A DNA stretch of 64,000 nt from Streptomyces roseoverticillatus (GTDB taxonomy: Bacteria > Actinomycetota > Actinomycetes > Streptomycetales > Streptomycetaceae), in contig NZ_JOFL01000013.1 in NCBI RefSeq assembly GCF_000719265.1, positions 62,001-126,000 of the forward strand, in the 5' to 3' direction. The notes beneath the pieces were generated by a model that was given only the letters and a program-made list of their open reading frames with translations, searched no databases and was not told the DNA's origin. Position 1 is the stretch's first letter. The number at the start of each line of letters is the position of its first letter. This document shows positions 1 to 64,000 of the stretch, piece after piece. Made by a program: the position numbers and the translations under genes.

Positions 1-93
1 CGGATCGTGCGGGCGGCGGCAGGTGAGCCCCAAGGCCACCGTGGCGGCGAGCGGGGCAGGCCCGGCCCCTCGGCGGAAGGGAAAATCTCGTGA
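1..93 (+). CDS. 3' end of an upstream gene, probably Tad pilus TadB-like (partial)
   Basis: Frame 1 is open from the window edge to a TGA at 91-93, which overlaps the GTG of the next gene in a GTGA arrangement. The visible tail is Arg/Gly/Pro-rich and has no recognisable domain. Its place directly before a TadC-like gene suggests TadB, but frame 3 also stops nearby (22-24), so the reading frame is a guess from the overlap geometry. Confidence 0.35.
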   Translation, partial: RIVRAAAGEPQGHRGGERGRPGPSAEGKIS

Positions 94-899
94 GCGCAAA
101 TGTTATCCACAGCCTGTGGATGGTGATTCTTGCGGGCGTCGCGTCCGCTTGCGCGGTGAGCGCGGCGGTCCGGATCCGCAGGAGAGCGGTGGCCCGCCGC
201 CGGGCGGTCGCTCTGTTCGGGCGTGAACCCGCCACGGCCACGAGGGCGCAGGGGCTCAGGGCCTGTGCCGGCCGGCTGCCGGCGGCCCGGGACTGGCTTC
301 CCGCGGCGGGGACCGGAGCCGCCGGGGTCATCCTCCTCGGCGGAGCGGCCGGGTGCGTGGCGGGACTCGCCGCCGCGTACGGCATGTGGCGGTGGCGACG
401 GCGCCCGAAGAGGGCCGACCCGGCGGCCGAAGCCCCGGGACAAACCCGGTCGGGGGAGGCCGAGAGGCAACTTCCGCTGGCCGCCGATCTCATGGCCGCG
501 TGCCTGGCGGCAGGCGCCGGGCCCAGAGAGGCGGCCGAAGCGGTCGGCCTGTCACTGGGCGGCCCGGTGGGCGAACGGCTCGCCCGGGCCGCGGCGGAAG
601 TCCGGCTCGGCGGCGACCCGGCCACGGCCTGGGGCCGCTTGGGCGGCCTTCCGGGCGCCCGGGGGCTCGCCCGCTGTCTGGAGAGGGCGCAGGCGACGGG
701 AGTGCCCGCAGTGGAGCCCATGTCGCGGCTCGCCGGCCGTTTGCGGGCCGAGCGCGGCAGGGCGGCGGGCATACGGGCCCGGCGCGCGGGCGTCCTGGCG
801 ACAGCCCCGCTCGGGCTGTGCTTCCTGCCCGCGTTCCTGACGGTCGGGGTGGTGCCCGTAGTGATCGGTCTGGCGAGTGGTTTGACGAAAGGACATTGA
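90..899 (+). CDS. TadC-like type II secretion system F family membrane protein
   Basis: A 269-aa protein starting at GTG 90. It has an N-terminal membrane segment (residues about 8-25), a second near residues 75-100, a cytoplasmic part with the alternating Leu/Ala helices of T2SSF domains (about 125-235) and a C-terminal membrane segment. In Flp/Tad pilus systems TadB and TadC form the inner-membrane platform driven by the TadA ATPase. The following DUF4244, TadE and TadE-like genes make the locus assignment firm. It is coupled to its neighbours: the start overlaps the preceding stop and the next gene begins 2 bases after its TGA. Confidence 0.85.
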   Translation: MSANVIHSLWMVILAGVASACAVSAAVRIRRRAVARRRAVALFGREPATATRAQGLRACAGRLPAARDWLPAAGTGAAGVILLGGAAGCVAGLAAAYGMWRWRRRPKRADPAAEAPGQTRSGEAERQLPLAADLMAACLAAGAGPREAAEAVGLSLGGPVGERLARAAAEVRLGGDPATAWGRLGGLPGARGLARCLERAQATGVPAVEPMSRLAGRLRAERGRAAGIRARRAGVLATAPLGLCFLPAFLTVGVVPVVIGLASGLTKGH

Positions 900-901
900 C
901 G

Positions 902-1291
902 GTGAGTGGGATGCAGGTCATGGCAGCGATGACGGTGGGGAAGACAATGGCGGGGAAGACGATGACAGCGCGGAGGACGCCCGTGCGCCGAGGCTGGTGC
1001 GGGGCGCATGGGGGACTGCCCGTCCGGGCGAGGTACCGGTCGCTGGGCGGAGAGCGGGGCCGGTGGTGGCCCGGCGAATGGGGCAAGCTCTGGCAGTGGC
1101 CGGTGCCGTGGCGAACACGCAGGCCGTGGGCCTTCGCGGGCGGCGATGCGGGCATGTCGACGGCCGAGTACGCCGTCGGCACCGTAGCCGCCTGTGCGCT
1201 CGCCGCCGTGCTCTACAAGGTGGTCACGAGCGGGGCGGTCAGCGCGGCTCTGCAGGGGCTCATCGGGAGGGCGCTCAATGCGCCGTTCTGA
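902..1291 (+). CDS. DUF4244 family pilin-like protein
   Basis: About 129 aa from GTG 902, preceded by an AAAGGA ribosome site. The last 45 residues hold the family signature: GMSTAEYAVGTVAACALAA followed by a hydrophobic helix and a short polar end, as in Flp-type pilins cut before the hydrophobic helix. The N-terminal 80 residues are Arg/Gly/Trp-rich and probably form the prepilin leader. Sitting between TadC and TadE, it is the best candidate for the major Flp pilin of this locus. The frame stays open upstream of 902, so a longer form is possible, but the spacing after tadC favours 902. Confidence 0.8.
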   Translation: MSGMQVMAAMTVGKTMAGKTMTARRTPVRRGWCGAHGGLPVRARYRSLGGERGRWWPGEWGKLWQWPVPWRTRRPWAFAGGDAGMSTAEYAVGTVAACALAAVLYKVVTSGAVSAALQGLIGRALNAPF

Positions 1292-1793
1292 CGGGGCGTC
1301 CGGTCAGTCGCCCGGGGCCGGTCGGCCGGCACTACGCACTGGACCGGACCGGGGTTCTGACGGAGGGTCCGGCGAGGTCGTCCTCGCCGGTCCCGCCGGT
1401 GGACCGGGCCGGCGCCCTCCGGCAGTCCCGGCGGCGGGAGGCCACCGGAGTCGTCCCCGGCGCTGCGACGGCGGCTATGTGACCGCTGAGGCCGCGATGG
1501 TGCTTCCGGCACTGATTCTCTTCGGCATGGCCTTGATCTGGGGGCTGATGGCCGCGGCCGCGCAGATCCAGTGCGTGGACGCCGCCCGGGCAGGTGCCCG
1601 GGCGGCCGCCCGGTCGGATCCGGAGACGGTGGCGGTCGCGGCGGCCCGGTCCGCCGCGCCGCAGGGGGCCCGTGTCGCCGTCGCACGGGAGGGCGACCTC
1701 GTACGGGTACGGGTCGAAGCCCGCGCGGCGGGGCCGCTCGCCGTGCGGCTGGGCGGAGAGGCGGTGGCCCTTGCGGAGGAGACGGTGCGGTGA
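1278..1793 (+). CDS. TadE family pseudopilin
   Basis: About 171 aa from ATG 1278, with GGGAGG at 1265-1270. The start overlaps the end of the DUF4244 gene by 14 bases. After a Gly/Pro/Arg-rich leader of roughly 70 residues comes the TadE signature GGYVTAEAAMVLPALILFG, then a periplasmic-type Ala/Val/Arg-rich domain. TadE proteins are minor pseudopilins processed by a prepilin peptidase. The long leader is unusual; an internal start nearer the signature is possible but no better ribosome site is seen. Confidence 0.8.
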   Translation: MRRSDGASGQSPGAGRPALRTGPDRGSDGGSGEVVLAGPAGGPGRRPPAVPAAGGHRSRPRRCDGGYVTAEAAMVLPALILFGMALIWGLMAAAAQIQCVDAARAGARAAARSDPETVAVAAARSAAPQGARVAVAREGDLVRVRVEARAAGPLAVRLGGEAVALAEETVR

Positions 1794-1800
1794 CCGGGGG

Positions 1801-2442
1801 ATGGCCACGGTGTGGGTGGCGGTGGCGGTCACGGCGCTCTGCGCGGTGTTCGCGGCGCTGCTAGCCATGGGGCAGGCCGTGGTGGCCCGCCACCGGGCGG
1901 GCGGCGCGGCGGACCTGGCGGCGCTGGCCGCGGCGGACCACGCGCTCGACGGTCAGGAGGCCGCGTGCGGCCTCGCCCGGCGGGTGGCCGCCGCCCAGGG
2001 CACGAGAGTGGTGCGCTGCGCAGTGAGTGGCGAGATCGCCGAGGTCGCGGCCGAGGCCCGGGCGGGGCCGTATGCCGTCCGGGTGCGGTCGCGGGCGGGG
2101 CCCGCGGAAGCGGTGGGGTTCACCCCTGTGGCCGTATCGGCTGCTGGTTTCCTCACAGGCCCTGGTTTCCGAGACGCTGGCTTTCCGGGCCCCGGCCTAC
2201 GAGACCCTGGCTTTCCGGGTCCCGGTCTCCGAGACCCTGGCCTTCCGGGTCCGGGCCTCCGAGACCCCGGTCTGCCGGGCCCCCGCCTTTGGGACCCCGG
2301 TCTGCCGGGTCTCGGACTCCAGGGGAATGCCTCCGCGGGCCTCAGCCTTCGGCCGGCCCCGGCGGGGCCTCCTTCGGCGGGGCCTCCTTCGGCGGGGCGT
2401 CCTCCGGCGGGGTGTCCTCCGGCGGGGCCGGGGCGTCCCTGA
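1801..2442 (+). CDS. TadE-like (Rv3654c-type) helicase-adjacent secreted protein with repeat tail
   Basis: 213 aa from ATG 1801. Residues 1-25 form one hydrophobic helix (MATVWVAVAVTALCAVFAAL), followed by the GGAADLAALAAADHA segment typical of Rv3654c/TadE-like proteins of actinobacterial Tad loci. From residue about 120 the protein becomes five 10-residue repeats of GPGLRDPGFP type (2158-2307), then short [10 protein letters not shown] repeats. This tail is far longer than in usual family members (about 110-140 aa). The last 101 bases overlap the 3' end of the opposite-strand helicase. The tail may be a readthrough of repeat expansion; frame continuity through it is direct from the sequence. 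Confidence 0.65.
   Translation: MATVWVAVAVTALCAVFAALLAMGQAVVARHRAGGAADLAALAAADHALDGQEAACGLARRVAAAQGTRVVRCAVSGEIAEVAAEARAGPYAVRVRSRAGPAEAVGFTPVAVSAAGFLTGPGFRDAGFPGPGLRDPGFPGPGLRDPGLPGPGLRDPGLPGPRLWDPGLPGLGLQGNASAGLSLRPAPAGPPSAGPPSAGRPPAGCPPAGPGRP
2158..2307 (+). repeat. five tandem 30-bp repeats coding GPGLRDPGFP-type decapeptides
   Basis: Five in-frame 30-bp units start at 2158, 2188, 2218, 2248 and 2278. They encode variants of G-P-G-[FL]-R-D-[AP]-G-[FL]-P. A separate set of about 15-bp units (GGCGGGGCCTCCTTC and variants, about 2365-2430) follows and also forms the C-terminus of the helicase on the other strand. Confidence 0.9.
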
Positions 2443-4861
2443 GGAGCCGGGCGAGGAGGCGGATCGCGGCTCGCTTGTCGAGGGGGTCGTTGCCGTTGCC
2501 GCACTTGGGGGACTGCACGCAGGAAGGGCAGCCCGTGTCGCACTCGCAGGCGGCGATCGCCTCGCGGGTGGCGGTGAGCCAGCGGGCGGCGGTGTGGAAG
2601 GCCCGCTCGGCGAAGCCGGCGCCGCCGGGGTGGCCGTCGTAGACGAACACCGTCGGCAGGAGCGTGTCGGGGTGCAGAGGGACGGAGACGCCGCCGATGT
2701 CCCAGCGGTCGCAGGTGGCGAAGAGGGGGAGCATGCCGATGGAGGCGTGTTCCGCAGCGTGCAGGGCGCCGCCGAGGGCTTCGGGGTCGATGCGGGCCTC
2801 GTCTAGCTGGTCCTCGGTGACGGTCCACCACACGGCGCGGGTCCGCAGCGTACGGGGCGGCAAGTCCAGTTTGGACTCGCCCAGGATCTCGCCGGTGATC
2901 AGCCGGCGGCGCAGGAAGGAGACGACCTGGTTGGTGACCTCGACCGAGCCGAAGCACAGCCGCGCCTCCCCCCAGGGGATCTCGGCGGCGGTCTCCAGGA
3001 TGGAGATGGAGGTCGTGTCGCGGGCGGTGGTCGAGTACGGCGGGTCGGCCTGCTCGACGAGGGCGACGGAGTCCTCCAGGTCGAGGCGGCGGACGAGGTA
3101 GGTGCGGCCCTGGTGGAGGTGGACCGCGCCCTCGTGGACGGAGGCGTGGGCCGCGGCCGCGTCCACGGTGCCCAGCAGGCGCCCGGTGCCCTCCTCCACG
3201 ACCTGGACGGGCCGGCCGCCGCCGCCCCGGATGTCGGTCAGGTCGGCGGCGCGCTCGCGGCGGGTCCAGTGCCAGGCGGTGCCGCGGCGGCGGAGCAGCT
3301 TGCGGCCTTCGAGCTGGGTGAGCACGCCCGGGGCCGCGGGCCCGAAGAGGGACAGGCCGGCCTCGGTGAGCGGCAGCTCGGCGGCCGCGGCGCACAGATG
3401 GGGGGCGAGGACGTAGGGGTTGTCGGGATCGAGGACGGTGGATTCCACGGGCTGCCGGAAGAGCGCCTCCGGGTGGTGGACGAGGTAGGTGTCCAGGGGG
3501 TCGTCGCGGGCGACCAGGATGGCCAGGGCTCCCCGGCCCGTACGGCCCGCGCGGCCGGCCTGCTGCCACAGGGAGGCCCGGGTGCCCGGGTAGCCGGTCA
3601 GGAGGACGGCGTCGAGGCCCGCGACGTCGACGCCGAGCTCCAGCGCGGTCGTGGCGGACAGGCCGAGCAGCTCGCCGGTGTGCAGGGCGTGCTCGATGGC
3701 GCGGCGCTCCTCGGGGAGGTAGCCGCCGCGGTAGGCGGCGACACGCCCGGGGAGCGAGCGGTCCACGGCGGCGAGGCGTTCCTGGGCGATCAGGGCGATG
3801 AGTTCGGCGCCGCGCCGTGAGCGCACGAAGGCGATGGTGCGGACGCCCTGGACGACGAGGTCGGTGAGGAGGTCGGCGCTCTCGGCGGTGGCGGTGCGGC
3901 GCACGGGGGCCCCGCGTTCGCCGTGGAGCTCGGTGAGCGGGGGCTCCCACAGGGCGAACAAGAGTTCGCCGCGCGGGGAGGCGTCCTCGGTGATCTCCAC
4001 CACGGGGACGCCCGTGAGCCGGGTCGCCGCGGTGGCCGGGTCGGAGGCGGTGGCCGAGGCGAGGAGGAAGACCGGATCGGACCCGTAGCGGGCGCAGACG
4101 CGCCGGAGGCGGCGCAGCACCTGGGCGACGTGCGAGCCGAAGACGCCCCGGTAGGTGTGGCACTCGTCGATGACGACGTAGCGCAGGGCGCGCAGGAAGG
4201 AGGACCACTTGGGGTGGGCGGGCAGGATGGAGCGGTGGAGCATGTCGGGGTTGGTGAGCGCGTAATTGGCGTACTGGCGCACCCACTCCCGCTCCTCGAC
4301 CGGCGTGTCCCCGTCGTACACGGCGGGCCGGACGCCCTTGCCCAGGGGCTCGGCGAGGGACCGTACGGCGCGCCGCTGGTCGGCGGCCAGGGCCTTGGTG
4401 GGGGCGAGGTACAGGGCGGTCGCGCCGCGGCCGTTCGGGGCCTCCGAGCCGTCCAGCAGGGCGCTGAGGACCGGCGCCAGGTACGCGAGGGACTTCCCGG
4501 AGGCGGTGCCGGTGGCCACGACCACCGACTCGCCGCGCAGCGCGTGCCCGGCGGTGAGAGCCTGGTGAGCCCAGGGCCGCTCGATGCCGGCGGCCCGGAC
4601 GGCCTCGACCACTTCCGGCCGGATCTGCTCAGGCCAGGGGGCATGACGTCCCGGACGCGGGGGCAAGTGCTCCGTATGAGTGATGCGTGCAGCCCGGTCG
4701 GCCCCGGCGGTCAGTCGGTCGAGGACTGTCCGGGGAACGGGATGTACGCCCGCCTCCGGCGGGAGTTGATCGTTGGCCATCGGCACCGAGTGTGTCACTG
4801 GCGTGACGGACAATGGCGTCAAGGCGTCGTGCGCGCCTGCCGGTAAGTGATTGAATGCCAT
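2342..4861 (-). CDS. DEAD/DEAH-box helicase with C-terminal DUF1998 zinc domain (MrfA/YprA-like)
   Basis: 839 aa if started at ATG 4861; an in-frame ATG at 4780 gives 812 aa. Visible motifs are Walker A ([14 protein letters not shown], near residue 115), DEAH-type motif II ([11 protein letters not shown], near 230), [32 protein letters not shown] motif VI, and a late Cys cluster [20 protein letters not shown] (near 770). This order matches superfamily 2 helicases of the MrfA/YprA group, which act in DNA repair. Codon 6 of the longer form is TTA (CAC TTA CCG), the rare codon read by the bldA tRNA. The gene is divergent from bldG, and its start lies inside the short intergenic region. The tail is a [12 protein letters not shown] repeat overlapping the TadE-like gene. 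Confidence 0.88.
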
Positions 4862-4915
4862 CGCGGCTGCCGATCCATGGGGGGCGACCGCTCGATGCAA
4901 GGTGCTGGAGGATCC

Positions 4916-5257
4916 GTGGACCTGTCCCTGTCGACCGAGACCGTAGGCGACCGTACGGTTGTCCGGGTCGGTGGCGAGATTGATGTGTACACCGCGCCCA
5001 AGCTGCGTGAGCAGCTGGTCGAGCTTGTCAACGACGGCAGCTATCACCTCGTCGTGGACATGGAGGGCGTCGACTTCCTCGACTCCACCGGGCTCGGCGT
5101 CCTGGTCGGCGGGCTGAAGCGGGTGCGTGCCCATGAGGGCTCGCTGCGCCTGGTCTGCAACCAGGAGCGCATTCTCAAGATTTTCCGTATCACCGGTCTC
5201 ACCAAGGTGTTCCCGATCCACACCTCGGTGGAGGATGCGGTGCAGGCGACCGACTGA
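4916..5257 (+). CDS. bldG: anti-sigma factor antagonist BldG
   Basis: 113 aa from GTG 4916, with GGAGG at 4907-4911. A single STAS domain fills the protein, with the phosphorylation-site motif [10 protein letters not shown] (Ser57). Residues such as [20 protein letters not shown] and [20 protein letters not shown] match my recollection of S. coelicolor BldG closely. BldG controls morphological and antibiotic development by partner switching with anti-sigma factors. The neighbouring anti-sigma-like gene and divergent helicase are the classical arrangement. Upstream in-frame starts exist but lack the family match. Confidence 0.95.
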
Positions 5258-5371
5258 GGTCGCCGGGGAAGACTGTCACGCGGGGGGAACCCGGGCCCTG
5301 GCCCGGCCCCCTCGTGAGTCCGCCCTTTTCCGGATCAGGGGGAGAGGGCACGTACGACCGAGGGGGATGGC

Positions 5372-5824
5372 GTGGCCACCGTCGAACTGCTCTTCAGTGC
5401 CCTTCCCGAACATGTCCGGACCGCCCGGCTGGTGGCGGCCGCGGTGGCGCGCCGTGCCGGCGTGGACGAGGCCGTGCTGGACGAGGTCCGGCTCGCCGTG
5501 GGCGAGGCCTGTTCGCGCGCGGTCGGCCTGCACGTCGCCCATGAGGTGCCCACCCCCGTGCGGGTGACGCTGATCGAGGAGGAGAAGAAGTTCTCCATCG
5601 AGGTGGGGGACGACGCCCCCCGCCCCGCCCCCCTCGACCTCGCCTCTGCGAACGGTTCGGAGCGCCCCGCGCCCGGGCACGAGGACGCCGGCGCCGACAG
5701 CGAGGACGACATGGGCCTCGCCGTCATCAGCGGCCTGGTCGACGACGTCGAGGTGACCGCGGACGAGCGCGGCGGACTGATCCGTATGAGCTGGCCGATC
5801 GCCCCCGCGACCGTCGCGCCGTAG
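5372..5824 (+). CDS. anti-sigma factor-like HATPase paired with BldG (ApgA-type)
   Basis: 150 aa from GTG 5372, preceded by GAGGGGGA. The N-terminal half has the RsbW-like helix VDEAVLDEVRLAVGEACSRAV; the C-terminal half has DMGLAVISGLVDDVEV followed by an Arg-Met-Ser-Trp strand. In canonical kinases of this family the N-box reads ExxxNAxxH; here Asn is replaced by Arg (GEACSRAV), so ATP binding or kinase activity may be lost. Located 114 bases after bldG on the same strand, it is the expected partner protein that BldG binds. Confidence 0.85.
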   Translation: MATVELLFSALPEHVRTARLVAAAVARRAGVDEAVLDEVRLAVGEACSRAVGLHVAHEVPTPVRVTLIEEEKKFSIEVGDDAPRPAPLDLASANGSERPAPGHEDAGADSEDDMGLAVISGLVDDVEVTADERGGLIRMSWPIAPATVAP

Positions 5825-6353
5825 CCCGACCGGGCCTATTGCCGTAGCCCGCCCTCCTCGGACGGGCGTAACTCCGGGCTGCACCGGGATCGCGTCACGA
5901 CGACGCCCCCGTCGACGTCCTTTTGCCGTCGCCTTCACAAATGTTCACCGGCCTCCGCCGTAGCCCGCCTGCCCGGGCCTGCCTTCGCCTGCCTTCGCCG
6001 GCTTCCGTCCGGATCTTCCGTGAATGGATCAGCCGAAATTCCGCGATCTTTTGCTGATCGTTTCCCCGCGCCGGAATGGATCTCCATCCGATCCCCGTCA
6101 GATCCCCGTCCGATCCTCATTCCGATCTCCATTGCCGATCTCCGTCCGAGATCGTTTATCCGGCGGATCATTTACTCGATCTTCACTTGCGCAGACCAAT
6201 TCCCTTTGCTGCGCTCTGTTTTGATCTCGCCGGGCTCCCTACAATCCGTCCATCTTGAGCTCAGGACGCCTGAGCGTGGCTGCTGTTCCGTGCGCGTGGA
6301 CCAATGGCGCGGAGGAGCTGCGCGCCCATGTGCCAAACGTCTAGGGAGGACGA
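5825..6353 (+). promoter_or_regulatory. 529-base non-coding region upstream of hppA with weak terminator and GATC cluster
   Basis: No convincing gene is seen. A small stem (GCCCG 5847-5851 with CGGGC 5863-5867) may end the bldG operon. From 6012 to 6226 there are fourteen GATC tetramers, several in YCGATCYCC-like units. GC content drops to an AT-richer stretch around 6150-6230, which probably holds the hppA promoter. I could not place a reliable -35/-10 pair. Confidence 0.5.
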
Positions 6354-8744
6354 ATGGCGGGGCCCCTCACCCCTTCACAGGTGGACTTCAGTCAGCATCT
6401 CGCAGCCGAACTGACCCAGGGCAACCGCACCATGGTGATCGTGATCGCAGCCGTCGCGCTCGCGGCGCTCGTGGTCGCCGTCGCCCTGGTGCGGCAGGTC
6501 CTCGCGGCGGGCGAGGGCACCGACAACATGAGAAAGATCGCGGCGGCGGTGCAGGAAGGCGCCAACGCCTATCTCGCCCGGCAGTTGCGCACGCTCAGCG
6601 TATTCGCCGTGGCGGTGTTCTTCCTCCTGATGCTCCTGCCGGCCGACAACTGGTCGCAGCGCATCGGGCGTTCGGCCTTCTTCCTGATCGGAGCGCTGTT
6701 CTCGGCGGCCACCGGCTATATCGGCATGTGGCTCGCCGTGCGCAGCAACGTGCGGGTCGCCGCGGCGGCGCGCGAGGCCACTCCGGCGCCGGGCGAACCG
6801 GAGAAGGATCTGACGGCCGTGTCCCACCGGGCCATGAAGATCGCGTTTCGGACGGGTGGCGTCGTCGGGATGTTCACCGTCGGCCTCGGCCTGCTGGGCG
6901 CCTCCTGCGTCGTCCTCGTCTACGCGGCCGACGCGCCCAAGGTGCTGGAGGGATTCGGGTTCGGCGCGGCGCTGCTGGCCATGTTCATGAGGGTCGGCGG
7001 CGGCATCTTCACCAAGGCGGCCGACGTCGGCGCCGACCTCGTCGGCAAGGTCGAACAGGGCATCCCCGAGGACGACCCGCGCAACGCCGCCACCATCGCG
7101 GACAACGTGGGCGACAACGTCGGCGACTGCGCGGGCATGGCGGCCGACCTCTTCGAGTCGTACGCCGTGACGCTGGTGGCCGCGCTGATCCTCGGCAAGG
7201 CGGCGTTCGGTGACGCGGGTCTCGCCTTCCCCCTGCTCGTCCCCGCGATCGGCGTGCTCACGGCGATGGTCGGCATCTTCGCGGTCGCGCCGCGTCGCAC
7301 CGACCGCAGCGGGATGAGCGCGATCAACCGCGGGTTCTTCATCTCGGCCGTCATCTCGCTGGCCCTGGTTGCCGCCGCGGTGTTCGCGTACCTGCCCTCC
7401 AGCTACGCCGATCTGAAGGGCATCGGGGACGAGGCCATCCGCGCCCACTCCGGCGACCCCAGGGTGCTGGCGCTCGTGGCCGTGGCCATCGGCATCGTCC
7501 TCGCCGCGCTCATCCAGCAGCTGACGGGGTACTTCACGGAGACCAGCCGGCGGCCGGTGCGCGACATCGGCAGGACGTCCCTGACCGGCCCGGCGACGGT
7601 GGTCCTCGCCGGCATCGCCATCGGCCTGGAGTCCGCCGTCTACTCGGCGGTGCTCATCGCGCTGGCCGTCTACGGGGCGTTCCTGCTCGGCGGCACGTCC
7701 ATCATGCTGGCCCTGTTCGCGGTCGCGCTCGCCGGCACCGGCCTGCTGACCACCGTCGGCGTCATCGTCGCCATGGACACCTTCGGCCCGGTCTCCGACA
7801 ACGCCCAGGGCATCGCCGAGATGTCCGGCGACGTCGAGGGCGCCGGCGCGCAGGTCCTCACCGACCTCGACGCCGTCGGCAACACCACCAAGGCCATCAC
7901 CAAGGGCATCGCCATCGCCACGGCCGTCCTGGCGGCGTCGGCGCTCTTCGGCTCGTACCGCGACGCGATCGCCACCGCCGTGCAGGACGTGCACGCGAAG
8001 TCCGGGGAGCTGGGTCTGAGTCTGGACATCTCGCAGCCCAACAACCTCGTCGGACTGGTCCTCGGGGCCGCGGTCGTCTTCCTCTTCTCCGGGCTGGCGA
8101 TCAACGCCGTGTCCCGGTCGGCGGGCGCGGTGGTCTACGAGGTGCGGCGACAGTTCCGCGAGCACCCCGGGATCATGGATTACAGCGAGCAGCCGGAGTA
8201 CGGGCGTGTGGTGGACATCTGCACCAAGGACGCGCTGCGCGAACTCGCCACGCCCGGCCTGCTGGCCGTCATGGCGCCCATCGCGGTCGGCTTCTCGCTC
8301 GGCGTCGGCGCGCTCGGCTCGTACCTCGCGGGCGCCATCGGCACCGGCACCCTGATGGCCGTCTTCCTCGCCAACTCCGGTGGCGCCTGGGACAACGCCA
8401 AGAAGCTGGTGGAGGACGGGAAGTACGGCGGCAAGGGCAGCGAGGCGCACGCCGCGACGGTCATCGGCGACACGGTCGGGGACCCCTTCAAGGACACCGC
8501 CGGGCCGGCCATCAACCCGCTGCTGAAGGTCATGAACCTGGTGGCGCTGCTGATCGCCCCCGCGGTGGTCAAGTTCTCCTACGGCGTCGACGCCAACAAG
8601 GGCCTGCGGATCGGGGTCGCGGCGCTGGCGATCGTCGTCATCGTCGGTGCGGTGTACGTCTCGAAGCGGCGCGGCGTCGCGGTGGGAGACGACGGGAACG
8701 CCGAACTGGCGGCGAAGTCCGCCGATCCGGCGGTGGTGTCGTAA
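6354..8744 (+). CDS. hppA: membrane-bound H+-translocating pyrophosphatase
   Basis: 796 aa from ATG 6354, with GGGAGGA just upstream. Many long membrane helices (about 16 expected) and the conserved cytosolic loops are visible. The substrate motif DVGADLVGKVE is at about 223-233, with DNVGDNVGDCAGMAADLFESY following. GNTTKAITKGIAIATA lies near residue 508, and the C-terminal loop reads GDTVGDPFKDTAGPAINPL. The Lys after GNTT is the mark of the K+-independent subclass. The enzyme couples pyrophosphate hydrolysis to proton export. It stands alone on the plus strand; a loose GC stem follows the stop. Confidence 0.97.
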   Translation: MAGPLTPSQVDFSQHLAAELTQGNRTMVIVIAAVALAALVVAVALVRQVLAAGEGTDNMRKIAAAVQEGANAYLARQLRTLSVFAVAVFFLLMLLPADNWSQRIGRSAFFLIGALFSAATGYIGMWLAVRSNVRVAAAAREATPAPGEPEKDLTAVSHRAMKIAFRTGGVVGMFTVGLGLLGASCVVLVYAADAPKVLEGFGFGAALLAMFMRVGGGIFTKAADVGADLVGKVEQGIPEDDPRNAATIADNVGDNVGDCAGMAADLFESYAVTLVAALILGKAAFGDAGLAFPLLVPAIGVLTAMVGIFAVAPRRTDRSGMSAINRGFFISAVISLALVAAAVFAYLPSSYADLKGIGDEAIRAHSGDPRVLALVAVAIGIVLAALIQQLTGYFTETSRRPVRDIGRTSLTGPATVVLAGIAIGLESAVYSAVLIALAVYGAFLLGGTSIMLALFAVALAGTGLLTTVGVIVAMDTFGPVSDNAQGIAEMSGDVEGAGAQVLTDLDAVGNTTKAITKGIAIATAVLAASALFGSYRDAIATAVQDVHAKSGELGLSLDISQPNNLVGLVLGAAVVFLFSGLAINAVSRSAGAVVYEVRRQFREHPGIMDYSEQPEYGRVVDICTKDALRELATPGLLAVMAPIAVGFSLGVGALGSYLAGAIGTGTLMAVFLANSGGAWDNAKKLVEDGKYGGKGSEAHAATVIGDTVGDPFKDTAGPAINPLLKVMNLVALLIAPAVVKFSYGVDANKGLRIGVAALAIVVIVGAVYVSKRRGVAVGDDGNAELAAKSADPAVVS

Positions 8745-8970
8745 GAGTGAGAAGCGGCGCTGTAAGAAACTGACGCCCCGGCACTTCGACCCCGGTCGGC
8801 GGCGGTGGCATGCAGTCCGTCGCCGCCGGCCCGGGAAACAGGTGCGGTGAATGACACGCTGCGCTTGGTGCAAATGGCTTTAAAAGGGGGCATACGGGGT
8901 GCCCGCCACCTGGGTGGTCCCGCTCGGACGTGTAAGTTCCGGGCCGAGAGCCATCGAAGGGACCGATCCG

Positions 8971-9546
8971 GTGAACAAGAAGCTCGCGGCCGCACTGTCC
9001 GGCGGTACGGCGCTCCTGCTGGCGCTGACCGGCTGCAGCGGCGACGACGACCAGAGCAAGAAGAAGCTGGACGACTGGGCCAAGAAGGTCTGCGACCAGA
9101 TGCAGCCCCAGGTGAAGAAGATCCTGGACGCCAACAAGTCGATCGCGAGCGTCCAGACCGAGGAGGACTCCAAGAAGGTCCAGCAGACCGACTCCGCGGG
9201 CTTCCAGGTCAGCGTCGACGCGTACAAGGCGCTCGCCAACGCGGTGCAGGACGCGGGCGCTCCGCCGGTCAAGGACGGCGAGACCAGCCAGAAGAACGCC
9301 GTCAAGGCGCTCAACGACCTCTCCACGGCGTACGCGAACCTGAAGAAGCGGAGCGACGCCCTCGACACCGGCGACAAGAACAAGTTCGGCGAGGGGCTCA
9401 GGAGCATCGGCGGGGACATCGCCAAGCTCAGCGGCCAGAGCTCCGAGGCGCTCAAGAAGCTGCAGGAGGGCGACGTCGGCAAGGCCATGGCCAAGCAGCC
9501 GGGCTGCCAGAAGAACTCGCTCTCGCCGTCGCCGTCGAAGGGCTGA
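8971..9546 (+). CDS. small secreted lipoprotein
   Basis: 191 aa from GTG 8971, with GAAGGGA upstream; the frame is open to 8899 but that start lacks a signal sequence. The N-terminus is a lipoprotein signal: KK, a hydrophobic stretch and the lipobox LTGC at about residues 19-22. The mature part is highly charged, mostly helical, Lys/Asp/Gln-rich, with one Cys near each end (VCDQM and PGCQKN), which could form a disulphide. It ends in SPSPSKG. Function is not recognised. Confidence 0.75.
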   Translation: MNKKLAAALSGGTALLLALTGCSGDDDQSKKKLDDWAKKVCDQMQPQVKKILDANKSIASVQTEEDSKKVQQTDSAGFQVSVDAYKALANAVQDAGAPPVKDGETSQKNAVKALNDLSTAYANLKKRSDALDTGDKNKFGEGLRSIGGDIAKLSGQSSEALKKLQEGDVGKAMAKQPGCQKNSLSPSPSKG

Positions 9547-9685
9547 CCCCGGCGTCGCCGGACCCGGCGCCCGGCGCCGGCCGGGCCGGGCTCGCGGCGG
9601 GGCACGGCGCGGCCGCGGCCCCGGGGCGCGGCGCCGCACCCCGCCGCTTTCGGCGTTTGCCGGTGCCGCCCCCGACAATGGTCCC

Positions 9686-11212
9686 GTGAGTACGCTCCTT
9701 CCCGCCGCCGACCGCGCGCGCAGCTCCCGGCTGCGCGACGCCCTGCTCGCCGCCGCCTTCACCGCCGACGGCCTCCTCGACCTGCTGGGCGCCCCCGCCT
9801 ACGCCGCCCTCGCCCGCAGCGAGACCGTCCCGGCCCTGCGCGCCACCCGCGGCGACGGGCCGCTGGAGACGCTGGTCCGCCTCTTCCTGCTGCAGATGCC
9901 GGCCCCGTACGCGCGGGTCGCGGCCGCGCTGCCCGCCGACGACTGCCTCGCCGGGGGCTGGCTCGTCCGTGACGGGGACGCCGTCCGCGCCACCGTGGAC
10001 GTGCGCCCCTACGGCGGTCCCGACGGGCAGGACTGGTGGATCGTCTCCGACCTGGGCTGCGCCGTCGGCGGTGCCGGCGGCATCGCCGGGGGCGGGACCG
10101 GCCCCTCCGGGGTCGACCGCGCGCAGCTCGTCCTCGGCGTCGGCGGCGCCTCGACCACCCTCGCGGGCATCACCGTCCGCACGCCCGTCGCCAGCGCCCT
10201 CGACCTGGGCACGGGCTCCGGCATCCAGGCCCTGCACGCCACCCAGCACGCCACGCGCGTCACCGCCACCGACCTCAACCCGCGCGCCCTGCACATCGCG
10301 CGGCTCACGCTGGAGCTGTCCGGCGTCGCCGAGGCGGACCTGCGCGAGGGCTCGCTCTTCGAGCCCGTCGCCGGCGACACCTTCGACCTGATCGTCTCCA
10401 ACCCGCCGTTCGTCATCTCGCCCGGCGCCCGCCTGACCTACCGCGATGGCGGCATGGGCGGCGACGACCTGTGCCGCACCCTCGTCCAGCAGTCGGCCGA
10501 CCGGCTGAACGACGGCGGCTACTGCCAGCTGCTCGCCAACTGGCAGCACGTCGAGGGCGAGGACTGGCGCGAGCGGCTCTCCTCCTGGGTGCCGCGCGGC
10601 TGCGACGCCTGGATCGTCCAGCGCGAGGTGCAGGACGTCGCCCAGTACGCCGAGCTGTGGCTGCGCGACGCGGGCGACCACCGCGCCGACCCGGCCGAGT
10701 ACGCGGCCCGCTATGACGCGTGGCTGGACGAGTTCGAAGCCCGCAGGACCAAGGGCATCGGATTTGGCTGGATCACGCTGCGCAAGTCGGGCGCCGACCG
10801 GCCGTCCGTGGTCGCCGAGGAATGGCCGCACCCCGTCGAGCAGCCGCTCGGCCCCACCGTCCGCGACCACTTCGACCGGCAGGACTTCCTGCGCACGCAC
10901 GACGACGCCGCGCTGCTCGCCTCGCGCTTCGTCCTGGCCGGCGAGGTCGTGCAGGAGCAGGTCGGCCTCCCGGGCGCGGAGGACCCCGAGCACGTGGTGC
11001 TGCGCCAGAACCGCGGCATGCGGCGGGCCACCAAGGTGGACACCGTCGGCGCGGGCTTCGCGGGCGTGTGCGACGGCTCCCTCACCGCCGGCCGGATCCT
11101 CGACGCGATCGCCCAGCTGGTCGGCGAGGACCCGGTGCTGCTGCGGGACCGGACGCCGGAGGCGATCAGGATGCTCGTCGAACAGGGCTTCCTGACGCCG
11201 GCGGGGGAGTAG
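9686..11212 (+). CDS. class I SAM-dependent methyltransferase with N-terminal DUF7059-like domain
   Basis: 508 aa from GTG 9686. The first 150 residues are an all-helical domain typical of this actinobacterial family. A Rossmann methyltransferase follows: motif I SALDLGTGSGIQALHA (about 170-185), acidic loop ATDLNPRAL, and motif IV VSNPPFVISPG (about 238-248). The NPPF sequence is typical of N-methylation of Gln, Asn or adenine amino groups; HemK-like proteins share it. The remaining 250 residues form a large C-terminal domain. The substrate is unknown. It is separate from its neighbours, about 140 bases after the lipoprotein. Confidence 0.85.
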   Translation: MSTLLPAADRARSSRLRDALLAAAFTADGLLDLLGAPAYAALARSETVPALRATRGDGPLETLVRLFLLQMPAPYARVAAALPADDCLAGGWLVRDGDAVRATVDVRPYGGPDGQDWWIVSDLGCAVGGAGGIAGGGTGPSGVDRAQLVLGVGGASTTLAGITVRTPVASALDLGTGSGIQALHATQHATRVTATDLNPRALHIARLTLELSGVAEADLREGSLFEPVAGDTFDLIVSNPPFVISPGARLTYRDGGMGGDDLCRTLVQQSADRLNDGGYCQLLANWQHVEGEDWRERLSSWVPRGCDAWIVQREVQDVAQYAELWLRDAGDHRADPAEYAARYDAWLDEFEARRTKGIGFGWITLRKSGADRPSVVAEEWPHPVEQPLGPTVRDHFDRQDFLRTHDDAALLASRFVLAGEVVQEQVGLPGAEDPEHVVLRQNRGMRRATKVDTVGAGFAGVCDGSLTAGRILDAIAQLVGEDPVLLRDRTPEAIRMLVEQGFLTPAGE

Positions 11213-11259
11213 GCGGGAGCAGGCGGAGTAGGCCTACGGGCGGACGGAGGCGTCTGCGC

Positions 11260-11970
11260 TCACCGGGCTTCCACCACCGGGAAGCCCAGCGCGGCGACCT
11301 CCGCCGCCACGTCGGCGAACCCGGCCGAGGGGCTGAGCGCGGCGACGACGGGTGCGGTAAGGGGTTCGCCGGCCAGGACCGACGCCACCGCGGCGCGGTC
11401 CACGGCCCTCTCCAGGTGGTCCTCGGCGTCCGCCGCGTAGGCCTCAGCGCGGGCCTCGACGCTGCCGTCCGCCAGCAGCCCGAAGAGCCAGGCTCCGTCC
11501 GTCTCGTCCTTGCCGAACTTCACGGGGCCGCACTGCCACCCGTCCGCCCCGCCGACGTGCCAGGCGCACAGCGTGGCGTCGAAGAACCCCTCGAAGAGGA
11601 ACGCCTCCTCGGCCGGGTACGCGGCGAGCGCGGCGGGGAGCCCGCCGAGCAGCCCGGGCCAGTGGGCGCGCGGCTCCTCACGCCACGGTGTGGCGACGCA
11701 CTCGTGGTCGAAGCCGTACAGGAACGTGCCCTCCGGACCGAAGGCGATCGCGTAGAGGTCGCCCCCGGCGTTGTCCATCGAGGCCAGCGCCACGCCGTCA
11801 GCCCAGTGGGGGGCGAAGGCGTGGTCACGGTACTGCGGATAGTCCCGTTCGAGGATGATGTCCAGGACGGCCAGGGCCCGGCAGTGCGCCAGCAGCGCCG
11901 CCGGGTCCGGCAGCCTCGGTATGAGGTCGTGGACGGTCTCGATGTCGGCGGCGTGATCGTCGGCGGTCAT
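11260..11970 (-). CDS. hypothetical cytosolic protein
   Basis: 236 aa from ATG 11970; the frame extends upstream to 12054 but that part has non-family-like composition. The protein has no signal peptide or membrane segment and is acidic, with repeated aromatic motifs (SMDNAGGDLYAIAFGPEGTF, LYGFDHECVATPWRE, FLFEGFFDATLCAWHVGG). The pattern resembles SMI1/KNR4-like or similar immunity-type folds only loosely, and I do not claim membership. Convergent with the methyltransferase. Confidence 0.65.
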   Translation of the reverse strand: MTADDHAADIETVHDLIPRLPDPAALLAHCRALAVLDIILERDYPQYRDHAFAPHWADGVALASMDNAGGDLYAIAFGPEGTFLYGFDHECVATPWREEPRAHWPGLLGGLPAALAAYPAEEAFLFEGFFDATLCAWHVGGADGWQCGPVKFGKDETDGAWLFGLLADGSVEARAEAYAADAEDHLERAVDRAAVASVLAGEPLTAPVVAALSPSAGFADVAAEVAALGFPVVEAR

Positions 11971-12466
11971 GTGCTCATTGAAGTGCCCACCACTGACAAC
12001 GCCGCCTCGCTCACGTGACGGCCCCCACTCCACGCCCGCGTTTACGAACCGCAATTCCGGACATCGTTTTCAGGACAACCTGCTGCCCGCGGCCCGGCCG
12101 GACGCTTATGCGCCGGACGCGTCGGGCAGGGCCATGTCAAGGATCGTCCCGGGGTCCGGTGACTCTTTCGGGTCCAAGCCCGCACTCCCGCGGCGCGCGG
12201 CCCGCCGACCGCCCCTCCGTTGTCAGACCCTTGGCCAGGGCAGCCGGGGTCCGGCGAAGCGCGGCGCCGGGGGCGGAGTGGACGTAGCCTTCATTACGAC
12301 CCTAAGAGTGTGATGTTGGATACCGTGCTGGTTAGAACGTACATCGGGTTACCGTTCGAGTGGCGTTGCGGACTTTTTCCGTTTGACACGGGGGCGGGAT
12401 GTACCGTCACACTCCGCAGCGTCACCGCAGCGCCCACACCGAGTGCCGACCGGAAGAAGAGCGAAG
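11971..12466 (+). promoter_or_regulatory. 496-base intergenic region upstream of topA
   Basis: No gene is supported. The second half is AT-richer (12295-12400) and probably contains the topA promoter and supercoiling-responsive elements; a TTGACA at 12383 lacks a good -10 at 16-18 bases. The first half is the divergent upstream of the hypothetical gene. Confidence 0.4.
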
Positions 12467-15328
12467 TTGTCCCCGACCAGCGAGACCGCAAAGGGCGGCC
12501 GCCGACTCGTCATCGTCGAGTCGCCTGCCAAGGCGAAGACGATCAAGGGCTACCTCGGCCCCGGATACGTCGTCGAGGCGAGCGTCGGGCACATCCGTGA
12601 CCTGCCGAACGGGGCCGCCGAGGTCCCGGCGAAGTACAAGGGCGAGCCCTGGGCCCGTCTCGGCGTCAACGTCGATAAGGACTTCCAGCCGATCTACGTC
12701 GTGAACCACGACAAGAAGGACCAGGTCAAGAAGCTCAAGGAGCTGCTGGCCGAGTCCGACGAGCTCTTCCTCGCCACCGATGAGGACCGCGAGGGCGAGG
12801 CCATCGCCTGGCACCTGCAGGAAGTCCTCAAGCCCAAGGTCCCCGTCCGCCGGATGGTCTTCCACGAGATCACCAAGGACGCGATCCAGGCCGCCGTCGC
12901 CAGCCCGCGCGAGCTGAACAAGAAGCTCGTCGACGCCCAGGAGACCCGCCGCATCCTCGACCGCCTCTACGGCTACGAGGTCTCGCCGGTCCTGTGGAAG
13001 AAGGTCATGCCGCGGCTGTCGGCCGGCCGTGTGCAGTCGGTGGCCACCCGCCTCGTCGTCGAGCGGGAACGCGAGCGCATCGCCTTCCGCTCCGCCGAGT
13101 ACTGGGACCTCACCGGCATCTTCGACACGGGCCGCCCCGGCGACAACAGCGACCCGTCGACGCTGACCGCCCGCCTGGCCTCGGTCGACGGCAAGCGCGT
13201 CGCCCAGGGCCGCGACTTCGGGTCGACCGGCCGGCTGAAGGACTCCGCCCAGGTCCTCCACCTGGACGAGGCCAATGCCCGCGCCCTGGCCGCCGCCCTG
13301 GCGGACGCGTCGTTCGCCGTGCGCTCCGTCGAGTCCAAGCCGTACCGCCGCTCGCCGTACGCCCCGTTCCGTACGACCACGCTGCAGCAGGAGGCCTCGC
13401 GCAAGCTCGGCTTCGGCGCGAAGGCCACCATGCAGGTGGCCCAGAAGCTGTACGAGAACGGCTTCATCACCTACATGCGTACGGACTCCACGACGCTGTC
13501 GGACACGGCGGTGAACGCGGCCCGTGCGCAGGTCACGCAGCTCTACGGCGCCGACTACCTGCCGGAGAAGCCGCGCACGTACGCCGGCAAGGTCAAGAAC
13601 GCCCAGGAGGCGCACGAGGCGATCCGGCCTTCGGGTGATCGTTTCCGCACGCCCGCCGAGACCGGCCTGTCCGGCGACCAGTTCCGGCTCTACGAGCTGA
13701 TCTGGAAGCGGACCGTCGCCTCCCAGATGAAGGACGCGACGGGCAACTCCGTCACCGTCCGGATCGGCGGCCGGGCGAGCGACGGCCGGGACGCCGAGTT
13801 CAGCGCCTCCGGCAAGACCATCACCTTCCACGGCTTCATGAAGGCCTACGTGGAGGGCGCGGACGACCCGAACGCCGAGCTCGACGACCGCGAGCGCCGC
13901 CTGCCGCAGGTCACCGAGGGCGACCCGCTGGCCGCCCGGGAGATCACGGCCGACGGCCACGCCACCAAGCCCCCCGCCCGCTACACCGAGGCCTCGCTGG
14001 TCAAGGAGCTGGAGGAGCGGGAGATCGGCCGCCCGTCGACGTACGCGTCGATCATCGGCACCATCCTCGACCGCGGCTACGTCTTCAAGAAGGGCACGGC
14101 GCTCGTCCCGTCCTTCCTGAGCTTCGCCGTCGTCAACCTGCTGGAGAAGCACTTCGGCCGGCTCGTCGACTACGACTTCACCGCCTCCATGGAGGAGGAC
14201 CTCGACCGCATCGCCCGCGGCGAGGCCCAGGCCGTGCCGTGGCTGCGCCGCTTCTACTTCGGTTCCGCGGACGGCCCCGAGGGTTCTGCCGCCGACGCCG
14301 GCAACGGCGACGGCGACCACCTCGGCGGCCTCAAGGAGCTCGTCACCGACCTGGGCGCGATCGACGCCCGCGAGGTGTCCTCCTTCCCCGTCGGCGAGGG
14401 GATCGTGCTGCGCGTCGGCCGCTACGGCCCGTACGTGGAGCGCGGCGAGAAGGACGCCGAGGGCCACCAGCGCGCCGACGTCCCGACCGACCTGGCCCCG
14501 GACGAGCTGACCGTCGAGTACGCCGAGGAGCTGCTCGCCAAGCCGAGCGGCGACTTCGAGCTGGGCACCGACCCCGGCACCGGCCACCAGATCGTCGCCA
14601 AGGACGGCCGCTACGGCCCCTACGTCACCGAGATCCTCCCCGAGGGCACCCCGAAGACCGGCAAGAACGCGGTCAAGCCGCGCACGGCCTCGCTCTTCAA
14701 GTCCATGTCCCTCGACACGGTCACGCTGGAGGACGCGCTCAAGCTCATGGAGCTGCCGCGCATCGTCGGCAAGGACGCCGAGGGCACCGAGATCACCGCG
14801 CAGAACGGCCGCTACGGGCCGTATCTGAAGAAGGGCACCGACTCGCGCTCCCTGGAGACCGAGGAGCAGCTCTTCACGATCACGCTGGACGAGGCCCTCG
14901 CGATCTACGCCCAGCCCAAGCAGCGCGGGCGTGCCGCGGCCAAGCCGCCGCTGAAGGAGCTGGGCACCGACCCGGTCAGCGAGCGCCCCGTCGTGGTCAA
15001 GGACGGCCGCTTCGGCCCGTACGTGACGGACGGCGAGACCAACGCGACGCTGCGCCGTGACGACGACGTCGAGACGATCACGCCGGAGCGCGGCTACGAG
15101 CTCCTGGCGGAGAAGCGCGCCAAGGCCCCGGCGAAGAAGACCGCGAAGAAGGCCGTCGCCAAGAAGGCGCCGGCGAAGAAGACCGCCGCCAAGAAGACGG
15201 CGGCCAAGAAGACCGCGGCGAAGAAGACGACGACCGCGAAGAAGACCACGGCCGCCAAGAAGACGACCGCGGCGAAGAAGACGACGGCGAAGAAGGTGGC
15301 CGCGGCCGCCGAGGCCGCCGCCGAGTGA
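12467..15328 (+). CDS. topA: type IA DNA topoisomerase I
   Basis: 953 aa when started at TTG 12467 (SPTSETAKGGRRLVIVESPAK), preceded by GGAAGAAGAG; the frame extends to 12383 but the TTG start fits the family. The TOPRIM domain begins IVESPAKAKTIKGYLG. DEDREGEAIAW is present, and the catalytic Tyr lies in GFITYMRTDSTT (about residue 337). Three later GRYGPYV/GRFGPYV-type repeats form the C-terminal DNA-binding region. The final 70 residues are a Lys/Ala tail (AKKTAAKK units) typical of actinobacterial TopA and needed for processivity. The enzyme relaxes negative supercoils and is essential. A strong hairpin follows directly. Confidence 0.97.
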   Translation: MSPTSETAKGGRRLVIVESPAKAKTIKGYLGPGYVVEASVGHIRDLPNGAAEVPAKYKGEPWARLGVNVDKDFQPIYVVNHDKKDQVKKLKELLAESDELFLATDEDREGEAIAWHLQEVLKPKVPVRRMVFHEITKDAIQAAVASPRELNKKLVDAQETRRILDRLYGYEVSPVLWKKVMPRLSAGRVQSVATRLVVERERERIAFRSAEYWDLTGIFDTGRPGDNSDPSTLTARLASVDGKRVAQGRDFGSTGRLKDSAQVLHLDEANARALAAALADASFAVRSVESKPYRRSPYAPFRTTTLQQEASRKLGFGAKATMQVAQKLYENGFITYMRTDSTTLSDTAVNAARAQVTQLYGADYLPEKPRTYAGKVKNAQEAHEAIRPSGDRFRTPAETGLSGDQFRLYELIWKRTVASQMKDATGNSVTVRIGGRASDGRDAEFSASGKTITFHGFMKAYVEGADDPNAELDDRERRLPQVTEGDPLAAREITADGHATKPPARYTEASLVKELEEREIGRPSTYASIIGTILDRGYVFKKGTALVPSFLSFAVVNLLEKHFGRLVDYDFTASMEEDLDRIARGEAQAVPWLRRFYFGSADGPEGSAADAGNGDGDHLGGLKELVTDLGAIDAREVSSFPVGEGIVLRVGRYGPYVERGEKDAEGHQRADVPTDLAPDELTVEYAEELLAKPSGDFELGTDPGTGHQIVAKDGRYGPYVTEILPEGTPKTGKNAVKPRTASLFKSMSLDTVTLEDALKLMELPRIVGKDAEGTEITAQNGRYGPYLKKGTDSRSLETEEQLFTITLDEALAIYAQPKQRGRAAAKPPLKELGTDPVSERPVVVKDGRFGPYVTDGETNATLRRDDDVETITPERGYELLAEKRAKAPAKKTAKKAVAKKAPAKKTAAKKTAAKKTAAKKTTTAKKTTAAKKTTAAKKTTAKKVAAAAEAAAE

Positions 15329-15332
15329 CCTG

Positions 15333-15368
15333 CCCGCCTCCCCCCGGCACGCGCCGGGGGGAGGCGGG
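15333..15368 (+). terminator. perfect GC-rich hairpin after topA
   Basis: A 16-bp perfect stem (CCCGCCTCCCCCCGGC at 15333-15348 with its complement at 15353-15368) and an ACGC loop, starting 5 bases after the topA stop. There is no T-tract, as is common in Streptomyces terminators. Confidence 0.8.
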
Positions 15369-15462
15369 GCCGGTTCCGTCAGCCCCCGTGGGGCATCCAT
15401 TCGTTCGGGCGTACGTTCGGGCAAAAAGGCGGAAGCCCTGCGCAGCCGGATAGGCTGGCAGG

Positions 15463-18400
15463 ATGACGCGAGCCGAGCAGCCAACCGTGGTGACCTCCAC
15501 CTCCGGCGCCCTAGCCGCGGACTCCCGCGAGCGTGCCGTCCGGTCCCTGCTGCGTTTCCCCCCGCTGCGGCGGCTGTGGAACGCCCAGTTCGCCGGCGGT
15601 GTCGGAGACTCCCTCGCCCTCCTCGTGCTCCTGCTGCTGTCGCTGCAGGCCGCCGTCGCGGAGGGCTCCTTCGGCGGTGGCTACCGGGGCGCGGCCCTCG
15701 CCGTCGCCGCGGTTCTCGCGGCCCGGCTGCTGGCGACCCTCCTCTTCGGCGCGGTCCTGCTCGGGCCGCTCTCCTCGCTCATCGCCCCGGCCGGTCCCCT
15801 CGACCGCCGGTGGACCATGATCGGCGCGGACGGCGTCCGGGCCGCCCTGCTGGTCGTCGCGCCCCTGTGGCTCGGCTGGACGGGCAGCCGTGCGCCCGCC
15901 TTCCTGCTGATCACGGCCTTCGTGGTCGGCGTCGCCGAGCGCGTGTGGACCGTCGTCAAGGACGGCGCGGCCCCCGCGCTCCTGCCCGCGCCCGCCGTGG
16001 AGGGCTCCGCCGTACGGCCGCTGCCCGATCACTACGACGCGCTGCGGCGCCTCTCGCTGCGGACGAGCTTCGTGTCGCTGCCCTTCGCCGCGGCCGCGTT
16101 CCTCGCCGTCACGCTGATCGGCAATCTGCTCGGGGCCGGCATCGACTGGTTCCACCAGCACCAGGCGGCCCTCGGATCATTCCTCGCGGCCGCGCTGTTC
16201 ACCGGATCGGCCACCATCCTCTGGTTCCTGGAGCTGCCCGGCGCGAAGGGGCCCCGCGTGCGCTCCCCGCTGGAGGGCCTGCGCCGGCCCCGCAGCGCCG
16301 AGGGCCCCGACACCGGCCGCACGGGCGCCATCCCGGTGCTCGTCCTGGCCTGCGCCGCCGTCGCCGGGGCGATCGCCGCGGCCGTCGGCGTCGCCGCCCT
16401 GCAGGCCGTCGACCTCGGCGGCGGGCCCGTGGCCTTCGGGCTGCTCGTGCTCGCGCTCAGCGGCGGCCCCGTCATCGGCATCCGCAGCGCCGTCAAGGTG
16501 CTCCCCGGCTTCTCCCGGCGCCGGCTCCTCGCGCTGGCCATCGCGCTGACCGGCCTGGCGCTGCTCGCCGCCGGCCTCGTGCCCGACCCCACGACGGTGC
16601 TCCTGCTCGTGCTGCTCGCCGGCGTCTGCGCGGGCATCGCCGCCAACACCGGCCACTCCCTCCTGGACCAGGAGACGGAGGAGGCCCGCCGGCCCCGCAC
16701 GACCGACCACCTGCACGCCGTCGTGCGCGTCACCGCGGCCCTGGGCGCCGTCGCCGCACCGCTGCTCGCCGCAGGCATCGGGCCGCACCGGCTGGAGAGC
16801 GGCGGCTTCGTCTTCGCGCACGGCGGCGCGGCCTTCACGCTGATGCTCGTCGGCGCGCTGCTGCTCCCCGTGGGCGCCATCGTGCTCGGCAAGACCGACG
16901 ACCGCCACGGAGTACCGTTCCGGCGCGACCTGATGGACGTGCTGCGCGGCGGCGACCCCGAGCAGGCGCCCGCCGCCACGGGCTTCTTCATCGCCTTCGA
17001 GGGCGGCGACGGCGCCGGCAAGTCCACCCAGGTGCGGGCCGTCGCGGAGTGGATCCGCTCCAAGGGCCACGAGGTCGTGGTCACCCGCGAGCCCGGCGCC
17101 ACGCCGATCGGGCAGCGGCTGCGCGCGATCCTGCTGGACGTCTCCTCGGCCGGCCTCTCGGACCGCGCCGAAGCGCTGCTCTACGCGGCCGACCGCGCCG
17201 AGCACGTCGACTCCGTCGTCCAGCCCGCCCTCGCACGCGGCGCCGTCGTCATCTCCGACCGCTACATCGACTCGTCCGTCGCCTACCAGGGCGCCGGGCG
17301 CGACCTCTCGCCGACCGAGATCGCCCGCATCAACCGGTGGGCCACGGGCGGGCTCGTCCCCCACCTGACCGTGCTGCTCGACGTCTCCCCGGAGACTGCG
17401 CGAGAACGTTTCACCGAGGCGCCCGACCGGCTCGAGTCCGAGCCCATGGAGTTCCACGACCGCGTCCGCACCGGGTTCCTCACCCTGGCCTCCGCCGACC
17501 CCTCGCGCTACCTCGTCGTGGACGCCGGGCAGGCGCCCGAGGACATCACCACCGTCGTACGCCACCGCCTCGACCAGGCCCTGCCGCTCTCCGCGACCGA
17601 GATCGAGGCCCGCGAGCAGGCCCGCAAGGCCGCCGAGGAGGAGGCCCGCCGCAAGGCCGAGGAAGAGGCCGCGCGCAAGGCGGAGGAGGCGCGGCTGGAG
17701 CGCGAGCGCCAGGAGCAGCTCGCCAAGCTCCGGGCCGAGGAGGAGGAGCGCAAGCGGCGCGAGGCCGAGGAGGCCCGCATCCGCGAGGAGGCGCGTCTCG
17801 CCGAGGAGGCCCGCCGGCAGGCGGAGGAGGAGCGCAAGCGTCGCGAGGCGGAGGAGCGGACCCGCGCCGCCGAGCAGGAGCGGCTCCGCAAGCAGGCCGA
17901 GGAAGAGGCCCGGCTGCGGGCCGAGGCGGAGGAGCGCCGCCTGGAGAAGCAGCGCAAGGCGGAGGAGGCGCTGCTGAAGGCGGAGCAGGCGCGGGTGGCG
18001 GCGGAGGCCGCGGCTGCGGCTGCCGCTTCGGCTGCGCCGGGCTCCTCCGGTGCGGGTGCGGGTGCGGCGGCGGAAGCCGCTTCCGAGGCGCCGACGGTCG
18101 AGCGGCCTTCGCTCCGTAAGGAGCAGCAGGAGACCGCCCGGGAGGAGCGGCAGACCGCGGTGCCGGCGGGGAGCTCCGATGAGACGCAGACGGTGCAGAC
18201 GCCGTCCGTCCACCGGCCGGACCCGCGGAACATGGACCTCACCACCGGGATCAGCCCCGACACGACGCCCACGGTGGAGCGGCCTCGTGTCGACGCGCGG
18301 GCGTCGGACGAGACGGAGGTGCTGCCGCCGCTGTGGCCCGTGTCGCCTCCTCCTGCTGCCCCGCAGCGGGTGACGTGGGGTGTGGATCGGCCGTCGGAGC

Positions 18401-18879
18401 CCGATCAGGAGCCGTCGTCCCCGGAGACGTCGCAGAAGCCGTCGCGGGAGTCCGAGGAGACGGCCGTCCTGCCGCAGCCGCCGGTTGCGGATGCGGACAC
18501 CGCTGTGACGGAGGTTCTTCCTCCGGTGCCTCCCGTACGACCGGAGGAGCGTTCCGAAGACCCCGCGGACCGGGTGCCCGACTGGCTGTTCCGGCCGGAG
18601 GAGCGGACGGACGCTGCCGCGGGCGCGGGCGCGGGCGCGGACGCCGAGCGCACGCGGGAGATGCCGCGGGTGACCGACGAGGACGCGCAGGGCGGCGCGG
18701 CGAAGGGCCGTCGCCGTCCCGGCTGGGCGGAGGAGACCTCCGGCCCGGGCGGCTCGGAGGACGACCGCCCGACCCTGGCGGACGAACTCCTCGGCCCGCG
18801 AACGAAGCCGGGTGGCCGCAAGGACGGCAACGACGGCCGTAAAGGCGGCCGTGGGGGCGACCGCGGCCGCGGTCGCTGA
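15463..18879 (+). CDS. tmk: MFS-like membrane domain fused to thymidylate kinase with long charged tail
   Basis: 1138 aa from ATG 15463. Residues about 25-490 are an MFS-type membrane domain with roughly 10-12 helices. Residues about 507-705 are a complete dTMP kinase: P-loop FEGGDGAGKSTQ, SDRYIDSSVAYQG and RERFTEAPDRLESEP; it makes dTDP from dTMP. Residues about 710-860 are an uninterrupted Glu/Arg/Ala coiled-coil. The last 270 residues are disordered with repeated TPTVERP/TPSVHRP and TEVLPP/TAVLPQPP units and an RGGDRGRGR end. Stand-alone Tmk is about 210 aa, so this is a large fusion, which I recall as characteristic of Streptomyces. It precedes holB as in many genomes. Confidence 0.93.
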   Translation: MTRAEQPTVVTSTSGALAADSRERAVRSLLRFPPLRRLWNAQFAGGVGDSLALLVLLLLSLQAAVAEGSFGGGYRGAALAVAAVLAARLLATLLFGAVLLGPLSSLIAPAGPLDRRWTMIGADGVRAALLVVAPLWLGWTGSRAPAFLLITAFVVGVAERVWTVVKDGAAPALLPAPAVEGSAVRPLPDHYDALRRLSLRTSFVSLPFAAAAFLAVTLIGNLLGAGIDWFHQHQAALGSFLAAALFTGSATILWFLELPGAKGPRVRSPLEGLRRPRSAEGPDTGRTGAIPVLVLACAAVAGAIAAAVGVAALQAVDLGGGPVAFGLLVLALSGGPVIGIRSAVKVLPGFSRRRLLALAIALTGLALLAAGLVPDPTTVLLLVLLAGVCAGIAANTGHSLLDQETEEARRPRTTDHLHAVVRVTAALGAVAAPLLAAGIGPHRLESGGFVFAHGGAAFTLMLVGALLLPVGAIVLGKTDDRHGVPFRRDLMDVLRGGDPEQAPAATGFFIAFEGGDGAGKSTQVRAVAEWIRSKGHEVVVTREPGATPIGQRLRAILLDVSSAGLSDRAEALLYAADRAEHVDSVVQPALARGAVVISDRYIDSSVAYQGAGRDLSPTEIARINRWATGGLVPHLTVLLDVSPETARERFTEAPDRLESEPMEFHDRVRTGFLTLASADPSRYLVVDAGQAPEDITTVVRHRLDQALPLSATEIEAREQARKAAEEEARRKAEEEAARKAEEARLERERQEQLAKLRAEEEERKRREAEEARIREEARLAEEARRQAEEERKRREAEERTRAAEQERLRKQAEEEARLRAEAEERRLEKQRKAEEALLKAEQARVAAEAAAAAAASAAPGSSGAGAGAAAEAASEAPTVERPSLRKEQQETAREERQTAVPAGSSDETQTVQTPSVHRPDPRNMDLTTGISPDTTPTVERPRVDARASDETEVLPPLWPVSPPPAAPQRVTWGVDRPSEPDQEPSSPETSQKPSRESEETAVLPQPPVADADTAVTEVLPPVPPVRPEERSEDPADRVPDWLFRPEERTDAAAGAGAGADAERTREMPRVTDEDAQGGAAKGRRRPGWAEETSGPGGSEDDRPTLADELLGPRTKPGGRKDGNDGRKGGRGGDRGRGR

Positions 18880-19228
18880 GACGGGGTCTTGCCCGGACGG
18901 GCGTGGTTTCGGCACCGCCGGACCGCGCCGTTGCGGCTGAGCGCTGCGGCGGAATGGAGAGGCGGGGCCTCTCCGCTCCGTCCGGGTTGCTGCCGGCCGA
19001 CGGTGCCGGATGCGAGTGCCGGGCGCCGTTCGCCGGCGCGGCTTCGCCGTCAGGCGAGAAGATCTCCGCTGCGATGGCGCTCAGCCACAACGCCGCGGTC
19101 CAGCGGTGCCGGACGGGCAGGCACCCCCCAGGCGCCCGGCGATCAAGCCCCCGCCCCCTCGCCCGGCGTCCCCTGTCAGTCCCGTGGCTCACAATGGGGG
19201 TCGCAGGGCAATGACGCGGAGGGCAGCC
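18880..19228 (+). promoter_or_regulatory. 349-base region between tmk fusion and holB
   Basis: No gene or RNA is supported. It holds an imperfect dyad CTTCGCC/GGCGAGAAG near 19043-19062 and a possible holB promoter close to 19190; neither is convincing. Confidence 0.3.
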
Positions 19229-20446
19229 ATGGCGGTGTGGGACGACCTGGTCGGTCAGGACCGGGTGATGGAGCAGCTCTCCGCGGCCGCGCGGGATGCG
19301 GATGTGTTCGTCACCGCCGCGGCGTCGGTGCCCGGAGAGGCGCCCCCGAGCGGCGGGTCGATGACGCACGCCTGGCTCTTCACCGGTCCCCCCGGCTCCG
19401 GCCGGGCCACCGCCGCCCGTGCCTTCGCCGCCGCCCTGCAGTGCGTGAGCCCGGACCGGGCCGTCGGCGGGACCCCCGGCTGCGGTTTCTGCGAGGGTTG
19501 TCACACCACGCTCGTGGGCACGCACGCGGACGTGGAGATCGTCCGCACCGACCAGCTGTCGATCGGCGTCAAGGAGACCCGTGACCTGGTGCGCCGCGCT
19601 CAGCTCTCCCCGGCCGGAGGCCGCTGGCAGGTGATCGTCCTGGAGGACGCGGACCGGCTGACCGAGGGCGCGGGCAACGTCCTTCTGAAGGCCGTCGAGG
19701 AGCCGGCGCCCCGTACGGTCTGGCTCCTGTGCGCGCCGTCCCTGGAGGACGTGCTGCCGACCATCCGCTCCCGCTGCCGCCTGCTCACCCTGCGCACGCC
19801 GCCGGTGGCGGCCGTGGCCGACATCCTCGCCCGCCGCGACGGCATCGAGCCCGAGATGGCCGCGCGCGTGGCCCGCGCCACGCAGGGCCACATCGGCCGG
19901 GCCCGCCGCCTGGCCACCGACGAGCGGGCCCGCGCCCGCCGCGCGGCCGTGCTCAAGCTGCCGCTGCGCGTGGACGACGTCGGCGGCTGCCTGAAGGCGG
20001 CCCAGGAGCTGATCGACGCCGCCGCCGAGGACGCCAAGCAGGTCGCTGAGGAGGTCGACGCGAAGGAGACCGAGGACCTGCGGGCGGCGCTCGGCGCCGC
20101 GGCCGGTACGGGCAGCCGCCTCCCGCGCGGCACGGCGGGCGCCATGAAGGAGCTCCAGGACCGCCAGAAGCGCCGCAGCACCCGTACCCAGCGCGACAGC
20201 CTGGACCTGGCCCTGGTCGACCTGACGGGCTTCTACCGCGACGTCCTGGCGATGCAGCTCGGCTCGCGCGTCGAGGTCGCCAACGCGGACATGCAGGACG
20301 CGCTGGAGCGCGTCGCCCGGGCGTCGGGCCCGGAGCGGACGCTGCGCCGCATCGAGGCGATCATCGGCTGCCGCCGCGCCCTGGACCGGAACGTGGCCCC
20401 GCTGCTGGCGGTCGAGGCGATGACGATGGCGCTGCGCGCCGGCTGA
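19229..20446 (+). CDS. holB: DNA polymerase III delta' subunit
   Basis: 405 aa from ATG 19229 (MAVWDDLVGQDRVMEQL), with GGAGGG at 19218-19223; an upstream ATG at 19211 is in frame but less consistent with the family. The AAA+ clamp-loader fold shows GPPGSGRATAARAFA (the Walker Lys replaced by Arg, usual for the non-catalytic delta' subunit), a Cys cluster CGFCEGC with an earlier Cys as zinc site, VLEDADRL, and the sensor region SRCRLLTLRTPP. It acts with gamma/tau and delta to load the sliding clamp. Confidence 0.94.
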   Translation: MAVWDDLVGQDRVMEQLSAAARDADVFVTAAASVPGEAPPSGGSMTHAWLFTGPPGSGRATAARAFAAALQCVSPDRAVGGTPGCGFCEGCHTTLVGTHADVEIVRTDQLSIGVKETRDLVRRAQLSPAGGRWQVIVLEDADRLTEGAGNVLLKAVEEPAPRTVWLLCAPSLEDVLPTIRSRCRLLTLRTPPVAAVADILARRDGIEPEMAARVARATQGHIGRARRLATDERARARRAAVLKLPLRVDDVGGCLKAAQELIDAAAEDAKQVAEEVDAKETEDLRAALGAAAGTGSRLPRGTAGAMKELQDRQKRRSTRTQRDSLDLALVDLTGFYRDVLAMQLGSRVEVANADMQDALERVARASGPERTLRRIEAIIGCRRALDRNVAPLLAVEAMTMALRAG

Positions 20447-20668
20447 AGGGTACGGGCGCACGAAGGGTGAGCGCATGCGCGGTTACGCACTCTCACTCAT
20501 ATGAGGCCTCCTGGGCCCGGCGGCTGGCGGCAGCCCGCAGAGCTGCCGATACCCTCCGTCGGGGCACATGCGATCGTCCGTAACGCTGCGTAATGCCCGG
20601 CTCCTTGCTGCCCTGCACCTCACCCCCGCATTCGCGCAGCTCCACGCCTTCACGCAGAGGGACCGCCG

Positions 20669-22357
20669 ATGGATTCCAGCCGCCTGTTCCGTACGTCCGG
20701 CACCGCCATCGCGGCCGCCGCGCTGCTGATCTCGGGCTGTGCGCTCGGGAGCGGCTCGCCGCGGGCGACGGCGGCGGCGAGAGCGTACGACGCGGGTGAC
20801 GGCCGGAGCAGCGGCTTCCCCGGCTTCGAGAATTTCGGTGCGGGTACGGCCGGCGCGCCGGGCGCAGCGGACGAGGCCCCCGGGGGTCTGTACCGCAAGG
20901 GGGACACCCCCACGCTCACCCCCCTCCCGGCCGCCCTCCCCCCGGCCCTGCGCCGCTACTACGCCCAGAAGCTCACCTGGCACTCCTGCGGCACCAGCGG
21001 CTTCGAGTGCGCCACTCTCATGACCCCGCTGGACTACGACCACCCCCGCGGGGCGGACGATCTCAAGCTCGCCGTCTCCCGCAAGAAGGCCACCGGCGCC
21101 GGCCACGCCAAGCGCCTCGGCTCCCTCATGGTCAACCCGGGCGGGCCGGGCGGCTCGGCGGTCGGCTACCTCCAGCACTACGCGGGCCTCGGCTATCCCG
21201 CGGCCGTCCGCGCCCACTACGACATGGTCGCCATGGACCCCCGAGGCGTTGCCGGCAGCGAACCGGTCACCTGCCTCTCCGACACCGAGATGGACCGCTA
21301 CACCGAGGTCGACCAGACCCCCGACGACGCCGCCGAGACCGCGGAACTCGTCGACGCGTTCACGAAGTTCGCCGACGGCTGCGCCTCCCGCTCCGGCAAG
21401 CTCCTGGGGCACGTCTCCACCATCGAGGCCGCCCGCGACATGGACGTCCTGCGCGCGGCCCTGGACGACGACAAGCTGACGTACGTGGGCGCCTCGTACG
21501 GCACCTTCCTCGGCGCCACCTACGCCGGCCTCTTCCCCTCCCGCGTCGGCCGCCTCGTCCTCGACGGGGCCCTCGACCCCGCCCTCGGCTCGGAGCAGGT
21601 CAACCGAGACCAGACCGCCGGCTTCCAGACGGCCTTCACGTCCTTCGCCGAGGACTGCGCCCGGCGCAAGGACTGCCCGCTCGGCCCGTCTCCCGACCGG
21701 GCGGGCGACCGCCTCTCCGAGTTCTTCGAGAAGACGGACGCGAAGCCTCTCGCCACCGGCAAGTCCCGCAAGCTCACCGAGAGTCTCGCGACCACGGGTG
21801 TGATCTCCGCCATGTACGACGAGGCGGCGTGGGGCCTGCTGCGCAACGCGCTGAAGGCGGGGCTCCTGGGCGACGGCGGGCCCCTGCTGAAGCTGTCCGA
21901 CGCCTACTACGAGCGCGACGGCCACGGCTCCTACCAGAACCTGATGTACGCCAACGCGGCCGTGAACTGCCTGGACCTGCCCCCGGCCTTCCGCTCCCCG
22001 AGCGAGGTCCGGGAGGCGATCCCCGCCTTCCGGAAGGCCTCCCCGGTCTTCGGTACGGCCCTCGCCTGGGCGACCCTGACCTGCGGATACTGGCCCGTCC
22101 AGGCCACCGGCACCCCGCACCGCATCCCCGCCGCGGGCGCCGCGCCCATCCTCGTCGTCGGCACCACCCGCGACCCCGCCACCCCCTACGGCTGGGCCCG
22201 CTCGCTGGCTTCGCAGCTCTCCTCGGGCCGCCTCCTCACCTACGAGGGCGACGGCCACACCGCCTACACCCGCGGCAGCACCTGCATCGACAAGGCCGTC
22301 AACGCGTACCTGCTGACCTCGACCCCGCCCCCGGCCGGCCAGCGCTGCTCGAACTAA
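20669..22357 (+). CDS. secreted alpha/beta-hydrolase lipoprotein, tripeptidyl aminopeptidase type (Slp-like)
   Basis: 562 aa from ATG 20669. A lipoprotein signal peptide with lipobox ISGC (about residues 24-27) opens the protein. The alpha/beta hydrolase core has an oxyanion region VNPGGPGGSAVG, the nucleophile elbow VGASYGTFLG (Ser), Asp in VVGTTRDPATPYGWA, and His in EGDGHTAYTRGSTCID. The C-terminal TAP-like domain is typical of Streptomyces mycelium-associated tripeptidyl aminopeptidases that remove N-terminal tripeptides from secreted proteins. It stands alone; a bidirectional terminator lies 16 bases downstream. Confidence 0.92.
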   Translation: MDSSRLFRTSGTAIAAAALLISGCALGSGSPRATAAARAYDAGDGRSSGFPGFENFGAGTAGAPGAADEAPGGLYRKGDTPTLTPLPAALPPALRRYYAQKLTWHSCGTSGFECATLMTPLDYDHPRGADDLKLAVSRKKATGAGHAKRLGSLMVNPGGPGGSAVGYLQHYAGLGYPAAVRAHYDMVAMDPRGVAGSEPVTCLSDTEMDRYTEVDQTPDDAAETAELVDAFTKFADGCASRSGKLLGHVSTIEAARDMDVLRAALDDDKLTYVGASYGTFLGATYAGLFPSRVGRLVLDGALDPALGSEQVNRDQTAGFQTAFTSFAEDCARRKDCPLGPSPDRAGDRLSEFFEKTDAKPLATGKSRKLTESLATTGVISAMYDEAAWGLLRNALKAGLLGDGGPLLKLSDAYYERDGHGSYQNLMYANAAVNCLDLPPAFRSPSEVREAIPAFRKASPVFGTALAWATLTCGYWPVQATGTPHRIPAAGAAPILVVGTTRDPATPYGWARSLASQLSSGRLLTYEGDGHTAYTRGSTCIDKAVNAYLLTSTPPPAGQRCSN

Positions 22358-22372
22358 GCCGGAGAACCCAAA

Positions 22373-22405
22373 AGGCCCAGGTCAGACAGTGTCTGACCTG
22401 GGCCT
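22373..22405. terminator. bidirectional terminator between peptidase and tRNA-Thr
   Basis: A perfect dyad with 16-base arms around a single central G: AGGCCCAGGTCAGACA at 22373-22388 and its complement at 22390-22405. On the minus strand it is followed by TTTT, so it can end tRNA transcription as well as the convergent peptidase mRNA. Confidence 0.9.
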
Positions 22406-22411
22406 CATCGG

Positions 22412-22485
22412 AGCCGCCTTCGGGATTCGAACCCGAGACCTACGCATTACGAGTGCGTTGCTCTGGCCAACTGAGCTAAGGCGGC
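22412..22485 (-). tRNA. tRNA-Thr (anticodon CGT)
   Basis: The minus strand reads GCCGCCT acceptor, TAGCTCAGTTGGCCAGAGCA D-arm, anticodon stem ACGCA/TGCGT around loop CTCGTAA, and a T-arm with GGTTCGAATCC, closing with AGGCGGC and discriminator T. The anticodon CGT (positions 34-36) reads ACG, a frequent Thr codon in this genome type. The 3' CCA is not encoded. The cloverleaf pairs fully. Confidence 0.97.
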
Positions 22486-22528
22486 AATGCTGCCTTTTGC
22501 CTGACCGGCTTCAGCAGCGCGGCCAAGT

Positions 22529-23284
22529 CTACACACTTCCGAGGGGTGCTCCGTACACGAGCGCCGACGAGATGATCTTGGCGATATCCGGCTGGTGGTC
22601 GTTGAGGTAGAAGTGGCCGCCGGGGAAGACGTTGATCGTGAAGGCGCCGGTGGTGTGGTGCTGCCAGTCCTGGACCTCGTCGGGGGTGGCCCTGGGGTCC
22701 GCGTCGCCGGTCAGGGCGTGGACGGGGCAGGTCACGCGGAGGCCGGGGCGCGCGCGGTAGGTCTCGATGGCGCGGTAGTCGGCGCGCAGCGGCGGCAGGA
22801 CCAGCCGGAGGATGTCCGGGTCCTCCAGCATCTGGGCGTCCGTGCCGCTCAGCCTGCGGAGCTCCTCGACGAGGGCCTCGTCGCTGCGCTGGTGCACGGT
22901 CTCCTCGCGGTGCCGGGAGGGGGCGCGGCGGCCGGAGACGAAGAGGGCGACGGGTGTCGTGCCCCGCTCCTCCAGGCGCAGGGCGACCTCGTAGGCGAGG
23001 GACGCGCCCATGCTGTGGCCGAAGAGGGCCAGGGGGCGGTCGGTCGCGGGGGCCAGGGCCTCGGCGGTGCGGTCGGCGAGTTCGGCGAGGTCCTCGATGC
23101 AGGGGTCCGCGCGCCGGTCCTGGCGGCCGGGGTACTGGACCGCGAGGACGTCGACCGAGGGGGAGAGCGCCTTCGACACCGGGAAGAAATAGCTCGCCGA
23201 CCCTCCGGCGTGCGGCAGGCAGGCCAGCCGGACCGGTGCCTCGTCCGCCGGATGGAATCGGCGGATCCACTTCTTGTCGTCCAT
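22529..23284 (-). CDS. type II thioesterase (GrsT/RifR-like)
   Basis: 251 aa from ATG 23284 (MDDKKWIRRFHP), with GAAGGGAAA upstream; length and start match external thioesterases of PKS/NRPS systems. Motifs: LPHAGGSASYFFPV oxyanion region, FGHSMGASLAYEVALRL nucleophile Ser, GDADPRATPDEV Asp region, and GGHFYL His. These enzymes clear stalled or mis-primed acyl groups from carrier proteins. No PKS/NRPS is in the window, but a phosphopantetheinyl transferase lies nearby on the other strand, so both may serve clusters elsewhere. Confidence 0.9.
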   Translation of the reverse strand: MDDKKWIRRFHPADEAPVRLACLPHAGGSASYFFPVSKALSPSVDVLAVQYPGRQDRRADPCIEDLAELADRTAEALAPATDRPLALFGHSMGASLAYEVALRLEERGTTPVALFVSGRRAPSRHREETVHQRSDEALVEELRRLSGTDAQMLEDPDILRLVLPPLRADYRAIETYRARPGLRVTCPVHALTGDADPRATPDEVQDWQHHTTGAFTINVFPGGHFYLNDHQPDIAKIISSALVYGAPLGSV

Positions 23285-23566
23285 CGTGCCGGTTTCCCTT
23301 CGGGCTTCGGACTCCGGGCTTCGGGCCGCGGAGCCGGTGTCGAAGCCGACGTTGACGCCATTCGGGTCCTGGGCAGCATACGTCGGAGGGGTCCGCCGCG
23401 GCCGGGGGTTCCTTCCGGCGCCCCGCACGTATTAGGTTCCTTTGTAGGGTGCAGACATGCGTGGTGCCGGCTCGAAGTGCGCTGGAACACACGGCTGTTC
23501 CGGTTTGAATGAGGGATTCCAGGGGCGCCCGGGGAATTCCAGGGGAATCGGCGAGAAGGAAACACA

Positions 23567-24451
23567 GTGCCCAACACAGCGACCGGCACGGTAACCGGCG
23601 GAAATCTGCTGGCCGTCAGCGATCTGCACGTCGCGTACAAAGAGAATCGCGCGCTCGTGGAAACGCTGCGGCCGCGGAGCGACGCCGACTGGCTCATCGT
23701 GGCCGGCGATGTCGGCGAGCAGTACGCGGACATCGAATGGACACTGCGCCTGCTCGCGGAGCGATTCGCCAAGGTGATCTGGGCGCCCGGGAACCACGAG
23801 CTGTGGACCCACCCCCACGACCCGGTCGACCTGCGCGGCGAAAAGCGCTACCGGCACCTCGTGGAGCTGTGCCGCAGCCTCGGCGTCGCCACCCCCGAGG
23901 ACCCGTATCCCGTGTGGCACGGCGAGGGCGGCCCGGTCGCCGTGGCCCCGCTCTTCGTGCTCTACGACTACACCTTCCGCGTGCCCGGCGCGCACACCAA
24001 GGAGGAGTCGCTGCGCCGCGCCTACGACGCCGGGATCGTCTGCGCCGACGAGCACTTCCTGCACCCCGACCCGTACCCGGGCCGCGACGCGTGGTGCCAC
24101 GCCCGCGTGGAGTACACGGAGCGCCGCCTGGCCGCCGTCGACCCCGCGCACCGGACCGTCCTGGTCAACCACTTCCCGCTGGTCCGCGAGCCCACCAGGA
24201 TCCTGCGGTACCCCGACTTCGCGCAGTGGTGCGGCACCGAGCTGACCGCCGACTGGCACATCCGCTTCCGCGCGGCCGCCGCGGTCTACGGCCACCTGCA
24301 CATCCCACGCGTCACCTGGCACGACGGGGTGCGGTTCGAGGAGGTTTCCGTGGGCTATCCGCGCGAGTGGCAGCCCCGGCCGCCGCGCGAGCCGCTGCGG
24401 CAGATCCTGCCGCGGCCGGTCGGCGAGGGTGTGGAAGGCCGGGCCTCGTGA
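23567..24451 (+). CDS. metallophosphoesterase
   Basis: 294 aa from GTG 23567, with GAGAAGGA upstream. All calcineurin-like metal motifs are present: SDLHVAY, VAGDVGE, APGNHELW, NHFPLV and YGHLHIP. The stop overlaps the GTG of the phosphopantetheinyl transferase (GTGA), so the pair is translationally coupled. This pairing recurs in streptomycetes in my recollection and suggests a shared role in carrier-protein or CoA metabolism, but the substrate is unknown. Confidence 0.9.
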   Translation: MPNTATGTVTGGNLLAVSDLHVAYKENRALVETLRPRSDADWLIVAGDVGEQYADIEWTLRLLAERFAKVIWAPGNHELWTHPHDPVDLRGEKRYRHLVELCRSLGVATPEDPYPVWHGEGGPVAVAPLFVLYDYTFRVPGAHTKEESLRRAYDAGIVCADEHFLHPDPYPGRDAWCHARVEYTERRLAAVDPAHRTVLVNHFPLVREPTRILRYPDFAQWCGTELTADWHIRFRAAAAVYGHLHIPRVTWHDGVRFEEVSVGYPREWQPRPPREPLRQILPRPVGEGVEGRAS

Positions 24452-25266
24452 TCGAGCGGATCCTGCCCGCGGAGGCCGTCGCGGAGGAGAGCACCGGCAG
24501 CCCGGCGGCGTCGGCCGGGGACTTCCTCCACCCGGAGGAGGCCGCGGTCGTCGCCCGCGCCGTCCCCAAGCGGAAGGAAGAGTTCGCAGCCGTACGGGCC
24601 TGCGCACGTGCGGCTCTGGGCCGGCTGGGGTTCCCGCCCGTCCCCCTCGTCCCCAACCGCCGCGGGGCCCCGCAGTGGCCGGCGGGGGTCGTCGGCAGCA
24701 TGACGCACTGCGACGGCTACCGGGCGGCCGTCGTGGCCCGCTCCGGCGCGCTCGCCTCGGTCGGCATCGACGCCGAGCCGAACGGGCCGCTCCCGGACGG
24801 CGTCCTCGACGTCGTGTCGCTGCCCGGGGAGCGCGCCCGGATCCGCTCGCTGACCGCGCTCCGCCCCGATGTGCACTGGGACCGCCTCCTGTTCAGCGCC
24901 AAGGAGAGCGTCTTCAAGACCTGGTATCCGCTGACCGGGCAGGAGCTGGACTTCGAGGAGGCGGAGCTGGACTTCGACCCGGATGCCGGGACGTTCTCCG
25001 CGCGGCTGCTGGTGCCGGGGCCGGTCGTGGGCGGTGTCCGGCTGGACGGGTTCACCGGCCGGTGGGCCGTGGGCGGCGGTTTCGTGCTCACGGCCATCGC
25101 CCTCCCCGCCGTCGTTCCCGCTCCGGCCGTCGCTCCCGCCCCCGCCGTCGTTCCCGCCCCTGCGCCCGCTCCGGGTCCTCAGGGCGGGCCACCGGCCGGC
25201 GGGTCCGCGGCACCGGCCGGCGGGCCACCGGCACCCGTCAGCGGGTCCGCGGCATCCCCCGCCTGA
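24448..25266 (+). CDS. Sfp-type 4'-phosphopantetheinyl transferase
   Basis: 272 aa from GTG 24448. The enzyme transfers phosphopantetheine from CoA to carrier proteins. Motifs: NRRGAPQWPAGVVGSMTHCDGY, the Mg-binding VGIDAEP (Asp and Glu), and FSAKESVFKTWYPLTG. This is the EntD-like actinobacterial subgroup. The last 50 residues are an added Pro/Ala tail (PAVVPAPAVAPAPAVVPAP then GGPPAGGSAAP) not needed for activity. The 3' end overlaps the convergent dioxygenase by 29 bases. Confidence 0.93.
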   Translation: MIERILPAEAVAEESTGSPAASAGDFLHPEEAAVVARAVPKRKEEFAAVRACARAALGRLGFPPVPLVPNRRGAPQWPAGVVGSMTHCDGYRAAVVARSGALASVGIDAEPNGPLPDGVLDVVSLPGERARIRSLTALRPDVHWDRLLFSAKESVFKTWYPLTGQELDFEEAELDFDPDAGTFSARLLVPGPVVGGVRLDGFTGRWAVGGGFVLTAIALPAVVPAPAVAPAPAVVPAPAPAPGPQGGPPAGGSAAPAGGPPAPVSGSAASPA

Positions 25267-26248
25267 ACGCGGCGAAGTCCTCGGGCAGCTCGCGGGCGTA
25301 CCGGGTGTTGAGCCACAGCCGCAGCAGGTCGCGGCGGCGCCCCGGTTCGTCGCGGAAGGCGGAGCGGCCGTGGACGACGACGTTGTTGTTCAGCAGCTGG
25401 AGGTCGCCGGCGCGCAGGGTCATTTCGATGCGGTGCTCGTCCATTCCCGCGATGTCCTGGAAGAGCTGCAGTGCGTGCCGCTCGATTCCGCTCAGCGGGA
25501 TTCCGGACTTCGGCACGGCCGAGTCGATGTAGTGCGTCATGTAGAAGCGGCAGCTCAACTTGCCGTGGAAATGCCCGTACACCGCGTTCCGGTAGTAGGG
25601 GAGTTCGTCCGAGCCCTCTTCCAGGCGCCGGTCGTAGACGAATCCCCGGTAGTACAGGCCGAGGAGCTCGCGGTGGTGGGCGAGGAGGTGGTTGTGGACG
25701 GTCATGGAGCTGGCGAGGGTGCTGACGCCGCCCTCGCCGGCCTGGCGCAGGCAGAGCAGGCCCACGATGTCGGAGCTGTCGGTGTGGAAGGGCAGCTCGG
25801 AGCGGGTCCGGTAGGCGCGGGTGGCGGATTCGGTGACCTCGCCCTCGCCGTAGTCCTTGACGTGGGCGATCAGCTCTCCGGCGGCGTTCTGGGAGACGGG
25901 GCTGCCGAGGTGCAGTGCGATGCCCCAGTACGCCAGGCGGGCCTCTTCCAGGGTCCACCGCTCCACCGGGAGGCCGCGCAGGAGCGTGAATCCGCGCCCG
26001 AACTCCAGGTCCTGGACGGCGGCTTCGAAGGTCTTGCCGAGGACGGGCAGCGGAAAGTCCGCGACGGTGAGCTGTTCGAGCGGGATTCCGCGCGCTTTCG
26101 CCGCCGCGAGCGCCGTTTCCAGGTCGCCGATTTCCTCGGGGGTGAGGGTGACCACCCAGTCGCTTTCGCCGGTGAAGTCGGCGGCCGTCCAGGCGGCCGG
26201 CCCGGTGACGGGCTCGGTGAGGACGGCGTCGGCGGACGGTGCAGGCAT
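25238..26248 (-). CDS. TauD/TfdA-family 2-oxoglutarate/Fe(II) dioxygenase
   Basis: 336 aa from ATG 26248. Iron ligands are visible in ELPFHTDSSDIV (His-x-Asp) and NNNVVVHGRSAF (distal His); RRRDLLRLWL supplies the Arg for 2-oxoglutarate. The family includes clavaminate synthase-like amino acid hydroxylases and TauD. It is transcribed toward the phosphopantetheinyl transferase and is divergent from an oligopeptide-type importer, so it may act on an imported amino acid or peptide-derived substrate; that link is inference. Confidence 0.87.
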   Translation of the reverse strand: MPAPSADAVLTEPVTGPAAWTAADFTGESDWVVTLTPEEIGDLETALAAAKARGIPLEQLTVADFPLPVLGKTFEAAVQDLEFGRGFTLLRGLPVERWTLEEARLAYWGIALHLGSPVSQNAAGELIAHVKDYGEGEVTESATRAYRTRSELPFHTDSSDIVGLLCLRQAGEGGVSTLASSMTVHNHLLAHHRELLGLYYRGFVYDRRLEEGSDELPYYRNAVYGHFHGKLSCRFYMTHYIDSAVPKSGIPLSGIERHALQLFQDIAGMDEHRIEMTLRAGDLQLLNNNVVVHGRSAFRDEPGRRRDLLRLWLNTRYARELPEDFAAFRRGMPRTR

Positions 26249-26471
26249 ACGGACTCCACTCGGGATTCGCTGAGCATGCGGCAGTTGCGCGGCACATCGA
26301 TCATGATTCGAAGTCTTCGCGCGGTCAATGGAGTTGGTGGAGGAGCGACGGCAGAGGCGGAGTGTCGTGATTGTGCGTGAACTCGATCACCTTCGCTCCC
26401 GCTTCCATGGTGTGGAACGCGCGCCGGTGGTTAGTTTCCGGGAGGACACGGCGACACGGGAACGCAGCGAC

Positions 26472-26507
26472 AGACGCATGGATAGACGCACGGATAGACG
26501 CACGGGC
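26472..26507 (+). repeat. three tandem 12-bp repeats before the ABC substrate-binding gene
   Basis: Units AGACGCATGGAT (26472), AGACGCACGGAT (26484) and AGACGCACGGGC (26496) lie 24 bases before the GTG start, in the likely 5' leader of the importer operon. Their role is unknown. Confidence 0.8.
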
Positions 26508-26530
26508 AGCCGCAGAGACACGGAGACACA

Positions 26531-28072
26531 GTGGCCAAGTCAACCGCCAGGTCAGGGTCAGCGCTGCGACGTTCCGCCCGTGCGGCCGGCTGCGCCCTCT
26601 TAGCCGGGACCCTCGCGGCCGCGTGCGGCTCCGGCGGCGGGTCCTCCGCCGGCTCCGCCTCCGCCGACTCCCTCTCCGTGGGCCTCATCGCCGAGCCCGC
26701 GAGCCTCGACTTCACCACCACCGACGGCGCGGCCGTCCCCCAGGCCACTCTGGGCAGCATCTACGAGGGCCTGGTCCGCGTCGACCAGCAGGGGAAGGTC
26801 CAGCCCCTGCTCGCCGAGCGCTACGAGCGCTCCGACGACGGCCGGACGTACACCTTCCACCTCCGTAAGGGCGTGAAGTTCACCAACGGCGCCGAGTTCA
26901 CCGCCGACGACGCGGTGTTCTCCATCGACCGGGTGAAGAAGGACTGGAAGCTGAAGACGGCCCGCCAGATGGACGTGGTCGGCAAGGCCGAGAAGACCGA
27001 CGAGCACACGGTCAAGGTCACCCTGAACCGCCCGAGCAACGGCTGGCTCTACGCCATGACCACCCGCATCGGCGCCATGTTCAGCCGCACGGGCGTGAGC
27101 GACCTCGCCGCCCACCCCGTCGGCACCGGCCCCTTCAAGCTGGCCGAGCGCCGCCGCGGCGACCGCATCGTCCTCGGCCGCAACGCCTCCTATTGGGGCA
27201 CCGCGCCCGCCCTGTCCAAGGTCACCCTGAAGTACTTCAAGGACGCCGGGGCGATGAACAACGCCATGCTCACCGGGGGCATCGACGTCGTCGGCACGGT
27301 GCAGGCCCCCGAGTCGCTGTCCCGCTTCTCCGACACCAACCGCTTCCAGGTCATCGAGGGCTCCTCCACCGGCGAGGTCGTCCTGTCGATGAACAACTCC
27401 CGCGAGCCGTTCAAGGACAAGCGTGTCCGCCAGGCCGTGCGGTACGCCATCGACCACAAGGCGCTCGTGGAGACCTCCCGCGCCGGGCACGGCAAGCTCA
27501 TCGGCACCATGGCCAGCCCCACCGACCCCTGGTACGAGGACCTTACCGGCCGCTATCCGTACGACCCGGACAAGGCCAGGCAGCTGCTGAAGGCCGCGGG
27601 CGCCGAGGGCCGGACCGTGAAGTTCCGGGTGCCCAACATGCCGTACGCGATGTCGGCGGCCCAGGTCGTTGCGTCCCAGCTCGGCCAGGTCGGACTCAAG
27701 GCGGAGATCGAGCCCCTGGAATTCCCCGCGCGCTGGCTGTCCGAGGTCTACAACAAGGCCGACTACGACCTCTCCGTCATCGCCCACACCGAACCGCGCG
27801 ACCTGTGGACGTTCGCCGACCCCGGCTACTACTTCCGCTACGACAACCCGGAGTACGCGAAGCTCCTCAAGGACGGCGACTCCGGCAAGCCCGAGGACGA
27901 GACCGCCCGCTACCGCGACGCCGCCCGCCTGCTCTCCGACGATGCCGCCGCCGACTGGCTCTACCTCATGCCCAACCTGATGGTGGCCGACAAGAGCGTC
28001 GCCGGCCTGCCGGTCAACCAGGTCGGCGAGGGCTTCGACCTCACGGGCGTCCACTGGACGAAGAAGAAGTAG
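26531..28072 (+). CDS. ABC transporter solute-binding lipoprotein, Dpp/OppA family
   Basis: 513 aa from GTG 26531, with CGGAGA upstream. The N-terminus is a lipoprotein signal ending LAAAC. The body is a family 5 extracellular solute-binding protein: EPASLDFTTTDGAAVPQ, LAERYERSDDGRTYTFHLRKGVKFTNG, NNSREPFKDKRVRQAVRYAID and SDDAAADWLY. These proteins bind peptides, nickel or other solutes and deliver them to the two permeases encoded next. It is the first gene of a four-gene operon. Substrate is not predictable from the sequence alone. Confidence 0.94.
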   Translation: MAKSTARSGSALRRSARAAGCALLAGTLAAACGSGGGSSAGSASADSLSVGLIAEPASLDFTTTDGAAVPQATLGSIYEGLVRVDQQGKVQPLLAERYERSDDGRTYTFHLRKGVKFTNGAEFTADDAVFSIDRVKKDWKLKTARQMDVVGKAEKTDEHTVKVTLNRPSNGWLYAMTTRIGAMFSRTGVSDLAAHPVGTGPFKLAERRRGDRIVLGRNASYWGTAPALSKVTLKYFKDAGAMNNAMLTGGIDVVGTVQAPESLSRFSDTNRFQVIEGSSTGEVVLSMNNSREPFKDKRVRQAVRYAIDHKALVETSRAGHGKLIGTMASPTDPWYEDLTGRYPYDPDKARQLLKAAGAEGRTVKFRVPNMPYAMSAAQVVASQLGQVGLKAEIEPLEFPARWLSEVYNKADYDLSVIAHTEPRDLWTFADPGYYFRYDNPEYAKLLKDGDSGKPEDETARYRDAARLLSDDAAADWLYLMPNLMVADKSVAGLPVNQVGEGFDLTGVHWTKKK

Positions 28073-28085
28073 GAGCGGTCCCGGG

Positions 28086-29027
28086 ATGCGGGTGTTCCTG
28101 CGCAGGACGGCGTCGCTGCTGGTCAGCGCCGTGATCGCCAGCTTCGTCGTGTTCGCCTTCCTGTCCGTCCTGCCCGGCGACCCGGCCGAGGTCGTCCTCG
28201 GGACCAACGCCGGCACGCAGGAACTGGCCGCGCTGCGCCACTCCTTCGGCACCGACCGGCCGCTCGTCGTGCAGTACGCCGACTGGGCGCAGGGCCTGCT
28301 GCACGGCGACTTCGGCGTCTCGTACATCAGCCACGACCCCATCGGCCCGCGGATCAGTGACCGGCTCGGCGTCACCTGCTGGCTGGCGCTCGGCGGCATG
28401 GCTGTCGCCGTCCTCTTCGCGCTGCCCGCCGGCGTGCTCGCGGCCGCCGGGCACCGCAGGCCCGCGGGCGCCCTGCTGTCGGCCGTCAGCCAGGCGGGGA
28501 TCGCGATCCCGGCCTTCCTCGCCGGCATCCTGCTCGTCTACGTCTTCGCGGTCCGGGCGGGCGCCCTGCCCGCGGGCGGCTACACCCCGCTCGCCGAGGA
28601 CCCCGCCGCCTGGGCGCGGCACCTCGTGCTGCCGTGCCTGTCCCTCGGCCTCGTCCAAGGGGCGGTCCTCACGCGCTACGTGCGCTCCGCCGTCCTCACC
28701 GTCCTCCACCAGGACTTCCTGCGCACGGCCCGCGCCAAGGGCCGCCGGCAGTGGCCGGCCCTGTGGCGGCACGGGCTGCCCAACGCCGCGGTGCCCGTGC
28801 TGACCGTCCTGGGGCTGCAGCTGTCCGCCGTGCTCGTCGGCGCGGTCGTCGTCGAGCGGGTCTTCGTCGTCCCCGGCCTCGGCGACCTGCTGCTGCAGTC
28901 CGTGGCCGACCGCGACCTGCTGGTCGTCCAGGGCGTGGTGATCGTCCTGGTGGTGGCCGTCCTCGTCGTCAACGTGGTCACCGACCTGCTCTACCACCTG
29001 CTCGACCCGCGCCTGCGGAGCCGTTGA
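28086..29027 (+). CDS. ABC transporter permease, DppB-like
   Basis: 313 aa from ATG 28086, 13 bases after the binding protein. It opens with the typical MRVFLRRTASLLVSAVIASFVVF helix; the LPGDPAEVVLG motif follows, and the inner-membrane EAA loop region (LRTARAKGRRQWPALWRHGLPNA) is present. Six membrane helices are expected. The stop TGA overlaps the ATG of the next permease. Confidence 0.94.
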   Translation: MRVFLRRTASLLVSAVIASFVVFAFLSVLPGDPAEVVLGTNAGTQELAALRHSFGTDRPLVVQYADWAQGLLHGDFGVSYISHDPIGPRISDRLGVTCWLALGGMAVAVLFALPAGVLAAAGHRRPAGALLSAVSQAGIAIPAFLAGILLVYVFAVRAGALPAGGYTPLAEDPAAWARHLVLPCLSLGLVQGAVLTRYVRSAVLTVLHQDFLRTARAKGRRQWPALWRHGLPNAAVPVLTVLGLQLSAVLVGAVVVERVFVVPGLGDLLLQSVADRDLLVVQGVVIVLVVAVLVVNVVTDLLYHLLDPRLRSR

Positions 29028-29860
29028 TGCCCTCAGCCCATGCGCTCGCCCGCCGCCCCGCCCTCACCGCGGGCGGAATCCTCGTCACTCTCGTCCTTGC
29101 GCTCGCCCTGCTGTCCCTCCTGTGGACGCCCTACGACCCCACGCACGTGGACGCGGCACAGCGCCTGCTCCCGCCCGGCGGCGGACACGTGCTGGGCACC
29201 GACCAGTTCGGCCGGGACGTCGCCAGCCGGCTGATGACCGGCGCGCGGACGACCGTCTTCGTCGGCGTCGTGGCCGTCGGCTTCGCCGCCGTCATCGGCG
29301 TGCCCATGGGGCTCGCCGCGGGCATGTCCGGCGGGCCGCTCAGCGCGCTGCTGATGAGAGTGAGCGATTTCCTGCTGGCCTTCCCGGCCCTGCTGCTCGC
29401 CATCATGCTGGCGGCGGTCTACGGCACGAGCACGCTCACCGCCATGGTGGCCATCGGCATCGCCTCCGCCCCCGGCTTCGCGCGCGTGGCCCGCGCCGCG
29501 ACGCTGCGCGTCATGGCCGCCGAATACGTCGACGCCGCGCGGCTCGCCCGGCGCACCCGCGCGGCCATCGCCCTGCGGCACGTCCTGCCGAACATCCGCG
29601 ACGTCGTCATCGTGCAGGCGTCGGTGGCCTTCGCGACCGCCGTGCTCGCCGAGGCCGCCCTGTCGTACCTGGGCCTCGGCACGCCACCGCCCACTCCGTC
29701 CTGGGGCCGCATGCTGCTCGATTCCCAGGAGCTGCTGTTCTCGCAGCCCGAGCTGTGCCTGTGGCCGGGCCTCGCCGTCGCCGCCGCCGTCCTCGGCCTC
29801 AACCTGCTCGGCGACGGCCTGCGGGACCGCTTCGACCCCACGCTGGAAGGTGTCCGGTGA
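29027..29860 (+). CDS. ABC transporter permease, DppC-like
   Basis: 277 aa from ATG 29027 (TGATG overlap with the previous gene). It carries the second-subunit hallmarks GTDQFGRDVASRLMTGARTT near the N-terminus, the EAA loop (EYVDAARLARRTRAAIALRHVLPN) and LSYLGLGTPPPTPSWGRML. The longer frame upstream is antisense-like extension within dppB and not used. The stop overlaps the GTG of the ATPase gene. Confidence 0.94.
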   Translation: MPSAHALARRPALTAGGILVTLVLALALLSLLWTPYDPTHVDAAQRLLPPGGGHVLGTDQFGRDVASRLMTGARTTVFVGVVAVGFAAVIGVPMGLAAGMSGGPLSALLMRVSDFLLAFPALLLAIMLAAVYGTSTLTAMVAIGIASAPGFARVARAATLRVMAAEYVDAARLARRTRAAIALRHVLPNIRDVVIVQASVAFATAVLAEAALSYLGLGTPPPTPSWGRMLLDSQELLFSQPELCLWPGLAVAAAVLGLNLLGDGLRDRFDPTLEGVR

Positions 29861-31452
29861 GCCCTGGGAGCAGTGCGCTGCTGGAGGTCGAGGGCCTCAC
29901 CGTCGACGTGGGCGGCACGCCGCTCGTGCGGGACGTCGGCTTCACCGTCGGCCGGGGCGAGCGCGTCGGCATCATCGGCGAGTCCGGGTCCGGCAAGACC
30001 CTCACCGCGCTCGCCCTGCTGGGCCTCCTCGGCGAGGGCCTGCGGGCCGGCGGCAGCGCCCGTCTCGCCGGGGTGCCGTTCGACCTGCTGGGTGCCACGG
30101 ACCGCGAGCTGTCGACCGTACGGGGGCGGCTCGCGGGCATGGTCTTCCAGGAGCCGATGACGGCCCTCAACCCTGTGATGAGGACCGGCGCCCAGGTCGC
30201 CGAGGCGCTGCGGCTGCACGGGCCCCGGAGCGAGCGTCCGGCCCGGGACGCCGCCCGCGCCACCGCCGTCGAGCTCCTCGGCCGGCTGCGGCTGCCCGAC
30301 CCGGCCCGCGCCGCCCGCGCCTACCCCCACCAGCTCTCCGGCGGCCAGCGCCAGCGCGCCGTCCTCGCCGGGGCCCTCGCCAACGACCCCGCCCTGCTGA
30401 TCTGCGACGAGCCGACCACCGCCCTGGACGTCACCGTCCAGAAGGAGATCGTCGACCTGATCAGGGGCGTCTCCGACGAGCGCGGCACCGCGGTCCTCTA
30501 CATCAGCCACGACCTCGCGCTCGTCGCCTCCGTCTGCCACCGCGTCCTCGTCATGCACGACGGGCGGATCGTCGAGAGCGGGCCGGTGGAGCAGGTGCTG
30601 CGGCAGCCCGAGCACCCGTACACGCAGGCCCTCCTGAGCGCCTCCGACCTGTCGGTCCCGGCCCCGCGGCCCCCGGCCCCCGCCGAGCCGAGGACGCTGC
30701 TCCGGGCCCGCGGCCTCACCCGCCGCTACGCCCGCCCCCGCCGCGGCCTCCTCGGCCCGCGGACGCACTTCACGGCGCTGGAGGGCCTGGACCTGGAGCT
30801 GCGCGCGGGCGCCCGGGTCGGGGTGGTCGGCGAGTCGGGATCGGGGAAGACCACGCTCCTGCGGCTGCTGTCCGGGCTGGACCGGCCCACGTCCGGGACG
30901 GTCGAGAACGCGGCCGGTGACGGCCTGCGCGACAGCGCGCCGGGCAGCGGCCTCCAGGTGGTCTTCCAGGACCCCATGGGCTCCCTCGACCCCCGGATGC
31001 GCGTACGGGACATCGTCGCCGAGCCGCTGCCGGACCGCCGCTCGCCCGCGGCAGCGGCCCGCGTGGCCGAGCTCCTCGCCGACGTGGGCCTGCCGGCGGA
31101 GGCGGCCGGACGCTACCCGCACCAGTTCTCCGGCGGGCAGCGGCAGCGCATCGCCATCGCGCGGGCCCTGGCCCCCCGCCCGTCCGTCCTCCTCGCCGAC
31201 GAGCCGGTCAGCGCCCTGGACATGTCCGTACGGGCCCAGGTCCTGGACGTCCTGAGCAGGGTCACCGCCGAGCGGGACATGGCGCTGTGCATCGTCACCC
31301 ACGACCTGGGTGTCGTGCGCTACCTGTGCGACGAGGTGGTGGTGATGCGCGAGGGAAGAGTGGTGGAGCGGGGGCCGGTCGAGCGGGTGTGGGTGGCGCC
31401 CGAGCACCCCTACACGCGGCAGCTGCTGGACGCCGTACCGGTCCTGCGGTGA
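29857..31452 (+). CDS. ABC transporter ATP-binding protein, DppD-DppF fusion
   Basis: 531 aa from GTG 29857 (GTGA overlap). Two complete ABC ATPases lie in one chain. The first has Walker A GESGSGKT (about residue 45), signature LSGGQRQR and Walker [13 protein letters not shown]. The second has GESGSGKT near 327, signature FSGGQRQR and [12 protein letters not shown]. Each is followed by the oligopeptide-type EHPYTQ/EHPYTR region. Separate DppD and DppF are about 330 aa each; here the first C-terminal zinc-Cys region is lost by the fusion. It powers the importer. Confidence 0.94.
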
Positions 31453-31595
31453 GCACCGGAACCGCCCCCGCGGGGCCCTGGTCGACACCTGTCCGCAGCG
31501 ACGCCTCGGCCCGCTGCTGTGCATGCGCAACAGCGGAACGTTTTGTGCTGCTGTGTGAAGCCACGGACAGGTTGCCGCCGCTTTTCACGTAGATC

Positions 31596-31660
31596 ATGGC
31601 GGCTGGCCATCTGCCAAGTCAATCCTATGACTTGAGACGATCCATCCAAGCTAAAGCTTG
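31596..31660. promoter_or_regulatory. three dyads upstream of LysR gene, candidate operator region
   Basis: ATGGC(5)GCCAT at 31596-31610, AAGTCA(6)TGACTT at 31616-31633 and CAAGCT(2)AGCTTG at 31647-31660. All lie within 80 bases of the LysR start and after the importer operon. LysR proteins usually autoregulate at dyads of this kind. The region is visibly AT-richer than its surroundings. Confidence 0.6.
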
Positions 31661-31672
31661 TATCGTGGGCGT

Positions 31673-32593
31673 GTGACGCTAGATGACCTGAAGGTGTTCG
31701 TCATGGTGTGCGAGGCCCGCAACCTCAGTGCCGTGGCCCGCGAGATGAACTGCAGTCAGTCCGCCGTCAGCCAGCATGTCCGGCGCCTGGAGAAGGAGGT
31801 CGGACTGTCGCTGATGGAGCGTCAGCCGCGGGGGGTGGTCCCCACGGAGGCGGGGCGGATCCTCCAGCGGGCCGCGTCCGACGGGCTCACCGCCCTCGGC
31901 GAGGGCCTGCGCACGCTGGAGGAGCTGCGCACCGGCCGGGGCGGCGGCGTCGTCATCGCTACCGGCGCCACCACCATCCGGCACCTGATGGGCGCGGCCA
32001 TCGAGGAGTACAGCAGGCAGTACCCGGACGTCGGCCTGGAGTTCCACACCGAGCGGTCCAGCCACCGCTGCATCGACGCCCTGCGCTCGGGGGCCGTCGA
32101 CCTCGCCTGGGTGTCCGTCGACCCCGGCGCGCACGGCGCGCACAGCGCCTCCGGCGCGCAGGGCGTCGAGCTGCGGCCGGTCATCAGCCTGGAGTGGGTG
32201 CTGGCCGTCCACCCCGGCGACCCCCTCGCCGCCGAGAGTGCGCTCGGCGCGGCCGACCTCGCCCGTACGCGCCTCATCCGCCCGCCCGCCGGGACGAGCT
32301 CCGGCCGGCAGGTCGAGGACGTGCTCGGCGCGGTCGCCCTCTCCTCGCGCGCGACCACCCGGGCCACGGACTGGGACACGGCCCTGCTCCTGGCCGAACT
32401 GGGCCTCGGGCACGCCCTGATACCCGCCATGCCGGGCCTCGTGGGCCCGTCGGGCGCGGTCCGCCTGATACCGGTCACGGGCATCCCGCCCCTGGAGGTG
32501 GGCTGGGCCGCCCGCCAGTGGTCGGCCCTGTCCCCCGCGGCACGGGAGTTCGCGGCGGCGGTCACGCGGAGAGTGTCCGGCGGGGCCGGCTGA
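31673..32593 (+). CDS. LysR-family transcriptional regulator
   Basis: 306 aa from GTG 31673; TTG 31658 is an in-frame alternative. The winged helix-turn-helix is clear in residues 1-60 (LDDLKVFVMVCEARNLSAVA, CSQSAVSQHVRRLEKEVG, PTEAGRILQ). A LysR substrate-binding domain follows, with GAVDLAWVS, LEWVLAVHPGDPLA and ELGLGHALIPAMP. It could control the upstream importer operon on the same strand, the dioxygenase, or itself. Confidence 0.92.
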   Translation: MTLDDLKVFVMVCEARNLSAVAREMNCSQSAVSQHVRRLEKEVGLSLMERQPRGVVPTEAGRILQRAASDGLTALGEGLRTLEELRTGRGGGVVIATGATTIRHLMGAAIEEYSRQYPDVGLEFHTERSSHRCIDALRSGAVDLAWVSVDPGAHGAHSASGAQGVELRPVISLEWVLAVHPGDPLAAESALGAADLARTRLIRPPAGTSSGRQVEDVLGAVALSSRATTRATDWDTALLLAELGLGHALIPAMPGLVGPSGAVRLIPVTGIPPLEVGWAARQWSALSPAAREFAAAVTRRVSGGAG

Positions 32594-32646
32594 CGCCCCG
32601 CGGTGAGGGTCCGGCGGAATCGGTACGGTCCGCAGCCGTGCGTTCC

Positions 32647-33738
32647 CTACCTGCCCTCCAGCCCGCGCAGCGTCTCGTACGCCGTCTGGATGAACGTTCC
32701 CGTCGGTGCCGGGGCCGTGTCGGCCAGGGCCACCAGGCCGGTGCGTGAGCCGGGCAGGAAGCCGGCGAAGGCCGTGCAGCCCCGGGTGCCCCCGGAGTGG
32801 TGCAGCAGCGGCCCGCCGGGCCGCACGCGGAGGTTCCAGACGAGGCACAGGCGGCGCCCCGAGCGCCGCAGTGCCAGCCGGGGCCGCTGCACCTCTGTGA
32901 GCGCGACGCGCAGGCTCGGCGGGGCGGCCGCCTCGGGCGCGAGCAGCGCCGTCAGAAGGCGAAGCAGGTCCCTTGCGCTGGAGCGCAGCGCGCCCGCGCC
33001 GGGCAGCCCGGGGACGAGCCAGGGCGGCCGGGGCCGGCCGTGCCAGTGGCCCACGACCTGCGGGCGGGTGGGGTCGCAGTCGGTGTCGGCCAGGCCGAGC
33101 GGGTCCAGGACGCGCTCGCCGAGCAGCGCCGGGTAGTCGCCGGGCCCGCCGCCGGCCGCGCGGGCCAGGGCGAGGCCGAGCAGGCCCACGCCGTAGTTGG
33201 AGTAGCGCACGTGGGTGCCGGGGCGGTGGTGCAGCCGCGTCCGGGGCAGAGCCGCCAGCACGTCGTCCGTGGTGAAGGCGGCGTACGGGTTGCGGAACCA
33301 TCCCGTGCGGGCGGCGCGGGCGAGCAGCCCAGGGGGCAGCCGCGGCAGGCCCGCGGTGTGCGTGGCGAGGTGGAGGAGGGTGACGGGCGGGCCGGGGATG
33401 CGCCGGGCGCCGGCCGGCAGGTAGCGGTCGAGGGGGTCGTCGTAGCGGACCTCGCCGCGGGCGGCCAGCTCGGCGAGGAGCAGCGCGGTGAACGTTTTGG
33501 TCAGCGAGCCGATTTCGAAGCGGGTGTCCTCCTCGGCGGCCCCGCGGCAGACGGCGATGTGCTCGTCGCCGCGCACGGCGGCGACCGCGACGGCGCTCGC
33601 GCCCCGGGCCGCGTCGGGCAGGGGCAGCAGCAGGGCGTTCAGCGGCGGCGCGGTGAGGCCTTCGGCCGCGGCTTCCGCCGCCGCCGTCGCTTCCGCCGCC
33701 GCTGCGGTCAGCGCGGGCGTCTCCAGGGGATTCGTCAC
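32647..33738 (-). CDS. serine hydrolase (beta-lactamase/penicillin-binding-like)
   Basis: 363 aa from GTG 33738 (GTGA overlap with the upstream gene's stop). Class C-like motifs: FEIGSLTKTFTA (SxxK), VRYSNYGVGL (YxN) and LHHSGGTRG (HxG). The first 30 residues are Ala/Thr-rich and not a normal signal peptide, so the protein is probably cytoplasmic. Such hydrolases include peptidases and esterases, and some tailor or cleave natural products. As the last gene of a four-gene coupled operon beginning with a small peptide, it may act on that peptide; this is inference. Confidence 0.85.
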   Translation of the reverse strand: MTNPLETPALTAAAAEATAAAEAAAEGLTAPPLNALLLPLPDAARGASAVAVAAVRGDEHIAVCRGAAEEDTRFEIGSLTKTFTALLLAELAARGEVRYDDPLDRYLPAGARRIPGPPVTLLHLATHTAGLPRLPPGLLARAARTGWFRNPYAAFTTDDVLAALPRTRLHHRPGTHVRYSNYGVGLLGLALARAAGGGPGDYPALLGERVLDPLGLADTDCDPTRPQVVGHWHGRPRPPWLVPGLPGAGALRSSARDLLRLLTALLAPEAAAPPSLRVALTEVQRPRLALRRSGRRLCLVWNLRVRPGGPLLHHSGGTRGCTAFAGFLPGSRTGLVALADTAPAPTGTFIQTAYETLRGLEGR

Positions 33739-34682
33739 TGCGCTCGTGCCGCCCGGGCCAGGGCGATGGAGCCCGCCACGGCGGTCACGACGGTGGTGTG
33801 CTGGTGTTCCTTGAACCTGCGGACGGGGTCGTCGTCGACGGGATCGCCGTCGGCGGGCATCAGGCCGTCCTCGTGCTGCAGGGCGGCCATGGCTTCCCAG
33901 TCGTCCGGCCTGCAGTAGGGCTCGGACAAGGAGGCGCCCACGATGAGGAGTTCCGCCACGAGGTCCCACTGCCGGACCTCGCGCCAGATGTCGATCCACA
34001 CGGGCAGCCAGGTGCGGACGTACGCGGTGAGGTCGGCGGGGAGGCCCTCGGGGCGGCCGCCCCAGTCGGTCAGGTGGAAGACGGTGTGGGTCATCGCGTA
34101 GGCGGTGATCCAGTTGATCGCCCAGGGCTCGGGGGTGGCGCCCAGCCACGTGGCGCGGGCGAGGGCCTCGAAGTCGTCGCCGTGGTCGAGGCCGGCGATG
34201 CGGGCGGCGTTGGCCACGGCGAGGCGGCGGTTGGGCAGCAGCTCGACGCTGTGCACCGAGCGAAGGCGGACGCGGTGGGCCAGCAGCCGGTCCATGTTCG
34301 CGTGCCGGTAGCCGCAGCGCACGAAGTGCGCGTACATCTCCAGCGGGTCCGTCATCAGGGTGTGGCGCAGCTGGCGCTCGTAGAGCATGTCGCCCTTGCG
34401 CAGCTGCAGCCAGGTGAAGTCCATCAGGTTCTGCGCGGCGGCCAGTTGGCCGGGTCCGGCCGTGCCGTCGCGCAGGATGACGGATGCGGCGAGCGTGGTC
34501 TCCCCGAGGGGCTTGTAGACGCCGTCGGGGTCGGTGAGTTCTTCGGTGGTGCCGGGCGGGAGCGCGCCGAGCGCGCGGTGGGCGTGCAGCCAGGACAGCG
34601 CGCGGTCGGCCATGGAGCGCGCGGCCGCGGTCACGGGCGCGGGGATCGCGGCGGGGGCGGAGGCGGGAGCGGAAGGGGTCAT
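33735..34682 (-). CDS. probable DUF6895 family protein of unknown function
   Basis: 315 aa from ATG 34682 (ATGA overlap with the preceding gene). It is mostly helical and cytoplasmic, with many Trp and His residues: DRALSWLHAHRALG, ETTLAASVILRDG, RHTLMTDPLEMYAHFVRCGYRH, WLGATPEPWAINWITAYAMTHTVFHLTDWG and HEDGLMP. The DUF6895 label is from memory of this pattern. Several paired His residues could bind metal or substrate. No catalytic mechanism is known to me. Coupling by 4-base overlaps on both sides argues for a stoichiometric role in one complex or pathway. Confidence 0.65.
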   Translation of the reverse strand: MTPSAPASAPAAIPAPVTAAARSMADRALSWLHAHRALGALPPGTTEELTDPDGVYKPLGETTLAASVILRDGTAGPGQLAAAQNLMDFTWLQLRKGDMLYERQLRHTLMTDPLEMYAHFVRCGYRHANMDRLLAHRVRLRSVHSVELLPNRRLAVANAARIAGLDHGDDFEALARATWLGATPEPWAINWITAYAMTHTVFHLTDWGGRPEGLPADLTAYVRTWLPVWIDIWREVRQWDLVAELLIVGASLSEPYCRPDDWEAMAALQHEDGLMPADGDPVDDDPVRRFKEHQHTTVVTAVAGSIALARAARAQ

Positions 34683-35485
34683 GCCGGCGCCTCCGTGGGC
34701 TGGGTGCGTGCGTCTTCGGTCCGGCCCGTCAGCAGGTGGGCGGCGACCGCCAGGTCGAGCGCGGTCCGCGGGCCCGCGCCGCCGAGCAGCCGGATGTGGT
34801 CGAGGACGGGTTCGGGCTCCAGGGGCAGGGCGACGCCGTCGTGGCGGAGCAGGGCGAGCCAGCGCAGCAGGCGCACGGCCGTGGGGAAGTCGCGGCGCAG
34901 CACGGAGCGGGTCAGCCCGCGGCTCAGGGGGAGGGCGGCGTCGCGGGCGGCGTCCCGTACGGGGCCTTCGAGGACGGGTGTGGCGAGCGGCGCAAGCTGT
35001 GCCATGCGGACGGACCAACGCTGCCAGTCGGTGGTGTCCGTGAGGTCGTCGCGCGTTTCGGGCAGCGTGGCGGGCACCGGGTTGCCCGCGTAGCCGCGCG
35101 TACGGGCCAGGAGCTGGGCGGTCGCCCAGTCGCGCCAGGCCGCGGTGCGCTCGTCGGGGGGAGCGGAGGGGCTGTGACCGGGCACGGGGAACGCCTCGAA
35201 GGCGCGCGCCACGGCGGCCGCGTCGGAGGCGTGGAAGGGGGCGCCGGTGAGGACGTGCGGGGTGAAGGTGTCGGCGCCGATCACCCGCACGGCGGCCAGG
35301 GCCGCGAGGGAGCCGGGGGAGTCGAGGGAGTCGGGGAAGTCCGGGGCGCCGGAGGCGCCGGGGGCGCTGTCGAGGTGCGGGGCCACGAGGGCCGTGTCCC
35401 CCGCGTCCTCCGTGCCCCGGAGGGCGCGGAGGACGCGGGAGGCCAGCTCGTCGGCCGCCGCGGCGTAGGCCGCACGGGAACTCAC
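34679..35485 (-). CDS. unknown protein coupled to DUF6895 and small peptide
   Basis: 268 aa from ATG 35485, which overlaps the stop of the 61-aa peptide gene (ATGA). Rich in Ala, Arg and Asp; two parts, with a variable linker around residues 35-60 (PDFPDSLDSPGSL). Recognisable stretches are VIGADTFTPHVLTGAPF and TDWQRWSVRMAQLAPL. No membrane segment or known motif. It forms a conserved-looking set with the DUF6895 gene. It may be a peptide-binding or maturation partner; this is context-based speculation. Confidence 0.6.
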   Translation of the reverse strand: MSSRAAYAAAADELASRVLRALRGTEDAGDTALVAPHLDSAPGASGAPDFPDSLDSPGSLAALAAVRVIGADTFTPHVLTGAPFHASDAAAVARAFEAFPVPGHSPSAPPDERTAAWRDWATAQLLARTRGYAGNPVPATLPETRDDLTDTTDWQRWSVRMAQLAPLATPVLEGPVRDAARDAALPLSRGLTRSVLRRDFPTAVRLLRWLALLRHDGVALPLEPEPVLDHIRLLGGAGPRTALDLAVAAHLLTGRTEDARTQPTEAPA

Positions 35486-35667
35486 TTGCCCTTCGGCTCC
35501 TTCGGCTCCTTGGGCGACAGCAGGAGGAGTGCGAGCAGGAAGCCCGCGGCCTCCGGCGCGGGCAGCGGAGCCCCGCTGACGGCTGCTTCCGGCTCCACCA
35601 TCAGGGAACCGATCGCATCCGGCCCGGCCGGTGAGGCGAGGGGTCGGAGGGTTTCTTGGGTGAGCAT
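35482..35667 (-). CDS. 61-aa peptide heading a coupled operon (putative precursor or small membrane peptide)
   Basis: Starts at ATG 35667 behind a strong GAGGAGG eight bases upstream. Residues 1-40 are acidic and Pro/Ala-rich (PAGPDAIGSLMVEPEAAV). A hydrophobic block AAGFLLALLLLS (about 41-52) follows, then the basic end PKEPKEPKGK. It has no Cys and little Ser/Thr, so lanthionine-type modification is unlikely. It could be a RiPP-like precursor, a small membrane peptide or a signal. Its position as first gene, strong ribosome site and 4-base overlap with the next gene support it being translated. Confidence 0.6.
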   Translation of the reverse strand: MLTQETLRPLASPAGPDAIGSLMVEPEAAVSGAPLPAPEAAGFLLALLLLSPKEPKEPKGK

Positions 35668-36047
35668 GTGCGGCGCCTCCTCAAGGCGATGCAGGTTGAA
35701 TTCTCATCACTTAATCAGTGATGTCGGATAAATGAGGCTAAGCATGCTCTCCGTGAAGTCCGGCCCAGGACACGCCGGTCAGTCGGGGGACGGGATTCCA
35801 TCCGGTGCGAAGGAGGGGCCGGGGGCTCCCAGGGGGAATTCAGGGGCGCGTGGAAGGGAGTCGGAGTGGAGCCTGGGGGAGTGGTGAGAAAGAAGGGAAA
35901 AGTGGGGGATGCGACGGGTGATTCTCTGAAATTTCCACCATTCGGGTGAACTGCGAAGGCTGGGGTGTGGCGGGGTGACTGGTGCGGCATGGTCTGAAAA
36001 TAAGCTGGCACGCCACCGGGGCGGGGCCCTTGGGATGGGAGTCTTCG
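35668..36047. promoter_or_regulatory. 380-base divergent regulatory region between peptide operon and P450-rppA
   Basis: It holds a clear dyad CATCACT(TAATC)AGTGATG at 35705-35723, 38 bases before the peptide start, in a locally AT-rich stretch (35690-35750). The size and symmetry suit a TetR- or MarR-type operator. The remainder (35750-36047) has purine-rich runs and no gene. Both flanking operons may be controlled from here. Confidence 0.6.
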
Positions 36048-37469
36048 ATGACCACCTCCGAGTCGGTGTGGACCTGTCCGTTCCGCCACGATGAGGCCCT
36101 GGAGTTCGACCCCTTCCTGGCCCGGCTGCGCAGCGAGCCGCCGATCACCCGCATCCCCATGCCCCGCGGGGACGGCGCGGGGGATTCCGTGACGCCCGGC
36201 GCCGGCGATCCGGAAGGTCCCGGGCGCGAAGGGGCCGGTGCTGCCGGAGAAGCGGGCCTCGGCGGCTCCGGTCCCGGCGGCGCGGCGGCTCCGGGCGCGC
36301 GCGGGGCATCGGGCGCCGGCATCCCGGGGAGCTCCGGTGCCCCGGCGGCCGCCGGCGGCCCCGCAGGCCCCGGCGGCCCGGCCGCCGGTACCGCCTGGCT
36401 CGTGACCCGGCACGAGCACGTCCGCGCCGTCACCTCCGACCCCCGCTTCAGCCGCGCCGCCCTGATCGGCCGCGACCTCCCGCGCGTCACGCCCGACCTC
36501 GTCGACCACGCCGAGTCGATCAACCTCATGGATCCGCCGGCCCACAGCCGCCTGCGCGGCCTGGTGGCCGCGGCGTTCGGCGACCGCCAGGTCGAGGAGC
36601 TGCGCCCGCGCACCCGGCGCGTGGTCGACTCCCTGCTCGACGCCATGGCCGACCACGGCTCCCCCGCCGACGTCTCCGACTGGCTGGCCGCCCCCCTCCC
36701 GCTCACCACGGTCTTCGAGCTGCTCGGCGTCCCCGAGCCGGACCGTGCCCCGCTGCGCCGCTGGGCGACGGCGATGATGGCCCCCGGCACCCCCGACGGC
36801 GCCGCGGCCGCCGAGGGGAAGGCCGGACTCCGCGCGTATTTCGCCGAGTTGACCGCCGCGCGCCGCCGGCACCCCGGGAGCGACCTGCTCAGCGCCCTGG
36901 CCGCGGTCCGCGAGGACGGCGAGCTCCTGGACGCCCGCGAGGTCGCGGTGATGGGCATGCTCCTGCTCGTCACCGGCCACAACACCAGCGCCCACCAGAT
37001 CAGCAACATCGTCTACACCCTGCTCACCCATCCGGAGCAGCTGGCCCGCCTGCGGGCCCGCCCCGAGCTGCTGCCGGCCGCCGTCGAGGAGCTCCTGCGC
37101 TTCATCCCCTACCGGCAGGGCGTGGGCATCCCCCGCCAGGCCACGGAGGACGTGGAGCTGGACGGCGTCACCATCCGCGCGGGCGAGACCGTCCACGTCT
37201 CGTACCTCGCGGCCAACCGCGACGAGCTCGTCTACGACCGTCCCGACGAGCTGGACCTCGAACGGCAGGACGCACCCGCCCACCTCACCTTCGGCCACGG
37301 CACGCACCACTGCCTCGGCGCCCGGCTGGCGCGCATGGAGCTCCAGGTCGCCGTCGGCACGCTGCTCGCCCGCTTTCCCGCACTGCGCCTGGCCGTCCCG
37401 GCGGAGGAAGTGCGGTGGAACACCGGCTCCATCTGGCGTTTCCCGCTCGCCCTCCCCGTGGCCTGGTAG
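36048..37469 (+). CDS. cytochrome P450 (CYP158-like) with Gly/Ala/Pro-rich insertion
   Basis: 473 aa from ATG 36048, with GGGAG at 36037-36041. Motifs: I-helix LLVTGHNTSAHQISN, ExxR in VEELLRF, and the heme loop FGHGTHHCLGARLA. Normal members are about 400 aa; residues about 41-114 are a low-complexity Gly/Ala/Pro insertion between the first strand (PPITRIPMP) and TAWLVTRHEHVRAV. The usual acid before the I-helix Thr is Asn (HNTS). Directly upstream of rppA, it likely couples or oxidises flaviolin or tetrahydroxynaphthalene, as CYP158 and P450mel do. Confidence 0.9.
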   Translation: MTTSESVWTCPFRHDEALEFDPFLARLRSEPPITRIPMPRGDGAGDSVTPGAGDPEGPGREGAGAAGEAGLGGSGPGGAAAPGARGASGAGIPGSSGAPAAAGGPAGPGGPAAGTAWLVTRHEHVRAVTSDPRFSRAALIGRDLPRVTPDLVDHAESINLMDPPAHSRLRGLVAAAFGDRQVEELRPRTRRVVDSLLDAMADHGSPADVSDWLAAPLPLTTVFELLGVPEPDRAPLRRWATAMMAPGTPDGAAAAEGKAGLRAYFAELTAARRRHPGSDLLSALAAVREDGELLDAREVAVMGMLLLVTGHNTSAHQISNIVYTLLTHPEQLARLRARPELLPAAVEELLRFIPYRQGVGIPRQATEDVELDGVTIRAGETVHVSYLAANRDELVYDRPDELDLERQDAPAHLTFGHGTHHCLGARLARMELQVAVGTLLARFPALRLAVPAEEVRWNTGSIWRFPLALPVAW

Positions 37470-37598
37470 CGCGACGGGTCCGGCGCTCCCCGACGGGGGA
37501 GTGCCGGCCCGCCGCCCGCACGAGGGCGACGCCCCGTCGCCCGGTAAGTCCCCCGGTCAGTCCCCTGGACCGGTAAGTCCCTTGGTAAGGAGGCAGTC

Positions 37599-38708
37599 AT
37601 GGCTACGCTCTGCCGACCGGCCATCGCCGTACCCGAGCACGTCATCACGATGGAGGAGACCCTGCACCTGGCCCGGACGCTGCACGCCGACCACCCTCAG
37701 CTGCCGCTCGCGCTGCGTCTGATCGGCAACACCGGAGTGCAGACCCGGCACATCCTCCAGCCCATCGAGGACACCCTCAAGCACCCCGGCTTCACCTGGC
37801 GCAACAACCTCTACGAGACCGAGGCCAAGGCCCGCGTCCCCGGCGTCGTCCGGCGGGCCCTGGAGAACGCCCAGCTGACCTCGCGCGACATCGACCTGAT
37901 CGTCTACGCCTCGTGCACCGGATTCATGATGCCGTCCATGACGGCCTGGCTGATCAACAACATGGACTTCCCGGTGACGACCAGACAGCTGCCGATCGCC
38001 CAGCTCGGCTGCGCGGCCGGCGGCGCGGCCATCAACCGCGCGCACGACTTCTGCACCGCCTACCCCGGCGCCAACGCCCTCATCGTCTGCTGCGAGTTCT
38101 GTTCGCTGCTCTACCAGCCCACCGACCTCGGCGTCGGCAATCTCCTGTCCAACGGCCTCTTCGGCGACGCCCTCGCCGCGGCCGTGGTGCGCGGCGAGGG
38201 CGGCGAGGGCGTGCGCCTGGAGCGCAACGGCTCCCACCTCGTGCCCGACACCGAGAGCTGGATCTCCTACGCGGTCCGCGACACCGGTTTCCACTTCCTG
38301 CTGGACAAGCGCGTGCCCGGCACGATGGCCATGCTCGCCCCGGCCATGCGCGACATGGCCGAGCCCCACGACTGGGACGTCTCCGGCCTGGGCTTCTACA
38401 TCGTCCACGCGGGCGGGCCGAGGATCCTCGACGACCTGTGCAAGTACCTCGACCTGGCGCCCGAATGGTTCCGCTACAGCCGGGCCACGCTCACCGAGCG
38501 CGGGAACATCGCCAGCGCCGTCATCTTCGACGCCCTGGAGCGCCTCTGGCAGGACGGCGGCGCGCCGCACGACGCCCGCGGCATCATCGCCGGCTTCGGC
38601 CCCGGCATCACCGCGGAGATCTCGCTGGGGACGTGGACCGCGTCGGGCCGGGGTGAGAGCGAGGAACAGACGTCGCCGCCGAGCCGCCCGATGCCGCAGC
38701 CCGCGTAG
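37599..38708 (+). CDS. rppA: type III polyketide synthase, 1,3,6,8-tetrahydroxynaphthalene synthase
   Basis: 369 aa from ATG 37599, with AAGGAGG in ideal position. Catalytic Cys138 lies in LPIAQLGCAAGGAAINRAHDFC, His in YIVHAGGPRIL and Asn in TERGNIASAV. Cys106 (YASCTGFMMPS), known as important in THN synthases, is present. The N-terminus MATLCRPAIAVPEHVITM agrees with my memory of S. griseus RppA. The enzyme condenses five malonyl-CoA to THN, which oxidises to flaviolin and melanin. Gene order P450 then rppA is the reverse of S. griseus rppA-rppB. Confidence 0.96.
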   Translation: MATLCRPAIAVPEHVITMEETLHLARTLHADHPQLPLALRLIGNTGVQTRHILQPIEDTLKHPGFTWRNNLYETEAKARVPGVVRRALENAQLTSRDIDLIVYASCTGFMMPSMTAWLINNMDFPVTTRQLPIAQLGCAAGGAAINRAHDFCTAYPGANALIVCCEFCSLLYQPTDLGVGNLLSNGLFGDALAAAVVRGEGGEGVRLERNGSHLVPDTESWISYAVRDTGFHFLLDKRVPGTMAMLAPAMRDMAEPHDWDVSGLGFYIVHAGGPRILDDLCKYLDLAPEWFRYSRATLTERGNIASAVIFDALERLWQDGGAPHDARGIIAGFGPGITAEISLGTWTASGRGESEEQTSPPSRPMPQPA

Positions 38709-38732
38709 CCGCCGGCCGGATGACGCGCCGGT

Positions 38733-38780
38733 TCACAGGTCCGATCACAGGTCCGATCGCAGATCCGACTACAGGTCGAA
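38733..38780 (+). repeat. four 12-bp tandem repeats between rppA and terB
   Basis: Units TCACAGGTCCGA (38733), TCACAGGTCCGA (38745), TCGCAGATCCGA (38757) and CTACAGGTCGAA (38769). The last unit contains the reverse-strand stop and final codons of the TerB gene, so the array appears to have grown out of the terB 3' end into the intergenic space. Confidence 0.8.
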
Positions 38781-39224
38781 TTCCGCCGGGTTGATGCCCA
38801 GCGCGAAGCAGGCCTCGCGGACAACGGCCTGCTCGGTCTTGTCGAAGTCGCCGTCGGCGCCGCCGATGACGATGCCGATCTGGATGACCGCACGGGCCTC
38901 GGTCGGCTTCTTCTGCACCTTGCCGATCGTCTGCATCACGCTGACCTTGCCGAAGTCGAAGTCGGCCGTGAGCTTCTGGCAGTAGTCGTTGAAGCGGGCC
39001 TGCAGGTCGTCCGCCGGGAAGTTCTGCAGCACCTCGTTGGTGGCGATCAGCGAGGCGACGCGCTGCCGCTCCGAGGCGTCGATCGAACCGTCGGCGGCCG
39101 CCACCAAGGCGCACATGGCCATGCTCGCGTCCCGGAACGCACCGCTCTTCAGGTCGTTCTTCTTCGCCACCAGCTGGCCCTGCATCGCCGTCGCGGAGTC
39201 CTTGAGCCGGTCCCAGAGCGCCAT
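38769..39224 (-). CDS. TerB family tellurite-resistance-type protein
   Basis: 151 aa from ATG 39224 (MALWDRLKDSATAMQGQLVAKK). TerB fold with repeated acidic loops CALVAAADGSIDASERQRV and IVIGGADGDFDKTEQAVV, which bind Ca2+ or other metals. TerB proteins belong to membrane-linked stress modules. Other ter genes are not in the window. The stop lies in the 12-bp repeat array. Convergent with rppA. Confidence 0.9.
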   Translation of the reverse strand: MALWDRLKDSATAMQGQLVAKKNDLKSGAFRDASMAMCALVAAADGSIDASERQRVASLIATNEVLQNFPADDLQARFNDYCQKLTADFDFGKVSVMQTIGKVQKKPTEARAVIQIGIVIGGADGDFDKTEQAVVREACFALGINPAEFDL

Positions 39225-39330
39225 TTGCTGTTTCTCCTCATACACAGAACAACGGGGGTGTACGGGGAGAACGGGGGAGAGGGGTACGCAAGTTCCCAAA
39301 GTGACAAAGTGCCGAATAGCGCGGCGGGGT

Positions 39331-40359
39331 CTACGACGCCAGCGGATCCAGGTGCAGCGGCTGCACCTTGCCCTCCATCATCGCGCCGAGCCCGAGCACC
39401 GCGCACACATCGGGATGGGCGGCGATCCGGACGATCATCCCCGTGGCGTCCTCGATCATCCGGTCCAGGCCGGGCAGCACCGCGCTGCCGCCCGCGAGCA
39501 TCACGCCGCGGTCGACCAGGTCCGCCACGAGGTCCGGCGGGCAGGCGCGCAGCACGCGGCCGATCGCGTCCAGGACGGCGGTCAGCGGCGTGTGCATGAC
39601 CTCGCGGACCTCGCTGGTGTTCACCAGGACCGTACGGGACAGGCCCGTCGCCACGTCCCGGCCGCGAACCTCGGCGCTCTCCTGCACGGGGTCCGCGGCC
39701 AGCGCGAGGTGCAGCGGGTGCAGGCCCTGGGTCGGCAGCATCAGCTCGTGGCGGCTGCGCAGGTGCTCCACGACGGCGTAGTCCATGGCGTCGCCGCCGA
39801 CCAGCACCTTCTCCGCCGCCACGATCGCCCCCAGCGACAGGACGGCGACCTGCGTGGACGCCGCCCCGCACACCACGATCATCGTCGCCTCGGGCTGCTC
39901 GACGGGCAGCCCGCAGCCCACGGCGGCGGCGATGAGGGTGTCGACGAGCTCCACGCGCCGCGTCCCCAGGCCCATCAGGGTCTCGACGGCGGCGCGGCGG
40001 GCGAGCGGGTCCGCGTCGTGCGGGAGGCACACCGCGGCGCGCAGCATCGGCTTGCGCCGCCAGGCGCGGCGCACCTTGTCGCTGACGAGGCTGCGGAGCA
40101 TCCGCTGGGCCATCTCGATGTCGACGACGGTGCCGCCGGAGACCGGCCGGACGACGCTGATGTGCGCGGGCGTGCGCCCCGCCATGCCTTCGGCGAGCTG
40201 CCCGACCGCGATCAGCGAGCCGGTCCGGGTGTTGATCGCGGCGATGCTCGGCTCGTCCACGATCAGGCCGTTGTCGCGGAGGTAGACCCGGGTGCGGGCG
40301 GCTCCGAGGTCCACGGCGACGGTGCACCGGCGCAGCTGCTCAAGGCTGAAGGACGTCAT
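39331..40359 (-). CDS. MreB-like actin-family protein
   Basis: 342 aa from ATG 40359. Nucleotide-binding motifs of the actin/Hsp70 fold are visible: VAVDLGAARTRVYL (phosphate 1), VVCGAASTQVAVLSLG (phosphate 2), LVGGDAMDYAVVEHL, and GVMLAGGSAVLPGLDRMIEDATG (adenosine loop). In streptomycetes MreB/Mbl proteins act in spore wall formation. Sequence divergence from true MreB (for example AGAA in place of DLGTANT) suggests an accessory paralogue. No mreC/mreD is next to it. Confidence 0.85.
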   Translation of the reverse strand: MTSFSLEQLRRCTVAVDLGAARTRVYLRDNGLIVDEPSIAAINTRTGSLIAVGQLAEGMAGRTPAHISVVRPVSGGTVVDIEMAQRMLRSLVSDKVRRAWRRKPMLRAAVCLPHDADPLARRAAVETLMGLGTRRVELVDTLIAAAVGCGLPVEQPEATMIVVCGAASTQVAVLSLGAIVAAEKVLVGGDAMDYAVVEHLRSRHELMLPTQGLHPLHLALAADPVQESAEVRGRDVATGLSRTVLVNTSEVREVMHTPLTAVLDAIGRVLRACPPDLVADLVDRGVMLAGGSAVLPGLDRMIEDATGMIVRIAAHPDVCAVLGLGAMMEGKVQPLHLDPLAS

Positions 40360-40594
40360 GGCAGGGCCTCCCCTGAACGGCGGTCGGAGTTCACGGTCGG
40401 GCCGCTGCCGCCGGGCGCCCCTGGGGCCATCGTGCGCGGCGGGAGGCCGGGGTGCGCGCTGGAATGGGCCGCATGGGGGAAGCGGATCACCAGGGCGGGG
40501 TGGGGCGGGGTGACGGGCCATCAGGGCCCGTGGGGTCACGTGGTGTCGCCCGGGGGCACTTCGCGGCGCCCGGGTCGCTTCGCATCCCCCAGGG

Positions 40595-42283
40595 TCACTT
40601 CGCCTCGCTGTAGCACTCCACCACGGCCGTCGTGAACGGGAACAGCACCGGGGTCTCGCCGAAGACGACGCGCGCGGCGCGGGCCGAGGCGGTGCGGATC
40701 GCCTCGGTGACGCCGGCCGCCTCGGCGTCCGGGCAGTGCACGATGACCTCGTCGTGCTGGAAGAAGACGAGCTCGGCGTGGAGCCCCGCGAGCTCCTGGC
40801 GCAGGGCGGCGAGCAGGGCCAGGGCCCAGTCCGCGGCGCTGCCCTGCACCACGAAGTTCCGCGTGAAACGGCCGCGGGCGCGGCCCGCCGGGGTGCTGCC
40901 GTAGCCGGGCCGGTCGTCCTCCCCGGCGGCCTGGGGGATGCCGGCCTCGTCGGGCAGGGCCGTGGTGGCGGGCGGGCACGTGCGCCCGAGCCAAGTGCGG
41001 ACGATGCGGCCCTCCTCACCCGCGCGCGCCGCGTCGTCCACGAGGGCGACGGCCGCGGGGAAGCGCCGGCGCAGGTCGGCGAGGTGCTTCAGGCCGTCGC
41101 CGGAGGTCTGGCCGTAGACCGCGCCGAGCAGCGCGAGCTTGGCCCGCTCGCGGTCGCCGGCGAAGGCCCGGTCGGACAGCGCCGCGTACAGGTCGCGCTC
41201 GCCGCTCGCGGCCTCCATCAGGCCCGGGTCGCGGGAGACGGCGGCCAGGACGCGGGGCTCCAGCTGGTCGGCGTCGGCGACCACCAGCCGCCGGCCCGGG
41301 TCGGCGACGACGGCGCGCCGCACGACGCGGGGGATCTGCAGGGCTCCCCCGCCGTTGGTGGTCCAGCGGCCGGAGACGGAGCCGCTCGGCACGTACTCGG
41401 CGCGGAAGCGGCCCTCGCGCACCCACGTCTGCAGCCAGGAGCGGCCGTGGGCGGTGTGCAGCCGGTACAGCTTCTTGTACTCCAGCAGGGGCTCCACGGC
41501 CGGGTGGTCGATCGCCTTGAGCTCCCACGCGCGCGTGGAGGACAGGGCGATGCCCCGGCGCGCGAAGGCCCGGACGATGTCGGCGGGCAGATCGGGCCGG
41601 ACGCGGACCTCCTCGCCGTCCTTGCTGAAGGCGTGGGAGACGGCCTCCGCCAGCGCGGCAAGCCGCCGGGGCTCCAGGCCGCCCGGGAAGTGCTCGCCGA
41701 GCAGCTCGTCCAGGAGCGCGCGGTGGACGTCCGCGCGCCACGGCAGGCCGGCGCGGTTCAGCTCGGCGGCGACCAGGGTGCCCGCCGACTCCAGGGCGAG
41801 GAGCAGCAGGAGCCGGCCGGGGTGCTCGGTCGCCCGCGCCCGGGCGAGCTGGGCGGCGTGGACCTCGATCAGGGCGTCGAGCGGATCCGTGCCCGGCGGC
41901 AGCGGCACCGGCCCCGGCTCGAACAGCGACGGCTGCCCGCCGGCCGCCCGCGGTGGCGGATCGGCGGGCACGGGCAGCCCGCGCAGCCGCGCCCACGCCG
42001 CGGCGAGCGACCGGGGCTGCCCGGACTGCCCCTCCTCATGACCGATGAGCAGGCTCTCGGCGGCCTCCACGTCGTAGCACCGCTCGACGCGCAGCCCCGC
42101 CGCGAGCAACTGCGGGTAATGGTGCGCGGTGGACCGCCACACCCACCGCTCGACCCCCGGCCGCGCCCGCACCGCCTCGGCCAGGCTGCCCGCCCACTCG
42201 ACCGGCCCGGCGGGCTCCCCCATGAGGTCGACGGGGCGGAGACGGACACCCCCGTCGCCCGTCTCCGCCACCGCCAGCCTCAC
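40595..42283 (-). CDS. family A DNA polymerase with degenerate exonuclease domain
   Basis: 562 aa from GTG 42283, with GCAGGA at normal spacing; a TTG start at 42313 is an alternative. The palm and fingers are recognisable: motif A VVADADQLEPRVLAAV, motif B (O-helix) RAKLALLGAVYGQTSG, and motif C FFQHDEVIVHCP. The N-terminal 200 residues replace a 3'-5' exonuclease; no full DEDD set is seen. Streptomycetes carry this as a second pol I-like gene besides polA, likely for repair. Confidence 0.88.
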   Translation of the reverse strand: MRLAVAETGDGGVRLRPVDLMGEPAGPVEWAGSLAEAVRARPGVERWVWRSTAHHYPQLLAAGLRVERCYDVEAAESLLIGHEEGQSGQPRSLAAAWARLRGLPVPADPPPRAAGGQPSLFEPGPVPLPPGTDPLDALIEVHAAQLARARATEHPGRLLLLLALESAGTLVAAELNRAGLPWRADVHRALLDELLGEHFPGGLEPRRLAALAEAVSHAFSKDGEEVRVRPDLPADIVRAFARRGIALSSTRAWELKAIDHPAVEPLLEYKKLYRLHTAHGRSWLQTWVREGRFRAEYVPSGSVSGRWTTNGGGALQIPRVVRRAVVADPGRRLVVADADQLEPRVLAAVSRDPGLMEAASGERDLYAALSDRAFAGDRERAKLALLGAVYGQTSGDGLKHLADLRRRFPAAVALVDDAARAGEEGRIVRTWLGRTCPPATTALPDEAGIPQAAGEDDRPGYGSTPAGRARGRFTRNFVVQGSAADWALALLAALRQELAGLHAELVFFQHDEVIVHCPDAEAAGVTEAIRTASARAARVVFGETPVLFPFTTAVVECYSEAK

Positions 42284-42387
42284 GGAAAAGATCCTGCCAG
42301 GAGGCACTGACAATCGGCCTGACCTGCGGGATCGGTGTCGCGGGCCGAGCTGTCGCGGGCCGCGTCACCGCGGGCTACGTTGGGGAC

Positions 42388-42708
42388 ATGACCGGAACCT
42401 GGAAGGTGGGAGCGGACGTGGAGGGCCGCCCGACACGGCGGGACTGCGCCCACCTGGACGAGGCGGCCGCCGAGGTCACCCCGAGCACGACGGAGGGCTG
42501 CGAGGACTGCCTGCGCACGGGCGGCACGTGGGTGCACCTGCGCGAGTGCCTGGTCTGCGGCCACGTCTCCTGCTGCGACAGCTCCCCGAACCGGCACGCG
42601 AGCGCCCACGCGCGCACCGTGCCCGGACACGACCTCGCCCGGTCGTTCGAACCGGGCGAGGAGTGGGCGTGGTGCTACGCGGACGAGCTGCTGCTGGTGC
42701 CGGGGTAG
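42388..42708 (+). CDS. UBP-type zinc finger protein
   Basis: 106 aa from ATG 42388. A ZnF-UBP-like pattern: CAHLDEA, GCEDCLRTGGTWVHLRECLVCGHVSCCDSSPNRHASAHARTV split over residues about 21-80, GHDLARSFEPGEEWAWCYAD. The Cys/His spacing suits three zinc sites. In eukaryotes the fold binds ubiquitin C-termini; in actinobacteria its role is unknown. Stop is 12 bases from the convergent hydrolase stop. Confidence 0.88.
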   Translation: MTGTWKVGADVEGRPTRRDCAHLDEAAAEVTPSTTEGCEDCLRTGGTWVHLRECLVCGHVSCCDSSPNRHASAHARTVPGHDLARSFEPGEEWAWCYADELLLVPG

Positions 42709-42720
42709 ACCACCGGCGGC

Positions 42721-43587
42721 TCAGACCGCAGCCGGCTGCGGCTCCCTCGCGAGCGCGGCCAGCAGCCGTCCGGCGAACTCCGCCGGGTGCGTCGTGACGC
42801 CCAGGTGACCGCCCGGGAACTCCGCCGGCGGGCTGCCGAGGAGCTCCGCCAGCCGGGCGGCAGGCCCGTAGAGCGGCATCTGCTCGCGCGACTCCGCACC
42901 CGCCGCCGGAACCAGCTTGCCGGCGGACGGCCGGAGGGCGTCGAGGTCCGGGACCCAGGACGTGAACGGGCACAGGATGTGCTCCAGGAAGCCCGGGAGG
43001 TTGGCGTACATCCGGGGCGCCATCTCCTGGATCTCGGGCGGCAGTTCGGCATGGTGCTGCTCCGCCGGCCGGTCGTCCCCGAGCCCTTCGTTGAAGCGGG
43101 CCATCGCGGGCCCGACCCCTTCCGTGCGGAACGTCTCGCGCACCTCGGCGAACAGGGCCCGGTGCGGCGCGGGGTCCTCCAGGAGCTCCACGAGCGGCGG
43201 TTCGTGCGCGATGACGCGGTGCACCCGCTCGGGGTGCCGGGCCAGCAGGCCGATCGCGGCGATCGCGCCCGCGCTGCAGCCGAGCACGGCGGCGGGGGCG
43301 TCCGGTGAGAGCAGCTCGAGCAGGCGGTACGCGTCGTCGCTCCACACCTCCACCTGCTGGTCGGTGAGCGGGCCGTGCAGCGGGCTGCGGGACACGCCGC
43401 GAGGGTCGTAGGAGACGACGGTGTAGTGGGCGGCGAGGATCCGGGCCACGGCCGCGTAGAGCCCGGCGTCGGCACCGGCGCCGGGGATCAGCAGCAGGAC
43501 CGGCCCGCTGCCGCGCTTCTCGTAGCGGAGGGTGGCGCCGGGCACGTCGAGGGTGCCGATTGCGGGGTTGTCCGCGGGCTCGTTCAT
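42721..43587 (-). CDS. alpha/beta hydrolase
   Basis: 288 aa from ATG 43587, which overlaps the stop of the TetR gene (ATGA). Motifs: LLLIPGAGADAGLY oxyanion turn, SYDPRGVSRS, nucleophile elbow VLGCSAGAIAAIG (Ser, with an unusual Cys before it), and GGHLGVTTHP His. Probably an esterase or epoxide-type hydrolase. Coupled to the TetR regulator, which likely controls it. Confidence 0.87.
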   Translation of the reverse strand: MNEPADNPAIGTLDVPGATLRYEKRGSGPVLLLIPGAGADAGLYAAVARILAAHYTVVSYDPRGVSRSPLHGPLTDQQVEVWSDDAYRLLELLSPDAPAAVLGCSAGAIAAIGLLARHPERVHRVIAHEPPLVELLEDPAPHRALFAEVRETFRTEGVGPAMARFNEGLGDDRPAEQHHAELPPEIQEMAPRMYANLPGFLEHILCPFTSWVPDLDALRPSAGKLVPAAGAESREQMPLYGPAARLAELLGSPPAEFPGGHLGVTTHPAEFAGRLLAALAREPQPAAV

Positions 43588-44171
43588 CACTTGCTCCCAT
43601 CGTGTCGGGACGGCCAGTTCTCCAGGACCTGGTGGAGCGCGTCGAGCGTGCGCGCCCAGGACTCCCCGACGTCGCGGGAGTGGTTGAAGCCGCCGCCGAG
43701 TTCGAGGTGGATGTAGCCGTGGAAGGTGCTGCGCAGCAGGCGGCCCGCGTCGGTCAGATCGGGCTCGGCGAGGTCGTAGGCGCGGAGCATGCCGTAGGTC
43801 AGCTCGACGCTGCGGCGGAAGCCTACGGAGCCTGCGACCTCTTCCGGCTCGAACCGCATCTGGGTCGCCGCGTAGCGGCCGGGGTGGTCGAGGGCGTAAC
43901 TCCGGTAGGCGTCGGCGAAGGCGACGAGCGCGTCCTTGCCGGCGCGCCCCGCGACCGCCGCGCCGATGCGGTCGGTCATCTCCTCGGAGCCGAGCAGCCC
44001 GATGCGGACGCGCAGGTCGCGCAGGTTCTTCACGTGCGAGTACAGGCTCGCGTCCTTGACCCCGAGCCGCCGCGCGAGCGCGGAGACGGTGACCTTGTCG
44101 AGCCCGGCCTCGTCGGCCATGCCGGCGGCGACGGCCGTCACTTTGGCGGTGGTGAGCCCTGCGCGGGCCAT
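43587..44171 (-). CDS. TetR-family regulator with WHG-type C-terminal domain
   Basis: 194 aa from ATG 44171. Helix-turn-helix: LDKVTVSALARRLGVKDASLYSHVKN. The C-terminal half includes the W/F-H-G motif RSTFHGYIHLELGGGF of the WHG subgroup. The 40 bases upstream contain CCTAGG and TCTAGA half-sites (44191-44225) that could be its operator. It is first in a two-gene operon with the hydrolase. Confidence 0.9.
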   Translation of the reverse strand: MARAGLTTAKVTAVAAGMADEAGLDKVTVSALARRLGVKDASLYSHVKNLRDLRVRIGLLGSEEMTDRIGAAVAGRAGKDALVAFADAYRSYALDHPGRYAATQMRFEPEEVAGSVGFRRSVELTYGMLRAYDLAEPDLTDAGRLLRSTFHGYIHLELGGGFNHSRDVGESWARTLDALHQVLENWPSRHDGSK

Positions 44172-44331
44172 GGGCGCCCCTCCTCTTTCCTAGGGTCTCT
44201 AGGTAAGAAGCTAACACCTCTAGATCATCCTTGTGAACGCCTGTGCGGATAGCGCGCGTGCTCTGCTCGCGACATGAGGAAACGATCGGCCCTCACCCTT
44301 GCGGGGGGTACTACCGTCGTAGGCAAGAGAA

Positions 44332-44946
44332 GTGACCGCGATGTCGCACACCATTTCGCCCATGGGAGCAGTGAGGGCCACCCCGGAGAACTGGATGTGT
44401 CCGCCGGCGGACGGCTGGGCGTACGACCAGGTGAGCGAGCTGGTCCTGCAGTTCGACTGGGAGCTGGTGGACGGGGGCATTGCGGTGCGGGAAATGACCG
44501 ACTGGTGGCACGACCAGGTGCGTGACAGGCTCTTCCTGGCGCTGATGAACGCCCGGACCATGCCTCTCGCCGTCAATATCGACCGGGCCGTTGCCATTGA
44601 CGAACGCAACGTCGTGAAGTCCGGCATCGTGGTCTTCGACAAGCAAGGCCTCGACGTGCTCACGCTGGACTGCATCCCTGTCGAGAGGGTCGTCCTCGCC
44701 GTCGAGGTCACGTCCCCCGGTACCCGAACCAGCGATCACTTCCTCAAGCCTGGTCTGTACATCGAGGCGGGTGCCGCCTATTGGCGCATCGGGCGTGACG
44801 GTGACAGCCTTCCCGAGGCGCACCTCTACCGATGGCACCGCGAGAAGGGCTTTTGCACGCCTCACAGCGAGTGCCGCGGCAGCACTCTCAAGACCGACGT
44901 CCCCTTCCCCGTCGAGATCGACCTGCGCAGCCTCATCGAGGTCTGA
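44332..44946 (+). CDS. Uma2 family nuclease-fold protein
   Basis: 204 aa from GTG 44332, or 201 from ATG 44341. The PD-(D/E)XK-like core appears as YDQVSELVLQFDWELVDGGIAV, WHDQVRDRL, VVKSGIVVFD, VVLAVEVTSPGTRTSDHFLKPGLYIEAGAAYWRI. Uma2 proteins are abundant in streptomycetes and largely uncharacterised. It overlaps the convergent PadR gene by 14 bases. Confidence 0.88.
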   Translation: MTAMSHTISPMGAVRATPENWMCPPADGWAYDQVSELVLQFDWELVDGGIAVREMTDWWHDQVRDRLFLALMNARTMPLAVNIDRAVAIDERNVVKSGIVVFDKQGLDVLTLDCIPVERVVLAVEVTSPGTRTSDHFLKPGLYIEAGAAYWRIGRDGDSLPEAHLYRWHREKGFCTPHSECRGSTLKTDVPFPVEIDLRSLIEV

Positions 44947-45508
44947 GCTTCGCCTCGTCCGCCATCTCGTACGCCCCCGCCTCCAGCCGTCCGATCAGGC
45001 CGCGGGTCCACTCACCGCCCGTCTCGGCCGTGTGGATCCACAGCCCCATGATCTCGGCGATGTGGCCCCAGTCCTCGCCCTCCGCCGGGGTCCAGTGGCG
45101 GCGGATCTCCTCGCGCCACTCCTCCAGGGCCGCGATCCGCTGGCGCAACAGGGCGATGGCCTCCGCGCGCGGGAGGTCGGTGAGGAAGCCCACGCCTGCC
45201 GTGAGGACGTCGGTCTTCTCGTCGTGGGCGGAGAGGGCGTGCCGGAGCAGGCGGAAGTACTCCGCCTCGCCGTCCGGCGTCAGTTCGTACTCCGTGCGGG
45301 GAGGGCCGCCGGCCTCGCTCGGGGCCGTCTCGTGGGCGATGAGCAGGCCTTGCTTCGCCATCGCCTTGAGCGCGTGGTAGATCGACCCCGGCTTGGCGTT
45401 GGACCACTCGTGCGCGCCCCACAGCTCCAGGTCGCTGCGTACCTGGTAGCCGTGCGCCCGCCCGTGCTGCCGCACGGCGCCCAGGACCAGCAGCCGGATC
45501 GCCGACAT
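44933..45508 (-). CDS. PadR-family transcriptional regulator
   Basis: 191 aa from ATG 45508 (MSAIRLLVLGAVRQHGRAHGYQV). Winged helix with AKPGSIYHALKAMAKQGLL and RTEYELTPDGEAEYFRLL, then a C-terminal dimerisation helix with paired Trp residues (WREEIRRHWTP). Likely controls the DinB-like gene on the same strand or itself. Confidence 0.9.
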   Translation of the reverse strand: MSAIRLLVLGAVRQHGRAHGYQVRSDLELWGAHEWSNAKPGSIYHALKAMAKQGLLIAHETAPSEAGGPPRTEYELTPDGEAEYFRLLRHALSAHDEKTDVLTAGVGFLTDLPRAEAIALLRQRIAALEEWREEIRRHWTPAEGEDWGHIAEIMGLWIHTAETGGEWTRGLIGRLEAGAYEMADEAKLRPR

Positions 45509-45636
45509 CTCGCCTTCCGTTCCCCTCGCTCCGATATCGCTCGGATGCTCAGGGTAGGCGGGCAGAGGGGCCCCGTCCTTGTCAACCCCCGTCGGAGCCC
45601 CCATCAGGGCCCGCGTCAGGCCCTCGCCGGCTCCCG

Positions 45637-46197
45637 TCAGGCGCCGTGGCCGCCGCCGGAGGCCTCCGCCGCCTCCGCCACCAGTTCGAACGCCGTCTTC
45701 CCGTCGAGCGACTCGCGGATGACGTCCGCGTGCCCCGCGTGGCGGGCGAACTCCTCGACCAGGTGCAGGAGCAGCCATCGCATCGAGACCCGGCTGTCCG
45801 CCGGGAACCACGGGGCTTCCGGCAGTGGGAACGTGTCCTCCATGCTGGGTACGGAGCGGATGAACTCCTCCGTCTCCGCGGCCACCTTCTCCCAGTGGGC
45901 GAGCACCCCGGCGACCGTCTCGCCCTCCAGGAGGCGGAAGCCGTCGGCCCACGCCGACTCGTCGTGCTCGGTCTCCTCCCCCCGGCCCTGCGCCATCAGC
46001 AGCCAGTTCCGCTCGGCCTGCGCCGCGTGCTTGACGAGCCCGCCGAGGGACAGCTCGCTCGCGCTCGGCTTCAGCGCCGCCTGCTCGTCGGTCAGCCCGA
46101 GCAGCGCGCGGCGCAGGCCGCCCCGCTGGGCCTCCACGAAGTCCAGCAGCGTGCCGCGTTCGTCGGCGACGTTCTTCTCGATCACGTGAGTGGGCAT
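45637..46197 (-). CDS. DinB family protein (DUF664)
   Basis: 186 aa from ATG 46197. DinB-like four-helix fold with metal-binding His residues: GGLVKHAAQAERNWL and LLLHLVEEFARHAGHADVIRE. Members include mycothiol-dependent enzymes such as maleylpyruvate isomerase-like proteins, so a mycothiol-transferase role is plausible. Precedes the PadR gene with a 128-base gap. Confidence 0.9.
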   Translation of the reverse strand: MPTHVIEKNVADERGTLLDFVEAQRGGLRRALLGLTDEQAALKPSASELSLGGLVKHAAQAERNWLLMAQGRGEETEHDESAWADGFRLLEGETVAGVLAHWEKVAAETEEFIRSVPSMEDTFPLPEAPWFPADSRVSMRWLLLHLVEEFARHAGHADVIRESLDGKTAFELVAEAAEASGGGHGA

Positions 46198-46283
46198 GGG
46201 GCTCCCCCGTTGTTTTCTCGGTCCGTCGTGGTGGGATCAGGCTAGGAGCGAATGAGGTCAGATCCGGTCCTAGAACACGTCCT

Positions 46284-47741
46284 TTAGAACGGGAACTTCG
46301 TCCGCCCGTGCTGGATCGAGATCCACTTCGTCGTCGTGAACGCGTCCACCATCGAGTCCCCGTTCAGCCGCCCGACCCCCGACGCCTTCTCCCCGCCGAA
46401 GGGCACGATCGGCTCGTCGTGGACGGTCCCGTCGTTGACGTGGATCATCCCGGAGTCGATGCGCTTGGCCACCCGCACGCCGCGCTCGATGTCCCCCGTG
46501 TGGACGGCGCCGCTCAGCCCGTACGGAGTGGCGTTCGCCAGCCGGATGGCCTCCTCCTCCCCGTCGAAGGGGATGATCAGCGCGACGGGGCCGAAGATCT
46601 CCTGGCCGAGGATGGGCGCGTCGGCCTTCAGGCCGGTCAGGACGGACGGCGAGACGAGCGTGCCCTCGGCCCCGCCCCGTACGAGCGCGGTCGCGCCGTC
46701 CGCGACGGCCTGCTCGACGAGCGCGCCGATGGCCTCGGCCTGTCCGGCGTTGATGAGGGGGCCGATGTGGGTGGCGGGGTCGCCGGGGTCGCCGACCCTG
46801 AGGCTGCGGACCTTGGCGACGAACTTCTCGGTGAACTCCTGCTCCACCGAGCGGTCCACGAGCACCCGGTTGGCGGCCATGCAGACCTGCCCCTGGTGGA
46901 TGAACCGGCTGAAGACCGCCGCGTCGACCGCGTAGTCGAGGTCGGCGTCGTCGAGGACGATCAGCGCGCTGTTGCCGCCGAGCTCCAGGATCGTGCGCTT
47001 GAAGTGGCCGGCGGCGACCGTGGCCACGTGCCGCCCGACCTTGTCGGAGCCCGTGAAGGAGATGACCTTCGGGACGGGGTGCTCGATGAGCGCGTCGCCG
47101 ATCTCCGCGATGTCGGTGACGACGACGTTGAGGACGCCGGCCGGCACCCCGGCCTCCTCGAAGACCTTGGCGACCAGCCCGCCGCCGCATATCGGCGTGT
47201 TCTGGTGCGGCTTGAGGACGACCGTGTTGCCGAGCGCGATCGCCGGCGCGACGGACTTGACCGACAGCAGGAAGGGGAAGTTGAACGGGCTGATCACGCC
47301 GACGACGCCGACCGGCACCCGGTAGAGGCGGTTCTCCTTGGTGTCGTCCGGCGACGGCAGGATCCGGCCTTCCGCGCGCAGCGCGAGGTGGAGCGCCTCG
47401 CGCAGGAACTCGCGCACCAGGTGCAGCTCGAAAGCCGCCTTCAGTGCCGTGCCGCCGCACTCCGCGGTGATCGCGGCGGCCAGTTCCGTCTCCCGGTCGT
47501 CGATGATGCGCAGCGCGCGCTCGAAGACCAGCCGGCGGGTGTACGGATTGGTGGCGCCCCACGCGGCCTGGGCGCGTTCGGCGGCCCGGTAGGCCTGGTC
47601 GATCTCGGCGACGCCGGCGACGGTGATGGAGGCGAGCTTCTCCCCGTTGTACGGGTTGAAGTCGACGATGTCCCAGGAGCCGGTGCCGGACCGCCACTCG
47701 CCGTCGATGTACTGGAAGGCCAATTCTTCGAAGTAGGACAT
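46284..47741 (-). CDS. NAD(P)-dependent aldehyde dehydrogenase (benzaldehyde dehydrogenase-like)
   Basis: 485 aa from ATG 47741. ALDH motifs: SPFNFPFLLSVKSVAPAIALGNTVVLKP, FTGSDKVGR, catalytic Glu in ILELGGNSALIV, catalytic Cys in IHQGQVCMAANR, and EIFGPVALIIPF. Length is standard. Sequence pattern suggests aromatic aldehydes. Stands alone. Confidence 0.92.
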   Translation of the reverse strand: MSYFEELAFQYIDGEWRSGTGSWDIVDFNPYNGEKLASITVAGVAEIDQAYRAAERAQAAWGATNPYTRRLVFERALRIIDDRETELAAAITAECGGTALKAAFELHLVREFLREALHLALRAEGRILPSPDDTKENRLYRVPVGVVGVISPFNFPFLLSVKSVAPAIALGNTVVLKPHQNTPICGGGLVAKVFEEAGVPAGVLNVVVTDIAEIGDALIEHPVPKVISFTGSDKVGRHVATVAAGHFKRTILELGGNSALIVLDDADLDYAVDAAVFSRFIHQGQVCMAANRVLVDRSVEQEFTEKFVAKVRSLRVGDPGDPATHIGPLINAGQAEAIGALVEQAVADGATALVRGGAEGTLVSPSVLTGLKADAPILGQEIFGPVALIIPFDGEEEAIRLANATPYGLSGAVHTGDIERGVRVAKRIDSGMIHVNDGTVHDEPIVPFGGEKASGVGRLNGDSMVDAFTTTKWISIQHGRTKFPF

Positions 47742-47826
47742 GTGCCATCCCTGCCTGGAGATACGGGGGCGCTCGTCGCGCCCGAACCGGAACGCGCTCC
47801 TGATGGGACGTCATCGTACTGATGTG

Positions 47827-48690
47827 TCACATGAGTTGGAGCAGCCGCCTCAGCAGGTCGCGGGTGGCCGACGGCGGGAGGCTGTCCTCCTGCAGCCGCT
47901 CCATCACCCTTCCGTACTGCGCCACTTCGTCGGGCTTGTCGAGGTAGAGCGCGCTCGTGAGCTGCTCCAGGTAGACCACGTCCGACAGGTCCGACTCGGG
48001 GAAGCGGAGCATGGTGAAGGCTCCGCTCTCGCCCGCGTGCCCGCCGTGCGCGAAGGGCATCACCTGCAGGGTCACGTTGGCCTGCTCGGATATGTCCATG
48101 AGGTGCTGCAGCTGGCCGCGCATGACGGTCTCGCCGCCGTACGGGCGGTGCAGCGCGGCCTCGTCGAGGACGGCGTGGAAGTGCGGGGCGCGCTCCGAGA
48201 ACAGCAGTTTCTGGCGCTCCATGCGCAGCGAGACGCGGCGCTCGACCTCCGCCTCGTCGGCCGCGGGCTGGCCGCGCACGACGACGGCCTGGGCGTACCC
48301 CTCCGTCTGCAGCAGCCCGTGCACGAACTGCACCTCGTAGATCCCGATGTGCGAGGCGGCGCCCTCCAGTCCGACGTATGTCTGGAACCAGCCCGGCAGC
48401 ACATCGCCGTAGCTGTGCCACCACCCGGCGACATTGGCCTCGCGGGCGAGCCCGAGCAGCGCCTCGCGCTCCAGCTCGTCGGTGACTCCGTACAGCGTCA
48501 GGAGGTCTTCCACGTCGCGCGCTTTGAAGCTCACCCGGCCCAGCTCCATACGGCTGATCTTCGACTCGGAGGCGCGGATCGAGTAACCGGCCGCCTCGCG
48601 GGTGATGCCCCGCGACTCCCGCAGCCGCCTGAGCTGGGAGCCCAGGAGTATGCGGCGCACCACAGAACCGCTCGACTCGCTCGTGGCCAT
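47827..48690 (-). CDS. XRE helix-turn-helix regulator with DUF5753 domain
   Basis: 287 aa from ATG 48690. HTH at residues about 17-70 (LGSQLRRLRESRGITREAAG, RASESKISRMELGR). The rest is DUF5753 (VPFVHGLLQTEGYA-like segment, RMERQKLLFSERAPHFHAVLDEAALHRP, VTLQVMPFAHGGHAG). This class pairs with DUF397 and HATPase genes in developmental loci such as whiJ and abaA. Here the ATPase and DUF397 genes lie just beyond its promoter. Confidence 0.93.
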   Translation of the reverse strand: MATSESSGSVVRRILLGSQLRRLRESRGITREAAGYSIRASESKISRMELGRVSFKARDVEDLLTLYGVTDELEREALLGLAREANVAGWWHSYGDVLPGWFQTYVGLEGAASHIGIYEVQFVHGLLQTEGYAQAVVVRGQPAADEAEVERRVSLRMERQKLLFSERAPHFHAVLDEAALHRPYGGETVMRGQLQHLMDISEQANVTLQVMPFAHGGHAGESGAFTMLRFPESDLSDVVYLEQLTSALYLDKPDEVAQYGRVMERLQEDSLPPSATRDLLRRLLQLM

Positions 48691-49024
48691 CTTTGCGACT
48701 CCTCCTCTTCCGGTTCCGTTACCGGCCTTGTCGCTGCTCGCCGCTCTCGCCCTCTCCGGGGGCGGCCCCCGCTACCCCCGGCGGTGAAGTCTGCCATCTC
48801 CGCGCCTCGTTGAGTGTGCATTGAGTGTGCATCCGGCTACCCGGAGGGGAGTAGGTCGGAGGCCGTACGGAAGAGGGCGTAGGAAGAATTGCGGACGGAC
48901 GCGAACGTGCGCCCCCAAACCCCCCATGTGCACGTGCATCTGCCCTTGCATCCGCCACGCGCATTGGGAACGATGGGGAACGCACACGTGCGTGTCACGT
49001 CCACGATTGCCAGGAGTGCCTCGG
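48691..49024. promoter_or_regulatory. 334-base divergent regulatory region of the XRE/ATPase pair
   Basis: It holds a perfect 11-bp tandem repeat TTGAGTGTGCA (48810-48831), the palindrome TGCACGTGCA (48929-48938) and the dyad ACGCAC(AC)GTGCGT (48980-48993). These TGYGCA/TGCA half-sites probably bind the XRE protein. No gene is seen. Confidence 0.65.
48929..48938. promoter_or_regulatory. TGCACGTGCA palindrome, copy 1
   Basis: Perfect 10-bp palindrome 86 bases before the ATP-binding protein start and between it and the divergent XRE gene. Identical copies lie at 49928-49937 and 52733-52742. Confidence 0.75.
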
Positions 49025-49525
49025 ATGGGTACCGAAGGATCGACTGTGCTCTCTCCCCTGTGGCGAGGGCTGCCACCGATCGCCCCATCGGCCGTCTCCA
49101 ACTCGGCATCCTGCGCGCTCCCACCCCGCTTCGAAGCGGTCCGGACGGCCCGCACGTTCACCAGAACGACCCTTCAGGGGTGGGGCCTGGGCGGACTCTT
49201 CGACGATGTGGCGCTGGTCGTCTCGGAGCTGGTCACCAACTCCCTGCGCTACGCCCTTCCTCCTGAGCCGATATCCGGCGGCGCGTACGAGCCCCCGGTC
49301 CGGCTGCATCTCATGCGGTGGACGTCGCGGCTCGTGTGCGCCGTACGGGACCCCAGCGAGGAGAGCCCGACGGCGGGCGAGGCGGACGCGTCGGCGGAGT
49401 GCGGGCGCGGGCTGTTCCTCGTGGAGTCCTTCAGCGACACATGGGGGTGGCACCCGCTGGCGGGAGCGCTGCACGGCAAGGTCGTGTGGGCGCTCTTCCG
49501 GTTGCCGCGGGAGCGGCACGCGTAA
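49025..49525 (+). CDS. ATP-binding protein of RsbW/HATPase_c family
   Basis: 166 aa from ATG 49025, with AGGAG at 49012-49016; the frame is open further upstream but that portion covers the operator region. N-box DDVALVVSELVTNSLRYA and G-boxes ECGRGLFLVESFSDTWGW are present. Small ATPases of this type are anti-sigma-like partners in XRE/DUF397 developmental loci. Divergent from the XRE gene, convergent with DUF397. Confidence 0.9.
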   Translation: MGTEGSTVLSPLWRGLPPIAPSAVSNSASCALPPRFEAVRTARTFTRTTLQGWGLGGLFDDVALVVSELVTNSLRYALPPEPISGGAYEPPVRLHLMRWTSRLVCAVRDPSEESPTAGEADASAECGRGLFLVESFSDTWGWHPLAGALHGKVVWALFRLPRERHA

Positions 49526-49577
49526 GTGCGGGTAAGTGAGGGCGGCTTTGACCGGCCGTGGGACCGCGTCTACCGGA

Positions 49578-49817
49578 TCAGTCGGTCACCAGATAGTCGA
49601 ATTCGCCGTCCTTGATCCCGCGCAGCATCGCATCGATCTCCGCAGGCGTGTAGACGAGCGCCGGTCCGTCCGGGTGACGGGAATTGCGCACGGCGACTCC
49701 ACCGCCCGGCAGCCTGGCGAACTCCACGCACGAACCCTGGGAGTTGGAGTGCCGGCTCTTCCGCCAGACGACGCCGTCGAGGTCCGCGGCGGCCATGCCG
49801 TTGTACGCGTCAGGCAC
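49578..49817 (-). CDS. DUF397 protein
   Basis: 79 aa from ATG 49817. DUF397 core: WRKSRHSNSQGSCVEFARLPGG, then VAVRNSRHPDGPALVYTPAE. These small acidic proteins act with XRE-DUF5753 regulators, probably blocking DNA binding. The third TGCACGTGCA-type region is 111 bases upstream. Confidence 0.93.
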   Translation of the reverse strand: MPDAYNGMAAADLDGVVWRKSRHSNSQGSCVEFARLPGGGVAVRNSRHPDGPALVYTPAEIDAMLRGIKDGEFDYLVTD

Positions 49818-49927
49818 AGGACTCTCCCGGAGAATTGCAGGGCACCCCGGCCCGCCCGGCGGCGAATGGTGGGGTTGACAACTACTCCCGGATCATAGCT
49901 GCGTTCACATGCTTCTGCATGAGCTAA

Positions 49928-49937
49928 TGCACGTGCA
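49928..49937. promoter_or_regulatory. TGCACGTGCA palindrome, copy 2
   Basis: Perfect palindrome upstream of the DUF397 gene, within AT-richer DNA that also has TGCAT half-sites (49905-49922). Probably the operator of this gene. Confidence 0.75.
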
Positions 49938-50007
49938 CTTACGGTGTTCTCACACTTCTTCAGCGTGACTACACCATCGTGACCAGGTGTTTCGATGAAT
50001 GCGCCGC

Positions 50008-50250
50008 CTACTTGCCTGTACTCGCGTACGGCAGGAGTGCCATCTCGCGGGCATTCTTGACCGCCCGGGCCAGGGCGCGCTGCTGCTGCACGGTGACCCG
50101 GGTCACGCGCCGGCTGCGGATCTTCCCCCGGTCCGAAATGAACTTCCGCAGGAGATCGGTGTCCTTGTAGTCGATATACGTGATGCCCGCCGTTTCCAGG
50201 GGATTGGGGCGGGGCTTGAGGTCCTTGCGGCGGTCGGGACGGCGCGTCAT
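50008..50250 (-). CDS. rpsR: ribosomal protein S18, zinc-independent paralogue
   Basis: 80 aa from ATG 50250. S18 signature: [60 protein letters not shown] split over residues 16-75. It has no Cys, unlike zinc-binding forms. Last of the leftward Zur-controlled operon. It lets ribosomes be built when zinc is scarce. Confidence 0.95.
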
Positions 50251-50285
50251 GAAAGGTCCTTGAAGAGGGGAGAGGCGGGGGAGCG

Positions 50286-51479
50286 TCAGGAAACGGGATC
50301 GAGCAGTGCGTCGAATGCGGCCGGAAGCCGCCGCCATGCACTGGGCCCGCCCGCGTATTCGGCGTCGGTCAGCAGGCAGGAGGCCAGCAGCTCGCGCAAC
50401 CCGTCGCCGTCGAGCCCGGGGGAGGTGAAGGCGAGGTGCTGGACGCGGTCGCCGTGCTCGGGGTCCCAGTCGAGGGAGGCGGCCACGCGCCGGTCCGGCG
50501 GCACCATGTCCCAGGCGGCGTCGGGCAGTGCGGCGAGCCATGGTCCCGCGCTCTCCACGCACAGCGCGCCGCCCGCGGCGTCCCACGCGAGCAGCGTGTC
50601 CGGCCGGTCGGCGAGCCAGAACCGGCCGCGGCTGCGCGCGGCGGCGCAGCACAGGTCCTCAAGTGCGGCGTACAGCCGGCCCGGGTGGAAGGGCCGGCGG
50701 GCGCGCCACACGATCGTGGTGACGCCGTCCGCGTCGGCCTCCTGCGGCAGCAGTGCGCAGGCGGGGTGCTGGCGGGCCGCGGCGGCCTCCACGTCGAACC
50801 CGGCGACCGCGGCGGCCGCGAGCTCGGCGGAGCCGGCGGCGATGCGGCGTGCGGTGGGCGCGAGTTGGGCGAGGAGGGCGTGGTCGGCGTCGTCGGCGGG
50901 GGCGACGGGCTCGCCGAAGGCGGTGTCGTCGGTCTCGGCCGTGTTCTCCGCCAGGGCGAGCACCGTCGGGTACTCCAGTTGCCGGGCGAAGGTGTCGGCC
51001 ACGGTGCGCTGGTCGGCGGCCGCGGCGGCCAGTCCGGCCTCGGAGAGGTCGTCGCCGCAGCCGAGGGCGGGCAGGACGAGGGCGGGGTCCACGGCGGTGA
51101 TCACGCCGGTGAGCCGCAGGTCCTCGCCCGCGTGGGCGGCCACGACCTCGGCCATGGCCTTGGGTTCGACGGAGTCCCAGAGCTCGACGACGGCGAGCCG
51201 GCAGGCGCCCGCCGCGGCGAGCCGCTCCAGCTCGGGCACGAGGTCCTCGCGCAGGGCGCAGCAGGCACAGTCGTTGACGAGCGGGGTCTCGCCCTCGTCG
51301 AGGGTGCCGGTGCGGTCCCGTACGGTCCGGCGAACCGTTCCGTCGGCGGCGGTGGACAGGTCGTGGTGGAGGGCGACGCTGCCGGGGACGGTGCGGAGGA
51401 GGTGCTCGACCGCGGCCCGGCGGGCGTCCGCGTGCAGACCGCCCACCAGGGCCACGGGCAGGGGGCGCGGCGCGGTCAC
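50286..51479 (-). CDS. CobW/COG0523-like protein with degenerate P-loop
   Basis: 397 aa from GTG/ATG at 51479, overlapping the L31 stop by 4 bases. The CxCC metal motif appears as [20 protein letters not shown], and the CobW C-terminal domain as [14 protein letters not shown]. The Walker A position reads [20 protein letters not shown], lacking the GKT of true members (GxxGxGKT), so GTPase activity is doubtful. COG0523 proteins are metal chaperones, and its place in the zinc-starvation operon fits zinc handling. In-frame and full length. Confidence 0.88.
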
Positions 51480-51751
51480 CGCGGGCCTCCGCGTTCACCG
51501 TCGACGGTCCGGGCGCCGTAGCGGCGCTCGAACCGCTCGACGCGTCCGGCCGTGTCCAGGACTCGGGCCGTGCCGGTGTAGAAGGGGTGGCTCGCCGAGG
51601 AGATCTCGACGTCGACGACGGGGTACGTCCTGCCGTCCTCCCACTCGACGGTCTTGTCGCTGGTGGCGGTGGACCGGGTGAGGAAGGCGAATCCGGCCGC
51701 GCGGTCGCGGAAGACGACGGGGCCGTAGGGCGGGTGGATTCCGGGCTGCAT
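51476..51751 (-). CDS. rpmE2: ribosomal protein L31 type B (zinc-independent)
   Basis: 91 aa from ATG 51751. L31B features: [40 protein letters not shown], and [10 protein letters not shown]. No Cys residues, so it belongs to the zinc-free class. Five bases after L33, coupled to the CobW-like gene. Confidence 0.95.
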
Positions 51752-51756
51752 GGGGG

Positions 51757-51921
51757 TCAGCGCTCCTCTCGGAAGGTGACGTGACGGCCGGCGACGGGGT
51801 CGTACTTGCGCAGCTGCATGCGGTCGGGGTCGTTACGGCGGTTCTTGCGGGTGACGTAGGTGTATCCGGTTCCGGCGGTGGACCGGAGCTTGATGACGGG
51901 GCGTAGCTCGTTGCGGGCCAT
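51757..51921 (-). CDS. rpmG: ribosomal protein L33 (zinc-independent), leaderless
   Basis: 54 aa from ATG 51921: [19 protein letters not shown], then [20 protein letters not shown]. No Cys pairs, so zinc-free. No ribosome site precedes the ATG; the likely -10 (TATAGT on the minus strand, 51934-51929) would place transcription at the start codon, suggesting a leaderless message. First gene of the leftward Zur operon. Confidence 0.94.
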
Positions 51922-51928
51922 GGGGGCT

Positions 51929-51957
51929 ACTATACAGAAATGGTTTCCATTTTCATT
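51929..51957. promoter_or_regulatory. Zur box and divergent promoters of zinc-free ribosomal genes
   Basis: Imperfect palindrome GAAATGG-TTT-CCATTTTC centred at 51945 matches the actinobacterial Zur box pattern (TGAAAATGN...CATTTTCA). On the minus strand TATAGT at 51934-51929 and on the plus strand TATACA at 51931-51936 are probable -10 elements. Zur with zinc would cover both promoters at once. AGGAGGAG (51957-51964) serves the L28 start. Confidence 0.85.
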
Positions 51958-51971
51958 AGGAGGAGCGCCGG

Positions 51972-52208
51972 ATGTCCGCCCACTGCCAACTGACCGGCCG
52001 CAAGCCCGGCTTCGGCAACACCATCTCCCACTCCCACCGCCGCACGTCCCGGCGGTTCGACCCCAACATCCAGACCAAGCGCTACTGGCTCCCCGGCGAG
52101 GGCCGCCACGTACGGCTGCGGCTCAGCGCGAAGGGCATCCGGACGGTCGACGCGATCGGCATCGAGGCCGCGGTCGCCCGCATCCGGGCGCGCGGCGAGA
52201 AGGTCTGA
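51972..52208 (+). CDS. rpmB: ribosomal protein L28 (zinc-independent)
   Basis: 78 aa from ATG 51972, with AGGAGGAG upstream. L28 signature: [53 protein letters not shown]. Only one Cys, so no zinc site. First gene of the rightward half of the Zur-controlled divergent pair. Confidence 0.95.
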
Positions 52209-52225
52209 GGAGGACGGAAAGCCCC

Positions 52226-52531
52226 ATGGCGAAGAAGAGCAAGATCGCAAAGAACGAGCAGCGCCGCCTGACGGTCGCCCGCTACGCGGCCCGGCGCGCC
52301 CTCCTCAAGGCCGTCATCCGCGATCCGCGGGCACCGGAGGGGGAACGGCTCGCCGCCGCGCGCGAGCTGCGGCGCCAGCCGCGCGACGCGAGCGCCACGC
52401 GCGTCCGCAACCGCGACTCGGGGGACGGCCGCCCGCGCGGCTATTTCCGGACGTTCGGCCTGAGCCGAGTGAACCTCCGCAAGGAGGCCCATGCGGGGCA
52501 CCTGCCGGGGGTGAGGAAGTCGAGTTGGTAA
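52226..52531 (+). CDS. rpsN: ribosomal protein S14 (zinc-independent)
   Basis: 101 aa from ATG 52226. Long S14 form: [59 protein letters not shown]. The CxxC...CxxC of the short zinc form is absent. Seventeen bases after L28; a strong hairpin follows. Confidence 0.95.
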
Positions 52532-52548
52532 GGGTGGGGCGTGAAGGC

Positions 52549-52586
52549 ACGGGGCCGGCGGGTCAGAGGGGGCTCGCCGGCCCCGT
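52549..52586 (+). terminator. hairpin after S14
   Basis: Perfect 12-bp stem ACGGGGCCGGCG (52549-52560) with CGCCGGCCCCGT (52575-52586) and a 14-base loop, 17 bases after the stop. Confidence 0.75.
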
Positions 52587-52690
52587 CCGTGTCCGGCGGG
52601 GCACTTGGCAGGTGTACCCGGCTCCGGTTCGATGGTGCGGCGGCACCGATCCGACGGTCCGCCCGCACCGAGCGCACTCCGCACCGCAAC

Positions 52691-52744
52691 CGCACATACG
52701 CGTGCCCCCGCACATACGCGTGCCCCCGCACCTGCACGTGCATC
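52691..52744 (+). repeat. three tandem 18-bp units upstream of oxygenase-like gene
   Basis: CGCACATACGCGTGCCCC at 52691 and 52709 (identical), then CGCACCTGCACGTGCATC at 52727. The third contains the palindrome TGCACGTGCA (52733-52742), and the first two contain the related ACGCGTGC. The array ends 23 bases before the GTG start. Confidence 0.85.
52733..52742. promoter_or_regulatory. TGCACGTGCA palindrome, copy 3
   Basis: Third identical palindrome, in the leader or promoter of the following gene and inside the 18-bp repeat array. It suggests control by the same factor as the XRE/ATPase/DUF397 locus. Confidence 0.7.
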
Positions 52745-52767
52745 CGCACCGCGAGAGGAGCCGGAAC

Positions 52768-53415
52768 GTGATCCACATGACCGAGACCCTCGCCGTCCAC
52801 ACGATCGAGGGCTTCCTCACCCCCGACGAGACCGCCGAGCTGACCAAGGTGCTGGACGAGCACCTCGCCCTCACCGGCTGGGTTCCCGAGCGGCCTTCCG
52901 ACGGGCTCGTCCCGCCCGGGGCCGCCCAGGAGATCCTGGCCGCCGGCATCGAGCGTGCCCTGCCCGCGATCCGCAGGGTCTTCCCGTCCGTCGCCGCCGC
53001 AACGCCGTGGGACTACCACGACCTCGGGCCCGGCGACCGGATCGATGCGCACCTGCACGGCGTCGGCGCCCCGGACGCGAGGCCCCAGCGGGTCGCGCGC
53101 GTGGCCTTCCACCTCCAGGAGGCCGGGCGCGGCGGGCGGTTCTACGTCGACACCTGCTCCGCCGAGGACCTGTGGACCGGGCGCACCGCGGGCCCCGGGA
53201 GCGCCTTCCTGCCGGGGACGCGCTTCGCGCGGGAGATCTCCCACGAAGGGCGCCCGGAGGACCTCGCGGCCCTGGCCGGCGTCCCCCGCACCCGCTGGAC
53301 CAGCGCGCCGCCCGCCAGGACGGCCGTCGTCTACGGCGCGCAGCTCGTCCACGGCGTCGAAACCGTCGTCGAGGGCCGGCTGCGGAAGCTCATCACGAAC
53401 CTGATGGACGGATAG
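52768..53415 (+). CDS. 2OG-Fe(II) oxygenase-like (prolyl hydroxylase fold) protein
   Basis: 215 aa from GTG 52768, with AGGAG at 52756-52760; ATG 52777 is too far from it. N-terminus TIEGFLTPDETAEL resembles prolyl 4-hydroxylase-like starts. RIDAHLHGVG sits where the HxD iron motif would be, but reads His-x-His. The distal His is in AAVVYG-like segment QLVHGVETVVEGRLRKLITNLM with a following Arg. The replacement may alter metal binding or give a halogenase-like or inactive enzyme. Substrate unknown. Confidence 0.65.
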   Translation: MIHMTETLAVHTIEGFLTPDETAELTKVLDEHLALTGWVPERPSDGLVPPGAAQEILAAGIERALPAIRRVFPSVAAATPWDYHDLGPGDRIDAHLHGVGAPDARPQRVARVAFHLQEAGRGGRFYVDTCSAEDLWTGRTAGPGSAFLPGTRFAREISHEGRPEDLAALAGVPRTRWTSAPPARTAVVYGAQLVHGVETVVEGRLRKLITNLMDG

Positions 53416-53431
53416 GCGGCGGAAAGCCGTC

Positions 53432-53467
53432 CGGCCCGCCGCTCACCTTCCGGTGGGCGGCGGGCCG
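53432..53467. terminator. bidirectional hairpin between oxygenase-like gene and cyclophilin
   Basis: CGGCCCGCCGC-T-CACC (53432-53447), loop TTCC, GGTG-G-GCGGCGGGCCG (53452-53467): 15 pairs with one T:G. It lies between two convergent stops. Confidence 0.85.
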
Positions 53468-53483
53468 AGGAGACTGCCGGTGC

Positions 53484-53981
53484 TCAGAGCTGGCCGGACG
53501 CGGAGATCGTGATCTTCGCCTTGGTCGTACCGCTCTGCGAGCCGAGGGACTCGATCTTCTTGACGAGCTTCATGCTGTCCTCGTCGGCGACCTCGCCGAA
53601 CACGACGTGCTTGCCGTCCAGCCAGCCGGTCACGATGGTCGTGATGAAGAACTGGGAGCCGTTGGTGTTCTTGCCCGCGTTGGCCATGGACAGCAGGCCC
53701 GGGCGGTCGTGCTTGAGCGTGAAGTTCTCGTCGGCGAACTTCTCGCCGTAGATGCTCTTGCCGCCGGTGCCGTTGCCGGCGGTGAAGTCGCCGCCCTGCA
53801 GCATGAACTCCGGGATGACCCGGTGGAAGGAGGAGCCGGCGTAGCCGAAGCCCTTCTCGCCGGTGCAGAGGGCGCGGAAGTTCTCGGCCGTCTTCGGGAC
53901 GACGTCCTCGAAGAGGTTGAAGTTGATGCGCCCGGCGGGCTCGTCGTTGATGGTGATGTCGAAGTAAACCTTGGTCGTCAT
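53484..53981 (-). CDS. peptidyl-prolyl cis-trans isomerase, cyclophilin type
   Basis: 165 aa from ATG 53981. Cyclophilin motifs: [64 protein letters not shown]. Full active site (Arg, Phe, Gln, Trp, His). No signal peptide, so cytosolic. Confidence 0.97.
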
Positions 53982-54080
53982 GCCCTCATCCTGACACTTC
54001 GGCCTCCGTAGCCGCTGCTCAGGCACCCCGAACGGCCCTGCTGAGGTGAGCCGGGCCACACCCGGTGCCATGGTGATGTT

Positions 54081-54962
54081 GTGACGACGATGGAGCAGCC
54101 GCCCCTGGTCGTGGGCGTCGACGGGTCCGCCGGCAGCATGCAGGCCCTGGACTGGGCCGTGGATGCCGCCACCCGCCACGGCGTGCGGCTCCGCATGGTC
54201 TACGCCTCCCGCTGGGAGCGCTACGAGACCCGTCTGCCGTCCGATGACGAGCCCTCCCCCGAGGCGGTCGCCGAGGAGCGCGTCATCGCCGTCGCCGCGC
54301 TGCGGGCCCAGGGGCGCAACCCGGCCCTCGCCGTCGAGGCGGAGGTCCTTCCCGAGGAGCCGCTGAACGCGCTGCTGGAGGAGTCCCGCCACGCCGTCGC
54401 GCTCGTCACCGGTCCGTCGGGGCGCGGCACGCTGACCGGTCTGCTCCTCGGCTCGGTCAGCCTCTCGGTTGCGGCCCGCGCCCACTGCCCGGTCGTCGTC
54501 GTACGGGGCGGCGAGGCGAACGTGCGCGGCGATCACGGCCGGATCGTCGTCGGCGTCGGCGACCCCGAGGAGGCCCCGGCGGCCCTCCGCTTCGCCCTCC
54601 GCGAGGCCGCGGCGCGCGGCTGCGGCGTCGAGGCCGTACGGGCCTGGCGGCACCCCGTCCACCAGTCGGCGGACCACTACCCGCTGCCCAGTGACGACGC
54701 CATCGAGCACGAGGAGCACGCCGGGCGCGAGCTGATCGAGGCCCTGCGCGAGCCGCAGCGCGAGTTCCCCGACGTCACCGTGCACCGCACCGTCTACGAG
54801 GGGCACGCCCGCAAGGCGCTCATCGACGCGTCGGCGACGGCGGACCTGCTGGTCGTCGGTTCCGTGCGCCGCCGCCGGGGCTTCGGCCTCCAGCTCGGCC
54901 GCGTCAGCCATACGGCGCTGCACCACGCGGAGTGCCCGGTGGCGGTCGCGCCTCAGGAGTAG
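54081..54962 (+). CDS. universal stress protein, tandem Usp domains
   Basis: 293 aa from GTG 54081. Two Usp domains: [20 protein letters not shown]...[17 protein letters not shown] and [22 protein letters not shown]...[19 protein letters not shown]; each ends with an ATP-binding G-x2-G-x9-G-(S/T) loop and CPVVVV/CPVAVA strand. Tandem-domain form is typical of actinobacteria. Confidence 0.93.
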
Positions 54963-54981
54963 CTCCGCATGAGCGACTCGC

Positions 54982-55041
54982 TTGAACGTGTTCAAAAACA
55001 GGTCTACAGTCTCGACCACCAAAGCTTTTGAACACGTTCAA
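54982..55041 (+). promoter_or_regulatory. promoter with two TTGAAC-type operators
   Basis: Dyad TTGAAC-GT-GTTCAA at 54982-54995 and its exact reverse complement TTGAAC-AC-GTTCAA at 55028-55041. A -35 TTGAAC (54982-54987) and -10 TACAGT (55005-55010) with a 17-base spacer sit in the first site; the second is downstream of the expected start. The TetR gene three genes on is the likely repressor. Confidence 0.8.
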
Positions 55042-55055
55042 GAAGGGGTGGGGAC

Positions 55056-55502
55056 GTGGATCTCACCGTCGTCTCGTACGCCGTCTACCTGGTGATCAGC
55101 CTCGGCCTCACGGTCTGGGTCGCCCGTACGCTCAGCCGCAACGGGCGGGTCTTCCTCGCCGACGTCCTGCACGGCAACGAGAAGCTCGCGGACGCCGTGA
55201 ACCACCTGCTGGTGGTCGGCTTCTACCTGGTCAACCTCGGCTTCATCGCCCTGTACCTGCGGGACGACAGCACGATCGCCGACGCCCGCGGCGTCTTCGA
55301 GGTGCTGTCGCGCAACCTCGGCGTCGTCCTTCTCGTGCTCGGCGCGATGCACCTGGGCAACGTCTACGTCCTCAACCGGTTCCGCCGCCGCGGTCTCATG
55401 GACCGGGAGCAGGTCCCGCCGGTCGCACCGCAGGGCTACGCGGGGCAGCAGGGGCCGTGGACGGCGCCGGTCGCGCCTGCCGCCCCGGCCGGCGGGCACT
55501 GA
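55056..55502 (+). CDS. small integral membrane protein
   Basis: 148 aa from GTG 55056. Three or four helices: VVSYAVYLVISLGLTVWVA, HLLVVGFYLVNLGFIALYL, LGVVLLVLGAMHLGNVYVL, with polar loops and a Pro/Gln/Ala tail (residues 122-148). First gene of the operator-controlled operon with a small secreted protein and a TetR. Function not recognised. Confidence 0.8.
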   Translation: MDLTVVSYAVYLVISLGLTVWVARTLSRNGRVFLADVLHGNEKLADAVNHLLVVGFYLVNLGFIALYLRDDSTIADARGVFEVLSRNLGVVLLVLGAMHLGNVYVLNRFRRRGLMDREQVPPVAPQGYAGQQGPWTAPVAPAAPAGGH

Positions 55503-55619
55503 GCCCGATGGCCACCGCTGCCACCGCCGGCCGGGGCGCCGCCGGACTCCGGGGCACCGGCACCGCTCTTCGGAGCGCCCCGGTCCGCCGGCTCACCGTC
55601 CAGCCGGCCGGCGGCTGCG

Positions 55620-56042
55620 ATGTGCGCAATGCGTAGCCGCACTCTGGTCGGCCTCGCCGCCTTCGGTGCCGTGGCCGTGCTGACGGCCCTGGTGGTCCTG
55701 CTGAGCCCGCCCGCCGGGTCGGCGGAGCCTGGGGACGTGATCGGCTCCTGGCGCAGTCACCAGGCCGGGGCCCTGACCCTGCGCGCGGACGGCACGTTCA
55801 TCGCGGTGCGCGTCCCCACCGCCTTCGCCGCGGACGACGAGCGGCCCACCGCCTGGTTCACCGGCCGCGGAACCTGGTCCCTGAAGAGGAAGCCCAAGCT
55901 CGGCCACCAGCGGATCCGGATCGAGAACGAGGCCGGGGAGACGTACGAGGTGTCGATCGCGGGCGAGGGCGCGCGCGACGGCCTGTTCATCAAGCCGCCG
56001 GGGGACACGGCCACCCAGTTCCGCTTCAAGAAGACCCTTTAG
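55620..56042 (+). CDS. putative secreted or membrane-anchored small protein
   Basis: 140 aa from ATG 55620; ATG 55629 is an alternative. N-terminal signal-like helix (LVGLAAFGAVAVLTALVVLLS), then a beta-rich domain GSWRSHQAGALTLRADGTFIA and GRGTWSL, which resembles lipocalin-like or DUF-type domains of secreted streptomycete proteins. No Cys in mature region. Ten bases before the TetR gene. Confidence 0.7.
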   Translation: MCAMRSRTLVGLAAFGAVAVLTALVVLLSPPAGSAEPGDVIGSWRSHQAGALTLRADGTFIAVRVPTAFAADDERPTAWFTGRGTWSLKRKPKLGHQRIRIENEAGETYEVSIAGEGARDGLFIKPPGDTATQFRFKKTL

Positions 56043-56052
56043 GCTCTGATCC

Positions 56053-56793
56053 GTGCCAGCAGCAGAGAACGAGCCCCGGCCTGCGAAAAGCGAAAAACCC
56101 GCGAAGAGCGAGAAGAGCGAGCAGACCCGCACCCTCATCCTGGAGACCGCGATGCGGCTCTTCCAGGAGCGCGGCTACGACAAGACCACCATGCGGGCCA
56201 TCGCCCAGGAGGCCGGGGTCTCCGTCGGCAACGCGTACTACTACTTCGCCGGCAAGGAACACCTCATCCAGGGCTTCTACGACCGGATCGCCGCCGAGCA
56301 CCAGGCGGCGGTCCGCGAGGTGCTGGACCGGGAGACCGACCTGGAGGCGCGGCTCTCCGGCGTGCTGCAGGCCTGGCTGGACATCGCCGCGCCGTACCAC
56401 GAGTTCGCGGCCCAGTTCTTCAAGAACGCCGCCGACCCGGACTCCCCGCTCAGTCCGTTCTCCGCCGAGTCCGAGCACGCGCGGGAAGCGGCCATCGACG
56501 TCCACCGCGAGGTCCTCGCCGGAGCCAAGGCCAAGATCCCGGCCGAACTGCGCGACGTCCTCCCGGAGCTGATGTGGCTCTCCCAGATGGGCCTCGTCCT
56601 CTACTGGGTCTTCGACCGCTCGCCCGGCCGCGAACGCACCCGCCGCCTCGCCGACCGCGGTGCCCGCCTGACGACGCGCGGCATCTCCCTGGCCCGCTTC
56701 CGCGTGCTCCGCCCCCTCGTCCTCGAAATCCACGAGCTGTTCACGGACTTCCTGCCGGGCATGGCGCAGACGGTGGTCGCGCGCAAGTCGTAG
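56053..56793 (+). CDS. TetR-family transcriptional regulator
   Basis: 246 aa from GTG 56053. HTH: ILETAMRLFQERGYDKTTMR, AIAQEAGVSVGNAYYYFAGK, EHLIQGFYDRI. Preceded by a Lys/Glu-Ser-rich N-terminus (SEKPAKSEKSEQ). Ligand domain of average length. It lies downstream of the two TTGAAC dyads, which fit a TetR dimer; auto-repression of the three-gene operon is the likely mode. Confidence 0.93.
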   Translation: MPAAENEPRPAKSEKPAKSEKSEQTRTLILETAMRLFQERGYDKTTMRAIAQEAGVSVGNAYYYFAGKEHLIQGFYDRIAAEHQAAVREVLDRETDLEARLSGVLQAWLDIAAPYHEFAAQFFKNAADPDSPLSPFSAESEHAREAAIDVHREVLAGAKAKIPAELRDVLPELMWLSQMGLVLYWVFDRSPGRERTRRLADRGARLTTRGISLARFRVLRPLVLEIHELFTDFLPGMAQTVVARKS

Positions 56794-56803
56794 CGGTGGC
56801 CGG

Positions 56804-57859
56804 TCACCGGCCCGTGAAGAGACCGTGGGGAGGGGCGAGACCGTCCTTGGGCCCCGGGTCGGCACGGGTGTAGCGGTCGACCTGCCGGTAGTAGTCGTGG
56901 GCGCCGCGGACGACGTGCCAGTACGCGGTGGCGCACTTCAAAGCGTCGGCCTTCGTCCGCCCTGTGACGCCGGCCGCGTCGAGCCGGCCCGGCAGGTCCT
57001 GCTGGGCCGCGACCATCCGCCGGGCGCGTACGTCCAGCATGCCGGCGCAGCGGTCCACGGCCTCCTGGAGGCCGACGCGCTCGTGGTGCCCGATCAGGAT
57101 CACCGCGTTGTGGAAGGCGCCGGCTTCGCGTTCCTTGCCCACGGACCAGAAGTCGTTGTGGAGGCCGAGGTATTCGGCGGCGGCGTGGCGCAGGTCCCGC
57201 AGGGCGGGGAGACGGCGTACGGCTTCGGGCAGGTCGACGCCCGCGCCCGGCTCGGCGAGGGACAGCATCACGTACGCGCCGAACGCGTGGGCACGCTGGC
57301 GCGGGTAGGCGTCCAGGCGGGGGTAGCGGTGCGCGACCCGGTCGGCGGCGTCCTCGCGGTACGTCCGGAACCAGCCCTCGACGTCCCGGCGGAAGGCCCG
57401 GCTCCAGCCGGGCGACCGGCCCTCCTGGACGCGCAGCCGGATGTCGGCGAGGGCACGCTCGGCCGGCGTTCTGCCGGGGCGTCCGCCGAGCACGTCCAGC
57501 AGGGTGGCGAGCGTGGAGGCGCAGCGGGCGGGGTCGCGTCCGTCCGGGCCGTCGTCGAACTCGTCGTCCATGATGCAGATCCAGTACAGCCACGGTGTGA
57601 GCCGGGCCAGCACGGGCGGACTCGCCGCCGGGTAGAAGAGCGTGGCGGTGAGGGGCAGGCGGGCCCGGCGGAGAATGCGCCGGGAGGCGGCGGACCGGCA
57701 GAGCCCGAACCGGTCCAGCCACGCCTCCGCCGCGGCGTGCGCCGCTCGTAGGTGAGGGCTCGGGGCGTGGGGAGGGGCGGGCATGGCGACCTCGGGGACG
57801 ACGATGCCGTCGAGGCCGTAGGGGGTCGGGGGCGGCGCCGTACGGACGGTTGTCGTCAT
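56804..57859 (-). CDS. class I terpene synthase
   Basis: 351 aa from ATG 57859. Aspartate-rich motif DDEFDD at 98-103, NSE triad NDFWSVGKE at 235-243 and RY pair at 329-330, all complete, so it is probably active. It cyclises a prenyl diphosphate, probably farnesyl diphosphate; no second domain or geosmin/2-MIB signature is obvious, and the product cannot be told. It is the third gene after the MFS transporter and the secreted protein on the minus strand. Confidence 0.92.
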   Translation of the reverse strand: MTTTVRTAPPPTPYGLDGIVVPEVAMPAPPHAPSPHLRAAHAAAEAWLDRFGLCRSAASRRILRRARLPLTATLFYPAASPPVLARLTPWLYWICIMDDEFDDGPDGRDPARCASTLATLLDVLGGRPGRTPAERALADIRLRVQEGRSPGWSRAFRRDVEGWFRTYREDAADRVAHRYPRLDAYPRQRAHAFGAYVMLSLAEPGAGVDLPEAVRRLPALRDLRHAAAEYLGLHNDFWSVGKEREAGAFHNAVILIGHHERVGLQEAVDRCAGMLDVRARRMVAAQQDLPGRLDAAGVTGRTKADALKCATAYWHVVRGAHDYYRQVDRYTRADPGPKDGLAPPHGLFTGR

Positions 57860-57893
57860 GGCCTCTCCTACGCGGGGGTGGTGATGACGAGTC

Positions 57894-58472
57894 CTACGCG
57901 GGGGTGGTGATGACGAGCGTCCCCGAGACCTTCATGGACTTGAGCCCGCCGGGGGCCGAGCAGTCCGTCAGGGGAATCGTGGAGTGGACCGCGTCGATCA
58001 CCGCGGTCCAGGTGCCGCCCTGGTAGCGGCCCTGGGTGATGCCGCCGCTCAGCGGGGTCTGGACGTTGAGCAGGTCCGAGATGGGCTGCAGCGACCAGCT
58101 GTAGTCCATGGCCGGCGTCCCACTCGTGGCGTTCCAGGTGGCGTGGTTCGCCGCCTCCGGCTTGCTGCTGTACGTGCCCGCACCGCAGGTCACGTTCTTG
58201 CCGACGCCCTCGGACACGAAGTCCGCCGTGGTGACGGCCGGGTCGCCGGTGCAGTTGTTCAGCGTACCGTTGGGGGAGCCGATCCTGGCCGTCACGCTGG
58301 GCTGCGGGGTGAGGGTCAGGGCCGGTTCGAACGTCATCGTCCAGGTGTGGGTACAGGTGATGACCTGCGCTTCCTCGGCCGACGAGACGTCGTGCACGAG
58401 GAGTCCGCCGAACAGGGCGGCGATGGCCGCGACGGTGGTTATGCGCCAGGGGACGCGCCAGGGGATCTTCAT
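57894..58472 (-). CDS. secreted protein of terpene locus
   Basis: 192 aa from ATG 58472, overlapping the MFS stop by 4 bases. Signal peptide ITTVAAIAALFGGLLVHDVSSAEEA; the mature protein is beta-rich with four Cys residues (CTHTW, NNCTGD, TCGAG, DCSAPG) likely in two disulphides. No known family is recognised. Coupled to the transporter. Confidence 0.75.
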   Translation of the reverse strand: MKIPWRVPWRITTVAAIAALFGGLLVHDVSSAEEAQVITCTHTWTMTFEPALTLTPQPSVTARIGSPNGTLNNCTGDPAVTTADFVSEGVGKNVTCGAGTYSSKPEAANHATWNATSGTPAMDYSWSLQPISDLLNVQTPLSGGITQGRYQGGTWTAVIDAVHSTIPLTDCSAPGGLKSMKVSGTLVITTPA

Positions 58473-59755
58473 GTGGGGACTCCGTGGGTGGGGTGGGTGA
58501 AACGCCGGGCGAAGAGGAGCACCGCGCCGCTGAGGACCAGCGCGGCGACGGCGTACAGCGGGACCGTCAGGGGGCCGCGGGCCCAGGAAGCGCCGCTGAC
58601 GGAAAGGGCGAGGGTGCCGCCGAGGAGCCCGGCCAGCTGGTTGCCGGCCGCGGTGCCGCTGAGGCGGACGCGGCCGGGGAAGAGCCCGGCGACGAGCGTG
58701 GCCTGCGGGGCGTACATCGCGGCGAAGGCGACCAGCGCCAGAACGCAGCCGGCGGCCAGGGCGGGCGCCGAACCCGCCCGGGACAAGGGCACGAACGCGG
58801 CGGCCCACAGCGCCGTTCCCGCGGTGCCCGCCAGACAGACCCGGCGGGCGCCCCAGCGGTCGGAGAGGGCGCCGAAGAACGGGATCAGCGCGATCAGGGC
58901 CAGCGGGGCGAGGACCGCGGCCGCCACGAGCGCGGTGACGGACAGGCCCGCGACCTTCAGGGAGAACAGCGCCGAACCGAAGGAGAACGCGAACAGCACG
59001 ACGTCCGCGCCCAGGGCGACGGCCGCGGCGGTCAGCAGCTCGGTCCGGTGGGCGGACAGGAGAGCGGCGAGCGGCCGTGCCGCCCGGTCACCCGCCGAGG
59101 ACAGCTCTTGGTACGGCCCGCTCTCCGCGATCCGCGCCCGCGCCCACAGCCCCGCCACGACGAGCAGCGCCGAGAACAGGAACGGCAACCGCCATCCCCA
59201 GGTCAGAAACGCGCCGGGAGACATCAGGGCCGAGACGCCCGTCAGCATGCCGAACGCCAGCAGGTTCCCGGCCGGGGCCCCGATCTGCGCCCAGCTCGAC
59301 ACCCGGCCGCGGCGCCCCGGCGGCGCGCACTCCAGCGCGACGACGGCCGCGCTCGCCCACGCGCCGCCCAGGCCGAGGCCCTGCAGCAGGCGCAGCGCCA
59401 CGAGGAGCAGCGGGGCGGCGATCCCGATCTCCCCGTACGGGGGCAGCACCCCGATCAGTCCCGTCGCCGCGCCGGTCAGCACCAGCGTGGCCACGAGCGC
59501 GGCACGCCTGCCGTGCCGGTCACCGATGTGCCCGAAGACCAGCCCTCCGACCGGCCGCGCGACGAGGCTGACGCCGTAGAGGCCGACGGCGGTGAGCACG
59601 GCGGTGAAGGGGGCGAGGTAGGGGAAGAACTGGTGCTTGAAGACCAGCACGCTCGCGTTGACGTAGAGGAAGAAGTCGTACCAGGTGAGCGTGGTGCCGA
59701 TGAGGCCTGCGGCGATGGAGCGGCCCGGCACCGATGCCGGCGGCGATACCGTCAC
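58469..59755 (-). CDS. MFS transporter, metabolite:H+ symporter type
   Basis: 428 aa from GTG 59755, with GAGG upstream. Twelve helices; MHS-type loop between helices 2 and 3 (GHIGDRHGRRAAL) and a second-half equivalent (GALSDRWGARRVC). Start of a three-gene operon with the secreted protein and terpene synthase. Direction of transport is unknown. Confidence 0.9.
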   Translation of the reverse strand: MTVSPPASVPGRSIAAGLIGTTLTWYDFFLYVNASVLVFKHQFFPYLAPFTAVLTAVGLYGVSLVARPVGGLVFGHIGDRHGRRAALVATLVLTGAATGLIGVLPPYGEIGIAAPLLLVALRLLQGLGLGGAWASAAVVALECAPPGRRGRVSSWAQIGAPAGNLLAFGMLTGVSALMSPGAFLTWGWRLPFLFSALLVVAGLWARARIAESGPYQELSSAGDRAARPLAALLSAHRTELLTAAAVALGADVVLFAFSFGSALFSLKVAGLSVTALVAAAVLAPLALIALIPFFGALSDRWGARRVCLAGTAGTALWAAAFVPLSRAGSAPALAAGCVLALVAFAAMYAPQATLVAGLFPGRVRLSGTAAGNQLAGLLGGTLALSVSGASWARGPLTVPLYAVAALVLSGAVLLFARRFTHPTHGVPT

Positions 59756-59763
59756 ATCAACCT

Positions 59764-59791
59764 CGCAAAGTCGATAAATCGATCATTTGCG
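59764..59791. promoter_or_regulatory. nested dyad before the terpene operon
   Basis: Outer arms CGCAAA (59764-59769) and TTTGCG (59786-59791), inner arms TCGAT (59771-59775) and ATCGA (59778-59782). It lies 9 bases before the MFS start and overlaps its ribosome site, so it may act as a repressor site or an mRNA hairpin. The gene AT content is high here. Confidence 0.6.
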
Positions 59792-59862
59792 ATGATGCGG
59801 GACGCGGCGGGTGCCCGCCATGGGGAGCGGCGGGCGGTACGGCCATTCGGCCGACAGGAGTC

Positions 59863-60111
59863 TTACTGCAGCGCCCGCTTGCGGGCCTCGTCCGCCCGGC
59901 TGCTCGCCCGGCCGGAGGCGAGCAAGGCGATGACGGTCGAAGGTATCCATCCCCACTTGGCGACGAAGTCCGCGATGATGCCGGTGACCGAGTCGTCGTC
60001 GGTGAAAAGGGCGACGGCGATTGCCACGATTCCGAAGAAGAACCAGGCACCCCAAATATTCTTGTGGGTGTCTTTCGCCGCAGCTTTGATGTCCTTGTAG
60101 CCGTCAGCCAT
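59863..60111 (-). CDS. small membrane protein
   Basis: 82 aa from ATG 60111. Polar N-terminus (MADGYKDIKAAAKDTHKN), helix IWGAWFFFGIVAIAVALF, acidic turn, second helix-like WGWIPSTVIALLASGR and a basic end. No family recognised. The intergenic region to lspA (60112-60305) has no gene. Confidence 0.65.
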   Translation of the reverse strand: MADGYKDIKAAAKDTHKNIWGAWFFFGIVAIAVALFTDDDSVTGIIADFVAKWGWIPSTVIALLASGRASSRADEARKRALQ

Positions 60112-60305
60112 GGGGCCCCCTCTGTCGTGGTCTGCGGATCCTAACAAGCGGACAATCAGGCAACCGTTGTGCCAGAAGCCGCCGGAACCGACGGTGCTGA
60201 CGGCTCCCCGTGCGAGGGACATCCGTACGCTGGGGGCCGGGGCGGTCTCGTGCGCAGGTGTGGAAGAGCGGGCCGCAGCACGGCCGGACGACGATTTCGG
60301 GGTGA

Positions 60306-60878
60306 GTGGACGTGAGCGGGCCGAGTGGCGCGGCGGGCATATCCGGTGAGCGGGGAGCGAGCGCCGGGGGCAGGCGGCGGGTGCTGCTGCTTCTCGCCGT
60401 GGCGGGGCTCTCCTACCTGATCGACCTGGGCAGCAAGCTGGTTGTGGTCGCCGAGCTGGAGAACCGGCCTGCCGTCCGGGTGATCGGCTCGTGGCTGGAG
60501 CTACGGGTGATGCGCAACCCCGGCGCGGCGTTCAGCATCGGCGAGACGACGACCATCGTGTTCACGCTCATAGCCACTGCCGTCGCCGTGGCGATCGTCC
60601 GCCTGGCGCGCAAGCTCTACAGCACCCCGTGGGCCATCGCCCTGGGCCTGCTGCTCGGCGGCGCGCTCGGCAATCTGACGGACCGTCTCTTCCGTTCCCC
60701 CGGAGGCCTGCAGGGCGCGGTCGTCGACTTCATCTCCGTCCGCGGCTTCAGCGTGATGAATCTCGCCGACTGGGCGGTGTTCTGCGGCGGCGTCCTGATC
60801 GTGTTCTGCACTCTTCGGGGATGGGAACTGGACGGCACGAGGGGACAAGCCGGCGCCCGGAGTGCCGAGGCCGCTTGA
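60306..60878 (+). CDS. lspA: lipoprotein signal peptidase (signal peptidase II) paralogue
   Basis: 190 aa from GTG 60306; GTG 60312 is possible. Four helices and the two catalytic Asp regions: [23 protein letters not shown] (Asp) and [14 protein letters not shown] (Asp). Likely a second copy, as the housekeeping lspA is usually next to rluD. It is convergent with the lanthipeptide-like precursor gene. Confidence 0.88.
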
Positions 60879-60901
60879 CTCCCGGGCAACCGGAGCCGGA
60901 T

Positions 60902-60929
60902 GGTGCGGCACCCACGCGGGTGCCGCACC
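60902..60929. terminator. bidirectional terminator between lspA and peptide gene
   Basis: Perfect stem GGTGCGGCACCC (60902-60913), loop ACGC, GGGTGCCGCACC (60918-60929). It ends 4 bases before the stop codon of the peptide gene and 23 bases after lspA. Confidence 0.9.
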
Positions 60930-60933
60930 GCCT

Positions 60934-61056
60934 TCACCCGGCTTTGTGGCAGATGAGCAGGCTGAGTCCGCTGTCAGGCTCGGTGCTGGCTCCGAACCCC
61001 GTGCCCTGTCCCGCGGCCATGGCGGACTCCATCACCTGCAGATCGAGAAGCACCAT
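60934..61056 (-). CDS. class III lanthipeptide-like precursor peptide (SapB/RamS type)
   Basis: 40 aa from ATG 61056 with GAAGGGG seven bases upstream. Opening MVLLDLQVMES matches the class III leader consensus LFDLQ/LLDLQ-x-ME seen in RamS and AmfS. The core has S-G-L-S-L-L-I-C, an exact S-x2-S-x3-C labionin motif, ending HKAG, with one further Thr/Ser pair (ASTEPDS). Only one Cys, versus two in SapB. No LanKC synthetase is within the window, so modification would need a trans-acting enzyme. The nearest upstream gene on this strand is an IPNS-like oxygenase. Confidence 0.7.
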   Translation of the reverse strand: MVLLDLQVMESAMAAGQGTGFGASTEPDSGLSLLICHKAG

Positions 61057-61122
61057 CTCGTTCCCCTTCCGTCCCGCTCGCCGATGCCCGCAGGGGGCCC
61101 GTAGGGGCCTTGCCCCGCGGGG

Positions 61123-61145
61123 GGCCGGGGCAACCGGCCCCGGCC
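61123..61145 (-). terminator. hairpin between oxygenase and peptide gene
   Basis: GGCCGGGGC (61123-61131), loop AACCG, GCCCCGGCC (61137-61145); 9 perfect pairs. It lies in the 128-base gap after the oxygenase stop. It may be a terminator or a processing/attenuation hairpin that sets the ratio of enzyme to peptide. Confidence 0.6.
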
Positions 61146-61184
61146 GCTGCCGGGCGCGCAGAAGAGTTCCGGCCGACCGGGCGT

Positions 61185-62096
61185 CTAGCGCCCTTCGAGG
61201 AGGGATTCGAGGAGGGACGCGTACTGGCTGCCCGTGTCGAACGGTTCGTAGCGGGGCGGGTCGGTCTCACTGATGAACGGCTCCAGTGGCGCGACCACCG
61301 TGCTGTAGGAAGGGCGGTGCTTGTACTGGATGGAGACCCTGTCGACGGGCACCGGACCGACGCGGTGCAGCGCCGCCCGGTAGGTGCCGTTCGTCCACCG
61401 TTGCAAGTAGTCGCCGAGGAAGACGAAGAACGCGTCAGGGATCACCGGAACCGGTATCCATCCGCCATCCGCGCCCCGTACCTCCAGGCCCGGCTCGTCC
61501 TGCGCCAGGACGGTGAAGAGGGCGTGATCGACATGCGGTGACATCGCATAGTCCACCGTATTGGCGATCTCCGCGCCGTATCCCACCTTGTAGTAATTGA
61601 GCCCCAGCCGGTGCATCGGCGACTTCATGCAGGAATCGAAGAAGCCACCGTTCAGAGCGAGATCGGCGACGCACGCGGAGAGAAGCGAGTCGCCCAGGAC
61701 GACCATGCGCTCGAAGAGTTCGGCGCACCGCCGGAAGGGCTCGTGGTAGAAATCCGCCGGCCGGCCCGACGCGAGGGCACCGGTCGTCCGCCCGATCCTG
61801 TACTGCTCACAAGCCTCGCCGCCCGCGTGCGAGGTGCTTCTCTCCTGACCCACGCTCCGGTAGCCCAGGAACTGCGAGCGCACATCGGCGGCCAGGTTCT
61901 TCTTCTCGTGAGCCGGACGTGCATAGAACCGCAGTGTTTCCTCGAACGCAGGCGATACCAGGCCGGTTGGTACGCCATGATTGAGCACGAAGAAGAATCC
62001 GTCGCGACGGCACGCTGCGCCTATCTCGGCGACCGCATCTTCCGAGGTCAGGTCCACTGACGCGATGGCCGATCCCGATACCTTTGCCGAAATCAC
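61185..62096 (-). CDS. isopenicillin-N-synthase-like 2OG/Fe(II) oxygenase
   Basis: 303 aa from GTG 62096, with GGAGG ten bases upstream; GTG 62180 is also in frame but its extra codons have atypically low GC3. Family features: IGAACRRDGFFFVLNHGVP near the N-terminus, HVDHALFTVLAQDE (His-x-Asp), second His and Arg-x-Ser in ALHRVGPVPVDRVSIQYKHRP. Locally lower GC content than neighbours suggests transfer. It may hydroxylate, desaturate or cyclise the small peptide, but only context supports this. Confidence 0.83.
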   Translation of the reverse strand: MISAKVSGSAIASVDLTSEDAVAEIGAACRRDGFFFVLNHGVPTGLVSPAFEETLRFYARPAHEKKNLAADVRSQFLGYRSVGQERSTSHAGGEACEQYRIGRTTGALASGRPADFYHEPFRRCAELFERMVVLGDSLLSACVADLALNGGFFDSCMKSPMHRLGLNYYKVGYGAEIANTVDYAMSPHVDHALFTVLAQDEPGLEVRGADGGWIPVPVIPDAFFVFLGDYLQRWTNGTYRAALHRVGPVPVDRVSIQYKHRPSYSTVVAPLEPFISETDPPRYEPFDTGSQYASLLESLLEGR

Positions 62097-62330
62097 CCCT
62101 GTGACACCTCCGAAAGATCTTCCATGCGAAGGGGATCTCCGTAGCTCAGTATCCCGACCAGGTGCCGACCGGGCATCCACTCAAAGTGTTCTCCTCCGTA
62201 CGCCGGTTTACGGAGACGGTTTCAGCCAAGTGTAAGAATGCGGCCCGGCGTTGACGTCGTTTTCCGCTCGCACTACTTTCCTCGCTGCCCGACGAGAGGT
62301 ACTCGAGTGCGGCTGCCAGGAATGCCCTTC

Positions 62331-63278
62331 GTGAACCCCCGTGCCGACCGGCACGCCACCGGACCCGTCCTCGCCCCCGCCCCCGACTCCGCCCGCATCC
62401 CGCAACGCCCGGCAGCCCGCCATTCCACCGGGTGGGCGCTGGCCATGCTGGGCATCACGGCCCTGTGGGGATGGACCTACGTCGTCGTCCAGGACGCCGT
62501 CGTCCTCCTCCCCGTACCGGCGTTCCTCGCCTACCGCTTCCTAGGCGCGGCAGCCTTCGTCGGCCTTTTCCATTACCGCGACCTTGCACGGATGACGGCT
62601 CGTGAAGTGGCGGGCGGCGCCGTCGCCGGAGGCGTGCTTTTCGCCGCGTACGCGCTGCAGACCGCCGGCCTTCAGGACACCACCGTGTCGAACGCCGCCT
62701 TCATCACCGGACTCGCCGTCGTCTTCACCCCGCTCCTATGGGCCCTCGCCTACCGGACGCCACCGCGCCCTCGCCGGACCGCCGGCGCCGTCCTGGCCCT
62801 CGCCGGACTGGCCCTCCTCACGCTCAAGGGCCTGTCGGTCAACCGCGGCGACGCACTGATGCTGGGCTGCGCCCTCGCGTTCACCGTGCAGAACGTCGTC
62901 CTCGCGCGCATCGGCCCGGGCGCCCGCACCGGGCTCCTCACCGTCGTACAGCTGACGACAGTGGGCCTGTGCGGACTGCTGTGGTCCCTCGTCACCGGAA
63001 CTCTCGCCGCACCCGCCACGAGCGGTGTCTGGGTGGCCCTGGCCGTCACCGCGCTCCCGGGCTCCGCACTCGCCTTCTTCGTCAAGACCAAGGCGTTCGC
63101 GACCTCATCGCCCGGCCGCATCGCGTTGATCATGGCGATGGAACCGGTCTTCGCCGGCCTCTCCGGCTACTGGTTCGCCGGGGAGACCTTCACCGCGGTC
63201 AACCTCAGCGGGGCGGGTCTCGTTGTCTCCGCGATCCTCCTCGCGGAGTCGGGGAAGCGGGCCGACGCGGCCGGTTGA
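62331..63278 (+). CDS. EamA (DMT superfamily) transporter
   Basis: 315 aa from GTG 62331, with AGGA at 62318-62321; ATG 62322 is an alternative. Two EamA halves with about 10 helices: LGITALWGWTYVVVQDAV, VSNAAFITGLAVVFTPLL in the first, and FVKTKAFATSSPGRIALIMAMEPVFAGL in the second. Such proteins export amino acids or metabolites. Divergent from the oxygenase with a shared intergenic region. Confidence 0.9.
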   Translation: MNPRADRHATGPVLAPAPDSARIPQRPAARHSTGWALAMLGITALWGWTYVVVQDAVVLLPVPAFLAYRFLGAAAFVGLFHYRDLARMTAREVAGGAVAGGVLFAAYALQTAGLQDTTVSNAAFITGLAVVFTPLLWALAYRTPPRPRRTAGAVLALAGLALLTLKGLSVNRGDALMLGCALAFTVQNVVLARIGPGARTGLLTVVQLTTVGLCGLLWSLVTGTLAAPATSGVWVALAVTALPGSALAFFVKTKAFATSSPGRIALIMAMEPVFAGLSGYWFAGETFTAVNLSGAGLVVSAILLAESGKRADAAG

Positions 63279-63625
63279 GCCCGGCTCGCGTCGAGCGGGA
63301 CCGTGACTGGGAGCGGGAACAGCGGTCAAACGCATGCGAGTTACCGGGCTCAGGCGATATCGTCCTGACACTGGTGATGATCGGTAAGGGCTGACCGGCG
63401 GGGCGTATACCCAGTACGCCCCGTACGGCCAACTCTCGGCCCGCCCGTCGCGGGGCCAGTCCCTGCGGCGGGCGTCTTTGCGTAGTCCGGTACCTCAGGT
63501 GCCGTACCACACGGCATCCACCGTAGCGCACTGCTCAGTTCGCCGCCGGGATCTGGGAGCGAACGGGCCGTGACCGGGTGAAGGCGCGGCCGTACGCCCG
63601 TTCCAGGCCGATCGCCGGGCACGTC
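63279..63625 (+). other. 347-base intergenic region after the EamA gene
   Basis: No gene is supported. It holds a GGGCGTA/TACGCCC dyad (63401-63421) and the hairpin at 63439-63473. Confidence 0.4.
63439..63473 (+). terminator. GC-rich hairpin followed by GTCTTTG
   Basis: GCCCGCC (63439-63445) with GGCGGGC (63467-63473), an inner partial GCGGGG/TCCCTGC pair, then GTCTTTG. A plausible terminator for the EamA gene. Confidence 0.55.
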
Positions 63626-64000
63626 TTAGCGTGCGCCGGTGAGGTTGTACTGGGTGTCCAACGTCAGGGTGAGCGTGTACGAGGGCGAGCCGGTAGTGCC
63701 GTTCTTGAAGCTGCCGCTCACGAGGTAGGGCCCTGTCCTGGTGCTGCCGCCCGGGCTGGTGTCGGTGTCCGTCGTGGTGCCGGAGCCCTGGACCGTGCCG
63801 TCCTGGAACAGTGCCGCGTCCATCGGCCCGAGCTTCTCATTGAGGAGGGTGGCTACGCCGTTGAAGGCCGGGGCGTAGTTCACCTCGGTGACGGTGATGG
63901 TGATGTGCCCGGCCTCGTCGGGGCCGGGGCCGGTCGGGTCGCTCTGCTTCGCGATGTCGACGAAGCACTCGGGGACCGCGCAGACCGCCCCGTTCAGGGT
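63626..64000 (-). CDS. C-terminal part of a secreted-type protein (partial)
   Basis: The frame is open from the window edge to TAG-type stop at 63626. Visible features: two Cys residues near the edge (CAVPEC), a Thr/Gly-rich linker with TTTDTDTSPGGS, and beta strands GPYLVSGSFKNGTTGSPSYTLTLTLDTQYNLTG. It looks like a secreted beta-sandwich domain; the N-terminus lies outside the window. Confidence 0.6.
   Translation of the reverse strand, partial: TLNGAVCAVPECFVDIAKQSDPTGPGPDEAGHITITVTEVNYAPAFNGVATLLNEKLGPMDAALFQDGTVQGSGTTTDTDTSPGGSTRTGPYLVSGSFKNGTTGSPSYTLTLTLDTQYNLTGAR

Follow-up and report, generated by a model that had tools for sequence, protein, structure and literature searches.

A 40-codon open reading frame in the 64,000-nucleotide stretch of Streptomyces roseoverticillatus DNA analysed here (the window) raises the question of whether a class III lanthipeptide precursor can be encoded apart from any synthetase and, if so, which enzyme would modify its product. 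The original prediction, which gave no strand, placed the frame at 60934–61056 behind a strong ribosome site. We found it there on the minus strand as 40 codons plus a stop, reading MVLLDLQVMESAMAAGQGTGFGASTEPDSGLSLLICHKAG, with its ATG start at 61054–61056 and its TGA stop at 60934–60936, and a purine-rich, Shine–Dalgarno-like GGAAGGGG was indeed located six bases 5′ of the ATG (61063–61070, minus strand), in a region largely kept in the closest relative, G060. The encoded peptide, hereafter the orphan, opens with an LLDLQ leader motif at residues 3–7 (61036–61050, minus strand) and its core has a single S-x2-S-x3-C ring motif, SGLSLLIC, at residues 29–36 (60949–60972, minus strand). Pro27 (60976–60978, minus strand) lies two residues ahead of the first ring Ser and marks a candidate leader-cleavage region, to which the comparison of one- and two-motif peptides below points.

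Promoter and terminator consensus scans of the gene found nothing. Four bases beyond the end of the frame, in the gap where the peptide gene and lspA converge, lies a 12-bp G+C hairpin without a U run (60902–60929, minus strand; z −2.47) that the terminator scan had missed; its stem bases are identical in G060 and its loop differs, and it is possibly a terminator shared by the two genes. Start codons and ribosome-site-like bases were present at all six loci inspected for them.

Membership in the SapB/AmfS family

The orphan scored above the cut-offs of two family models, with 31.3 bits against PF19402 RamS (gathering score 24.3) and 29.7 bits against the NCBIfam model NF033212 SapB/AmfS (cut-off 25), which supports its predicted assignment as a class III precursor with one ring motif. 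Across the whole genome, the RamS model exceeded its cut-off at two places, one being the orphan (E 6.2e-6) and the other, on contig C2, a second RamS. Class III membership is also consistent with the LanKC synthetases of the genome, three of which exceeded the cut-off, one of them beside RamS. The orphan has the LLDLQ (LxLQ) leader of the family but one SxxSxxxC motif instead of two in tandem, and we therefore call it a variant branch of the SapB/AmfS family.

A profile search of the protein database returned 56 proteins at E ≤ 1; those that carry an NCBI name are mostly called ‘SapB/AmfS family lant(h)ipeptide’ and in some cases ‘hypothetical protein’ (P0005 and P0013). Because the family models matched over cut-off and homologues occur in other species, the orphan, judged by its sequence, is not a chance frame. 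Its homologues, of 36–44 aa, retain the leader and ring residues. From the 56 matches we fetched 29 sequences and picked one-motif peptides from these; in the resulting alignment of 19 selected sequences L3, L4, D5, Q7, S29, S32, L34 and C36 are invariant. The alignment leaves out P0023, a Gly- and His-rich one-motif peptide with no Pro ahead of the core. The ring Ser and Cys and the leader residues are kept in two further one-motif sequences (from S. lilacinus and a second copy in G035), giving 21 in total. The frame is thus conserved in related genomes with its leader and core residues kept, and the lack of conservation that had been named as telling against a precursor gene was not observed. 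The expectation that a one-ring version would be novel proved too strong, given that a one-motif peptide of S. flaveolus (P0020, of a more distant type) is already named as SapB/AmfS family, as are most close relatives; further one-motif peptides in the database are P0018, P0023 and P0025.

The 21 one-motif peptides were compared with 44 distinct two-motif RamS-type peptides read from loci, a set that leaves out the MTILDLQ types described below, L163 and a cousin of the orphan in G257. Pro occurs within three residues ahead of the core in 14 of the 21 one-motif peptides (14/22 with P0023 counted) versus 0/44 RamS-type peptides, and the 12 residues ahead of the core hold on average 2.0 Gly (n = 21) versus 5.2 (n = 44). 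At least two residues follow the last Cys in 18/21 versus 2/44. The G257 cousin, a peptide of 52 aa encoded at the orphan locus of that genome (L022, 9865–10023), has two motifs, SDLSVGTC and SNLSVLLC, each after a Pro, so that Pro marks the orphan lineage and not the ring number. This cousin is a possible link between the one- and two-ring forms.

For the closest pair, the window and G060, full-length comparison over 37 codons gave dN 0.136 and dS 0.297 (NG86), and the ratio of about 0.46 suggests weak constraint, which is mild and alone no proof of coding; differences at codon positions 1, 2 and 3 numbered 7, 3 and 7, with no third-position excess. We relied on the full-length value, as anchor-block dN/dS leans low because the blocks were chosen for being conserved.

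Distribution in Streptomyces

A single-sequence search of 392 Streptomyces genomes revealed relatives of the orphan in five, its own included. In the same 392 genomes, profile A3 matched 40 times at E ≤ 1e-5, in 37 genomes, and every match was read; weaker matches in G372, G285 and G080, part of another set of 56 matches and 27 of the 56 database hits were left unread. Among the 40 were six one-motif peptides in five genomes (one each in G000, which holds the window, G060, G018 and G051, and two in G035) and the two-motif cousin of G257, the others being two-motif RamS/AmfS or MTILDLQ types. The notion that one-ring peptides are everywhere was not borne out by this count (5/392 genomes). The MTILDLQ type, with the layout MTILDLQ...SxxSxxC...SxxSxxxC, ends exactly at Cys (L032, L034, L053, L064 and L164) and was found in G262, G086, G365, G006 and G250.

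When genomes were ranked by a 1,821-base stretch of rpoB, which was matched in 390 of the 392, nine stood at 96% or more (G000, G060, G018, G302, G257, G373, G051, G219 and G035) and the next at 94%. In an rpoB tree built from the 30 nearest genomes, these nine grouped as a single branch with moderate support (89/93). One-motif peptides were present in 5/9 genomes inside the branch versus 0/381 outside (hypergeometric 1.7e-9, a guide only, as related genomes are non-independent), or in 6/9 when the two-ring cousin of G257 is counted; in the remaining three branch genomes (G302, G373 and G219) the only precursor-like matches were two-motif RamS. In this sample, the one-ring form is apparently clade-restricted.

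The peptides of G018 and G035 match those of S. cinnamoneus and S. mashuensis, respectively, and that of G051 is the S. mobaraensis peptide. Close homologues occur in nine named species (cinnamoneus, mashuensis, abikoensis, syringium, klenkii, nondiastaticus, stramineus, mobaraensis and lilacinus), six of which the NCBI taxonomy lists with a Streptoverticillium synonym (6/10 with S. flaveolus added); no such synonym was seen for the other three (the names beginning with k and n were unlisted). Streptoverticillium was defined by whorled aerial hyphae.

Neighbourhoods of the orphan loci

In agreement with the predicted lack of an adjacent synthetase, a profile search found no LanKC over the family cut-off on the 205,872-base contig of the orphan, the sole match at E ≤ 0.001 being a kinase-level one of 56 bits, and tblastn with the four LanKC of its own genome found nothing in the window. 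The neighbours scanned in the window were lspA, a 2OG oxygenase, EamA and MFS genes, and the layout of a ram/amf cluster, in which the precursor adjoins RamC/AmfT and ABC exporter genes, was not found. LanKC were also absent from eight orphan stretches of about 20 kb each (G000, G060, G035 twice, G257, G018, G051 and S. lilacinus) when RamC, the two tandem LanKC and the C4 protein introduced below served as tblastn queries, although about 200 bases separate the G018 orphan from a contig end, leaving a LanKC possible on that side, and the S. lilacinus stretch includes runs of N. The same queries detected three LanKC loci as a positive control. Genome-wide LanKC matches (E ≤ 1e-60) of G060, G035 and G018 were located on contigs other than those of the orphans, and in G257 the nearest LanKC match, which is below the cut-off, is about 42 kb from the orphan on the same contig.

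As read from the stretches compared, the orphans occupy no fewer than three settings: one with a second lspA alongside, in G000 and G060, where the G060 peptide faces lspA too; another in G018, G051 and G257, where each locus has some neighbours, not the same in each case, in common with the first G035 locus; and one next to an MFS gene, shared by S. lilacinus and the second G035 locus. The lspA gene of the window (60306–60878) is a second signal peptidase II gene, and only G000 and G060 among the nine branch genomes have two copies at E ≤ 1e-20. Extra lspA copies can give self-resistance to globomycin-like antibiotics.

The nearest upstream gene on the same strand, 128 bases off, encodes a 2OG-Fe(II) oxygenase (61185–62180; PF03171, 66.8 bits). 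The original prediction was therefore right about an oxygenase upstream, but the gene is no conserved partner of the peptide. The G060 oxygenase (L020, 12236–12939) lacks its core, residues 157–236 of the 331-aa protein, while the peptide there is intact, and tblastn found no trace of the oxygenase in the six orphan stretches outside G000 and G060; on these grounds it was ruled out as a tailoring partner.

Candidate enzymes and proposed route

A class III synthetase search of the genome identified RamC on contig C2 (1127 bits) and, on C20, two LanKC in tandem (746 and 930 bits); a weaker LanKC-like protein encoded on C4 reached 397 bits and fell short of the cut-off (575). The RamC-type enzyme that the original prediction had expected elsewhere in the genome is thus present. 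It adjoins its own two-ring RamS, MALLDLQNMESEANTGHGGGGQSTVSLLSCVSTASVLICL, on a contig apart from that of the orphan, and the leader of this RamS (MALLDLQNMESEANTG...) shares M-LLDLQ-MES with that of the orphan. Modification of the orphan by RamC in trans is plausible, and RamC is the best candidate enzyme, although its presence in all five genomes checked means that co-occurrence is unable to single it out.

LanKC enzymes bind the leader helix; ThurKC, by the account in PMC10604976, does so through an LELQL motif, with contacts made by Gln(−15) and aliphatic residues, and also when the leader is added in trans. The L-L-D-L-Q of the orphan has the same spacing as this motif. Class III leader proteases are described as often encoded away from the cluster (PMC8960859, PMC10885120), and for flavipeptin a prolyl oligopeptidase is described as cutting after a leader Pro (PMC10885120). 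Given trans leader binding and unclustered proteases, RamC and host proteases could in principle mature a clusterless precursor. We propose that the LLDLQ helix of the orphan docks on RamC encoded on the other contig, that RamC would dehydrate Ser29 and Ser32, and that Cys36 would complete a single ring, either lanthionine or labionin. The leader may then be cut near Glu26–Pro27 by AplP-like or prolyl oligopeptidase-like host proteases whose genes lie elsewhere. Once extracellular, the short hydrophobic ring peptide with a polar tail could serve as a surface-active peptide or as an accessory signal in development. An accessory morphogen is a natural guess because, as described in PMC13380574, a durhapeptin variant triggered the formation of aerial hyphae in some species, though not in its own producer. 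Fewer Gly precede the orphan core than in RamS-type peptides, so the Ram/Amf exporter may not process the orphans.

Family membership, the conserved residues, the lack of an adjacent synthetase, the presence in one branch and the location of RamC and RamS elsewhere in the genome, all of them read from DNA and protein comparisons, are probably best accounted for by a free-standing class III precursor gene that has a single ring motif, belongs to the SapB/AmfS (RamS) family and encodes a product that would dock on and be modified by RamC, lose its leader and have an extracellular role. A real precursor could instead be served by the tandem pair or the weaker C4 protein, which are encoded in the same genome, and tandem pairs are also present in G060, G035, G257 and G018; in addition, the C4 protein may lack a substrate of its own, because no precursor with an L-x-D-L-Q leader was found in the 20 kb around it. 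The tandem pair, however, has its own precursors, which begin with M(A/S)EIL(D/E)LQELEEE (leaders MAEILDLQELEEE and MSEILELQELEEE) and have cores unlike that of the orphan; since these carry another leader, the orphan leader resembles that of RamS and not theirs. We consider it unlikely that either enzyme is the one in use, and the tandem pair, obvious as it may seem, was not favoured as it has precursors of its own. At the tandem locus (L025, 6664–12149), the two short precursors, with a WPCAN core, lie between the LanKC genes, and G060 has a similar pair of tandem-type precursors.

Two further explanations were weighed. The family already has a working copy in the ram/amf locus, to which the orphan would be an addition, and the mild dN/dS of the closest pair, without third-position excess, together with the patchy presence in the branch (6/9 genomes including the G257 two-ring cousin), is what a decaying RamS duplicate, out of use, might leave behind. 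Such decay is improbable, as the ring Ser and Cys and the leader residues are retained in the 19 selected one-motif sequences and two more, starts and ribosome-site-like bases are present at the six inspected loci, and the peptide is intact in G060 where the neighbouring oxygenase is broken. Alternatively, a leader nearly identical to that of RamS, with neither exporter nor LanKC adjoining, might serve as a regulatory decoy that competes with RamS for RamC and needs no core modification; S29, S32 and C36 would be superfluous in a pure decoy, yet they are invariant in the selected set, which makes this reading very improbable.

Relation to known systems

The orphan has the MxLLDLQ leader, SxxSxxxC motif, length and genus in common with RamS/SapB and AmfS (PF19402, NF033212). 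It differs in its single motif, its Pro ahead of the core and its short tail, against two motifs and in most cases a Gly-rich linker in the 44 RamS-type peptides of the comparison, and RamS lies beside RamC in the five genomes checked whereas the orphan has no adjacent LanKC. Durhapeptin, as described in PMC13380574, likewise combines an LLDLQ leader with class III ring motifs, but has two tandem SxxSxxxC motifs, a feature that cores of the durhapeptin-like subgroup commonly show, and a compact cluster with KC and transporter, neither of which the orphan has; rochsin A has two labionins by the same description, in contrast to the one ring motif of the orphan. An Sx2Sx3C core like that of the orphan is reported for the class III family III 3 of Streptococcus pneumoniae, in an account that leaves the copy number unstated, but that family belongs to a different phylum and is clustered with its synthetase and proteases (PMC7268733).

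With the layout proposed for the orphan, class III would have its own example of a promiscuous synthetase whose precursors are encoded at scattered sites away from it. In the prochlorosin system, many precursors are served by the promiscuous ProcM, but this is a class II enzyme and the leaders are of Nif11 type, whereas orphans number one or two. Some prochlorosin precursors are encoded away from ProcM. It is conceivable, although we regard it as doubtful, that the former Streptoverticillium clade has its own clusterless one-ring SapB-like branch, made in trans by housekeeping RamC in a prochlorosin-like class III layout, which contributes to the form of the whorled aerial branches.

The SapB/AmfS family is already known, and an automated family name already exists. 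A clusterless, apparently clade-restricted one-ring class III branch was not found in the literature searched, which mostly excluded subscription journals; what seems to be unpublished is such a branch, in which Pro often stands ahead of the core in place of the RamS glycines. If a clusterless branch is indeed conserved, SapB may not be the only product of RamC, and peptide morphogens may outnumber what clusters suggest. The clade is known for whorled hyphae, and restriction to it, in this sample, offers a testable link between peptide set and colony form. Because mining usually starts from the synthetase, precursors without a nearby synthetase are missed; a large lanthipeptide mining study is described as having sorted clusters by LanC-domain protein (PMC7268733).

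Elsewhere in the window, a terpene synthase family 2 protein is encoded at 56804–57859 (PF19086, 129 bits); against the isoafricanol synthase model it scored 146 bits, far below the cut-off of 500.
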